Positions 1 to 64,000 of a stretch of DNA of 64,000 bases are shown here, one piece after another; the stretch's first letter is position 1; every line of letters starts with the position of its first letter. Under the pieces are notes generated by a model. It was not told the DNA's origin, did no database searches, and was given only the letters and a program-made list of their open reading frames with translations. The translations under genes and the position numbers were made by a program. This DNA comes from Styela clava (taxonomy: Eukaryota; Chordata; Ascidiacea; Stolidobranchia; Styelidae), in NCBI RefSeq assembly GCF_964204865.1, contig NC_135263.1, positions 9,593,426 to 9,657,425 on the forward strand. The letters are read 5' to 3'.

Positions 1-3000
1 AAATCCATAATGATGATGAGCTTTACTTAATGGAGAAAAAAATCAAAGTCACTGATAAGGGTATGTTTTTTATAGAACATATTTTATATGCCTTTCACTC
101 TGAATAAGCCACCACTGATAGGTAAGAGATACTATAGTTTAGAAAGCCAGGAATCTTTCCAATTTGGCTTTGCCTAGCCAATATATTACATTGAGATGGT
201 GGGTGTGGAAATTAAACCCTAGACCTGTGATGCCAACATAGTCTAGTGGTTCAACCACTAAATCATCACGCCCATAAGAAAAACAAAATCATATCGAAAA
301 TGTCTAGATTTCAAAAGGGTTCGAATCCCATGCAGGGATGGTTATGTGCGAGGGGATTGCTGGACTCTTCGCCGTCGTTGGGTGGTTCACGTAACCGCTG
401 GTCGGTTACGGCTTCCTCCACCACCAAGTCCATGCTTCCGAAAACAAACAATATAACTAATCCCATACCCGACTTGGAATGGTAACCGGACGAGAGGCCG
501 TGGTTCGCCATATGGATAAGCCGGCTTTCCTCTCCCCCGGGATAAATATGTAAATCATATCATATCAAAATGAAGTGTGGGGAATTGATATAATTGATAA
601 ATCTTTAAAGAGAAAGAGAAGAGAGATTTATTTTTTCCGTCAACCAGAAAAAAACAAGCATTCCAACAATAATAAAAATATACAACAACATACACAAAGT
701 TTTTCGATATAGACTGGGAGGAGCGATACGACCATACAGCCATCAGGGTCAGTTCCCCCAATAAATAACAATAGCAGTTTTATTAGGCGAATTCGCAAAC
801 CACTAATATAGAAATAAGATAATAAGAATATGGTGACAAAGAAATACTGTTTTGTTTTAAAGGCTCTTTTTGTCGCAATAATCCATTCCAAGCTGAAGTA
901 AAAAGTAATGTTCGTGTTACACCAGACAATCATTTCCAAAATACAGTTCATGTGGTATTAGATATATCTAAATCTGACGGAAAACTTTCTTATAAACCTG
1001 GAGATGTTGTAATGATCAGACCATCCAATACACAGGAAAATGTGAAAAGATTTTTAGGTTGGTTATTGCAAATTATCCAGTTGTTTTTAGGTAAATGCTA
1101 TGTTGGAAAAAATCAATTTGAAATTTGCTTTGTCTGATATTTTTCTTGAATGCTTTCATTCTTTTTTATGTATTATCTTAAGATGCATATGGTTAATTGT
1201 GCCTTTTTGTCATCTAACAAGCATACTTGTATTGAACTCAAAACATGTCCCTCACGCAATTTTATTTGGTGTTCTATCGTTTGAGAACATTTTATCTGAT
1301 ACCGATAGCATATAGGTTAATCTATAGATCAGTGTTCTTCAAACTTTTTCTGCTTGCTGTGTGCGAGTACTGCAACCAAGAAAAATAAATTTTAAGCAAT
1401 TAGTCTACGACTACAATTAGAAATTTTAATACAAATTATTTTCATTTCATACATTTTTATGTTCAGATACATTTTCTCATTTAAACCCAAATAAAACAAT
1501 GTTGATCACATCAACTGATGATTCCAGTACTCTTCCTTTCTCTATGAAAAATCCAACTACATTAGAAAAGCTTGCAACCCAATATCTTGATTTCATGTCT
1601 GTACCTAGGTAGGTAGAATATAATTTTATACAGATGTATGGGATTCTGAAGTTCATTTTTATCATTTTATTTTAGGATTTTTATCATTTCATGGTATACT
1701 TGGTATACTCAACTCCTTGTACTGTACAAAGCTTAGGATTTTGTTCGCTTGTTCTGTTTTGTTGACTTGAGACTGGCAAACATAATTAAAATAATATTGA
1801 ATCTAAATAAAACAATTTTTCATTTTTGGTGTAAGATGTTAAAAATAAGATTCAGTCAGAACTATAGAGAGATAGTAGCACTTTTTTCATTGGAACACCA
1901 TTTTTTTCTTTGAATTTAGTTTTTTTTAATTTACTATAGGGTTAAATAAAAGTTACACATTTTAACTTTTTGATATGTACCAGTTGGTTTGCTCATAGTG
2001 GGGTTGAGAGCCATCAGCTAAAATGGAAAATAAAATCTAGTAACTAGTACAACTTGCCATTTGTAGATATACATACTTATTTATGCACCTAGTATTATTT
2101 AGGTCAAAATAAAATGGTAATGGTTATCATGGAAAGCCATATTATTGCAAATTTATATTTTATTTACCATTCTCATCTTTCTACATTTCTAGACGAAGTT
2201 TCTTCCAAATGTTGAAACATTTTGCATCCGATGAGTTGGAAAATGAAAAATTAGTTGAATTTTCAACCCCCGAAGGTACGGATGAAAGATATAGTTATGC
2301 AAACAGACCCAGAAGAAACATATTGGAAGTTTTTGAGGTGAAAAATCTAAAGTTGTGCTTGACACTATTTAAATGAATTCAACTGCTGGTAGTTATTTTA
2401 ATTGTATTAAATATTGTTTTCAATTTCAGGATTTTCACAAGACTGTCAAAAATATTCCATTAGCACGATTGCTCGAGATTATTCCAATGATTCAGCCTAG
2501 AGCATTTTCAATTGCATCGTCACCTACTAAACATGTCAATGAAATTCACATTCTCGTGGCAATTGTCAAGTAAGGAAATGAATTTAGATATTTGAAATGT
2601 GGTCTTATTTAAACAATCTTCAAATTTCTAGGATTACTAGTTATAGAAAAATTGGGGTAACTGGTTATCTTTTACCACAGTGGTCACCAAAGTGTGGGTC
2701 GCGACCCCAAGTTGGGTTGCATTCTACACTGAGCTGACTAGCACTACATAGCAAGTTTGGGTATTCTGAATTACAGTGATATCTTTTATAATAAGGCTAT
2801 TGTGTGACGGCAATAATTAAATTGTAACACAAAATCTAGAGCATGTGATAGAGTTTTTGGGACCGAGATTTTGCTGTGATTAGTTTTTAGTGGTTTGAAA
2901 TATTTTTTTCTTTTCCATACCTAGGCGTCACAAGCTTATCATACGTCATAACTTTTGAAATGGGGTCGCGTCTCAAAGTTTGACGACCACTGTTTTACCA

Positions 3001-4270
3001 CATCAGACTGGTTTGGTAACATGGAGAGTAACATTTGTAATTTGTTGTGTGTTTAAGCTCCCTTTACTCTACCTGGATAAAATCCTATCTCTTTACATGA
3101 TGTTGTTTATCCTCCTATTCACTTCTTTTAGATACAAAACCATGCTTCATATCCCTCGACAAGGCTTATGCTCTACGTGGTTGTCAACTTTGAACCAAGG
3201 TTCAAAGGTTCCAATTTGGATTAAAACGGGAGGTATCAGCTTTCCTAATGCATCTAGCAAAGATTTACAACCTAATGGTACTTCCTGCATCATGATTGGA
3301 CCAGGCACTGGTGTAGCCCCATTTCGAAGTGCAATACATGAACGAGTATGCAATGAAGAGAAAGGTGGGTGATTTTGAACACAGTGCCCACTGTTGATAC
3401 TGTAATTGGCTTATATCAGTGCTTTTCAACTGGGGTTAGGTGAGTTCTGAGAATTCTGTAGTGTCCGGTTGGGGTTTCTCTTCGAGTTGTGGTTTCTCTC
3501 TGTGTCAATTTTCCAATATCTATTAGTTTACCAACTATAAAGAATAAAACCAGAAGTCGTTCGAATAGTGTAGATATGTATAAATATTTCATTGAGCAAC
3601 ATTGAGCCATTTTATCTTCTGTGATGACTTTTCGTTGTCAGAGTGTCCAACACTGAAAAATTTGACTTATATGTTTATGGCTGTTTTGGATAATTGTTAG
3701 TAAAGGTTCTGTGATGAGCCCAATAGCATATCGCGGTTCCACAACTATAAAAGGTGGAGAAGCACTGGTTTATAGGTTGGTTTAGACTGAAAATTTCTGA
3801 AATACGTAATTGCATTGCATGTAAAATTCCCTTTTTCAGGAAATGTTCTCTTTTTTGGATGTCGGAATAAGGATGCTGATTTTTATTTTCAAGAAGAGTG
3901 GAATAGTTTGATTCAAGATAGATGTCTGCAATTATTCACTGCATTTTCAAGAGATCAAGATGAAAAAATTTATGTTCAGCACAGGATAGCGGAACATGGT
4001 CAATTACTGTGGGATATTATTAGTAAATGCAATGGAAATATCTATGTAGCAGGGTAGGTATTCTCTATTATAAGTTAATCATTGTTTTAGTCAGTATCAA
4101 TTTATCTTATCTCTATTATGTTTAGGAATTCAAAAAACATGCCGGATAGTGTCCGAGATGCTTTCTTGAAGATTTTTAAAGAATTTGGAGAGATGACCGA
4201 AAAAGAAGCATTTGAATTTTATGAAACTATGCAGAAAAATAAAAAATATCAACAAGAAACATGGTCTTGA
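1..4270 (+). CDS. NDOR1: NADPH-dependent diflavin oxidoreductase 1, 3' part
   Basis: NDOR1 passes electrons from NADPH through FAD and FMN to CIAPIN1/anamorsin in cytosolic Fe-S cluster assembly. Exons read as 1-60 (partial), 863-1090, 1467-1608, 2193-2337, 2430-2569, 3132-3364, 3840-4053 and 4126-4270, all with GT/AG borders and matching phases. They give about 434 residues: the FAD-binding and NADPH-binding reductase modules. The N-terminal FMN/flavodoxin domain lies beyond the left edge. Landmarks are PRAFSIASS (FAD binding), RQGLCSTWL, GPGTGVAPFR (NADPH phosphate loop), FFGCRNKDADF, YVQHR and the terminal ETWS, all in the order of animal NDOR1. The match is to NDOR1 rather than methionine synthase reductase or P450 reductase because of the short FAD linker and the tail. 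The end of exon 2 (donor at 1091 rather than 1058) is chosen because QLF precedes the next exon in the human protein. A poly(A) signal lies at 4300. Confidence 0.95.
228..575 (+). repeat. tRNA-derived SINE-like element in an NDOR1 intron
   Basis: The segment starts with a tRNA-like head: an A-box-like TAGTCTAGTGGTT near 240 and a good B box GGGTTCGAATCCC near 318. It is followed by a body with GTGGTTCAC, CTGGTCGGTTACGGCT and CTCCACC around 381-425. The body recurs, degraded, at about 18095-18340, which supports a dispersed family rather than a single tRNA relic. Borders are approximate; no target duplication was identified. Confidence 0.6.
2678..2992. mobile_element. Non-autonomous hAT element (MITE) in NDOR1 intron
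   Basis: 315-bp element beginning CAGTGGTCACCAAAG and ending with the inverted CGACCACTG. It is flanked by a perfect 8-bp target duplication TTTTACCA at 2670-2677 and 2993-3000, the hAT signature. Inner terminal sequence GGGTCGCGACCCC near 2697 recurs inverted as GGGGTCGCGTCTC near 2962. It has no coding capacity and sits between NDOR1 exons 2430-2569 and 3132-3364. Confidence 0.88.
3417..3767. mobile_element. Older non-autonomous hAT element in NDOR1 intron
   Basis: 351-bp segment starting CAGTGCTTTTCAAC and ending GGAGAAGCACTG (inverted). The flanks GCTTATAT (3409-3416) and GTTTATAG (3768-3775) match at 6 of 8 positions, consistent with a decayed 8-bp hAT target duplication. No open frame of note. 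It fills most of the intron between exons 3132-3364 and 3840-4053. Confidence 0.7.
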
Positions 4271-4285
4271 CACATCTTAATGCGT

Positions 4286-4890
4286 ACTTTTAGCAAATTA
4301 ATAAATCAATTTTATCATTTTTGCCTGTTTTTATTGTGAACAACTGTCTGTGCACGAAGGTGTAATAATATTAGAAAGCATATACCGTACATTTTTTGAT
4401 AGATGTGTTCATCCGACCATATAAAACCAGATGTTTCTGTTGGGAAGTTATTTGAATATAGCGATCCATTTTCGGTGATGTTAATGATGCTTTTAGCAAA
4501 TTAATAAATCATCATATGATAATTTTATCATTTTTGTCTGTTTTCAAAATAAGCAACTGTTTGTGAACAACTGTCTGTGCACGAAGGGGTTATAATATTA
4601 GAAAGCAGATACGGTACATTATTTGATAGATGTGTTCATCCGACCATATAAAACCAGATGTTTCTGTTGGGAAGTTATTTGAATATAGCGATCCGTTTTC
4701 CGTGATGTTAATGATGCTTTTAGCAAATTAATTAATCATCATATGATGATTTATCATTTTTGTCTGTTTTCAAAATAAGCAACTGTTTGTGAACAAAGGT
4801 GTAATAATATTGTAAAGTATATCCACAATATCTTATTGATTCCTCAGCAAGTTGTTTCTGTTAGAAGTTATCCGAATATAGCGATAATGC
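4286..4890. repeat. Tandem repeat, ~2.7 copies of a 204-227 bp unit
   Basis: The motif CTTTTAGCAAATTAAT recurs at about 4287, 4490 and 4717. Each is followed by ATCATTTTTG-CTGTTTT, CTGTCTGTGCACGAAGG (first two units), TTTCTGTTGGGAAGTTATTTGAATATAGCGAT and similar. The third unit is truncated and more diverged, ending near 4890. The first unit overlaps the NDOR1 3' untranslated region, and each unit carries an AATAAAT or ATTAAT poly(A)-like element. No coding potential. Confidence 0.85.
4300..4305 (+). terminator. Poly(A) signal of NDOR1
   Basis: AATAAA 30 nt after the NDOR1 stop codon. A second copy in the next tandem repeat unit (4503) could serve as an alternative site. Confidence 0.6.
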
Positions 4891-6673
4891 AGCCATCTCA
4901 GATGTACGTTTTGATGGAAGTTTATCAGCTGGCCACTAACTTTTTGTGTAGTTGGGCTCCTGGTGGAATGACATTGAGGCCATTTTAAGATGATGAGCAA
5001 TGATGTTGCCTGCTGTTTTCGAATTAGGATCAGATTTGTGGCTCAAGCCAGTTCGAACAATTTCATTTGCAACCGAAAGTTCTAGCTCACCCCTGTAAAT
5101 TTTAGGTAAAAACAGGGTGCGCAACATTCTTTCATTATTGATTAATGGGAAAATAAAACGATACTGTCTAGTTGGTGAGTGGCCGCGTGCTTGAACGTTG
5201 CTTACGTTGGTGTTAGTTACGGTATACCGGTACTCGTACTAGGATTACTCTCAGTTTCGTATGACTGTATTTTTTTGTTGTTTTATTCATGTCAAGAAAG
5301 TCACAATAATTTAAATTGACGTACTTACCGTTCGAAATCAATCATGCGTATGATGTAACCAAGGTTTTGCTCATCCAAGCATAAAATTTGAAATATTTCG
5401 GCAGAAAACAAACCAACATCGCTTTTCATTTTTTGCCTAATTTTCGTTACGCCCTGACGTTCATTACCACAACTGTTTGTAAATTATGAAATACAAGCAG
5501 ACTTAACTGCTCGTGTAGCGCGCTTTTTCACATCAAAATTGATATCCAGACAGGACAGTAGGACGTTCTAACGCAATTTTCAGATTTCAGCGTCAACGAT
5601 TCTCTGCAAACTGTGGCACGAGGACGTTAACCGACACGTCCAACCGCGGTGTTTCTGTGTTTTTCCATTATGCAATTTACAATTTTGACCATTCAAGTCT
5701 TATTAATAGTTCAAAAGTTGAGCAACCTCGATAGGTTGTGACCCAGTAAGGTGGACATAAACCTATATCATTGGTGGCGAACCTTATTTCTGTATTTCAT
5801 GAATGAGCCAATCATCATTTTTTTATTGCATGATTCAGTGATTGCTGGATTGTGGAAACTGGGGAAAAAGACAGTGGGTCATAGATATTCATTGAAGCTC
5901 GCAAAATTATAAACATGATGTTTCATCTTTTTCACAAGTTTTATAATCCTTGGTTTGTATTGTGTATCTTTGAGCTTCACACATGCCACATTTATAGGTA
6001 TAGTTATAAGTTCAGAAGTTAGTGGTGATTTATGGTACTCTAGTTTATGACATTGATTTATAAAAACATGGATTCGCATGTGTATAAATTAATCGAAAAT
6101 CGTTTACAATGCAGTAATACTACAGCAAATCGTCTTATGGGATTGAAAAGATTTTGCAAAGGATTTCAACTCTAGGAGAATTATAATTTTTAATCCAATC
6201 ACATAAATCCATCCTGTTCAGTTTTTATTTCAGATTGCTATGTTTGTAAATTAGGTCAATAAAATTTTGTTTTCTTGAAGGCATTGTATGCGTGAATTAT
6301 AAACTGCAGAGTAGTATATAGTTCGAAGTCTTATGCTCTTTTCGTTAATTCTTCACTGTCGCTTTGTGACCCACAAGTCATTGGTGGATGTATAGCCTAT
6401 CATAATGTTATAACATAAAACATACTAGTATACTAACCTACTACTGTACTATGGTAAATGATCTCAAAACATTTGAATATTAAATTTTTTAATATAGGCT
6501 TACTGAGGTCTGGAGGTGTAAGGAATATTGATGCCGCTATTTTCAAATATTCCATACAGTTATCAGTGCATCGGGATATAAAATGCACTGAAATATTTAT
6601 CAGGCTACTTATCATACTCTCATAACATAATAAATCAATGTATAATTTATTTTCAGAACTAAGATAACATAAT
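4891..6673. other. Intergenic region NDOR1-CCDC166
   Basis: No gene is supported here. On the minus strand 4936-5105 is an open stretch preceded by an acceptor-like TTTACAG and ending in TAG, about 50 codons including IVRTGLSHKSDPNSK. I do not recognise it and it has no linked exon. The rest is AT-rich with no clear repeats. Confidence 0.5.
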
Positions 6674-7561
6674 ATGCCGCCCAAAAAGAAAGGTGGAAAA
6701 AAGAAGGGCAAAAAGGCAGCTGCAGATGAAGCACCTGCTGATGATGCAGAAAACGCTAAGGAGCCTACAGGTCCTACTGACAGAGAAGTTTATTTAAAAA
6801 AAGAACTGAATCATTTGACTAACGATTTAGAAAGACTTAAAAAGCAGTCAGAGGAACTCAGAAAAGAAAATGAAGTATTACAACAAGAAGCTCAACATAC
6901 CAGAATTGAAAGCCATGAATACATGTCATACATGGCAAAAAAGACACATAAACGTCAAACAACAATTGTGTCTTTAAGCGATCAAAACCAGAAGGAACTT
7001 GAAAAAATAAATTCTCAAAAAGAACAAATGTTATCGGATTATGAAGAGAAAAAGAATAAGTTAAAAGCAACTCTTTTGGAAAAAGAAAGTTTACTCACAA
7101 AAGCGAGAAAAGAGTTTCAAGATTTAGGTGAATATCGAGAACTTCGTGAAGATCAGTTGAAAAAAATAAAGCAACTCGAGCGTGAAGTTCTACACATGCG
7201 TGGAAAACATTCGGACACAATTCAACAGCTGAAAGCAAAATTTTTGCAGGAAAAGGCAGAATATACTGAAGAGAGTGAAAATAAAATTCAAGCATTAGCT
7301 CTGGAAGCTAACAAAAAAGCTGTTCAATGTTTGAACGAACATACAACAAATATAAAGTATGAAAATCGACAACTCAGAGCGGAACTTCTTAATTTAATCA
7401 GAAGAAGTCAGGTTTTAAATCAGCATAAACAAGAATTGGAAGAACAGAAAAAGCAGCTACAACGAGAACAACAGTACAGTGAAGATATTCGTAAACTACG
7501 TGGCGTGAGACAAAAGAAAGCTCTGGCACAAATGGAAAGAGAAGAACAAGAAAAACAATGA
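6674..7561 (+). CDS. CCDC166: Coiled-coil domain protein CCDC166-like (DUF4515)
   Basis: Uninterrupted 295-codon gene. A lysine/glycine-rich N terminus (MPPKKKGGKKKGKK) leads into an acidic-alanine linker, then a nearly continuous coiled coil from about residue 40 to the end. The segment around residues 160-260 (LEREVLHMRGKH, KFLQEKAEY, LRAELLNLIRRSQVL) aligns position by position with vertebrate CCDC166 and the DUF4515 family, whose biochemical role is unknown. The start is the first ATG after a strong acceptor-like TTATTTTCAG (ending 6656), 18 nt upstream. That could be a 5' UTR intron border or a spliced-leader site. The C terminus stops shortly after the conserved coil and lacks the Ser/Pro-rich tail of the mammalian protein. 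Its neighbour BBS7 is ciliary, but a ciliary role for this gene is only a guess. Confidence 0.85.
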   Translation: MPPKKKGGKKKGKKAAADEAPADDAENAKEPTGPTDREVYLKKELNHLTNDLERLKKQSEELRKENEVLQQEAQHTRIESHEYMSYMAKKTHKRQTTIVSLSDQNQKELEKINSQKEQMLSDYEEKKNKLKATLLEKESLLTKARKEFQDLGEYRELREDQLKKIKQLEREVLHMRGKHSDTIQQLKAKFLQEKAEYTEESENKIQALALEANKKAVQCLNEHTTNIKYENRQLRAELLNLIRRSQVLNQHKQELEEQKKQLQREQQYSEDIRKLRGVRQKKALAQMEREEQEKQ

Positions 7562-8236
7562 ATTCCAAATCGTTAGCAAAAACTTCATATTGAGATATTT
7601 TGAAAACCGCTAGTTGAAATTTATTATTAAATATAGGGAAATTGTCACATTCTGTAATTAAAAGATTGTTTCATATATCATTGATAGCTAAATACTCTTT
7701 TTAATTTAACCCAGAATTTTTTTTTGTGGTTCCATTTATCATTATTCTCAGTGTTTATAACAACTTTATTGTTGAAATCCAATTCAGTTTCTTTACTGTA
7801 ATTTTGTGGCGAAATAAATTCATTGTGATATTCTGTGATAACTTTTTGTTGCATTCAATCAGTAGAACACAACTATTCAATAGTTTTCGATATATTTTTA
7901 TAATTTAGGGAACAAAACCTAGGCATTGATACAGTATAATTTTTAAATTTTATGTCTCCATGTTCTCTTTAGTGTTTGTTCTATAGTATGGCATTATAAG
8001 ATTTCTAAGGCTTATATATATATACTCATACTTATTTCAGTTTCAAGTCATTTTCAAATATTCCCAGTATTTATGTATTTCACTGTCAACTTATTTTGTT
8101 TTAGTTTCATTACATGCTTGTATCATTTAAAGCTTCCTATAATTCCAGTTTATATCACTCACTGTATCTATCAATTTATGACAACTTCGCTGTATTTTTA
8201 TAGTGTATAAATAATTTATTAGAATATTTTTCACAC
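7562..8236. other. Intergenic region CCDC166-BBS7
   Basis: About 0.67 kb, strongly AT-rich. It carries the CCDC166 3' end (an AATAAA occurs near 7814) and presumably the BBS7 promoter. No gene or repeat was seen. Confidence 0.5.
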
Positions 8237-11200
8237 ATGGATTTGGATCTTCACAGGGTGGATTACTTGCAGGTATTTTTTTATTTTGCTTATAGTATTA
8301 CTCAAGCTGTAACATCGACATAGTCCTTGTAAGCTAACCTCTATGCTGTGAGCTTATTGCATTGAACTATGCTCTTATGTTCTGGGCACTGACTATTAAC
8401 AGTTGTATTTGACAGAGAATCATCTCGGCTTAATTTAGATAAAATTCCATTTATGATGTCAAAATACCAGATAAATTTATACTTGTCATTGTCAATACTA
8501 TATGTTTTTTCATATCACAGGTCGCAGTTACCGGAAAAAATTGCATGAAAGTTTTACCCAACAATGAAAAATCAAAAAGAATTTTGCAGAAAGTTGTAGT
8601 TGCGGACAAGAGCGGGGTTGTTACTTGTTTTGGATCGAAAAAAAGAGATATTTCTGTAAATAATTTATTTATTATCTTCGGATTGCAAAATAAACAATTT
8701 TTTATGGTAAAATCTCATTTTTCAGAATGTTTTCAAGACTTTGCCAGGAGAACCAAACAATTTTCTGGATTTGGGTGGTGCATTAGGAACTCCGCAAGAT
8801 AAAATATTTGTTGCATCTGGTTCTGTTGTGCACGGCTACTCAAGAAAAGGAAAAAAGTTTCTAGGATTTGACACAAATATTACAGAAAACATAAAGTGCA
8901 TGTAAGATAATAAATGTTAACTGAGTGACCCAAAATACAAAATCTAGATCAGTTAAAACATATTCTGGAGGGAACATAACTTTTGTGTGAAGCATCCTAG
9001 ATTAGTAAAACTTTTTGGTAGAATCATACACAAAAAGAATTTCAAATGTTAAATAATGTTTTAATTACCGTAATTGTTGCGATTTATGGGTTCTGTGTTT
9101 TGGGTCACCCTGTATATCTAAGGGATAGTTTCTGTATGATATAGAATTTGATTTTATCGAACTTTTATGCTCTATTGTAGCTATGATATAAATGTTCTTT
9201 GCAAAATTTTGCTACATATTTTTGTATAAAATATTACAAAGTAAGATCACCTGAGTGACTAAAGCAAAATCACATTTATATACAGAAATAATTGCCTGAT
9301 GTGGCGTCTTGGCTATCATGATATCACAGGCCAAAGATTTTCAGGTCTTTGTTCAGTTCTAAATCCTCTTCACCCTGTCATTGCAAGACCAGAAATATCT
9401 TTATGGTGCTTATAAAATGCCTTGTTTAGATAAAATGTATAGAAAACCTCGTGTTTCTTTTTATGATTTAATTATTTTCAATTTCATTTCTAGTTGTGTG
9501 AGCGGAAGTGACCTTCTCATTGCAGGAGAATATATTTACAATCATTTTTGTGATTGCATTGACAAAGGATATTATCTGAGCAGCGATAAAATAAATGATA
9601 TCATATGTATTCCTGTACTTCGAAAAGAAGGCGACAATTTCACACCAATTCTAGCTTGCAATGACAGATTACTTCGTGTTCTTGATGTAAGATGATCTTA
9701 CAAGTTTGACGATAATAAAAAATGTGTGCTTTGGATATTTTTTGTTTATCAACTTGAATCTTAAATCTCAACTCAGCATCTTGAATATAGCTTAGAATTT
9801 TCATATTTATCCCATGAATAGGAAATTTAATAACAAAACTTAATCATATGGCGAACTACGTCCTACGTCCCGTTACCAGTTCATGTCGATAAAGGAATAA
9901 ATAACCAGTTATTTGTTTCAGATGCATGGACTTGATAGTAAATAGAGCAATAACTTACCAGCTATCAGCCACCCACATATTATTGATTCTCAAATACCTA
10001 TTGGCATCAAATATTTATGATGTGCTTTGATAAATTAAGTTTCAGATAAACAAGTTTCAGATAAATTATCTAGCACAAAGCATTAAATAGCATGGATCAA
10101 ATTGCAGAACATTCCTCAGCAATACATATGTTCACAGTATCTTATGGTTTCATCTGATCAAAATATAGGTGATGTTAAATAACCATCCTCGATATTATTA
10201 TATTGTCTATCTGTCCACTTTGGAATTGATTACTTTTGCTATTCTCCACCTATTTTGTCTAGACCTCTACATAAAGCTCCCTAGCTTAATTTCATTGTAT
10301 AATTTCTAAATAAATCTTTATACAGGGCACTGAGCTACGATATGAAATTGAAGTAGCTGGTGTTCCACAATGCATAGTTCCTTACCTTGGTAACGCAGGT
10401 GAAGAGGGAAATGAAATAATATATGGGACTGTAGATGGAACGATTGGCCATATTGTCGTTGGCAGGTATGTAGAGCTGAGAGCTGTTGCTAGGGTCTATC
10501 AAATGACCATATATCATAAAACCACTATTTTGATCAGTTTAAATTTAAAATTATTACGAGGTTGTTTAGAAAGTCGCCCAGTCCTCCCAAGGACGCTTAT
10601 TTCAGGTGGGGGTTATGTAGTGCTAAGATTTAACCCTTTTGTACCCCAGTACCCCGGTTTTAAATTTATACCAGCATTGTCCGGCCAAGGCTTTGAGCAA
10701 TCACTTGAATGTCAAGGTAAAAATATTATACCAATTAGCTTCTGTCTACTTTCCATCTGAGTATATTCTGTATATTGACCGTTTACGTGCTAATTTATCA
10801 TCCTGTCTGACCTGAATGGTCTATAGACAATATATTAAAACATTTATTCTTATCCCAACCTCAAAATATCACTCTGTGTGTTCTAGTTTGAAGAATGATT
10901 TTACAGATCAAGTGAAAAAATGTTCGTACGAAATCAAACAAAACCATGATTAAATCAAATATCAAGCAGACATCAAAATCAAGAAAAATTAATCTTTTAC
11001 ATTTTATTGATAGGGATGAACCCAATCATACATGGGAGCTACCTAATGATAGAAATTTAGGTGGGGTATCCTGCTTGGCACATCATGATATGACTGGGAA
11101 CGGAACGCCTGATCTTTTGGTGGGAAGAGAAGATGGTACAGTAGAAGTTTATAGTTATGATATTGGCGAAGAACCAACGTTAAGATATTCTCATGTGAGT

Positions 11201-14200
11201 ACACACTTGCTTGACTCAACTAAATTCACAAATTGCCAGAAACTTGATATCGACATGATACTATGAAAAGTAATATGTGATATGCAACTCCTTAGATTTC
11301 GTTAGGTATTACCCACTGGCTGCTTGTTGTACATGGCCATGATATGATCAAATTACATAAATAGACATTGTTGTAAAAAGCAAATGGAACTAAGCAGGCA
11401 TATCTTTGATTTCGTTTTACTTATATAATTACCATAGTTCTTATTAGGTGAAAAACGACTTCATGAAATATTTCAGACATTCAACGAAAGCATTACTGCC
11501 ATACAAGGAGGCGTCATTGGAGCAACAGGGTTTGATGAAATTGTCTTGCTCACTTATTCCGGTTGGGTAATCGGGTTGACAACAGAACCACCAACTAAAC
11601 ACATTGGATCATCTCGCTCTAAAAGTCTGTCTTCTTCAACAAATGAGCAAGAAGACCAAGAAAATTTACAAAAAATCAATAAAATCAAGTTAGTTTGGTA
11701 TAAATTTTTAATTTTAATCTACGATCAAACATTGTAATAGAGGGACATTTTTTCATATTTATGTCGATATGTCAACTGAATTTTCAGTAATCCGAGAGTT
11801 TCGAGACGAAATGCAGGAATTGAAATTTCGAAAGAAAATTAATTTGAAAATATTACAGAAATAGGTGCTTATTAAGCTGGTATCTAATCATAATTCTGTG
11901 CAATTGACGCCAAAATATTTCAATAAATAGTTACAGGAAAATGAAAAATATACATTTTATCAAAACAGTTTATTCAAGTTTGGCCTTTTTGGGGTCAAGC
12001 GCTCAACTTGCATCACAACATTTGTGAACTGCTTGTTTGAGGAAGTCCGGCTAGTTGGACCAAATATTACACAATGAAGTTTGAAAGTGTTATACAAGGT
12101 TCACTTTTGGGCCTCACAATTTATCCATTTCCATTCTTGCAATGGTGCATAGATACAGATCCATTAGCACAAAAGCACAGAGAAAGGAATTGTAGTTAGA
12201 CCCACTCTACTTCAATCAATAATCGTATTGTTACATTATTCAGATCAGAAATAGAAGAATTACAAATGAAAGTTGCTTCTGAAAGAGACAAATACAGGAA
12301 AAGAGCAACCCAACCTGTTGACAAGAACGAATTGGTGAGATATATTATTTGAAGCATGGCACTAGGTGTATTTTAAAAAAGATTTGTAAATATAATTAGC
12401 ATTGCAATTTTAATTACTAATTATGGAAAAAGATTAAAGCGTGAAGACACAAGACAGATTTTGGGCCGTTCACAATCACATATTATTCACTTAATATGAC
12501 CGTGCTGATCAAACCAACACTGAACTATACATATACCGTAAATGCTCGTTTTAACGCCCGGTCTTGATTAAGGGCCCGTTTGAATAGCCGCCCGTGTGAA
12601 CAGGACATGAAAATAAAGAAGGGCCGGTGCTTGAATACCCGCCCGGTGTAAAAATTTTTTTTTTTTTGAGGATTTGTATCTGCGGTGCGTAGAAAAAGTC
12701 TAAATTTTTATTATTCTCGTTTAAATCATACTTGAGAACTGGAAATGACAATATACGGTATTAATTATTGTAACGATCGATCTTATCTACCAGTATTTTT
12801 GTGTGTAATTTTACTTTAAAAATAACAAGCGCCCCTGCTTGAATAAGGGCCAGTTTGAATAAGGGCCCGGTTAGTGAGTACTGAGTATGTTTAAAAAAAT
12901 AAGCGCCCGGGCTATTAAACGAGCTAATACGGTATGCATTGGAATATGGGATCTGTATCATGAATCAAACGTTTATTTAGAATATCGTGTGTGGTTTCCA
13001 TATGCATGAGCCTTTTTTAAATTTTCTGGAAATGCTCATGACATTGTGATTGTCGGTTTTCATCTGATGCTTGGCCTACCCAATTTATCAAATTCTGTCT
13101 TGAGACTTGTACCAGAGATGTGTAACCTGGAATGGCAACGTGTTAAGTGTAGCTTGAATTTCAATACATATTTTTGTTTCCCATCTAGCCAACAATGTCT
13201 CGTGCTGCAATATTTCATGTGAAAGATAGGTTTGTTCTATCACCTTCTGATTCAAGTTATAACCTAAGTATTGAAGTCCAAACACCAATCGACCACATAG
13301 TATTACAGGTCAGTGAGCTTGATTTTTTATTACTGTAGTTTAATTTAAATAAATTGCTACCAAAATTTAAATGAAACTTGATAGGTAGGTTTTCTTACTA
13401 TTCAAATTTTTTTTCGATAATATACAGCATATTTATATGTTAAAGAGCTACTTGAGTTTGGAAGAACAGAAATTTGGATTTGAAACCGAAAAATATCTTG
13501 CAATCTCGACTTAGTTTAGTCTGATACCGTAAATCACACTCGGCCACTTCGCTTAGATTTCTTCTCTAATATTTACTATATGCAATGTCGACAAACATTT
13601 CATTAAAAAAATTATAACTTGCACTATAAGTCATTTTCTACATTATTATTTTTAGAGTGATGTTCCGATAGATATTTTGGACGTTGCTAAAAACTCAGCA
13701 GTTGTTTCATATACCCCATGTACATCTGGTCCACCTTCATCTACTGGTGGAAATTATTCTGATGTCAACTCTGGGAATTTTCTGCTTGCTACCTACAGAT
13801 GCCAGTCTAGCACTACACGACTTGAGGTGAGATTTAATAATAAAGCCTATATATAATATAATATAAAATAATTACTGAGTCATTGCTTTAAAGCAATATA
13901 GCTGGTAAAGATTTAAAGCAAAATAGCTGGTAAAGGCTAGGATATGTCACTGCATGGCAGTAAGGAGATAGGCTTTAAGTTCTATATTTCAAAATATAAG
14001 GGTAGGATATTTCATATTCATGTGAGTACTATAGGGAGGAAAGGAAGCATGGGAATAGATATCAGGATGGAACATGCACCATCCTACAACAGTGAGGAGT
14101 CCAGCCCATTATTGTTTGCAACAGGGCTAAAAACATAGCAGGGTGTGACATTATGTGTGCCTATGTCTTTATAATTCATATACGTCTATAGATATCAAAG

Positions 14201-17145
14201 TGTCTTAACTCTCGTAACAAGGTGGTCCCCTGAAATATGATGTTGATATATGAATACAATAAACTGTGATATCTTGGTACAGATGTACAGATTTAAATAA
14301 TTATTGTTGTTTGGGTACACGTTTTGTTAATATTTTGGGTATTTTGAAATGTGTAGGAACGAATTAAAATAATTACCATTGTTTCTTATGGAAAAAAAGT
14401 TTTGGTACTTGAACAAATCAGTACTCGAATACCAATCCTGAGCGAATTATGTTAGACTACTGAGGTATCACTGTATTATCAAACCAAAATGCTTTGTTTT
14501 TGCTTATTCAGCTAAAAGTTCGATCGATTGAAGGTCAATATGGACTTCTGCGAATGTACATCACACCACAACTTCAACCAAAGACTTGCATTGTTAGAGA
14601 ATTTGTCATCAAACCTCTTTCACTTCATCAAAGAAGCCATTTCATTGATGATAACAGGTAATATTTTTCTAAATAGTTATCTATTTTCAGTGTTGGCAAA
14701 GAGGTGGATGAGCCCAGATTGACATACATTTTATATCAATCCTAGTCTATCTAAACCTGGTGTAATAGTGTAATATTATTAGGCTGTGCTGGATGAAAAG
14801 GGTCTATTTTCACAACAGTGGTCAGAGTACCCAAGCATTAGATGTCTCTCTCTTCAATGTTGAGAAGACTTGAGTTACAATTTATCGAAGCCACTCTAAT
14901 CATGTAATTGAAATGACTTATACCTGTACAGAACTCACCACCAGTGAGACTCAACTCGGTTATCGACTTCGAACTCGAGGTTTAGGGACTTCTACCTGAC
15001 ACTGCCTTCTATTCACTCGAATTTTCTGGTCAGAAACTATCGAAATCCATTTGTTATAGTTAAGGCTACTACATGCAAGATAATATAGGTTCAGTTGTAT
15101 TTGAGACATCCCAATGTATTGTAATTATTAAATCCCTAATCGTGTTGGTTATGATATAGTAAGAACAACAATATACACAAATAATTGAATGTCTTATATT
15201 GCAAAATTTTATACTGTACACTTTATTGATGACCGATAACAAACCCAGAATATCTAGATGTGTTTTTGAATTCAAGTAGGAAAATAAAGACGGTAATGCC
15301 ATCTCATACAATGGAAAGTGAACTGTCTTGTGGTATAAATTTTCATATTTTTATATCTAAGGCCAATGAATGTGCTTAAATTGACCGGACCATTTAGCTT
15401 GGCAGAAATGCATTCATGGGTTGCATACAGCTTACCAGATGTACCAGACAGAACACCAACTGATGATGTTGCCACATTCAGCTTTGTGAATACCTTTTTG
15501 GACACTGTTCTTGAATGTACTTACAAGTAAGTGATACTTTCAAACTTTCATACAGATTTTTTGTGTTAATACAACAGAAAACATGAATTAGTGATTCTAA
15601 CGTATGGACAAAAGTCATGTTTTGAGATGTTATTGGAATCTTTTTACAGCTGGATGGAGAATTATTTTCATTTAAGAAGCGTTATATACAAAAGGAAAAT
15701 GTGTTTGAATCTGTTTTGGAGTAGAGGTTGATTGGCTGAATAATCCAACCCAAAAATGGGTGGCTATAATTTGCCATAATATGTTTAAGTCGCCTTGACT
15801 TTTATGCCCTCACGGCTGTGTCGAGAATCAGACTTGATGAAAAATTTCGAATTATTCAAAGTCAGAATATCAGACTTTAATAGGTGGTAATCGATGTAAA
15901 AATTTCCTACAGAAACTAAAAAGTTAATAAATTGTCTAAGCATTCTCAACAGACAAAGAAGACAAGACGCCTATGCCTACATTTTTCAAAGGTCAAAATC
16001 TCTTTTAATATAGAGTCATACGCCAGAGTTGGGATTAAAATTTGTCAGAATCAGTTTTTTAAATGTAAATTTCCGATTCTTAAGCCCTGTGTTAGATGAC
16101 CAACTGGGATCTTATCATTTTATCCAGGAAAGGTGAAGGAATATTCAAATCTGATAATATTTCCACCATATCAATTTTGAAAGATGTTTTAACAAAAGAA
16201 GCAACAGGAAGAAAAATTAATTTGAATATAAATTACGATTTCAATCAGTCATCTATTCCACATACTTTAAGTTTAATTCACCCTAAATTGGATTACCAGT
16301 TGATGCTAGCCAAGAAGGTTCAACTCATTGATGCATTAAAGGTATATTCATATCATTTTTAAGTGTGGACAGTGATGATAATTAATTGGAATGAAATTGA
16401 GAGCATGGCCCGTTTAATGGGCATATCTGCTATCATTAGTCTGCATCATTTTTCAACCTAGGATTCTTCATAGGAGAGTCACTGCTCGATGACCAAAACT
16501 GGATTATCGCATTTCCTATCATCCTGAAATGCAATTTTTTACTTCATTCTGTATGTACAATGTGTATTTACAGTATGGTGAAAATATAAAAAATAAATTA
16601 TCGATTTCATCTTGGGAGGGCCAGACCCGGGGATGAAAAAATATGACTTGAAGTATAGCATTCCCTTAAGATAACACTTTGTGAAAATGTACACAAAATA
16701 CCCCAGTTGAAAAAATAAAATGTAACCAGACCACTGAACACTATGGCAATGTATTTGCTAGTATTGCGACTGCTAAACCAAATCTTTATGATTCAGGAAT
16801 TACAAGTCCATGAAGGTAACATTGATTTTCTAGCAGCAGAATATCAAATGATACTTGGGGACAGTGAGATGTTAAAAGAGGAATTCAAAAAACAACCCGC
16901 ACATTTGGAGAGATTATATGGTATTATAAATGATGATCTCTTTAGCCTCAAGCGGCCAAGACTCCTCAAAATTTTCTGTAAAAAAATTCATTTTTATTTT
17001 TCCAGGCATGGTCACTGATCTCTTTATTGACAAGTTCAAGTTCAAAGGTGTCAATGTTAAACAAAAAGTTCCACAACTTCTAGAAACTTTGGACAATTAT
17101 GATCTTTCAACATTGATAGAATTCTTTGAAACTGCAACAGTATGA
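8237..17145 (+). CDS. BBS7: Bardet-Biedl syndrome 7 protein, BBSome subunit
   Basis: Complete gene, 15 exons: 8237-8272, 8521-8655, 8726-8901, 9494-9686, 10326-10465, 11014-11194, 11477-11688, 12244-12334, 13189-13308, 13656-13826, 14512-14657, 15362-15526, 16128-16341, 16797-16920, 17006-17145. All joints are phase-consistent, giving 747 residues (human 715). BBS7 is part of the BBSome coat that carries membrane cargo into and out of cilia. The order is N-terminal beta-propeller ([56 protein letters not shown]), a coiled-coil segment (exon 8), then the GAE, platform and C-terminal helical parts ([57 protein letters not shown]). The start gives [12 protein letters not shown], matching the human N terminus. 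The end at EFFETATV matches the short human C terminus. Introns hold two MITE-like repeats. Confidence 0.97.
8921..9112. mobile_element. MITE-like inverted repeat in BBS7 intron 3
   Basis: Left end GAGTGACCCAAAATAC (from 8923) and right end TTTTGGGTCACCCTG (ending 9112) are imperfect inverted repeats. The right end is followed by TA. This resembles short mariner/Tc-type elements, which duplicate TA on insertion, but the left end is decayed. About 0.19 kb, non-coding. Confidence 0.5.
12534..12934. mobile_element. MITE with GC-rich termini in BBS7 intron 8
   Basis: Inverted ends TACCGTAAATGCTCGTTT (12534 on) and, from the right, TACCGTATTAGCTCGTTT (12934 backwards) match well. Subterminal CGCCCGG/GGGCCCG blocks repeat on both sides (12556-12650, 12828-12910). 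TA lies at both outer edges, so a TA target duplication is possible. No coding capacity; the family cannot be named with certainty. Confidence 0.72.
14880..15025. repeat. Dispersed repeat copy in BBS7 intron 11
   Basis: Contains CGAGGTTTAGGGACTTCTACCTGACA near 14975-15002, which matches GAGTTTAGGAACTTCTACCCAACA near 21624 in a TRDMT1 intron. Both are preceded by tracts rich in TCGAATTTTGA/ACTCGAACT words. Class unknown; borders uncertain. Confidence 0.4.
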
Positions 17146-17449
17146 CTTCACACCATGTTTATACTTGGGGAGCATTTTAGTATTCCACGGCAGCAAGAGA
17201 ACATTCCATCCCGTGATGTAGACCCACATTTAATATAAAACCTCTAGTATGACTAACGTCATCAGGGGCTGCTTAGCTGTATTTTGAATGTGATGTCCGG
17301 AGTTCTTTTAAATTCAATTGTCAGTGCGCCACACCAGGGATGATGCATCATAGCCTACAATAATATAATTCAAGCATAACATCACGATTGCTTTTCGTAC
17401 CTCTCTGCTAGCGGTCAAACGACATACCAGTCTTTGTTACAAATTTTCT

Positions 17450-17490
17450 AATAAATTCATATTTTTTTTTATATATATGTTTATTTTATT
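17450..17490. terminator. Facing poly(A) signals of BBS7 (+) and the MADF/BESS gene (-)
   Basis: AATAAA at 17450-17455 on the plus strand lies about 0.3 kb after the BBS7 stop. On the minus strand AATAAA occurs at 17490-17485 and 17485-17480, about 0.18 kb after the stop of the convergent gene. The two 3' ends probably meet or overlap by a few bases. Confidence 0.5.
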
Positions 17491-17666
17491 TATAAAACAG
17501 CAGGGTCATAATAACGCAGTTCTCATGCAACCATCGAATCCGAGTTAGCCCGTCAACTTTGACTCTGCATCCAAAGGTCAATTACCCTTATGCCCCTACC
17601 CGAGAATACCCCACTCCAGCGAAGGTGCTCTGACAAGAAATATACCAGAGGTTTTTGCCAACATCA

Positions 17667-19861
17667 CTAGTGGCTCCCGTCATTAGCTTCATCGTCACAC
17701 ATGTCATACTTTAGAATTATCCGCAAGAGTTCATTTCTGCATCTGCGTTGTTTGTCTGGGTGGAACCTACCCAAAACGTTTGCGATATACTGTGAAAATG
17801 ACTCGTTCTCTTTAGATGGTCTTGGCTCTTTTATTGCTTCCAAAGCAGGGGGACTAGAAGATGGTTGCAAAAACGCGGACGAGGAATCGTTGTGTTTTTG
17901 TTGGTAGTCTGGATTCCACCGTCTCACGCGTCGTTGTATCCGATGTTTTCTCACGTATGCAACTGGTTCTCCAGCGGCGGGAGCTGTAGTGCGGTTGTTC
18001 TGCCTGGCGAAAAAAAAGCAATCTTGAACCAGGATTTTCACATTTAATAGGATGTAAAAGAAGCCGATAATACAGCTTAGTCGCATGGCGGGACTCGTTA
18101 TCATCGGGTTAGCAGTCCTGGTTTAGTATGAAGGAAGCTACTCGGTCCGGAAGACATACGCTTGCATTGCTCTGCGCAGTACCCCGCCTTCGCACGATTG
18201 AATCCTTTGTAGGAATGATTATGTACAAGAGTAGTGCAAGTATTACCTTACCGTCGCAGAGTGGTTCACCAGAACACTGGTTAGTCACGACTACGTCCTC
18301 CATCCAACTCCATGCATCTATTGCTCTTGACTATTCCCCTCTTGACTATAACCGAAAAGGGCCGTATTTCGCTATGTTTAAGTCATTTTATTAGCTTCCA
18401 CTTATCGACACAGTATTATCGAGTAAAAACCAACCCACGTCGGATAGTCAGCAGTGCGACACGAAGTCGTGGTTCTCTCCGCTATTTAACCTTTTTTGGA
18501 TAGCATGACATATACAAGGCTCACCTGTCCGATAAACTCGTGGCATTTTCAATTATTGCATTCCCATGGTCGTCGTCACTGTCCTCTTCCTCATGTATCA
18601 GGTTCTGCGAAAAACTAAGGTTGTCTTGAACAAGCGGCGACTGGTCTTCGTCACCTCCATACACTTGTGACAGTGACACCACTTCTCCATACTCTTCCTT
18701 CACTTGTAGCTCTTTATTTTGCGACCCTTCATACTGCAAATATTTTTATTTTAGTTTTCAAACGTATTTTAAAGCCAATTCATAAATCAACGAAATATAT
18801 TTACCACATTGTTATACTGACGATTGCGATCTGCTGTGCTGGAATCTGATTTTTTCAGGAACAAAAGTGTGGTATAGTGGTCCCAGGTCGGAACATACTG
18901 CAAAATATATACATATAACGTTTCACAAGTCGGAACAATATATTGAATAATATAATAAAATAACCGTACCGGTGCAAATTAAAAAATAAACAAGAGCATA
19001 CCGCATACTAACAATCTTACATGTAACCTGTTTTTAAAGAATACTGGTAATTGAAAAATTCTCGCTACACCGTAAAGGCAGCGATTAAAACAAGTTTGTG
19101 GAATTTGACCTTCTAGAATTTTGGTGAATAATAAAGCACTTGATTCATAACTATTTAGTCTGTCAAAAATGTTTCTATATAAACGTATGCTTGCTATACG
19201 CGTAGGATCGCCATCTGCTATGGTGGTGTATCCCCATATTGATCAACGTACATAGAATAAAGAAGCAAGAATGAAAGAATATCGGCACTTGAAAAGAAGG
19301 AAAATACACGAACAGAAAAAAAACCTGAGAATTCTCGGTATTTAAAATATATAATAACTGTGTTGTTATTATTTTGCATTCTCTGTTACGTTTGTATTAT
19401 ATTAATATTGCAATATTGTTTTATCATATAAACCCAATATAAAACAAAACAAAGAAGCTTGCTATTTGCAACTTGCAATGCGTTAAATCAATTGTGAAAT
19501 TTTGCATTAGGTTCATTTCATTCAGTATCATTTAACTTCTGTGTGACCATCGGTATTTGGTATAACTATAGTAACTCACCGTCGGACTAACAGTTACTTT
19601 TCTCTCTTCGCGGCAAAATTGCGATCTCATCGATGACCAGCGCTGTCGGATTGTCCCCTCGTCAATGCCGAGCAGTTGAACGAGTTCAGAATATCCTTTC
19701 ATGCGTGGCTCACGTTTGTGAAAAAGAATGTGGTCTGTATCCCACATATATCTGTGCTGTTCAAAGTACTTGATCATTTGAATTTCTTTTTCTGGCGTCC
19801 AATAGATTGAATATCGCTGATTCTTTCCTACACCATTTGATCTCGACTTGATGGCAAACAT
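17667..19861 (-). CDS. MADF- and BESS-domain DNA-binding protein
   Basis: Four minus-strand exons with good splice sites and matching phases: 19861-19580, 18897-18805, 18733-18525, 18003-17667, giving 306 residues. The MADF domain (a SANT/Myb-like DNA-binding fold) runs through exon 1 and into exon 2: WTPEKEIQMIKYFEQHRYMWD, RMKGYSELVQLLG, IRQRWSSMRSQFCREE, then TWDHYTTLLFLKK. Exon 3 is acidic and Ser-rich (EEEDSDDDHG). Exon 4 is basic (RKHRIQRRVRRW) and ends with a BESS-like motif for protein interaction (SFSQYIANVLGRFHPDKQR). MADF-BESS proteins such as insect Adf-1 are transcription regulators; some are derived from transposases. The start is the ATG at 19861 in context GTCGCCATG; an in-frame ATG at 19903 would add 14 residues. 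The target genes are unknown. Confidence 0.85.
18095..18340 (+). repeat. Degraded SINE-like copy in MADF/BESS gene intron 3
   Basis: Shares ordered blocks with the element at 228-575: a B-box-like GATTGAATCC (18197), GTAGGAATGATTATGTACAAGAG, GTGGTTCACC, ACTGGTTAGTCACGACTACG, and CTCCATCCAACTCCATGC. The head has an A-box-like GGTTAGCAGTCC near 18107. It lies inside the intron between exons 18525-18733 and 17667-18003. Confidence 0.55.
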
Positions 19862-20429
19862 GGCGACGAACGTACTCTGTCTGTCCTTTGTTGAGAACAA
19901 CATAGACAGACAAGTTAACACGTGACACGCTCGTGCCTGTCTGGAAGAAAGAAGGCAGGACTTATTTGTCTTCTAGTATGCCGCAATGTTCGCCAGTCGG
20001 AGTCACTGTTGGCGACATTACAACAATCGATCCTTTTCTTTTTTTCTTTCGTTTTTACAAATTGAAAGCCGTGTAGGAATGGACGAAGCTGCGTGAATGA
20101 AATAAGTAACATAACGGTAACGTGTATGCCGTTAGTGTAACCACAGGAGATGGCTTCGGTGCCCACAATCTCACAGTTCTCGCCACAAGACCAATGAAAA
20201 ACATTTATTTTGACATACTCCCAGCGAGAAATACAAAAATATGGACTCCTGTCATAAAAAATAACATACAAATTTGAGGAAGAAGTGATTATATTTTCAA
20301 AATACTGTTCAGCTATTCTGTTATTGGTTAAATTTTATGAAAATTGATATATTACATTGTGGTCAATTATTTTTTCAGCATAGATACCAATGCAGTAGTA
20401 ATACCATACCTAAGTTTGATATCTGTAAA
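19862..20429. promoter_or_regulatory. Shared divergent promoter region (MADF/BESS and DNAJC24)
   Basis: The two start codons face away from each other across 568 bp, so one intergenic region must hold both promoters. No TATA box is obvious. A strong acceptor-like ATTATTTTTTCAG ends at 20378, 52 nt before the DNAJC24 ATG, and may mark a 5' UTR intron or a spliced-leader acceptor. A long open minus-strand stretch (19915-20271) crosses the region but looks like chance. Confidence 0.55.
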
Positions 20430-20882
20430 ATGGAAAACTACTATGAAACATTACACGTTCCAGTCTTCTGTGAGTTATCAGAAATCAAAACTGGATATCA
20501 ATTTTTAATCAAGAAGTTACATCCAGATAAAAATATTCCTAATACTACAGATTTTAAACAAAATCGTGAGAATGAAAAGTATTTTCATCAAGTGCAGACT
20601 GCATGGAAAATTCTCAGTGATAAACAGTTAAAAAAGGATTACGATACGTTACTGAAACGAACAAAACTTGAGAATGAATTATTGGTGAATGAAGAAATTT
20701 CATTAAGCGATATGGATATTATAACAGATGATGCAAAAGACATGGAATATATTTATCCTTGTAGATGTGGTACTGAATATATTTTGGACAAGAAATATTT
20801 AGAAATGGATTTGACAAATATTATTTTAACTTGTGAGACTTGTTCGCTTCATATAAAAGTAGTAATGAAACAAGAGTCATAG
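20430..20882 (+). CDS. DNAJC24: Diphthamide biosynthesis protein 4 (J-domain, CSL zinc finger)
   Basis: Single coding exon, 150 residues, like human DNAJC24/DPH4 (149). The protein acts in diphthamide formation on elongation factor 2 and can stimulate Hsp70 through its J domain. The J domain covers residues about 3-78 (YYETLHV, LIKKLHPDKN with the invariant HPD, QVQTAWKILSD, KKDYDTLL). The C-terminal CSL zinc finger is visible as CRCG and CETC around residues 109-137, four cysteines that bind the metal. The ATG at 20430 begins MENYYETL, where the family's J domain starts. The frame is open further upstream, but that stretch is interrupted by the acceptor-like site at 20378. Confidence 0.94.
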   Translation: MENYYETLHVPVFCELSEIKTGYQFLIKKLHPDKNIPNTTDFKQNRENEKYFHQVQTAWKILSDKQLKKDYDTLLKRTKLENELLVNEEISLSDMDIITDDAKDMEYIYPCRCGTEYILDKKYLEMDLTNIILTCETCSLHIKVVMKQES

Positions 20883-21235
20883 CAGTTTAATTTATATATG
20901 GTTAGTATATTATTTGGTTATCATAATAGTATATTTGTTATTATCCTGCACTGACTGAATTAGCAATACTAATCAGTTCTGTCTGTTTCATCGATGATGA
21001 TCTCAATCAGATTTTTAATATATAGGCCTACTTTTTTGAACTATTTATTCTTCGAAAATCTCATTTAAAAAATTAAGTTTAACTAGCATTGCCTTCAACT
21101 TCATCACAGGCAAACTGGAATAATTTAAAACGAATCAATTTTTTGCGGGCTGGCAATTCAAAATCATTGTTTTGTATCATAGTACTGTAGTAAGTGTTCA
21201 TTTATAAACATAGTAAGCTCCACTTATATCTAAAT

Positions 21236-24192
21236 ATGGAAGATATTAGAGCTCTGGAACTTTACTGTGGAATTGGTGGAATGCATTTTGCACTCAAAAA
21301 GATATGTCCTTCGGCAAAGATTGTCGCAGCTGTTGACATCAGTCCAAATGCTAATAAAGTATATGCTCATAACTTCCCACAAGTCAAACTCATGGAGAAA
21401 GGAATAGAGGGCTTCAGGTATTGTGACTAGCTATTTTTTTTGCTGATTTTTAACTATACATGTTATTGCACTGATGTGTTACTTGCAATTTTGAGAAGGC
21501 CGGAGTTGGATTCGAAGGATTCGGACTCCTTATCAGCTAACTGCCAGTGACTATTACTCAATGATTGATTCGATTTTGAACTCTAACAGAGTCTCGAATT
21601 TTTGACTTGAATCACAGCTCTTGAGTTTAGGAACTTCTACCCAACATTAATACTTATGCTACAAATTTAAACATCAAAAATGAACAAACGTAATAATTTT
21701 TCTTCCAACAGTGTGAAGATGCTAGACAAGCTCAATTTTAACATGGTGCTGATGAGTCCACCCTGCCAACCATTTACAAGAATTGGATTACAGAAAGATG
21801 TTGCAGATCCCAGAACTAAGTACTGTATGTTTGCCAAAAATCTATTCTAGCATACAAAATTAGAAGGTATTTTTATCAATGTTATGGAAGGGAAAACCTG
21901 ATAATAACCTTATGCTAAACATCCGCTTGTTTGGTTACCTATACAAGTAAGGGATTATTAAATCAGTTAACAACAAACATAAAGGGGAGTGGTTAAGGTT
22001 TCAGTTATTTCATGATGCAAGGAGCTCGACAATTCTTTTACAAAAATCATTTCTTGAGATTTGAATCTGTGAACCGTACTCATGGTAATCAGCCACACAA
22101 GCCAGCATGATGATACAGCCATGTAATCACAAGTTGAACTAGGTTTTACTTTTTATTGTGACCAAATAACAATACCACAGCTTGCAAAGACACTACTGTG
22201 AAAATTTATATTCTGAGTTAAGCCTTTACATAGATGCACCAAGCTTTTGGTATTTCTCAAACAACGTTTATGTCTGCATTCCAGGTCTTTCCTACATTTT
22301 CTATCTGTGCTTCCAAAGTTGTCAAAATTACCAAAATACATTCTACTTGAGAATGTCAAAGGCTTTGAGACATCAGAAGCCCACAAGGAGCTCGTTAAAA
22401 CTCTAAATGCATGTAAATACAATCAGCAGGAATTTCTTCTGTCACCGAGACACCTCGGAATTCCGAATTCACGCTTGAGGTATTACTTTACAGGTTGTCA
22501 TGATTTTTATAAATCTTTAGTCAGCAGAAAATCTTTCGTGAAGTGTCTCAGCAGTTTATCATATCCATGATTTTCATTTAGTTGTGCATTTATGTAAGGA
22601 AAACTATTTTCCACTCTCTGCTATTTTCCTTTTCTTATAGTTTTATTGATTGTGGCGTTTGTTTTTTTGATTTGATATGAACTTTTGAAGATATATAAAT
22701 AAATAAAAAATGTTTTCACTATAGTATTAGTGTAGTATTCACTATACATTAACCATTGCCCCAAAAATATTATCATATTTTATTGAATGTGTAGAACAGT
22801 GGTTCTTAAACTTTCATGGTCTGTGATGTAACCCTCTTCCAAAGACTGCCGAGCCCTTCCATAAGAATACCTAGTTTCGCTTTTAACATGTTTCCATCAG
22901 TTATTTCACATGCCACTTCAATAATAAACAGATAACAAATAAATGCATTGCAGTCAAATAATAATTTACTTTAAATTAATGTAGTCATTCCTAATATTGG
23001 GCGTCTGCTTCCGACCTCCTGAGAACTGCTTTGTGGTCTCCAGGATGGCCGAGGGGCGAGTTTGAGAATCCCTGGTCTAAAATCATTACTTTTCTTCTTA
23101 TACCATTGATTTCCTATATTTACCCACATAACAGTAAAATTTATAGTTAGTCTCATAGAAGTTAATCATATTGCAAAAATACCACAGTCCACAACATCAA
23201 CTTTTTGTATTACAGATATTTCATGCTTGCTAAAAGAGATAAATTTCATTATAATTTATCAAAACAAAACAATCAAATATGGGAATGTCTGCCTATTCCA
23301 GTGAGCATCATACCAGGAGTACAACAGTCATTGCTAGAGCTAGAAACAACTGAAAATTCTAGCGAGCCATCTGCGAAAAGGGCAAAATTGGAGAGGTATC
23401 GGACCATTATTGAAATTTTATGGTCGTACCTATATCGTAATATAATTTTGAATTGTGATTGACAATACATATGTAACTGATCTGCAGTTTGATTGACTGT
23501 GAAAATTCAATTTAGCAAAGAAGTTCAAAATGGTACAGAGCATAATCAAAGTGAATGTGATTCTGTTGAACTACAGACTATAGAAGCTTTTTTGGAGCCA
23601 AATCCACCAGAGGTAGGTCCATGCATTGGTATATATAAAATTTCGTTAGAAAGTTTATGTCACTTACTTTATACAGTACATCCATTTTTTGTGTTTGCTT
23701 GTTTTAGTAGGTATTTAAAACACCACCCTATGTATTTTCGTGTCACAAATCCATCTCACAAACTTTTTATTTATATTTTCATGTTTAATTTATTTGTTTG
23801 TTTAATTACTAATATAGGATTCTTTCGTACCTTCCAAAATCATTCAACGCTACCTTGGAGTTGTGGATATTGTGACAAAATACTCAACAAATTCAACCTG
23901 CTTCACTAAGTCATATACTCAGTATGCAGAAGGAACTGGTTCGATACTTAACATGAAGAACACTAAGTCAAAAACTCATATTTCTTCCAACATGGAGCCA
24001 AATATTAAGGATTTTCGATACTTCACACCAACAGAAGTAGCCAACCTTATGTGTTTTCCTAAACATTTGAGTTTTCCAGAGGAAATATCTAAAAAACAAA
24101 GATATAAACTTTTAGGAAATAGTTTGAATGTAAATGTTGTTTCATATTTAATTTCTTTACTCTTACTTGTGAATAAAGAAATATTAACTTGA
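21236..24192 (+). CDS. TRDMT1: tRNA (cytosine-5)-methyltransferase DNMT2
   Basis: Six exons: 21236-21417, 21712-21819, 22285-22479, 23216-23395, 23516-23612, 23818-24192; all phases agree and give 378 residues (human 391). The enzyme methylates C38 of tRNA-Asp and some other tRNAs using S-adenosylmethionine. Motif I is ELYCGIGGMHFAL; the catalytic motif IV is MSPPCQPFTRIG with the PPC cysteine; motif VI is LLENVKGFE; motif VIII-like is LGIPNSRLRY. The DNMT2-specific CFT tripeptide is present (TCFTKSY). Motifs IX/X are YFTPTEVANLMCFP and RYKLLGNSLNV. All key residues are intact, so it should be active. Intron 3 carries a hAT MITE. The poly(A) signal is at 24431. Confidence 0.97.
21500..21665. 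repeat. Dispersed repeat copy in TRDMT1 intron 1
   Basis: Partner of the segment at 14880-15025: shares GAGTTTAGGAACTTCTACCCAACATTAATACTT with GAGGTTTAGGGACTTCTACCTGACACTGCCTT in part. Similar TCGAA-rich words lie upstream in both. No class can be assigned. Confidence 0.4.
22797..23074. mobile_element. Non-autonomous hAT element in TRDMT1 intron 3
   Basis: 278-bp element starting CAGTGGTTCTTAAAC and ending GTTTGAGAATCCCTG. Flanks GTGTAGAA (22789-22796) and GTCTAAAA (23075-23082) match at 6 of 8 bases, as expected for an ageing 8-bp hAT duplication. Non-coding. Confidence 0.75.
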
Positions 24193-25838
24193 AGAGTACA
24201 TTTTCTTTTGTCTGTACTTTGTGTGGATTTTCATGCCTCAAAAAATATTTACCATATGTATTGCACCCATCCATTTATGGCCACTATATTTCGTTCAGAT
24301 TTCTTAATTTATTCTATGTCCTGCTGAATGATATAGGTAAAAGCTATAAAATAGAATTTTATTGTCCTATCAAACCAGCTTGATCAATACTCAAAAAGGT
24401 CACTCGTATATATTTGTCAAATTAGATTGCAATAAATGCTGAGAATTTGCACAACAAAATTTTTGAATTGAGTCCAATAAAATAAAGGAATCTCGTACAG
24501 CTACCTTTCTGTGGATGGTCTATTCATGTTGCCAACATAGTGTAGAACACTTTCGTTAAATGCATATAAATTTGCTGGTTATGTTACACATAGGCTATAT
24601 TAAATGCTGCAGACTGAATTCACGCACAACGCCATATTGACCTAAAACACAAACAAACCCCCGGATGTCACCAATGTTTCCGAATGACAGGTCGCCGCAC
24701 ATCGGCATATGAAAAAGTGTCTTGCAAAATTAGACTGTTCTCAAAGGTGTTTTGTCGAGTGGTGTATTAGTCATAATAGCTCCAAAACGTGTTTTCGGAA
24801 CCCGTATGAACCTTCTATTTGCATTCGGATCTCTCGTGCGTGGACCGGTACTCAGAGCAAAAAAATCGGTAATATCTCGTGATTCTCGTCTATCCACCAA
24901 GCTTGTCAATAACAACTGTTTTTAAATTTCACGTCAGATTGTGGCGTCAGAAAAGTGCCGAATCGTATCAGCTGGTTTACTCCGAGTAGTAAACAACAGG
25001 GTTCGTGCGCGGACGTTTCATAGTTATGTTGACGTTTTCAGTCGAACAGGGTTCATTCGGGTTCGCTGACCGTAATTGCCTCGGGAAATAGTTTGACTGA
25101 AAAATTGAAGCACAACAACATAATTGTATAACTATGGTATCGCAGGCCGTGCACTCTTAGCGGAAAATGCAATGCCGCGATTTTGTCTTGCAACCAATAC
25201 TGACCCTCATTAAAACATAGGCGTACGGAATTTGCATGTGGAATAAGAAAATTATTTATTATTTGACACACTGTACGAGTATATTGTTGTGTCCGTTATG
25301 CGCGGTAATTCACTTTTTCAGATACGTTGTAAAATATCAATGCAACTGTCGGTATCACAAACCGTCCCAGCTGTTACTACTACGCTGACGTAATGTTTCC
25401 ATTTCTTCTTTCTCTCTCTTTAATACATAGTCAGCTGACGACGAATCACCGCCTCCGCGAAGATAGATATTCATCCGCTAATCAGTCTGCAAATTTGTAT
25501 AAGTTTACAGGAAAACTGCCGCTCAGATAGAACCAAAATTTATAATATTTTATTAGATTGATGTTAATGAGGATAGGAAGTGTTTTATTAAAATAAAAAA
25601 AGACTTGACCGTATTTCTAGCGATTTGTTTATCGGCGGATGCACATACACTCGTATCACCAGCTGTGCACTCCGCTGAGCCTCGTGTTTCCCGCCATACT
25701 TTTTCAACCAAACGAAACGCAGAAAAGTTCTACAGCTGGTGTGCCTGGTCGTACTTTTTAAGGTCCGTATTCACGGAACGAGGAAAAGAAATATCGGATT
25801 ATCAAATAGACTATTATTGAAAACGGAAATTATACCAA
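24193..25838. other. Intergenic region TRDMT1-TFAP4
   Basis: Holds the TRDMT1 3' UTR with AATAAA at 24431-24436, then the TFAP4 upstream region. The part from about 24600 on is less AT-rich than the surroundings and carries five CAGCTG sites (listed separately). No other gene or repeat was recognised. Confidence 0.5.
24969..25738. promoter_or_regulatory. Cluster of five CAGCTG E-boxes upstream of TFAP4
   Basis: CAGCTG occurs at 24969, 25368, 25432, 25660 and 25733, all within 0.9 kb of the first TFAP4 coding exon. Three more (27028, 28725, 29048) and one CACGTG (28841) lie in the large first intron. CAGCTG is the known AP-4 site and CACGTG the Myc/Max-type E-box. Feedback by the gene's own product is an inference. 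Confidence 0.45.
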
Positions 25839-28800
25839 ATGGATTTACATAACTCATTGACAAGGTAAGATATTTATTATGATGTGTGACCTTCATTTAT
25901 GCATTTCCTATTGTTTATAACGCAAGGCTGTTTATGCCGTAAATCTATGACTGCATTGTATAGCTACGCGTTGAGGCTCACGAGCATGAGTGGCCGTCAT
26001 TTCAGTGCGGTTATTTATAGATTAACTTCGTTTATTTATGTATATTGTGTTAATCTTGTAACGGGTTTTTAACCGCCAACTAATCTATTCTTGACATGTG
26101 ACCTTTTGATTGAAACACGCCGTCTATACGTGCTCGTCGCTGATTGTGAATTTGCAAGTTTTTGCTTTTGAGCGTCCCCTTTTCCCAAGTGGGATTTTTA
26201 CTGTGATAAAAATATTGGGCAATTTTCTGCAAGTGGTCGCCTCTTTGCTTAATATCCGGCTCCATTCGTCAAACTGGTTTAAAAATGAGTTAATTATTTC
26301 GAAAAATGTTCGTAAACGACAGGAATATAAATGAATGCAGACGGAAAGTAATCAGGCTAACATTTGAAAGACTTATCACAGTTAATCTGTACAGCAAATC
26401 AATAAATACAGGGACTAGTATATGTACAATATCCGGGATCGTGAAATAATGTATTTGACGGGGATTTTATTGGTGTATCACTACAATGATATTTCGTGTA
26501 ATTTCTGCATAGAGTAGTATTTTTAGGACGGTGTGATACTGATAACTACGCGTAAACACCGATATCATGAATGCATGGAATCGTTCTTTGATTTTTTCAA
26601 CTGATAAAAATAGTATAAGGCTTTTACTACGCCTACCTGCGGAATTTTATGAGGCGCTTGATCAGGTGTATCTCGCGCTGTTACTCATAAGGGGTTTCCC
26701 TCCCTTCGCAGTTCCGGCCTCTTGCGGCATAGTCTGCGCTGTACTATAATCATTAACTTTTGTGTTTATTGAACCTCCTGTGCGCGAATAATATTTCAAG
26801 TGACATTGATAAAGGTTACTCCCATTCGCACAATAGGTAGTATTATCTGTTTATAGTATAGGCTGCATGATAGCATACCAAATGCGTAACTTCCGCTTTA
26901 TTGCCGATTTCCCCCCACGCTTTCCCGTGCAAAATCTTGCTGCAGCAACGCGAAGTGTTGTTTATATGATTTGAGTTTCTGTTGTGGCAAACTGTACCTC
27001 AAAGGACTACATTCAACATAGATGAAACAGCTGCCACGCCGGCTGAAAACCTAAATTTTGGCAAAAATCAATTTGATTTCTGTTCGGAAACTTGATAATC
27101 ACGATTCAGCATGCGATTTGTAGTTATCTAGTTTATTATTTCAATATTTCAAGTTATGGCGAATTTCAAATCTTTTGTTTGACTTAATTATGATATAGAC
27201 TAGGGTTGTTACATATCGATGATACTTGAACTCGATGGGATAGATAGAGTATCATAGCCAACTTAACTAGCCCGCTTCGCCGTGTTTCTCGTCAATGAAA
27301 TATCAGACGGTGTTTGGGTTTCGCATGTCGGAAAGAAACTACGCAGTCACGTCTTTTCGCGCCATAGTCTGTAGTTGATATATTTTAAATTACAGGTTTG
27401 ATGTTATATACAGTATATAGTGAGGATCCGAATTGTACGTTCGTACGAATGGTTATGATGCGGCATTGTTTTTTTTGCGATGTCTATTCTGGACGTACGC
27501 AACTATAAAAAGACAGAAGTGACTTAACATTTTTCGCCCAACTTTCGCCAATGGAAAGCGGAAATATAAATCGATATTGCTTGTATCGATATGCCAAATA
27601 TATTGCACTACTGATAAGAAATCTTTTAGGAAGTTGAAGAATAAGTATATATTTTGAACCATAGGCAGCATTATGTGTATGGGCGCACTAAATGTTCAGA
27701 ACCAAAAAGAATTCACATCAACAAAGGGGATAGATGTGAACAAAAAATATATTATGAATCCGAGTAATTTTGTAACGTTAAATTAGGAATAGGCAAAACG
27801 CGCTTTGATAAAATAACATTGTAAATTGAATTGTATAAACCCAAATCACAATATCATGACGTTTGCGTGGTGGATTTTTTTCTTGTAATTCAGTCTCATG
27901 TCCGACCGCCTGCGTTTTTGCTTGACCATCGGTTTTGACCCGTTCGACTCCCACATCCCAGCATATGGCCTGTTTTCAGTCTACTTATATTTACGATGGT
28001 CGCAGTATCCGCATATGTTTCATATGCTTTAAAATCAAAGCGTAACTTGGCGAGTTATTTTGTTGGCCGCTCCAGAGTGACCCGGTCTGACTTGATTCTC
28101 GTCTCAAATTAGCCGTAAAGACGGCGTTCGTCGCTTAACGATCCGTGTGGTATTTTGTCATCTTTGCTTTGTCTGCTACAGAAAGGATTTCTATTGGGCG
28201 TGACTTCGATGGAGGTATTTTGGGGTGTGTGGGAGGCGTCTTCTGCCACGTAGATAAAAGCGTGTGTGGCGGCCTTTTTCTCGCTAACGTCATTCTCTCG
28301 GTATTTGTGAATACCGCTGATCCGTTTTCCCTCCTACTCCAACCGTTTTCAACGATGCTGTCAACCGCAACTAGATCGTGTTTCTATTTGGAATGTGCTC
28401 GATATTTCCCCATGTTTTGGTCTGTTTTATTATTCATTGTTTGTCTTCAGAGGTGGAATATGTTATATTAAAAACGCTGGTTATTTTGTCAAGTGTAAGA
28501 CTGTAGATGCACGTAGATTTACCGTCCACAACTCCAATCATTTAATATCCTAACTGTAAGATGGCTCAAAAATGCGCTATCAGAAAGTGTGTATAGCCTT
28601 GTAGTGTGTTCTATGCATAGTCTGATTTCATATATTTGCATTAATTGTCATTTCTTGCTGTCCGTGCCAAAACCCATGCATTGTAATTGTAAACACCACA
28701 TGTTTTCTCTCTTGCTGAGTGTTTCAGCTGTTTCATCGCTAGAGTAATTTTCCATTCACCTTCTGATGTAAACGTCGCTCGTACGAGCGCCATTTTTTCT

Positions 28801-31800
28801 CTCAATAGTTCAGACGAGCGCGGGCGATAGGGCGTTGTCTCACGTGACTCGGATTTTCATTTGGACGGTTATACACACGCTTGTCTGCTTGCTACTATGG
28901 ATGGAGTTTTGTGAATCGCTACTTGAGTGTGGGTACTACATCTAACCCCCGTAAAATACCGCTATGCTTTTCTCAACCTCTTCTATTACATGTTGCAACA
29001 TTCTTTGTTATTGCGCGGTACACAGTAATGTTTCAATGACTAATGTTCAGCTGAGCGGCGGAATGTTGATGAGTCATCTGTCCATAATCATTGTGTAAAA
29101 AAATTACTACAAAAATTACTCTACTTTCGCGTACAGTGCCGATTTGATGTAGGTTAGGGGCGCTGTTTATTTTTCGGTAAGGTGGCCCGTGAGGAAATTT
29201 TGTATTTTAACCTGAACGAGTGGTTTATTAATTTTCGAAAATAAATTCACCGTAATTCGATTTTTACCTGACCATGTGTCGACCTAGTTTGAGGCTAGGC
29301 TTCAACTACTTTGGAATAAAATAAACATGCACTATTATGAAAAGATACATACCCAACCAAAAAATATACTACGGCGTAAAAACAACAAACGTATTCATGA
29401 AAATAGCCTGCTGAGATGTCAGAGTAATAACAGATGGTATTATTTAAACATTGTTCTCTGTATTGTCCTATCTTGTGAGGTCCATAACTTAAAATAACGT
29501 AGAAAGTAGTTCTTTGTGTTCTCAAATCGCGCGTAAATACTTTGTTTTCGATCGTTTTCTCTCGCTTTACTACAACCGTCGCAAGAAGCACACCAGCGGG
29601 CGTGCTGTTCGGTAATCGACCTTTCAGTATTTAATACGCGTTTGGCGCGCTTGTACTTTTCCGGTAAACGTACTTTTGTGATTGTTTTTTATACTCTACT
29701 GTGTATTTTCGTGATCGCTGAGCGTGCGATGCTGTTTTGCTGATTGCAGCGTCTTTGTGTATACGCAAAAGTAATTGATGGATATGCTTGCTTTGGAACG
29801 GACACAATAAAAATGAGAGTAAAATAAATGCTTGTTTTGCATACTGTTTTTGAATGACTAATTGCAGTGATTAGTTGCAACTTCCTAAAACTAAGTCCTC
29901 CAATTGTTACCTCTCTTCGAAAACTTTGATATATGATTCAGCTGTAAATTTTGTTGTTCAATTTAAATAGGTTTTTACTTTAACTGATATTGAATTTTAT
30001 TTTTACAGTCAAAGCATGACTCAAACTGTCAGAATGGTTACAAATTCTCAACCGGGCTCCATGCCCATGAGTCATGTTTTAAGTGGATATTCTACAATTG
30101 ACAATAATCAACTTCATCAACCCACCCCAGGATTGGTTACGACATTTCTACCTGCACAAACTATTCCAAGCTGTGACAATAACAATGCTGCTGTTGCAGT
30201 TCCAGTCACATCAGATGGCACAATGCGGCCAATGAGTCACCTTATTCTTCAGTCACCAAAAATTGAGCAAGGACAGAGAGACCAAGAAAGAAGAATAAGA
30301 AGGGAGATTGCAAACAGCAATGAAAGAAGGAGAATGCAAAGTATAAACGCTGGTTTCAAATCCCTTAAAACTATTCTTCCACACACAGAGGGAGAGAAAT
30401 TAAGCAAGGTGCATACATACATAGGCTACTTGATATAAATATATATATATATATGTGTCTATGACTGATTGCCTACATCATCTTTTTGTCTGGCTTTTTG
30501 TTCGTGGGTGTTTATTTGTATTTCAAAGATTCACTTCATAGACCGTAATTTAGAATAAAATTATGTTTCCCCAAAAAATCGAAGTAAGTCCCCATGGCGC
30601 TGCGAAACTGACAAACTTCACAGAAAGCAATCAGTAAAACTTCTTGGTATTTTTCTTTAATATCACTAGATAGATGTTAATCACTTTGTTTTTGCTCGAT
30701 AACATATAAGTTTCTAGTAATAAAAAATATTTATTTTTCAGGCTGCGATATTGCAACAAACTTCAGAATACATCACACAACTTGAATCTGATAAGTTAAA
30801 GTTGATTCATCAAAATGAAAAACTCAGGCGTGCATTCACAGAATGTAAATGTCATGCATCGAAGTTTCGAACTATTGGAGATATTTTTGATAAGGTGAAT
30901 GTATGTGTAATTATATTAAGTAAATATAATTCTCAGGCTTCGCATATTGTGAATTTTCATTTTTTTTTCCGTTATAGTCTGCCAAGCAAAATACATAGTG
31001 CCTTAGGTTAGTTTTTTAACTTCATCATTATTTCCATTGTAGGATGAAGGAATTGGTAGTCCGGCAGAAGAAGACTGTGAAGATATGAGACGGGTACTCA
31101 TTGAAGTGAAACAACAGCTCGATAAGGAAAGAAGAACGCGGCTGTTATATGAGGAACAGGTTTGTAATAAATGAAACACTGAATCACATTCTGCAATGTT
31201 TTTGTAAAATATTCGGGCATTTTATTCTTTTCGACAATAACAATTTTATGAATCGAAAAAATAAATAGTTATTACAATTAATACAAATTATTTTGTTCAA
31301 CTGATATATATGTGACTGACCTTGTGAATGATTCAATTTCAGATTCGCAATCTGGAAAGCCAACTTTATCCTGATCGAATTCAGGCAATGAAGTTATCAA
31401 GTAGTGACGAACGAAGAAGTTCATCAGAGTACAGCCCGGGATTGATACTTCCTGCCAAGCAAAATAACAACAGCAACAAACTTCAGCCTTGTGCTCGCCC
31501 ATTGCTACCATCTCAACCGCAGTTAACAAATAAAACTGAACCTAATGACATTTTAACATTACCACATGTCTCCGCCAGCCAAGTGACATCTATGTCAATA
31601 TTAACCACCCCGACCAGTATTTTACAACAACATGAACACCCACCTACAATAGATATACACCCACCTACAATAGATGTACAGTGCCATCAACCACAAATGA
31701 GTAACAGCAAATTCAGAAAAGTATCGCGGGATAGTGATACAAAAGGGCTGACCTCTCCTCCGATGTCTGAACATTCTGTACGTATTCTTGTAAATTGAGT

Positions 31801-34556
31801 CAAGCTTATTAACAAAATTTTAAGTTTTTAAAAGTGTTTTATTTCTCTAGATCACTATTTTCTCTCACTCAACGAAGTCGAATCAGCCTTTGAAAAAACG
31901 TGCTATCGAAATTCATCAAAGCTTTGTAGAGGCGAGTAATGATCCAGTATCCCTGCAACCAGAAAGGAAAGTAGCGAAAGTGAGTTTATAGCATAACTAT
32001 CAGTATGTCCATGCAAAAGTTGGCAATTCTCCGTATCTCTCCGCCGACCTGTCTAAACCTATAAAATTTAAAATGTTAAAAATTCGTTTTTCAGATAACA
32101 ATCGACCAGCCTCCTGATATTGGAACAAGAGATTTTTTGCCACCGACTCTTCCACCAATTTCTGTTGATAACAATATACAATCACCGTCTATACTAGGAA
32201 CGCCGCCCACGTCACACCCAAGTACTGCTGCTGCTCTCCAGTTTCATCAACCAAACTCTGTGATGTCTACACACGCAGTGTCACTATCAAATCACTCTGA
32301 CGAAATTTTATCAAGTAATGTAAAAACGACATCAAATTTGCCCCATGGTATAGTGGAAAAAGCAAAATCATACCTAGCAGGGTTAAGTGGTTTGCAAACT
32401 TCCCGATCGCCTGTAAGTACCCATTCTGATATGATAATTCCAGTCGTCTCGCACAATGTAAGTATGTCACATTCATCAAACGAAACAGTTAAGACACATC
32501 TAGTCTCCAGTCAGATTCCCGAGATTAGGGAGGTTCATGCTCCACAGAGAGAAAACCATCATTCACACCCTACTGGATTTCCCATGTACTTTGCTGTCGG
32601 ATCACAAAGTCATAGCAACAGTACAAACATTGCCTATGTACAGCAAGATGGGGTGTCTCCAAAACTAGGGTGCGTCCAACTTGCGCCTTCTTACAACCGG
32701 TCCCACTTTATTGTGGCACCAGTTAGCAACCAGGGTCCTGGTGTACTGGTTACCAATCCCATGCAAGATCAAGTGATGTCTGTACCAACGACGGTGCTAC
32801 CAGGCCTGCAGGTGGTTAACCAGCCATTCACCAATTCTCCTGTGCTCCTACCAAACATTCCTTCAAATTCGGTATCGTTTCAACCAAGCCCTTCACAACC
32901 ATCCTTACCATTGCCTATGCTTCCTGTACTTTCTCAGTCAATTACGATTCAGCCAACACCTTCGGTTCTGCATTCTACGAATCTGCCCAAGTTTCAAAAC
33001 ACTTTGAAAAAGATACCGAACTCATCCAGGGAACAACAAACTACAACACAAACCTTACTTTGCTATGGACAACCTGAAATAACACTCAATCAATTGAACG
33101 CAGTTCCTAACTTGCTCGCTCCTCCACGTGGATTGCATCAACCGATTCTGCTGCCTGTAAGTTCGTCACTTGTGCAACAAATTGGTTCGAATTCGCCATC
33201 GTATGGAAGTCCAGCGATGCCAGAAGCTGTTCTACCTACAAGGCCAGCTACATTTTTGAATTCTTCGGTCATGAGATGCAGAAAGTCATCCCTGAGTGCA
33301 ACAGACAGCTGCAGCACAGCTAGTGCCAGTGGCGCAGAGGAAGAGGAAATTCGAAACCCACTGCTTGAGGATCCAGATAGTCAGTCAGGAGAAAATGTAC
33401 CAACGATAAAGGTGAATAAACTTACTTTTTCAGTATTACGCTCAGTAGAATACTTAAGAAATAGCCTTAAATGAATTTATTAACTTTACAGTTGTCGAAT
33501 TCAAAGCCCGCTAAAGAAGAAAGTCCCTCGAAATCTCAAACAACGGAAGGGGTTGCTGCATATGACGAGGTCCCACACAATTCATCTGGTACACCAGAAA
33601 AAATCTCTGCTCCGCAAGGTATCGATGTTTCCGACTCGAATTCTCCTGCAAAACAATCAACTGTATCAGTTCCGTCTGTTGTGGCTGGTTCTCCACCTGT
33701 AATACGGCGAATTGATGCTATTCAGACAAGACGAAATTTAGAAACAATTGTTCAGGTAAATACTGCAGGCATAGGACTAATGTTTTCACGGCAGCTGATT
33801 TTTGGTACTCCCGTAGTGTGTGTACCAGGTTAGGCCATAATTTTGTTCTGATTTTTCCTATTTTATTTCTATTACGAGTTCGGGGACTGTCTGTGTTAGC
33901 CAAATGAATATACCCCCACCCATAGGATTTGTCACTTTACACAACTTAATGTAAAATATGCAAACAAAATTAGTTACCGCCATATTGGTACACACACTTC
34001 TGGAGCGCCAATTTTTTAACATGGGGTAGCAAATTCCACATAACATAACTGAAGTTTTTGAAAGAAAACTTGTACTTTTTCCTTGTCCGTTAGTACACTG
34101 AACGGGTAGAGCTCACAGCCAACCGAGTTTGACAACTTTAATTTATCCCCTTTAGATGTGGTTTAGCTGCTTAAACAAATGTGTAAGAAATTGGTTAGGC
34201 CATTCTCAATCTGGAGTATAATGGTCATTATAAAGTATAAAGAGTATGTATCATGTGGAACTTCTTTTTAAGAGCATAAATACATATGGAAATTTTGTCA
34301 AACATCAGTCTCTTGGAAGATGGGATAGTAATATAATAGCATGAACGATGATGAATGCTATTGCCCACTTGTAGTCAATGATTAAAACTCGTAATCAATT
34401 TGGTGTTTTCTATAGATAGCTCTTTGAATTAACAAATACCTTTCACATATTGTTTAGGCGATTGATCATCTCGAGCAGCAAGAACGCAGAAACTCGCAAG
34501 ATAGATGTGAAGTACCTAACGAAGCATCATCAACATCGACACAGAAAAAATCTTAG
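25839..34556 (+). CDS. TFAP4: Transcription factor AP-4 (bHLH-leucine zipper)
   Basis: Nine coding exons: 25839-25864, 30009-30408, 30742-30894, 31043-31159, 31343-31777, 31851-31979, 32095-33411, 33492-33755, 34458-34556; phases agree, giving 979 residues, much longer than human TFAP4 (~340). It binds CAGCTG as a dimer. The basic region and first helix are in exon 2 (RDQERRIRREIANSNERRR, MQSINAGFKSLKT). Helix 2 and the first zipper are in exon 3 (AAILQQTSEYITQLES). The second zipper crosses exons 4-5 (DEGIGSP, QQLDKERRTR, RNLESQLYP). A conserved late block, TRRNLETIVQAIDHLE, spans exons 8-9. Exons 5-8 add a long Ser/Pro/Gln-rich linker not found in vertebrates. Exon 1 is inferred: ATG in good context (ACCAAATGG), 26 nt, donor AAG/GTAAGA, phase 2 into an exon whose reading frame is open upstream of its own ATG at 30016. 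If exon 1 is wrong, translation starts at 30016. Confidence 0.95.
25865..30008. other. Large first intron of TFAP4
   Basis: 4.1 kb without a recognisable exon. It holds three CAGCTG sites and one CACGTG, and a possible tRNA-like relic near 27890-28010 with a B-box-like CCCGTTCGACTCCC. A 108-codon open stretch at 28145-28471 is not recognised. Regions around 28,780-28,900 and 29,500-29,680 are richer in CG dinucleotides and might be a second promoter. Confidence 0.45.
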
Positions 34557-36329
34557 CAGAAAGTGTCTGCAAAGATATATATTTATATGTTCCATTGCTT
34601 TGTTCCGAGACGTCGCAGAAAGGGAGAAATTCAAGTTTTCTTAACGTTGCCATGCGCTTGTAATGGGATGGACCGATTGGTAACATGTCGGCTTTACGCC
34701 AAAGGTGCTGCTTCTATATTGTTGAAATATTTGAGACATCGAGTAATACATTTCTTTCGAGCCCACAATGTGAGACGGCTTCGTTCACCGTGGAGTCTTC
34801 TGTGAAGAAAACTGTAATAAAAATGCTGCTCGCGATGGAGACTACTTTTTGACATTTGTATTATTTTTTTACAACCTTGTGCCGCTGTATTTCGCAGTCA
34901 AAGTTTGACATTTTTCATCTAATAAAGTTCATCTTCGATTTCTTTTTTGGTGATTTCCTTTTTCCTTTATTTCTTTTTTTCGATTCTGCCGTTGCACCAC
35001 TGGCGCTCTCTAAATAGACGTTGAAAGTTTAAAAAACTTCGAAAGTTCATTTTTTTGTGATCGTAGTGTTCGTACAATACATGTATATTTATCTTCATAA
35101 ATAAAGTCAGAAATCAAATTATGTGTATGTTATCAAATTACCGTATATTTTTTAGGCGTAAAACAGGTCTGATGGGCGCGATAGTCCAGTACAGGGGGTA
35201 TTCAACAGGCGAACCGCGATCTGAAGACGGGACTTTTCGAGTGATCGATTCTGTCTGAATCTGTTATTTAAATTTTCATTCTTCAGCTTCATTAAGTTTT
35301 AAGTGGCTTATTGGGATTCGTTTTTCTTTTTTGATAATTTGCTAGAAAATGCCATAATACTAGAAAAACGAATAGCAACGCCCTGGTTGGAGAGTTATCC
35401 CTTGCCGGGGCAGCGCCTAACGCCCAAAAATGTCAAATTTATGCGGTTACACAATTTTCCATGAAGCATTTTTGAGTTAACTTTTTAAATTCAGAGTTGT
35501 ACATTTAGGCTTACGATGAAATATATTTTGGAAGGACCGTATTGACCCCAATGATTTTAACGTTTTATAAATGGATCTTCGCTAAAATACTTCCGAAGCC
35601 CTGGCGTAGTGGATAAAATATTGGCATGGCAGGGTTTGTATCTTATGCCCACCGATCATCTCACCCAGGGTGTAAACAATTGCATAGGCAATGCCGAAGT
35701 AGAAAAATTCTAGTTCAAAATAAAGTAGCCTAGCTCCTTACATAGCTGTGGTTGCTTATACAGAGCCTCATTTGGAGTGAAAAGCGTATGGAAATTATCA
35801 TATTTTGTGGAAAGGCAGTGCGTATGATTTATCAATTATTGGAATAGTTACAAGGCCGATATCCGATATGAAATTCGAACTGCGGCGGAACCGAAAAGCG
35901 ATAAAATCTAGTATTATATCAATTTCGGCGGCTAAAACTTCATATTTGAAAGATATCTATCCAAAAATTACAAAAGGTTACTCATGTGACGTATATAATT
36001 GCGATCGTAAGTTTTTTGTTTCGTGATGTTTCAAAGTTTTATGTCAAATTTTTACTATTAAAATCGAATCACGTCGACACATTTTTACGATTAATTCAAC
36101 ACAAAAGTGACGACATGGATGGTTACTTGACCAGTCACGATTCTTACATATTATGAAACATTTTATCATAGATCAGGTTTGTTCAATATTGACAATGTGA
36201 TTCAACGCTGAGGTTACTTGCATTTAACAGAAAAAATTAGTTACTTTTCCCATATGTTTTCACTGTGTTTAAATATAAGTCTACGCGTAGAAAAACAGAT
36301 GTCTTCTTGTACAAATCAGCGATACTAGA
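34557..36329. other. TFAP4 3' UTR and intergenic region
   Basis: AATAAA at 34921-34926 is the likely TFAP4 poly(A) signal (UTR about 0.38 kb). Beyond it no gene was recognised; a SINE-like copy lies at 35590-35790. The segment starting CAGGGGGTATTCAAC at 35193 resembles a hAT end but has no partner. Confidence 0.5.
35590..35790 (+). repeat. tRNA-like SINE copy
   Basis: CCTGGCGTAGTGGATAAAA (A-box-like) is followed 40 nt later by CAGGGTTTGTATCTTATGCCC (decayed B box). Then comes a body with ATCTCACCCAGGGTGTAAACAATTGCATAGGCAATGCCG. This is the layout of a tRNA-headed SINE; it may be a different subfamily from the copies at 228 and 18095. Confidence 0.5.
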
Positions 36330-39300
36330 ATGGCTTGGTTTACGCCGATTTTACTATTGGTAGTTTCTACTGCTTCTTGTGTTTTCTCGCAAGAAACAAC
36401 ACAGTGTGTTTGTTTAGATTATGAACAAAAGCAACAACAGACGCAAGAAATTATTGCAAAACTGGAAAAGAAGTTTGAAGGTTTGTTCGTTTGATACAAT
36501 TTCGAGTCCTTGTTACATATTGTTACATATTAAAACCCAAAACTTACATAAGAGCAATTTTCATATACGGTTATTAGTATCTGAGAATACGAGTATCTTT
36601 GTAAAAAGTCAGATGATAGAATAAATGAGATAATATAAAAAATATTTACTTTTGATAAAGTACGGTAATTTATCGTCTATCTTTTTCCCACACATAATTA
36701 ATATACACCCAAATGAAACACAAACAATTGCCACATGGGGATTGATTTTATTTATCTAATTCACATTTAGAGAATGACAAATTTGTTCTCAGAAGTTGAT
36801 TCTATTGTAAACATTGTATTATATATAGCATTTTGGTAAGAAGTGATAAAAAATAACCCTATTTTTTCAGATAAAATCGCTTCCCTTGAAAGGACAACTG
36901 GAGAATTATTAAGTGAGTGATTTTCATATATATTTCCAAAATTAAATCGAACCGAAATAACATATATTTTTAAATTACCCAGAAAAGTCAAAACGACAAG
37001 CGAAAAGAATTGAGGAACTGGAAAAGAAAGAACTGTTTTTGGGAAACAATACAGATGGAGGTAATAACCTGAAATTTAGTGAACTTAATTTAGTGAATAA
37101 GTAATGCTTATCTCCACATAGTTCTGTTTTTATTTATCGCTAGCACATAAGTGTGTATAATTTTCGAATACACTATATATTTAGGAGTCATTTGACAGTT
37201 TCTAGGTTCTTAAATATGTATATGTTCGCTGATAGTATATTTGTACACATGGTTTTTAGTCTATGAAGTGTAACTGTGGCTCGTTTTGATATTTGTTGTT
37301 CTTTCTCTTGGGACATAATCGTTTCCCACTTTGACTACTGAACCAATAGCTTTCAATTGTTGAATATACATGTTTCTTTGGGAGCTAATTCTTTCAATTT
37401 TCTTCTGAACCCCTTCCTTCTCCCCTTGTTTCAAATCAAATTTAGGGGTATTGCCTTTGTCAAAACATTTTTGGCATTGTGATGTTGTCTAGCTTGCAAA
37501 ATTCTAATAAAAGTAATTGTCCGATTTTGGGTAAAAGATATATTGACGAGACACTATTACAGTCGAGTTAACAGTCACGATTTTCGATATCGTAATTTGA
37601 TATGCTACATTATATATATCTGATATGATTCGTTTCCAACGAAACTCCTGAAAGGGTGGGCTGTAATGACACTAAATCATAGAAAAAAAATATATATATA
37701 CTGAAAAACCAGTAATTTCATTGCGAAAAACTTATGAATATATTGTAAAATTATTACCAATGATTAAGTCCCAATTCAAATACCCGAATACGAAGTAATC
37801 AAATTGCCAATACGTAACAGTATGTTTTACCACTAAAATTGAAGGAATGCCCTGAATGGATGAACAATATTGTCAAAATAAGATGAAACTCAAATAACTG
37901 GATGTACTGAATACAAATGTGTAGAAATCTTACTCATGTATTGCGATACCTCTCCTTCATATTTTGTCAATGTTTTTGTGCGATTCCGTGCAAATAGTCA
38001 AATCATTGTTGGTATCAAATTCAAAATAGCAAATTATACATTGAAACCTTTTGGCCCCGTTATGTTTCAAATATCCATTTAGAATTTCATATTCAGTTAC
38101 GAATATGGCAATCTTCAATGTCAAAATTTACTGTAAACAATTATACAAAATTAAAATTATACCTTTCAAACGTATTCTACTATTCCCAGAAGAGAAAAAG
38201 CCAATGACAAACGGGACTAGGGAGTGGTCTGAATGGACAGATTGGACTCCTTGTTCTGTTACATGTGGCGTCGGAAACAAGAAAAAAGTTCGACAATGTA
38301 TTGGACCCAAAAACGGAACGAACAACTGTATAGGTCACATGAAAGTGCAACTACCCTGTAAAATACAATGTCCAGCCAAAAAGCGCGAAGAAAGAGGTAA
38401 ATATTAAATTTCTAATTGCGAAACAACAAACAATGAAATACTGAGTGCCAATGGTTCCATTATTTGGTGCTGTCAATTTGCGTCGGTATAAGTTTGTAAT
38501 AGGATGCCAAAAAAATGTCAATGTTTCTCTTATTGTATATACTGCTTCTGGTGTAAAATCTGAAGTTTCAAAACGTAATTAGTGGGCTAATGCAAGTTTT
38601 TCAAAACCTAATTTACTTCCGCGACAAAATGATATTACAAAACAATTCGAATGTTTTGTACCGAATTTTTTTCTTTTCTCTAAATGGTTTACACTACAGC
38701 TATGAAAATATTTGAGTTAACATTCTGCGTTTTTATTCTTTTCAACAGACAGCGACTGGGATGAGTGGTCTGAATGGTCGGCATGTGAAAACACTCGTAG
38801 TCCAAGGGCTTTCGATGAAAATAGAAAAAGCAAAGAATTCGGAATACAGATTAGAATGCGTAAATGCAACATAGAAAAATGCCCAGGAAAATCGAAAGAA
38901 AAACGAGAATGTGAAATCGAATGTTTTGCAGATTCAGGTTACTTGTGCATACTCAAATATTAACCATAAGCAATCCTGTGTAACTTGGCACTGTTATTAG
39001 ATGAAGACATCCAACCCTCTCTTACTTATTACAACTGCGGCATTTGTAACTTTTAATTTGTTAATAGTATAATTCTGTTGCGGCTACGTCACCATCAAAT
39101 GTCGCGTTGAGACCAGTGCGTCTTTTTCAAGTTAAGTCATACTTCTTTAATCATACGATAAGTAGACACTATATATTAAAAATATCAAAAGATAATGTAG
39201 CAGTTACATTTATTTCTCTTTGACTTTGTGTCAAACTTACAGATGAATATAGCAAACAAAATGGATATGGGGAATGGTCTCAGTGGACTGAGTGTAAACC

Positions 39301-39449
39301 GCTTTTACCATGCAACACCGATACACAACGAAGCCATAAAAGGTGGGCAGTTGGAAGACAAACCAGAAGTCGTAAATGTGAAGGTGTTGGTCATTGCAAC
39401 AAGGAGTTATCGAAAACTAAAAGATGTCGAATAGAATGTTCATCAAAAG
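36330..39449 (+). CDS. Secreted coiled-coil protein with three thrombospondin type-1 repeats
   Basis: Six exons, all phase 1 at their joints: 36330-36480, 36871-36912, 36983-37060, 38190-38396, 38749-38937, 39243-39449 (291 residues so far). Residues 1-20 form a signal peptide (MAWFTPILLLVVSTASCVFS). Residues about 28-85 are a coiled coil with repeated charged and Leu positions, which could trimerise the protein. Each of the last three exons encodes one TSP1 repeat: EWSEWTDWTPCSVTCGVG, WDEWSEWSACE and YGEWSQWTECK, with the WxxW tryptophans typical of C-mannosylation. TSP1 repeats bind matrix and cell-surface partners. The 3' end is unresolved: exon 6 may splice to a further exon, or, if its donor is not used, the frame stays open through a very hydrophobic stretch to a stop at 39772. 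I cannot assign an orthologue. Confidence 0.8.
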
Positions 39450-40820
39450 GTTTGTATTTTCTTTTAACGTATTTCCTTCTATTTCTCGTAATGCCTCTAA
39501 ACATTTATTCGCATTTTAGTATACTGAAGACCTCTTGCCGGATTACTAGATTGAATGAAATTTTTTTTTATTCAAAACACTTACAGTTGTGCAATATATT
39601 ATATCAAACAAATCCAGTCAATTTCATTTTACAACACGTATTCAGGCTTAAATTAATGTGTCATTATGTTCAGAATGGTAATAAGAGGAAATTTCGTACC
39701 GTGCATGTGGATTCCTGCAGAAGAAAACTCTTGAATATTGTTTACCAACAATGTTGCCATTATTACAATTAATAATACTGAATGCTTATGAGTCATTTAT
39801 AATAAACTGATTTGCTTTAACATAACTGTGGCGTTCAACGGGCATATATACTCCAAGAATGATTCCTAAATTTAGAGAAAACTGCACAGCAATTACTTCA
39901 ACCGTCTCTAAACTTCTGATTGAAGTACCCCGTCGGTGACCTCGCCTCAACCCCTAACTTAAATAAACGTAATATCCGAAGATATGACATGACAGTGACC
40001 TTTTTCTCACTATTCAAAATTTAAACATTTTGAGAAAAAATAAAATCATAAAATTTAGCGGTACTTTCAGAAGATCTTTCATAAAAAATCTCATAGTTTT
40101 CTTCGGCCAACATGCCTAATATATGAATAACAATGAGCAGGCTACATCGAAAGTAAAATCGAAAATTGACAAATAATGGCTGTTGACTCAGTAACCAAGT
40201 AATTTGTTTTTACTCCACTAATATGGTCCTCGCTTATACTGTACATTTTACGCATCATGTTGAAACTATTGGCAAAGAAGCAAACGCAATTTCCCGAATG
40301 CACGACGATAACACTTTAATAAATTCATGTGCTGTAGAATCTTGAACAGATGTTCAGTTGGTCATGCTGTAGTGAATTGTGAATAGCATTAATTCCGGAA
40401 AGGACATTTTGTCACATTTGTAGTACATTGGATTTTTTTTCTATCAGGGTCATTTTACCTGATAATGTAGAAACTCACAGATTCGCGCGGCACAACGATA
40501 TACTGTGATTCAATTCTGTAAAGTATTATGTCATTATTGCCTACTATGGACTGTGTTTCTTAATTTCTAATGTGAGAGTAAATTGGACTATATCTCCATT
40601 ATACCGAAGAAACTTATATATAATAAAAAGAATATTACGTCGGTCGCCTTGTCTCCTATTGGCGTGTTCGCCTGTCGGTCGGACATTTCACAGAGCATCG
40701 TTTGAACAAACAAGAAACGTCTTTACATGGATCCATCTTGCATTTTCCTGTTTTAATTATTGCTCCTCGAGCATATCTGGTAGATCCTCACCTCGTGTTC
40801 CTTTCGCAATGAGATCGAAT
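39450..40820. other. Region downstream of the TSP1 gene
   Basis: No certain exon. The frame continuing from 39449 is open to 39772 and begins with a 19-residue hydrophobic run (LYFLLTYFLLFLVMPLNIY). Otherwise AT-rich with no recognised repeat. Confidence 0.4.
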
Positions 40821-41345
40821 TTAGCACTCAGACCATTCTCCAGTATTTAGTGTAAAATTATCTGTTCCTAGAGTGTTTTTAAAATGTATAATTAAGGGGT
40901 GAGTTTTATAAGACTTGAAAGTAATAAAAAGATTGGGTATCAATCAAATTGAATTTATATTTCGAATTTTATGAGTAAAATATATTACCTCAGGCATTGC
41001 CTAAACATCCAATAAGTACGTACGCCTACTAATAGGCCAAATTATTGCTTGAATAAATCGCAATTTTTAATTGATATCATGCGTCAAATAGTGTCTATCG
41101 AATTAAGTAATTGACAGAAATAAATTAATGTTCTCTGATATCGCCATTTTGGGTTGGACTCCTTGCCATACCAATAACGGAGCAACAGAGAACATTGTTT
41201 CATTATTAAAAAAATGTAATTCCCATTCAGTATTATACAATTCATACATACCCTGAGCATCGACATCCCCGGAACAAGCAGTGTTCTTGCATTGACGCAG
41301 TTCCAGACTTTGTCCAGTGCAATCAGTTACGTTTTCAATCAAATT
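40821..41345 (-). pseudogene. Antisense TSP1-repeat relic
   Basis: On the minus strand, 41345-41252 encodes the second half of a TSP1 repeat (DCTGQSLELRQCKNTACSGDVDAQ) and ends in a good donor (G/GTATGT, phase 1). About 0.39 kb further on, 40867-40821 follows an acceptor-like CACTCTAG in the same phase and encodes NTGEWSEC, the start of another TSP1 repeat. It runs straight into TAA; after the stop, IRSHCERNTR still looks TSP1-like. The upstream border of the first piece lacks a clear acceptor. I read it as a decayed gene or inverted duplicate of a TSP1 gene. A working exon pair of a minus-strand gene is the alternative. Confidence 0.4.
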
Positions 41346-42917
41346 ACAGGTGAATATCTTTTCACATTACATGTGAATATCTTTTCACAGTTGTCATTAT
41401 TTCAAGTTTATCCACACAATGTGTATCACCGATTTTGAAAATATCGATTGATTTCGATATTTTGGCATGGTCAACTTATTGATAAAAGTTTATTTTTTGA
41501 CTTAAGTCGATGAAATAATATGGAATTAAAACTTATGTATACCTTGCGCTTCTTGATTAACGACGTCAATTTTATTTCATATTTCGTTGATTCTCTTCGA
41601 CTGAATATTTTTGCCCTCGCTATATTCAAAAAATTGAAAAAATCATAAAGTGGATGCAAGAAGCGGGCATGGCAATTTGCGAGTAAGTATGTTTCGCGCA
41701 GGACAATCCGTCTGCATTTTGGATTATTGACTTGCTCAGATATAATCGCAAACAGGTGAAATAGAATACGGAATGTTTTTGTCTTAAAAATATAAACGCC
41801 AACTTATTTTAATAAAAAAGCGATGTAAATATAGGTAATTAAAATAGACATACTACTTGTGTTCAGCAACATTTCCAATTGCTTTTCCAAATCTCAAATC
41901 CGTTTAGAGTGACGTTTCAACTTTGCTACAGAGTGGGAATATAAAAGAATTTACCCACAACACTAAAACGAACAAGGTGATCAAACCGTCAAAACAAGCA
42001 AAAGATCGTTTTTTTGTAACAAAAAAAAAAGAGAAAGCAAAAAAGCATATAATTCTGCAAAAGAATTTTATAAAAAAGAATTTAAATTTTCAAATATTGT
42101 ACTATATATACTTGAAAAATTCTTGAAGATATTCAATAATCCTCACCTAAGGTGACATTGTTTGCTCTTTCTACACCTTAAAAACTTTCTGTAATATGAT
42201 AATTTAATTTTCATATGTAAAATAAACATATCCCATTCACTGACATAATTAGCATATATATAATTAAAGCTAGTTTGTAAAGCATCCCACTAAGAACAAG
42301 TGTCTTAAAAACCTGAATATAGCAACAGGGATAAACAAACAATAATGTTTTAAGTGTATCGGTTATGAACTTATGTTACAAATGCGATTAATCTCTTTCA
42401 TCACCTACCTTCAAACCGTTTTTCAACATTGCCAGTATCTTATTGAACTCTTTTGTCATATAAACTGTGCAACTTGCATCCGGGTGCCAATCAGCGCCGG
42501 ATTAACCATTAAACAATATAAGCACGGGCTTAGGGCACCAAGCAAAGAGGGGCACCACAGAAATTTTAGAGCAGAATTCGATATAGTTTATTGATGTTTA
42601 TAAAAATATTACGAGTTTACCAAGCGACTCGAACTTCAAAATGTTCGCTTATTTTTCGTCTTCAAGTATCCTTACAACCTTCTTTATTGAAAATATACAC
42701 TGAAACTTATTTATTTGACACGAAATAGGCCTATAAGTCGTTTTCTTAAATTGTTGTTGTTTTTTAGTTCTAGTATTCTCCTTGTTGCTGCATTTTTGTT
42801 TTAAAACATTCCTTCTCTCTTCAACAATTTGACCAATGAACTATTTGCACTATGTGGCGGTTCCACAGTCGCATTTCAACGATATAGTGGTCGGCGAAGT
42901 TTTTTGATAAGGTAGAC

Positions 42918-43678
42918 AAGGGTGGTCCAAACCCTGTTATGCTGATACATTCCGTGTGGACCACGGACCAATTTTAGCGTATATTTGTATCTAATAGCAG
43001 AACGTTTCTGAGTTTGTTTTAGCTATTCCAACCGGGGTTGGGATCCTGAGATTTAAACCCCTTTTTCTAACGCTTTATGCCTTTATTTTAGCGTGGTCCG
43101 CGTGACAGTAGTGACGGAACGCAGAGCCGACTTAACGCCGCGCAATCCAATATTTCTTAGCTAGGTCCCCAAATATCAACTTAGACGGATTTGGTTGTCA
43201 TTTGACGATGTCACTAAGCTTGCTCACGCTGCAAGTTTTTAAATTACTCAAATATAACAATTCGTAATAAAATGAGTGTCACAAGAAATGTGACATAAGG
43301 AAAACACGGCGGAAACGTATTTCCTTGTCCATCACACAGTGTCTGGTTTGATTTCAAGTAATATCTGTCACGAAAGAATATAATTTGAAGCGATATTAAA
43401 CGCGACATGCGGAAAATATAATGGTATAGTTGTATTTATAGCGGGAATTAATTTTGAAATAACTGAAGGCTTTATATATCTTCTTTAAAAGAACGCCACC
43501 CATGCAACATAACAATAGTCTGATTAGAACGGTAAAATCTCGTTGTTTATTAAATTTAAAAAAAGTAAACTCGCAACGCAATATTTCGATCACTTTTGGG
43601 TTTTCTCCGACTTGCGACCCGCGAGACCTCCTCAAAAGTTTTTGCGGTCCTTCAACCTAGCAACCTTGAACCACCCTG
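42918..43678. mobile_element. Nested non-autonomous hAT, 761 bp
   Basis: Begins AAGGGTGGTCCAA (first base probably mutated from C) and ends TTGAACCACCCTG. Perfect 8-bp duplication AGGTAGAC at 42910-42917 and 43679-43686. Lies inside the element at 42492-45518. No coding capacity seen. Confidence 0.88.
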
Positions 43679-43731
43679 AGGTAGACTACTAGGTACCGGT
43701 AAAATTCCAATCTACAGTTGTGACTTGTATC

Positions 43732-45179
43732 TAGGGTTGCCAACCGTCCTTTATTTCAAAGGACAATCCTTTATTTGAGATTTTTGTCCTTGTCCTTTTT
43801 AAGATGATAATTGTCCTTTATTTCTTCCAACGTCGTTTTGCGCGATAGTTATAGAACTGTGTTTGATATTGTTCCGTTCTTTATTCGCCTTCGTTCATGT
43901 ATTTGCAAGCTTTCAATTATTCTTTTTAATTTCGCTTTGGTCCGGCCAACGACTAACATACCGGTCCGGCTCAAATAGCCAAAGAAATACCAATTTTTTA
44001 ACATTTCAAATATTTTACATTAATTTTCCGAAGATGGCAAGTGGTAACACTCCAAGAAGCGTCGAAAAAAGAAGATTCGATTAATTTCAAATTATTTCTT
44101 GCGGAAGTAACAAATATAAATGAGTTTAAAACAAATGTATGGAATTCGCTGAGGAATAATTCTCAGTTTAGTTTCAGCTAAATGTAATTAAAGTAAAATC
44201 GTCTTTTAATTAAAATTAAATTTATGTTTATTGTTTTAGTAATAACTTCATTAAATGCTTTGTTCAGTATTTCAATATTAAATTTTTAATGAAAATCATG
44301 GAACCCCCAATAAAGATAAAGAAGCGCGTGTGTTCATTTAATAAAGACTGGAAAATGACTATGATTGGTTGAGAGAAACTAGTAATCCACAAAAGGCAAA
44401 ATGTATCACTTGTAAAAGTGATTTTACTATTGCATACATGGGTGCTTTAGCAGTAGCACAACATGCAAAATCAGCCTGTCACAAAATTAGAATCATGGAT
44501 TTTGCTTCATTTTCTGTAATGGATAAATTTTTGGTGAAAAAAATTCAGATGAAGAGGATATTGCAGTTGCTTTAGAAATAGTTCAAGTATATCACGTAAT
44601 TAAACATAGTCATTCATATAACTCGCTGGATTGTGGATTGAAATTGAATTCGAAAATTTACAAGGATTCAGAAGTTGCTACCAAAGTATCTAATAGTCGA
44701 AGCAAATACGAGGCAATCGTCACAAATGTGCTAGGTGAGAAGGCATTATCAGTGATTATGAACGATTTGAAACAACATGATCCTTTGTTAATTTTGACAT
44801 TCAAACTGATGCTTCAAATCACAAAAACATGAAAATGTTTCCAGTCTGTGTTCAGTATTTTAGCTTGGAACATGGCACAGTTACTTATATTATTGATTTC
44901 TTCGAGAATGCAGATGAAAGTGCGGATAGAATGTTTACTTGTTTGAAAAACACTATGGACAATTTACAACTTGACTGGAAAAGGGTTTCTTGTTTAAGTG
45001 CAGATAACGCAAATTGCAACTTTGGAGAAAAACATTTTCTTTATACTAATGTTCGCACACTAAATGATGGTATTTTTAGGGCTAACATTTTTTTATATTG
45101 TTCTTTCCTGCAAGTTACAAAATAAACGATGACGGTAATTTATGTCCTTTATTGGGACTTTTTATAGTTGGCAACCCTA
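43732..45179 (+). mobile_element. Nested hAT element with transposase relic, 1448 bp
   Basis: Inverted ends TAGGGTTGCCAAC and, at the right edge, GTTGGCAACCCTA. Perfect 8-bp duplication CTTGTATC at 43724-43731 and 45180-45187. It also lies inside 42492-45518 and carries a broken transposase gene on the plus strand. Confidence 0.92.
44290..45125 (+). pseudogene. Degenerate hAT (ZBED-like) transposase fragment
   Basis: Three pieces in different frames: a BED-type zinc finger (CITCKSDF followed by HAKSACH, about 44396-44480), a middle piece (about 44638-44810: YEAIVTNVLG, LKQHDPLL), and a catalytic-core piece (about 44800-45070: NHKNMKMFPVCVQYF, DWKRVSCLSADNANCNFG). Frameshifts near 44360 and 44800 separate them. 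The C-terminal dimerisation domain of hAT transposases is absent. The element cannot move by itself. Confidence 0.8.
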
Positions 45180-45526
45180 CTTGTATCCTTTGGTATTTCG
45201 ATTCACGTCGAGACTGAAGGCATGAATCTTTATTGTCACACTCCCTCAGGATTGGAGCTCAACGGATATATCGACCCGATATTGCGTGTTTGCCGATATA
45301 TCATATCGACAGTAAACTGCCGATATATATATGGGCTATATATAACAGTTAAAAAACCTAAAAATGTTCGTAAAAATTGTTTTATTTACTGTTGGTTGTG
45401 ATTATTTTTAATGGATAATACACTTACGTGGTTTATTGTTTTTAGAATTAAATTACACATAAAGGGGGCACTAAAGTCTTCAGTGCTTAGGACACCAAAG
45501 TGGCATAATCCGCCCCTGGTGCCAAT

Positions 45527-47159
45527 GTAAAGTCGGGCTTTGTAGCTCTTCGCTGCTTACAAATAACAAAAAACTCAGAAATAAAATAGTCGCATACATT
45601 ATACATCAATCGGTTTTCAATATCCACAGGTTATCTATTGTCAATCGACTCTTTCAATAATACTGCAATACTGGTTGGTTGCTTGCATTTAAAAATTTCT
45701 TGTATGTATGCCTCGGGGAATAATTCAGTTTATATATATATTTAAATTTTAGATAAGGTCAACATGATATGTTCATATATATAACTTGTTCAATTTACCG
45801 TTTCACAATTCACGTATGATAATTAATAATTGCACTAAGCTGATTACAGATGCACAAATGCAAAATTCCATATACTGGATCAATCATCTATATCAGGGCT
45901 ACTCGACTATTTTTACCGAAGATCCGCATACAAAACTTCAAAATTTTTTGGTCCGGTCTTTCCAGAAATTATATTTCGGCATCCTTAAACGCACACTTCC
46001 TCGACCGGCTAATGATTATTAGCTAATCAAAATTCCTTATTATGGTGTTATAGTTCTTTTCATATATATTCAAAACTATAAAAATCATTTCATAAAAGGA
46101 AACTTCAAAAGTGGGGCTAATGATCCAAAATAAAGAATTAGGTGCGGTCCGAATCGAATGTCGAAAGGTCGGGATTCGGACCGCGGTCCGCCAGTTGAGT
46201 ATATCACGTCCCACTTTGAAAATAAAATATAATAAAACCTATCCGTAACTTGTGTAACCGAAGTGGAAACAAAAGTTCATGTATTGTTATGGCAAAGTCA
46301 TGTCATGGACCTTTCCCCGAGCATCGACTTCCTTGTTTACTTCGTGACATTGGCCAATCAGCAAGATGCAAAAAGTGACGTAACAAAGCTCCCTTTTCGC
46401 ATCCGCTCAGACACTTTTCTCACTCAGACAGATTTTCAAGCGTGGTCGTAAACATTACCACGTTTTTGCGTTTTTGAACTCTATTCGTTAGTTTTCTGTT
46501 GTGTTTTGGAAACCTAAATATAAATCAGACAATTCAATGATCACTCTGTCTTCCTAGGAGTTTCAATTTAATTGCAGTAATAAAAAATTAGTGTAGAAAT
46601 AGCTGTGATAGGCTAAAATTCTTTACCGGTACTTTTAAAAAACAGATTGTTGTATGCGATAAATCATAATGATGGTTTGAAACACATACTCCATTTTACA
46701 GTCGCCAACAGCAGAAGCACTCTTAAAATAGCCCCGAAAATTTTGCAATGATAAAGTATAGGAAGAATTTTTGGGGGTCAAAGGTCGGGGAAAGGTCCAT
46801 TGTTCTTCGATTCGGTTCAACTGAGAAATCCGAAACACCACTGCTGTACCATGTGCAATTTTGTTTGCCATCCTTTAACTTTACGTGTTGTCGATCATCT
46901 TGTCTTACGCAAATTTTGATTTCATAAATACAATATATTCCAATTTAAGTCGTTTCAATGTAAATCCGTTAGGGTCAATATATGCTACCGGAAGGGATTA
47001 AAGTTTAAATAACAATAAGCTCTTGTAATTTACAATTTTGAGCAGCGATCTTCTCTAACGACGCCAGGAAATTTCCAAGCGATAATCATAATTATCACTT
47101 AGGTCTTCAATTATGACTGCTGTGATAAACATTTTTAATGACGATGCAACAGATATAAC
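45527..47159. other. Intergenic region upstream of creatine kinase
   Basis: No gene was recognised. At 46306-46320 and 46785-46799 a 15-bp perfect inverted repeat (TGGACCTTTCCCCGA) encloses 464 bp, possibly a MITE. Around 45890-46205 the segment starts CAGGGCTACTCGAC and ends near CAGTTGAGTATATCA, a possible decayed transposon with no clear target duplication. Confidence 0.45.
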
Positions 47160-47284
47160 CAGCTGTTAACGTTCTATATGCAGGCGATAGCAAATCACTG
47201 CGGGTGACAGTCTACTTGACATCGTTTTTCAAGGACAATAACAGAGAAAAAAGCGACGTGTTATTGAATGGAAACATATAAAAG
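47160..47284 (+). promoter_or_regulatory. Creatine kinase promoter: E-box and TATA box
   Basis: A clean TATAAAAG at 47277-47284 lies 68 bp before the start codon, leaving a 5' UTR of about 40 nt. A CAGCTG E-box, the type bound by MyoD-family factors, is at 47160-47165. A strong TATA promoter with an E-box fits a muscle-expressed gene; tissue specificity is inferred. Confidence 0.65.
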
Positions 47285-47351
47285 CCTGCCGTTTGATGAG
47301 CATACATCAGTCGTTTGAAATATATACCGACAAACTATCAACAAAAACAAG

Positions 47352-49518
47352 ATGCCTAACGTCAATCTCGCTCGTTACAATGGAAAAGAAGAATACCCAG
47401 ATTTGGAAAAACACAACAATCACATGGCTCACTGCCTTACCGAAGACATTTACAAAAGGATGAGAAGCAAGGAAACACCCAGCGGATTTAACATCGACGA
47501 CTGTATTCAAACTGGTGTCGACAACCCAGGTATGGTAATGTTATTTATCTACTAAATTCTTACTTATACAATGTAGAACTTCCTTTAAACCCGCCAATGG
47601 TTGTCAACCTCGTCTTGAACAAACATGCAAAAAGCACTAACCACAAGATTCTGACAAAACACTATGCAGGATATTGCCAGAATTAGTAATACATAATCAC
47701 CGAAATTCGAACTGTTGTTATTTCGAATATAATCCAAACTATTACATCATTTTGTACACTATCTTCATACTGACGTGAAATATTTGGTTATGACATTCTA
47801 CAGGTCACCCTTTCATTATGACGGTCGGTTGTGTAGCAGGAGACGAGGAATCGTACGAAACGTTCGCTGAATTATTCGACCAAGTGATTGAAGCCAGACA
47901 CAACGGTTACAAGAAAACAGATAAACATAAGACCGATCTCAACCCAGAAAACTTGAAGGTATTCACAATATTGTACAAGGTTATGCTAACTAATGATGTA
48001 ATTTTTTGATATATTAATGGTTTATATTCAAAATATCCTTTTAGGGAGGAGATAAATTAGACGAGAAATATGTTTTGTCTTCCCGTGTACGAACCGGACG
48101 AAGCATTCGCGGATATTGCCTTCCTCCGCACTGTACCCGCGCTGAGCGCCGAAAGGTCGAAGAAATTTCGTGCGAAGGTAACTTTCTAAAACCATTTATC
48201 ATACTTTTGTAAGATAGAACACAGAGAAAAGCAAAATATATATATTTCCGCAATTTGACAAATAAAAAGTGAAAAATTATTAGGAATATTTTTTCATAAC
48301 GAGTCCGCGATGACGGTATGGTGAATATATTCGTGTTGTATTGCCAATGTTCACATTTGAATATTTTCAGTATTTTTTTCCCTTTAGTTTATATAGTATT
48401 CTGGAATTATTCTATTTTTTGCGTAGCAATATATCAAATCAATACCAATATAATGTTTACTTATACTTTTCTTGTACTTTTCAGCTCTTGCCAAGCTTGA
48501 TGGAGAATTGAAAGGAAAATATTATTCACTGGCTAAGATGACTGATCAAGAGCAAGAGAAACTCATTGCAGATCATTTTCTTTTTGACAAGCCAGTCTCC
48601 CCATTGCTTCTATCTTCTAAAATGGCCCGAGATTGGCCAGATGCTCGTGGAATTTGGTAAGTCAATAATAGGCTTTTTCAAATGATAACATTTCATGAAT
48701 TTAGACGGTATGTTTGAAGCTAGGTATCAAAAGAGCAGCAAAGACTTACATAAATACGTCGTTCCGGTATACATACTTGATTTGCAATCGATATCGTGTG
48801 GCGGCCGACATGATTTATTTTCTCGTTTTCAAATAGGCACAACGACAAGAAAAACTTTCTTGTCTGGATCAACGAAGAAGATCATTTGAGAGTTATTTCG
48901 ATGCAGAAAGGAGGGAATATGAGAGAAGTTTTCTCTCGTTGGTGCGAGGGACTTGGCGAGGTAACATAAATATAGATCTGAGCTCATTCGATTGCATTTC
49001 AGCTTTTCATGTGAAACTAGCGGTTTAGCTGTGATTTAAATAAACATAACAATATTTTAACAGTTTGAAAAGCATATCAAGTCGGCTGGGTACGAATACA
49101 TGTGGAATGAGCACCTCGGCTACATCCTGACTTGTCCAAGCAACTTGGGTACTGGAGTTCGTGCGGGCGTTCATTTGAAAATCCCCCTACTTTCTCAACA
49201 TCCAAAATTCGAAATGCTTCTTAAGAAACTCCGGCTTCAAAAACGGGGAACTGGTACGGCAGTATTTTTATGTTTTCTAAAATATGTTATTATTAGTTTT
49301 ATAACAAATTTATTAAATAATTTGTTTTTTCAGGCGGAGTAGACACCGCGGCTGAAGGCGGTACTTTTGATATCTCAAACGCTGATCGACTGGGATTCTC
49401 CGAAGTAGAACTAGTCCAAATGGTAATAGACGGAGTAGAATTTATGATCAGCTGTGAGAAGAAATTGGAATCCGGACAGAGCATCGACTCAGACGTCGAC
49501 AAACAGAAGCAAAAGTAG
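47352..49518 (+). CDS. CK: Cytosolic-type creatine kinase
   Basis: Seven exons: 47352-47529, 47804-47958, 48045-48177, 48485-48656, 48837-48960, 49064-49253, 49334-49518; phases agree, giving 378 residues, the normal length. It transfers phosphate between ATP and creatine. There is no transit peptide, so it is cytosolic type. The N-terminal helical domain runs to about residue 100 ([20 protein letters not shown]). The catalytic domain has [68 protein letters not shown] with the catalytic Glu pair, the reactive-cysteine motif CPSNLGTG, and the specificity loop RGTGGVDTAA. All catalytic residues are in place. The final exon is present again twice downstream as orphan copies. The poly(A) signal is at 49941. 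Confidence 0.98.
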
Positions 49519-49940
49519 ACTGATGCACCAACTATCTTTCACAAAAGTTTACGGTCTTCATCTAAATTTATCATATAGATAGATTATGCTATAATGTCTG
49601 CAACTATTATAATATATTACCTGCATGATTTACCGGTTATTTATCGATATTATCACACCCCATATATTTATTTGTCATTTAATTAGTATAACATTTCCAT
49701 ATAAGTAATTATAAACATTTAAATATTTATTTTTGGTTCTAAATATGTGATTTTTACTAGTATTAGAAAATTAGGTTACCGTAATTTAACATCACACTTT
49801 CGTTTGACGGATCCCTAGTTTTCTATATGTGTGATTTCATAATTCATTATTTTATTTCGGTTTTAATTATTTAAATTGGTAATATTTATGAGTTTAATAT
49901 TATGTTACTTAATGTTAAGTTAGAAAAATTATTAGTTATA

Positions 49941-49946
49941 AATAAA
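49941..49946 (+). terminator. Poly(A) signal of creatine kinase
   Basis: AATAAA about 0.42 kb after the stop codon. The same site recurs after the orphan exon in unit 2 (near 55854); unit 3 reads ATAAAAAAAA at this place. Confidence 0.55.
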
Positions 49947-50623
49947 ATATCATCATCTAGTACTTGATCTTTGGTTATAATATACCGAGCAACCAACAGC
50001 TATGTGAGGGATGAGGCGACGCGACAAGTAGATTACTGAAAAAGAAAGCGGATCATACCGCCAGCGCAGTCGAAGAAATTATCCTGGGTTAATGACACCT
50101 TCTTACTGTACATGTCTGTCCATGTCTATGTACTGTCCATCACCTACCTCTATTGATTGGCGGCTTTCGGTTCGGGTGTTATACCTATATATACTTCCTA
50201 TTGTAACATACAATTGATGCAGCCACCATTCAGCACGGTCATAACACGGTACAGTTATCCAGTAAGCCCAATTGCAAATCATGAAGATATGTACAACTTT
50301 ATTTTCAAATGTTACATCAGCATAATTATCTCTTGTTCTTTATCGGATAATAATGGAAAACGTGTGTTGTCACTTTTTTATTGTTGTCATACGAATTCCT
50401 TTCATACATATATATATAAAATTTCAAGAGCATCAATTACAATATTTACCATTAATGACATTATTATAGCGAACATTTAAATAGAATATTAAACAAAAGT
50501 CACATTTCTAGTGAGCATGCAATGGATCAACACTTTCACTAATTTATAAATAATGCTTGGTTGAATAGTAAGTAAGCATTCCTTGAATATAGTGGATTGA
50601 AGTGTATCGACGAAAAGTATGAT

Positions 50624-52225
50624 CTATGTTTGAGGCGTTTTGATTATATCTTTATTCAATTCTTTTGCTATAACCTCTCCTACTTGTGAACCTGTGGCCA
50701 GATCAGTTCCATTTGACTTCTGTTTTTTCGGACCTGCAGTAAAAGCGACAATAATTGTTGAGTGGAAAGTTTATAAAAATCTTGAATCCAGTAAAGAACC
50801 AGTTAACACTATTTTATTTACAGGTAAGTAAGTAAGATTAATAAGTAAATGATACTCACATAATTTACAGCAAAATCTTACTGCGTAGTCCTCACAGCAT
50901 ATTCCCTCCGGTTGTTTTTCATTCTTGCAAATTAGGCCAACCTGAGTGTCCACCACCATGTCAACATTGCCACCCGATTGCCAGGAGTCCTGAGTTGCCA
51001 CAACAATGGCATCAATCGCAGTTGGTTTCTCACATACCTTGTCCTGGTTTTGGCTTACCAGATCTGACAAAAGCTCGTAGTCGCCTGTACTGTCGGTAGG
51101 ATCATCTACGTCATACCAGTCTGTCCAATCGTAGCCTTCTTCGTCGCACTTCGGCACTGCAATGAATACAAAAAAGTCATGTGGCCAGTTAGATAACATC
51201 TCAAATACCAAATAATATTGAATAGTTAACAGACGACATTGCCTTTAAAGGGCTTGTGTGGCGTATGGCAAATAAAGTGAATGAAAATTCCATCCAATGT
51301 AAACTTACATTTCGGACAGCAGAATCTGATTTTCAGATCTGGGCATTTTCTATCTCCTCGGTCATTGATACAGGCAACTCCTCCAGTGGGAGGATAAATA
51401 ACCAACTGTTGCGCCAATGGTGGTGGATCATTGGGATTTACCAACTCAAAGTGTTGCGCCACTGGATTCTCACATGGTTTCCTAGGAAAAGACGACCATG
51501 TCTCCCAATCACCAGTTACGCTTGGATCATCCCTGTCTAACCAACCGCTCCAATCCCCGTTTTGACATTTAGGAATAACACCGAGTTCTGTGACATACCA
51601 AAGATATTAGTTACAAATTTGAAAGATAAAAAAAAAATTAACAAACACTAAAATAGATAAATACAAGTATAAATGGGTTGACCCATTTTCAAACACACGT
51701 TTTTCGCTACAAATATTTATTGTCATTTTCAGATAAATCGTAAATGATATTATTGTATAGCATAATTTTGGCCATAATCCATACGTCAGCGCACTTGTAT
51801 TCTAACTAAAGTACAGGATTTGTAAATCAACATTTTCTCATGTTAAACGAGTTTAAACGGAGAAATTGATATAAATTTTAATAAAACATTTGTTTAACTA
51901 AATGGGAGTATTTGTGCTTATGTGGCCTGGTAGGGCACTGGTCTAGCAACCATTATTACCTAATGAAATTATTTTTTAAAATTTTTTAATCGTCACTGTT
52001 GTCGGAGATACCAAAATGCGAGCTGTATAAGATGTATAAGAATTTAGAACCTTTCAAACAATGTATTAAATAATTCTCGTGAAGATTATGTGCCTTCTTG
52101 TAATAAATTCGGTGTGTAAATTGTAAAATTTTGTATTATATTGTAAAAATATACTTACGGGCACTGCTCTGATCCACGAACATCAACACAGTAAAACAAC
52201 AGGACAAAATAATTTTGAACATCAT
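50624..52225 (-). CDS. Secreted protein with two WxxW domains, copy 1
   Basis: Four minus-strand exons, all phase 1: 52225-52159, 51587-51309, 51156-50860, 50733-50624; 250 residues. Residues 1-22 form a signal peptide (MMFKIILSCCFTVLMFVDQSSA). Two domains of the mucin-type WxxW family (Pfam Mucin2_WxxW; also in CILP and mucins) follow, one per exon. Domain 1 has CQNGDWSGWLDRDDPS, GVACIN and KIRFCCP. Domain 2 has CDEEGYDWTDWYDVDDPTDS, GLICKN and CCEDYAVRFCCK. The last exon is a short tail (CPKKQKSNG). Paired cysteines and the W..W motif are intact. A TATA box (CTATAAAG, 52300-52293) lies about 70 bp upstream. The family is extracellular or mucus-associated; the exact role is unknown. It is tail-to-tail with creatine kinase exon 7. 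Intron 3 (126 bp) has a stop codon in this copy. Confidence 0.9.
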
Positions 52226-54120
52226 TTTTTAGCGATTTCGTTATTTGTTCAAGTTTAAAACAAATAGGTATGGCAAAAGTCGGTGCTGCTAGCTTTATAG
52301 TAAAATAGTTCCGGTAATGAATCATTATATTAACCGCTGCTTGTTTTTGTAATAATAAAAAAAAGATGAGTAAAAATTACTCAATCAACTATTAGTGCAC
52401 ATTAATTAAAACTGCATAATTAAGAAAATTATATTCAAACGCAAATACGGTTTATTTAAACGTGTGTTACATCAACATGTATTAAACAGTTTTAAAGTGC
52501 AGCCTGTAATTTAGATCGACAACCGACAACCCAGTGTTCAAACTAGATGGTATTACATAACCGAATGAATCGAGGCGCAGTACTTACCACTTCATGGCGG
52601 CTCCCGCCACGAACGAACCGCGCCGTCACTTGCCATGATTTTATGGCGGTAGCACCGGTATATTCACACAGTCATGTAACAGTTTTAGTTTTCCATGCGG
52701 AATTATATCTACTTAAACCTGGAACCTAACCCCAAATTAATCAAAACTGTATCCATAAGGAAGATGTTCCATTTTACCCAAAGTTTGTCACCATAAGGTA
52801 TTCTGCCATTACAGCCTACATGCTATGATTTGTGGAAGCTCAGTTTTACCCACCATGGTTTTCAATTTGATTTTACGCTGCCTCACGCCATTGGTTTGTG
52901 GCAGCCAAAAAATCAGCCGCCATTAACATAAAAAATTATCTCAATTCCGCATAGCTTGGTCGAACTTTATCGGCAAATATTTATTTGGTAGGATTCAAAA
53001 TTTTTGGAATTTGTTACCAATGTTTTGTTGAATGACTATCACTACCTGAATACGTTTCGACATAGGAAAACTATAGAGGATGTTTGTGTTTAATACACAG
53101 ATGCAAGAAAAATAGAGTGCGGCTGTCTTCAAGTTTTAAAAAAATTAAACCAAAAAATCACTGCGTCGCACTATCGGCCTTCAATTTGTTAATTGTACGC
53201 ATTTTTCATTTCTATAGAGGTATAGAGAACAGGAAATATTTATTCCGCTATCGCAAAATGCGAGATAAACGCACACTAACTAATAAGTAATGCATTTCCA
53301 CCTATTATAAAAGTATTTTTATTACGAATAAAAGTTTCATAACAGACCGTGTTATTCATATATATAATATGAAAAGTCAAAAAATTTTCAGATGTCTCAG
53401 TAATATTCAATATTCTCGTCCAACTACGCTTCCTTATTAGACATTGTTATTCCTGTCTATTGGCCAGTGATATAACTAACTACCGACGGGTGGTTTCATC
53501 TTGAGCCAATTTACGCCAATAAAATGTTGGTGTGCATATGTGTGGTAGCACTAACATTAAATAATATTGTAAAAATTGTCTGATATTTCCTTGCGACCGA
53601 TTTGATTTTCAAACGGGAAACAAACGGGCGACGTGAATGATCGTGAATTATTAAAGGAAGTAAATGACGAATAACTCAAATATTTGATTTAGTTATACAA
53701 GATCCTTTCTTTCAGAGCAGGAAGTAAGACGTCCGAAAGTATCGTTTCGTCTCAATTTATTCTTCACAATCAACTTTGCAAACGATTGAAGCGTAATGGA
53801 CCGTCATATAGGTACAAATGATCTTTTTCAATTACAAATAGTCTCACAGGTTGGTGAAGAAAATGCAAAGCATTACAAAATTTTGACAAATTTGGTCGGG
53901 ATGGGAATTTGTCCCCAATAGCCATTTGAATTAGTCAAAATCAAGGCTTTTCAGTATAACTCTGGCGTACATGAAAAGCTAAAGATGAAGGCGCACCAAT
54001 TCAGTGTTGACTAGCTTTACCATAGATATCTTTCATCAAAATCTATGCCAATGGCTAACATCTTTTCAGGATAAATATTATACAAACAAGAAAGTAGACC
54101 AATAATTGACGCCAAACAAC
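52226..54120. other. Unit 1 spacer upstream of the WxxW gene
   Basis: Contains the WxxW promoter (TATA at 52293-52300), then non-coding DNA. On the minus strand near 52600 is GCCGCCATGAAGTG/GTAAGT, a strong start context followed by a donor-like site. Its phase does not fit the WxxW exons, so I do not call it. It is nearly identical to 58892-60788 in unit 2. Confidence 0.5.
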
Positions 54121-54371
54121 CAGGGGCCTAGCCAGAAATTTTCAAAGGCGGGTGTTCTGAATTTTTTTGCCAAGTTAGATCGAAACCGCTAGCGGGTCCG
54201 ATCGAACGCTGGAATAGGCGTGTTTTTAGTAGTCTTGGGGGCCTAAAAAGCATTTCAAGTTACAGAAAATTGCTATATTTGATACAGAAAAATGATTTTA
54301 TTTTTTTTGTATTATAAAAAAAGGGGGGGGGGGGGGGTCGACCCGCCAACCACCCCCTGGTTACGCCACTG
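54121..54371. mobile_element. hAT-like MITE in unit 1
   Basis: 251-bp element with ends CAGGGGCCTAGCC and, from the right, CAGTGGCGTAACC. Flanks CAAACAAC (54113-54120) and CAAACAAT (54372-54379) agree at 7 of 8. It contains a poly-G run near 54325. The same insertion is in unit 2, so it predates the duplication. Confidence 0.75.
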
Positions 54372-55224
54372 CAAACAATAGACTTTGTGCCAATTTACAA
54401 AAAATTTATTAAACGAATTCATTCAAATCATTATCACTCTTTCTATCTCAGACAATATTTTCAAAATCTCCGGGCTACGTATTAAAATATGTTTGGCACC
54501 CTTTCAATATCTTGGAATTCCATATTCATTAATTTTAACCACTGATGCCACTAATTGTTTTCACCTACCTTTCAATAAATTACTTTGTATACAAAAATGC
54601 AAGCCAATTTAGGCGACACTAAAACATCAAAAACCAGAATAATTTTATTGGAGAACATTTTCATATATAAAGGCTCTTCACAACCTGTCACTCATAAGTT
54701 ATGAGGTGGTATGCCTCAGATTTAGAATGACCAGAACCTTTCCATTTCGGCATCTTATACATTCAATTTTATCAGCTGTAGGTAGGCTAAGTAAGCTAGT
54801 GGACATGGGTTGAACATCAGATCAAAACTGACATCCTCAACATGGTTAAATCCAAATCAGAGACCATTAGTACACTCCAAAATCAAGGAACACCACACTT
54901 CGAAACATTTATTTCACGCTTTCCTAAGAATGGATGTCAGATGAAGCATTTCCAGACATGCCTTTTATAAAATTCGGACACTCAATGAAAAGGATTACAT
55001 GGGAACACAGAGAAACCTAACTCAAGGCCTACGTTTCCAGTGCATGCTGAAAAAAGCATTCGCCTTGTGACCTGGCTCCGAATTTACAGTCTTGAATATT
55101 CGCGCATTGACCAATTTGGCCGCCGTAATATCGAGAATAATAATAGGCAGTCTTTTTATATTTGATAAAATATGTTATATCCATTATTAGTTTTATAACA
55201 AATCTAAATGATTTGTTCTTTCAG

Positions 55225-55409
55225 GTGGAGTAGACACCCCGGCTGACTGTGGTACTTTTGATATCTCAAATGCTGATCGACTGGGATTCTCGGAAGTAGA
55301 ACTAGTCCAAATGGTAATAGACGGAGTAGAACTTATGATCAGCTGTGAGAAGAAATTGGAATCCGGACAGAGCATCGACTCCGACATCGACAAACAGAAG
55401 CAAAAGTAG
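55225..55409 (+). pseudogene. Orphan creatine kinase terminal exon, unit 2
   Basis: 185-bp copy of creatine kinase exon 7 with intact acceptor (TTCTTTCAG), the same entry phase and the same stop. It encodes [15 protein letters not shown] then the rest of the C terminus with few changes (A to P, E to D, G to C, F to L, V to I). No exons 1-6 lie upstream in this unit. It is either a non-functional relic or an alternative last exon reached from exon 6 at 49253. Confidence 0.85.
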
Positions 55410-55875
55410 ACTGATGCAGTTTTCCCACTACCTTTCACAAAAGTTTACGGTCTTCATCTAAATTTATTCTATAGATTATGCTATAATGTCTGCAACTAGT
55501 ATATATTACCTGCATGATTTACTGGTTATTTATTGATATTATTACACCCATATATATATTTATTTGTCCCATTCACGGTATATATTTGTTTCGGCTATTC
55601 AACTAGTATGACATTTCCATATAAGTAATTATTAACATTTAAATATTTATTTTTGGTTCTAAATATGTGATTTTTTACTAGTATTAAGTTACCGTAATTT
55701 AACAGCACACTTTCGTTTGACGAATCCCTAGTTTTCTATATGTGTGATTTCATAATTCATTATTTTATTTCAGTTTTAATTATTTAAATTGGCAATATTC
55801 ATGAGTTCAATATTATGTTACTTAATGTTGAGTTAGAAAAATTATTAGTAATAAATAAAATATCATCATCTAGTA

Positions 55876-56602
55876 CAGGGGTTCTCAGCCTGGGGTTCGC
55901 GAACCCCCAGGGGTTCACGAGAAAATTTTCAGGGATACTTGGAAGACAGTTGAGTTTTCGTGTGTTGCTATTTTTTAATATCCTTTAACGAAGAAAGTAA
56001 CTAGAAGAGGAAAACAAGAGAGCTACGCCCAAATATATGGACACGTCTATCGCAGTACAGTACGGTTTACCGTACCGTCAGATCACAGTCTACAAATATA
56101 TTCACACCAAGCGAAGCTGCACAGTAGGACACAAAATGGCGTCCGATGTCCGCTGAACGTTTAATGACGTCATAGCAAACAAAAACAAATCTCACAGAGC
56201 TATCAGAAATATTTGAAATGAAAAAAAGTAATAGCCTTCTGGGGAAAAATATAATCTTTACTCACTGAAAATTTCAAAGCAATTGGTCCAGTAATCAACG
56301 AGAAAAGCGATTTTTTTCATAACGATACCAAGAAGAAGACAAATAAGAACAAGAACAACAAAAATACCAAAACGATCGTTATGTCCACTAACGTGTCCAA
56401 TAAGTACAAACTGAAACTCAGCGTACATTTTCCCTGATCTTACGTTGTTGTGATTGAGACGCAAGAATGTGCAGCAAATTGTTAGTCAATATGTCACGAT
56501 TCAGTTTGGTGTCTGATAACTGGGGGTTCGCGTTGATTGTTTCGTGACCCGGGGGGGGGGGGGGGGGGGGGTACTTAACAGAGAAAAGGTTGAGAACCCC
56601 TG
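55876..56602. mobile_element. hAT element inserted in unit 2 only
   Basis: 727-bp element with inverted ends CAGGGGTTCTCAGCC and GTTGAGAACCCCTG and a perfect 8-bp duplication ATCTAGTA (55868-55875, 56603-56610). Unit 1 (near 49958) and unit 3 (near 62545) have the uninterrupted site. It contains a long poly-G run near 56550 and no transposase. Confidence 0.95.
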
Positions 56603-57027
56603 ATCTAGTACTTGATCTTTGGTTATGATATACCGAACAACCAACAGCTATGTGAGGGATGAGGCGACGCGACAAGTAGATTACTGAAAAAGAAAGCGGA
56701 TCATACCGCCAGCGCAGTCGAAGAAATTATCCTGGGTTAATGACACCTTCTTACTGTACATCCAAGAACCATCACCTCTATTGATCGGCGGCTTTCGGTC
56801 GGGTGTTATACCTCTACGTTTTAATGTAACATGCAATTGATGCAATCACCATTCAGCACGGTCATAACACGGTACAGTTATCCAGTAAGACCAATTGCAA
56901 ATCATGAAGATACGTACAATTTCATTTTTAAATGTTACATCAGTATAATTATCTTTAATTCTTTATCGGATAATAATGGAAAACGTATGTTGTCTCTTTT
57001 TTATTGTTGTCATACGAATTCTTTTCA

Positions 57028-57052
57028 TACATATATATATATATATATACAC
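57028..57052. repeat. TA/CA microsatellite
   Basis: A (TA)n run followed by ACACAT near the WxxW gene 3' flank. It is shorter in unit 1 (near 50410) and intermediate in unit 3 (near 62970), so it varies in length between units. Confidence 0.7.
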
Positions 57053-57260
57053 ATAAAATTTCAAGAGGATCACTTACAATATCTACCATTAATGACATTA
57101 TTATAGCGAACATTTAAATAGAATATTAAACAAAAGTCACATTTCTAGTGAGCATGCAATGGATCAACACTTGCACTAATTTATAAATAATGCTTGGTTG
57201 AATAGTAAGTATGCATTCCTTGAATATAGTGGATTGAAGTGTATCGACGAAAAGTGTGAT

Positions 57261-58891
57261 CTATGTTTGAGGCGTTTTGATTATATCTTTATTCAATTCT
57301 TTTGCTATAACCTCTCCTACTTGTGAACCTGTGGTCAGATCAGTTCCAATTGGCTTCTGTTTTTTTGGACCTGCAGTAAAAACGACAATAATTGTTGAGT
57401 GCAAAGTTTGTAAAAGACTTGAATCCAGTAACGAACCAGTTAACACTATTTTATTTACAGATAAGTAAGTGAGAATAATAAGTAAATGATACTCACATAA
57501 TTTACAGCAAAATCTTACTGCGTAGTCCTCACAGCATATTCCCTCCGGTTGTTTTTCATTCTTGCAAATTAGGCCAACCTGAGTGTCCACCACCATGTCA
57601 ACATTGCCACCCGATTGCCAGGAGTCCTGAGTTGCCACAACGATGGCATCAATCGCAGTTGGTTTCTCACATACCCTGTCCTGGTTTTGGCTTACCAGAT
57701 CTGACAAAAGCTCGTAGTCACCTGTACTGTCGGTAGGATCATCTACGTCATACCAGTCTGTCCAATCGTACCCTTCTTCGTCGCACTTCGGCGCTGCAAC
57801 GAATACAAAAAAGTCGTGTGGCCAGTTAGATAACATCTTAAATACCAAATAATATTGAATAGTTAACAGACGACATTGCCTTTAAAGGGCTTGTGTGGCG
57901 TATGGCAAATAAAGTGAATGAAAATTCCATCCAATGTAAACTTACCTTTCGGACAGCAGAATCTGATTTTCAGATCTGGGCATTTTCTATCTCCTCGGTC
58001 ATTGATACAGGCAACTCCTCCAGCGGGAGGAAAAATAACCAACTGTTGCGCCAATGGTGGTGGATCATTGGGATTTATCAACTCAAAGTGTTGCGCCACT
58101 GGATTTTCACACGGTTTCCTAGGAAAAGACGACCATGTCTCCCAATCACCAGTTAAGCTTGGATCATCTCTGTCTAACCAACCGCTCCAATCCCCGTTTT
58201 GACATTTAGGGATAACACCAAGTTCTGTGACATACGAAAGATATTAGTTACAAATTTGAAAGATAAAAAAAAATTAACAAACACTAAAATAGATAAATAC
58301 AAGTATATATGGGTTGCCCCATTTTCAAACACAAGTAAAAGCAATCGTTCACCGTATTTTAATCGTTTTTCGCTACAAATATTTATTGCCATTTTCAGAT
58401 AAATCGTAAATGATATTATTGTATAGCATAATTTTGGCCATAATCCATACTTCAGCGCACTTGTATTCTAACTAAAGAACAGGATTTGTAAATCAACATT
58501 TTCTCGTGTTAAACGAGTTTAAACGGAGAAATTGATATAAATTTTAATAAAACACTTGTTTAACTAAATGGGAGTATTTGTGCTTATGTGGCCTGGTAGG
58601 GCACTGGTCTAGCAACCATTATTACCTAATGAAATTATTTTTTAAATTTTTTTAATCGTCACTGTTGTCGGAGATACCAAAATGCGAGCTGTATAAGATG
58701 TATAAGAATTTAGAACCTCTCAAACAATGTATTAAATAATTCTCGTGAAGATTATGTGCCTTCTTGTAATAAATTCGGTGTGTAAATTGTAAAATTTTGT
58801 ATTATATTGTAAAAATATACTTACGGGCACTGCTCTGATCCACGAACATCAACACAGTAAAACAACAGGACAAAATAATTTTGAACATCAT
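57261..58891 (-). CDS. Secreted protein with two WxxW domains, copy 2
   Basis: Same four-exon structure as copy 1: 58891-58825, 58224-57946, 57793-57497, 57370-57261, 250 residues. Signal peptide and both WxxW domains are intact. Compared with copy 1 there are a few changes, for example the residue joining exons 2 and 3 (Leu to Ala), and PIGTDLTTGSQ in the tail. Here intron 3 (126 bp) has no stop and keeps the frame, so a retained intron would add 42 residues between KLC and PKKQK. TATA box CTATAAAG at 58970-58963. Lies between an orphan creatine kinase exon and the spacer of unit 2. Confidence 0.9.
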
Positions 58892-60788
58892 TTTTTAGCG
58901 ATTTCGTTATTTGTTCAACTTTAAAACAAATAGGTATGGCAAAAGTCGGTTTGTGCTGCTAGCTTTATAGTAAAATAGCTCCGGTAATGAATCATTATAT
59001 TAACCGCTGCTTGTTTTTGTAATAATAAAAAAAAGATGAGTAAAAATTACTCAATCAACTATTAGTGCACATTAATTAAAACTGCATAATTAAGAAAATT
59101 ATATTCAAACGCAAATACGGTTTATTTAAACGTGTGTTACATCAACATGTATTAAACAGTTTTAAAGTGCAGCCTGTAATTTAGATCGACAACCGACAAC
59201 CCAGTGTTCAAACTAGATGGTATTACATAACCGAATGAATCGAGGCGCAGTACTTACCACTTCATGGCGGCTCCCGCCACGAACGAACCGCGCCGTCACT
59301 TGCCATGATTTTATGGCGGTAGCACCGGTATATTCACACAGTCATGTACCAGTTTTAGTTTTCCATGCGGAATTATATCTACTTAAACCTGGAACCTAAC
59401 CCCAAATTAATCAAAACTGTATCCATAAGGAAGATGTTCCATTTTACCCAAAGTTTGTCACCATAAGGTATTCTGCCATTACAGCCTACATGCTATGATT
59501 TGTGGAAGCTCAGTTTTACCCACCATGGTTTTCAATTTGATTTTACGCTGCCTCACGCCATTGGTTTGTGGCAGCCAAAAAATCAGCCGCCATTAACATA
59601 AAAAATTATCTCAATTTCGCATAGCTTGGTCGAACTTTATCGGCAAATATTTATTTGGTAGGATTCAAAATTTTTGGAATTTGTTACCAATGTTTTGTTG
59701 AATGACTATTACTACCTGAATACGTTTCGACATAGGAAAACTATAGAGGATGTTTGTGTTTAATACACAGATGCAAGAAAAATAGAGTGCGGCTGTCTTC
59801 AAGTTTTGAAAAAATTAAACCAAAAAATCACTGCGTCGCACTATCGGCCTTCAATTTGTTAATTGTACGCATTTTTCATTTCTATAGAGGTATAGAGAAC
59901 AGGAAATATTTATTCCGCTATCGCAAAATGCGAGATAAACGCACACTAACTAATAAGTAATGCATTTCCACCTATTATAAAAGTATTTTTATTACGAATA
60001 AAAGTTTCATAACAGACCGTGTTATTCATATATAATAGGAAAAGTCAAAAAATTTTCAGATGTCTCAGTAATATTCAATATTCTCGTCCAACTACGCTTC
60101 CTTATTAGACATTGTTATTCCTGTCTATTGGCCAGTGATATAACTAACTACCGACGGGTGGTTTCATCTTGAGCCAATTTACGCCAATAAAATGTTGGTT
60201 TGCATATGTGTGGTAGCACTAACATTAAATAATATTGTAAAAATTGTCTGATATTTCCTTGCGACCGATTTGATTTTCAAACGGGAAACAAACGGGCGAC
60301 GTGAATGATCGTGAATTATTAAAGGAAGTAAATGACGAATAACTCAAATATTTGATTTAGTTATACAAGATCCTTTCTTTCAGAGCAGGAAGTAAGACGT
60401 CCGAAAGTATCGTTTCGTCTCAATTTATTCTTCACAATCAACTTTGCAAACGATTGAAGCGTAATGGACCGTCATATAGGTACAAATGATCTTTTTCAAT
60501 TACAAATAGTCTCACAGGTTGGTGAAGAAAATGCAAAGCATTACAAAATTTTGACAAATTTGGTCGGGATGGGAATTTGTCCCCAATAGCCATTTGAATT
60601 AGTCAAAATCAAGGCTTTTCAGTATAACTCTGGCGTACATGAAAAGCTAAAGATGAAGGCGCACCAATTCAGTGTTGACTAGCTTTACCATAGATATCTT
60701 TCATCAAAATCTATGCCAATGGCTAACATCTTTTCAGGATAAATATTATACAAACAAGAAAGTAGACCAATAATTGACGCCAAACAAC
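58892..60788. other. Unit 2 spacer upstream of the WxxW gene
   Basis: Near-identical copy of 52226-54120. A ~30-bp stretch between exon 2 and exon 1 of the WxxW gene (near 58335-58365) is present here and absent from unit 1, which shifts the offset between units. No gene seen. Confidence 0.5.
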
Positions 60789-61040
60789 CAGGGGCCTAGC
60801 CAGAAATTTTCAAAGGCGGGTGTTCTGAATTTTTTTGCCAAGTTAGATCGAAACCGCTAGCGGGTCCGATCGAACGCTGGAATAGGCGTGTTTTTAGTAG
60901 TCTTGGGGGCCTAAAAAGCATTTCAAGTTACAGAAAATTGCTATATTTGATACAGAAAAATGATTTTATTTTTTTTGTATTATAAAAAAAAGGGGGGGGG
61001 GGGGGGTCGACCCGCCAACCACCCCCTGGTTACGCCACTG
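60789..61040. mobile_element. hAT-like MITE in unit 2
   Basis: Copy of the MITE at 54121-54371, at the equivalent place and with the same flanks; the poly-A/poly-G run differs by one base. Confidence 0.75.
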
Positions 61041-61893
61041 CAAACAATAGACTTTGTGCCAATTTACAAAAAATTTATTAAACGAATTCATTCAAATCAT
61101 TATCACTCTTTCTATCTCAGACAATATTTTCAAAATCTCCGGGCTACGTATTAAAATATGTTTGGCACCCTTTCAATATCTTGGAATTCCATATTCATTA
61201 ATTTTAACCACTGATGCCACTAATTGTTTTCACCTACCTTTCAATAAATTACTTTGTATACAAAAATGCAAGCCAATTTAGGCGACACTAAAACATCAAA
61301 AACCAGAATAATTTTATTGGAGAACATTTTCATATATAAAGGCTCTTCACAACCTGTCACTCATAAGTTATGAGGTGGTATGCCTCAGATTTAGAATGAC
61401 CAGAACCTTTCCATTTCGGCATCTTATACATTCAATTTTATCAGCTGTAGGTAGGCTAAGTAAGCTAGTGGACATGGGTTGAACATCAGATCAAAACTGA
61501 CATCCTCAACATGGTTAAATCCAAATCAGAGACCATTAGTACACTCCAAAATCAAGGAACACCACACTTCGAAACATTTATTTCACGCTTTCCTAAGAAT
61601 GGATGTCAGATGAAGCATTTCCAGACATGCCTTTTATAAAATTCGGACACTCAATGAAAAGGATTACATGGGAACACAGAGAAACCTAACTCAAGGCCTA
61701 CGTTTCCAGTGCATGCTGAAAAAAGCATTCGCCTTGTGACCTGGCTCCGAATTTACAGTCTTGAATATTCGCGCATTGACCAATTTGGCCGCCGTAATAT
61801 CGAGAATAATAATAGGCAGTCTTTTTATATTTGATAAAATATGTTATATCCATTATTAGTTTTATAACAAATCTAAATGATTTGTTCTTTCAG

Positions 61894-62129
61894 GTGGAGT
61901 AGACACCCCGGCTGACTGTGGTACTTTTGATATCTCAAATGCTGATCGACTGGGATTCTCAGAAGTAGAACTAGTCCAAATGATAATAGACGGAGTAGAA
62001 CTTATGATCAGCTGTGAGAAGAAATTGGAATCCGGACAGAGCAACGACTTCGACGTCGAGAAACAGAAGCAAAAGTTGACTGATGCAGTTTTCCCACTAC
62101 CTTTCACAAAATTTACGGTCTTCATTTAA
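61894..62129 (+). pseudogene. Orphan creatine kinase terminal exon, unit 3
   Basis: Copy of creatine kinase exon 7 with intact acceptor and phase. The ancestral stop codon has become TTG (62076-62078), so the frame runs 17 codons further ([17 protein letters not shown]) to TAA at 62127. It shares PADCG with unit 2 and adds I to N, S to F, D to E changes near the end. No upstream exons in the unit. Confidence 0.8.
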
Positions 62130-63195
62130 ATTTATTCTATAGATTATGCTATAATGTCTGCAACTAGTATATATTACCTGCATGATTTACCGGTTATTTA
62201 TTGATATTATTACACCCATATATATATTTATTTGTAACATTCACGTTATATATTTGTTTCGGCTATTTAATTAATATGATATTTTCATATAAGTAATTAA
62301 AAACATTTGAATATTTATTTTAAGTTCTAAATATGTGATTTTTTACTAGTATTAGAAAACTAAGTTACCGTAATTTAATATCACATTTTCGTTTGACGAA
62401 TTCCTAGTTTTCTATATGTGCGTTTCATAATTCATTATTTTATTTCAGTTTTCATTATTTAAATGGGCTATATTCATGAGTTCAGTATTATGTTACTTAA
62501 TGTTGAGTTAGAAAAATTATTACTAATAAAAAAAATATCATCATCTAGTTCTTGATCTTTGGTTTATATTATACCGAGCAACCAACAGCTATGTGAGAGA
62601 TGAGGCGACGCGACAAGTAGTAACTTAAAAAGAAGGCAGATCATACCGCCAGCGCACTCGAAGAAATTATCTTGGGTTAATGACACCTTCTTACTGTACA
62701 TCCAAGAACCATCACCTCTATTGATCGGCGGCTTTCGGTCGGATGTTATACTTATACGTTCTATTGTAACATGAAATTGATGCAACCACCATTCAGCACG
62801 GTCATAACGCGGTACAGTTATCCAGTAAGCCCAATTGCAAATCATGAAGATATGTACAATTTCATTTTCAAATGTTACATCAGCATAATTATATTTAGTT
62901 CTTTATTGGATAATAATGGAAAACGTATGTTGTCACTTTTTTATTGTTGTCATACGAATTCCTTTCATACATATATATATATACACATAAAATTTCAAGA
63001 GATCACTTACAATATTTACCCTTAATGACATTATTATAGCGAACATTTAAATGGAATATTAAACAAAAGTCACATTTTTATAGTGAGCATGCAATGGATC
63101 AACACTTGCACTAATTTATAAATAATGCTTGGTTGAATAGTAAGTAAGCATTCCTTGAATGAAGTGGATTGAAGTGTATCGATGAAAAGTATGAT

Positions 63196-64000
63196 CTATG
63201 TTTGAGGCGTTTTGATTATATCTTTATTCAATTCTTTTGCTATAACCTCTCCTACTTGTGAATCTGTGGTCAGATCAGTTCCAATTGGCTTCTGTTTTTT
63301 TGGACCTGTAGTAAAAGCGACAATAATTGTTGAGTGCAAAGTTTGTAAGAGACTTGAATCCAGTAACGAACCAGTTAACACTACTTTATTTACAGATAAG
63401 TAAGTGAGAATAATAAGTAAATGATACTCACATAATTTACAGCAAAATCTTACTGCGTAGTCCTCACAGCATATTCCCTCCGGTTGTTTTTCATTCTTGC
63501 AAATTAGGCCAACCTGAGTGTCCACCACCATGTCGACATTGCCACCCGATTGCCAGGGGTCCTGAGTTGCCACAACAATGGCATCAATCGCAGTTGGTTT
63601 CTCACATACCATGTGCTGGTTTTGGCTTACCAGATCTGACAAAAGCTCGTAGTCGCCTGTACTGTCGGTAGGATCATCTACGTCATACCAGTCTGTCCAT
63701 TTGTACCCTTCTTCGTCGCATTTCGGCACTGCAACGAATACAAAAAAGTCGTGTGGCCAGTTAGATAACATCTCAAATACCAAATAATATTGAATAGTTA
63801 ACAGATGACAATATTTTTAAAGTGCTTGTTTGGCGTATGGCCAATGAAGTGAATGAAAATTCCATCCAATGTAAACTTACATTTCGGACAGCAGAATCTG
63901 ATTTTCAGATCTGGGCAATTTCTATCTCCTCGGCTATTGATACAGGCAACTCCTCCAGCGGGAGGAAAAATAATCAACTGTTGCGCCAATGGTGGTGGAT
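63196..64000 (-). CDS. Secreted protein with two WxxW domains, copy 3 (5' truncated)
   Basis: Exons 63728-63432 (second WxxW domain: CDEEGYKWTDWYDVDDP, GLICKN, CCEDYAVRFCCK) and 63305-63196 (tail) are complete. The exon ending at 63881 runs off the right edge, so signal peptide and most of domain 1 are not visible. Acceptor of exon 4 reads TACTACAG instead of TACTGCAG. Intron 3 is again 126 bp, open and in frame, as in copy 2. No disabling change is seen in the visible part. Confidence 0.85.

Follow-up and report, generated by a model that had tools for sequence, protein, structure and literature searches.

A four-unit tandem array of WxxW genes and copies of a creatine kinase terminal exon in Styela clava

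How did copies of the last exon of a creatine kinase (CK) gene come to be repeated in tandem together with complete WxxW genes, and which parts of the repeated block are kept? The window, meaning the whole 64,000-nucleotide stretch of DNA that was analysed (C18:9593426-9657425), was joined to the next 29.6 kb of the same contig to give extended coordinates, neither stretch containing any N, and was compared with a genome of 376.6 Mb in 379 contigs. One partial GH6 match in that genome (PF01341, 35.4 bits against a cut-off of 27) is in keeping with a tunicate, tunicates being the animals known to have a cellulose synthase-GH6 gene. The array is very probably the product of a tandem segmental duplication of a two-domain WxxW gene, followed by exchange and conversion steps, in which the CK exon travelled as a passenger.

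The creatine kinase gene and the layout of the array

The gene at the left end of the array encodes a cytosolic-type creatine kinase with a near full-length match to the creatine kinase chain 1qh4_A (2.2e-192, residues 7-375 of 378), and PF00217 was matched in the CK exons scanned. From 49258 to the end of the window, repeat finding and self-BLAST of the 64-kb window revealed a tandem direct repeat, and a chance repeat is excluded because its pieces are 0.7-4.2 kb long and 87-98% identical. The initial annotation had described two full copies and one partial copy of a unit of ~5.9 kb. The array itself was borne out by these searches but the count was not, as BLAST on the extended contig gives four units in the present assembly (5,680-6,669 bp, with unit 4 truncated), of which U1 and U2 lie wholly and U3 partly inside the window (Table 1). 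At the right end of U4, the BLAST match to U1 stops at 72077 and similarity can be followed by eye to about 72.19 kb (C18 about 9.6656 Mb). When the first 2,743 bases of U1 were searched against the genome, seven matches were obtained, five of them within the array and representing its four units, with U2 split by an insertion; the other two, of 142 and 157 bases at 81% and 75%, fall at CK-encoding places elsewhere.

All units share one left boundary base. The earlier placement of the repeat start just past exon 6 was correct, in that exon 6 ends at 49253, the donor GT follows at 49254 and four intronic bases precede the first base of the repeat. The start lies inside intron 6, and about 76 bp of that intron are therefore part of each unit together with exon 7 and the CK 3' UTR, so that the terminal exon is indeed carried by every copy, but not "exactly" that exon as had been proposed. 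On the antisense strand, each unit also contains a complete gene whose product has two Mucin2_WxxW (CysD) domains and is putatively secreted. The claim of one complete antisense gene per copy thus holds for all four units, in each of which the gene has four exons, a 753-bp reading frame and intact GT/AG splice signals.

Other observations were made on creatine kinase sequences and on the flank of the gene. Two further creatine kinase genes were found close together by tblastn at C18:17433500-17443000, one matched over exons 2-7 and the second as the first five exons, up to where the stretch ends. At 5791-4659 of C1:10811000-10820500, a further CK copy is interrupted by several in-frame stops and is probably a pseudogene. 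Upstream of the CK gene in the window, the open frames at 44345-45122 resemble, by eye, a broken transposase-like gene.

Table 1. Coordinates of the units, genes, exons and other features (window positions; extended coordinates past 64000).
Feature	Position	Strand	Remarks
CK gene, cytosolic type	47352..49518	+	7 coding exons, 378 aa; GT-AG spliced translation open, 378 codons + stop
CK exons 1-4	47352-47529, 47804-47958, 48045-48177, 48485-48656	+	
CK exons 5-7	48837-48960, 49064-49253, 49334-49518	+	
Unit 1 (U1)	49258..55145	+	5,888 bp
Unit 2 (U2)	55146..61814	+	6,669 bp, including the 727-bp insertion
Unit 3 (U3)	61815..64000 in window, on to 67494	+	5,680 bp; ends 3.5 kb past the window
Unit 4 (U4), truncated	67495 to about 72190		beyond the window
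CK exon 7, unit 1, taken as functional	49334..49518	+	acceptor, frame and TAG stop; AATAAA at 49941
CK exon 7 copy, unit 2	55225..55409	+	intact acceptor and frame; differs from unit 1 at 5 amino acids
CK exon 7 copy, unit 3	61894..62129	+	stop codon lost; frame continues 17 codons
WxxW gene 1	50624..52225	-	exons 52159-52225, 51309-51587, 50860-51156, 50624-50733; 250 aa, two PF13330 domains
WxxW gene 2	57261..58891	-	exons 58825-58891, 57946-58224, 57497-57793, 57261-57370; 250 aa
WxxW gene 3	63196..64000 in window	-	exons 64760-64826 (beyond window), 63881-64159, 63432-63728, 63196-63305; intact, 250 aa
Conversion-like (homogenised) tract	51982..55291	.	near-identical to about 58.65-61.96 kb (U2 into U3); 9 mismatches
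727-bp insertion, U2 only	55876..56602	.	terminal inverted repeats CAGGGGTTCTCAGCC / CAGGGGTTCTCAACC; 8-bp target duplication ATCTAGTA

Retention of the WxxW genes and state of the extra creatine kinase exons

The N terminus of the protein of WxxW gene 1 is hydrophobic (mean hydropathy 2.77 over residues 5-17), which makes it putatively a secreted protein. Against a curated PF13330 cut-off of 22.4 bits, its two domains scored 76.1 and 42.3 bits, those of gene 2 scored 75.0 and 40.2, and the one exon scanned of gene 3 scored 76.0; in a profile search of the genome, both domains of all four genes were over the cut-off. Up to an E-value of 0.001, a scan of five WxxW-gene frames against Pfam returned PF13330 only. 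The second domain matches solved chains of MUC5AC, MUC5B and MUC2 (8ov0, 8oer and 6tm2, with E of 3.6e-07, 4.4e-04 and 0.007), which we take to be CysD domains, and the PF13330 match is what the array genes have in common with these mucins. In gel-forming mucins the CysD domains are accompanied by VWD domains and by a repeat region rich in Ser, Thr and Pro. The array protein, of 250 aa, reads as a hydrophobic N terminus followed by two WxxW domains and a short tail, and a repeat region of the mucin type was not seen in it.

The WxxW genes appear to be kept by selection. In the six pairwise comparisons, dN/dS (Nei-Gojobori) was 0.28, 0.41, 0.31, 0.47, 0.30 and 0.35, and coding divergence was 2.5-3.9% as against 5.2-8.7% for the CK 3' UTR and 5.4-7.9% for the stretch between the 3' ends of the two genes. 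The contrast is weaker when coding sequence is set against the introns of the same genes, intron 2 differing by 2.0-7.2% and intron 3 by 3.2-8.7%.

WxxW domains are not peculiar to the CK locus. The genome profile search gave at least 54 PF13330 matches, all over the cut-off and three with an internal stop, these counts being lower bounds that refer to exons or domains and not to genes. Eight of the matches are in the CK array and the other 46 are on C1, C2, C3, C4, C9, C10, C16 and C17, including at least one other tandem array, at C3:18628500-18638400, where WxxW-domain exons recur with a period of about 1.94 kb and identity of up to 96%; WxxW genes thus multiply in tandem elsewhere too. When four PF13330 regions on C3 were searched by tblastn with the WxxW protein, the best similarities were 72% over 25 residues and 50% over 34, with 23-43% for segments of at least 50 residues. 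Twelve WxxW matches on C17, C1, C4 and C3, some of them neighbouring, lie in open frames of 853-1029 codons, which could belong to a multi-copy or mobile gene; the array genes are short.

The extra copies of CK exon 7 are in a different state. One of the three has lost its stop (U3) and in another codon 33 of the aligned part is an in-frame TGA (U4), while the U2 copy is still open with an AATAAA. The acceptor is kept in all four units, and AATAAA or ATTAAA lies downstream of the exon in every one. Among the pairs of U2-U4, non-synonymous differences number 5, 5 and 8 against 1, 1 and 0 synonymous ones at about 140 and 37 sites, giving dN/dS values of 1.31 and 1.34 and, for the pair that lacks silent changes, no defined value; on these small counts there is no sign of purifying selection among the U2-U4 copies. 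Comparisons with U1 gave 0.32 for U2, 0.62 for U3 and 0.31 for U4, with 3.5-4.5 silent changes each, and the low U1-U2 and U1-U4 values, calculated from 4 and 4.5 silent changes, may be due to the constraint on U1 itself.

The direction of change was read against an outgroup, the CK paralogue on C18. By a hand count over the 15 variable exon 7 codons, U1 has a private amino acid absent from the outgroup at none, and the differences from U1 number five in U2, nine in U3 and six in U4, counting stop changes. Of these differences, the shared G8C and F36L are derived by this outgroup, and the U2 changes A5P, E7D, G8C and F36L (exon numbering) affect residues kept by both unit 1 and the C18 paralogue. 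The extra CK exons are therefore most likely decaying passengers, given the lost stop in U3, the in-frame stop in U4 and the excess of amino-acid changes over silent ones among U2-U4, and the enzyme most likely uses the exon of U1. They would ride along because one duplication breakpoint most likely lies in CK intron 6.

A change of substrate choice through the exon copies was also considered. Val325, the residue known for CK substrate choice, lies by that numbering in GGVD and offers no support for it, since GGVD is the same in 1qh4_A and in all four units. The E of TAAEGG, five residues past the Val325 site, is common to the CK paralogue on C18.

The conversion-like tract and the origin of the array

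Over about 3.3 kb, U1 and U2 differ by 9 mismatches (gaps not counted), with none over the last 1,759 bp, as compared with 27 in 51000-51981 on the left flank and 33 in 55292-55876 on the right. The tract extends past the unit junction and covers the beginning of exon 7. This pattern suggests recent interlocus gene conversion between U1 and U2, although another kind of exchange could be its source. A recent extra unit produced by unequal crossing-over would make the whole unit near-identical; because near-identity is limited to about 3.3 kb, conversion fits better than a recent crossover. The units also differ by insertions, one near 54.1-54.4 kb in U1 and U2 that is absent from U3, and the 727-bp insertion of U2, which is presumably a hAT-like non-autonomous element.

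The origin that we consider very probable would have begun with a duplication between two breakpoints, one in the last intron of the adjoining, convergently transcribed CK gene and the second within the spacer, upstream of the WxxW gene, so that every new unit would carry the CK 3' UTR along with exon 7. The number of units would then have risen to four by further unequal exchange, and the homogenised state of the U1 and U2 spacers may be due to gene conversion. Selection would retain the WxxW genes, which are presumably expressed, and the extra CK exons, being without upstream exons of their own, would decay, while CK itself would use exon 7 of unit 1 only.

Two other explanations have to be weighed against this origin. 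The downstream exons could serve as alternative CK terminal exons, with exon 6 spliced 6 kb on to the U2 exon or to a later one, giving other C-terminal ends. The acceptors and the polyadenylation-type motifs present in every unit are compatible with such use, and unit 2 keeps both frame and stop; against it are the missing stop of unit 3, the in-frame TGA of unit 4, the lack of visible purifying selection among U2-U4, of which U2 alone is open, and the four U2 changes at residues kept by unit 1 and the C18 paralogue. Alternative terminal exons are consequently very unlikely, and use of the unit-2 exon by itself as another last exon for CK would be, judged from sequence, marginally less likely again. 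If it were true, duplication driven by a gene for a secreted protein would have supplied a metabolic enzyme with a second form of its C terminus.

The array could also be an artefact in which haplotypes, or an over-long path through a repeat, were written in series. Heterozygous genomes can yield false tandem duplications, and the 1,759 bp over which U1 and U2 show no mismatch would agree with this. However, there are four units, the same junction of spacer and exon 7 is present three times, no N interrupts the stretch, most unit pairs diverge by several per cent, and there are private insertions, one in U2 only and one in U1 and U2 without U3. The repeated junction, the divergence and the private insertions are unlike two haplotypes, which lowers the worry of an assembly error without removing it. 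An artefact is the least likely of the explanations considered, and an error of this type could at most affect the number of units. As such, tandem segmental duplication with a passenger exon is retained as the preferred reading.

Known systems and meaning of the array

It had been stated at the outset that no locus with this layout was described. For the pair itself nothing contradicted the statement, as neither a creatine kinase gene beside a WxxW gene nor any account of WxxW proteins in tunicates was found in the literature searched. It does not stand for the kind of layout. According to the part of the published account drawn on here (PMC3161346), the human RCCX module (RP-C4-CYP21-TNX) of MHC class III has truncated RP2 and TNXA beside complete genes in tandem, with two units in most alleles and one or three in others, and both unequal crossover and gene conversion are reported. 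The likeness lies in tandem units that mix complete genes with truncated fragments of neighbours, and in the CK-WxxW array the unit boundary is inside CK, one intact CK stands at the end of the array and fragments are in the other units. As far as that account goes, RCCX differs in its genes, in a unit of about 30 kb and in being a vertebrate system, whereas the present array has one truncated neighbour and four units.

Similarly, partial duplicates are common in the sections of two surveys used here. Young duplicate pairs of C. elegans are complete in only about 40% (114/290) and among the duplications that segregate in D. melanogaster lines 76% are partial (PMC3449122), while in D. yakuba 1004/1116 duplications capture genes or gene fragments (PMC5460883). 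On these figures, duplications that ignore gene boundaries are common, as at the CK locus; the duplicates surveyed are mostly young or segregating, in contrast to the CK-WxxW case of a four-unit array that unites retained parts and decaying ones. The layout is real but ordinary, and the kind of event is well known.

The comparison of sequences gave no evidence of a functional coupling between the CK exon and the WxxW gene. The coupling that the initial annotation had read into the locus was not upheld, as the extra exons show no purifying selection when compared with one another and two of them are either broken or changed at the stop. Knowledge of the CK and WxxW families is unchanged by the array. 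For annotation it carries a warning, since exon-level searches give four creatine kinase matches for one gene. Its interest for biology is that one block brings together a selected gene and a seemingly unkept exon, and both can be compared within the same units.
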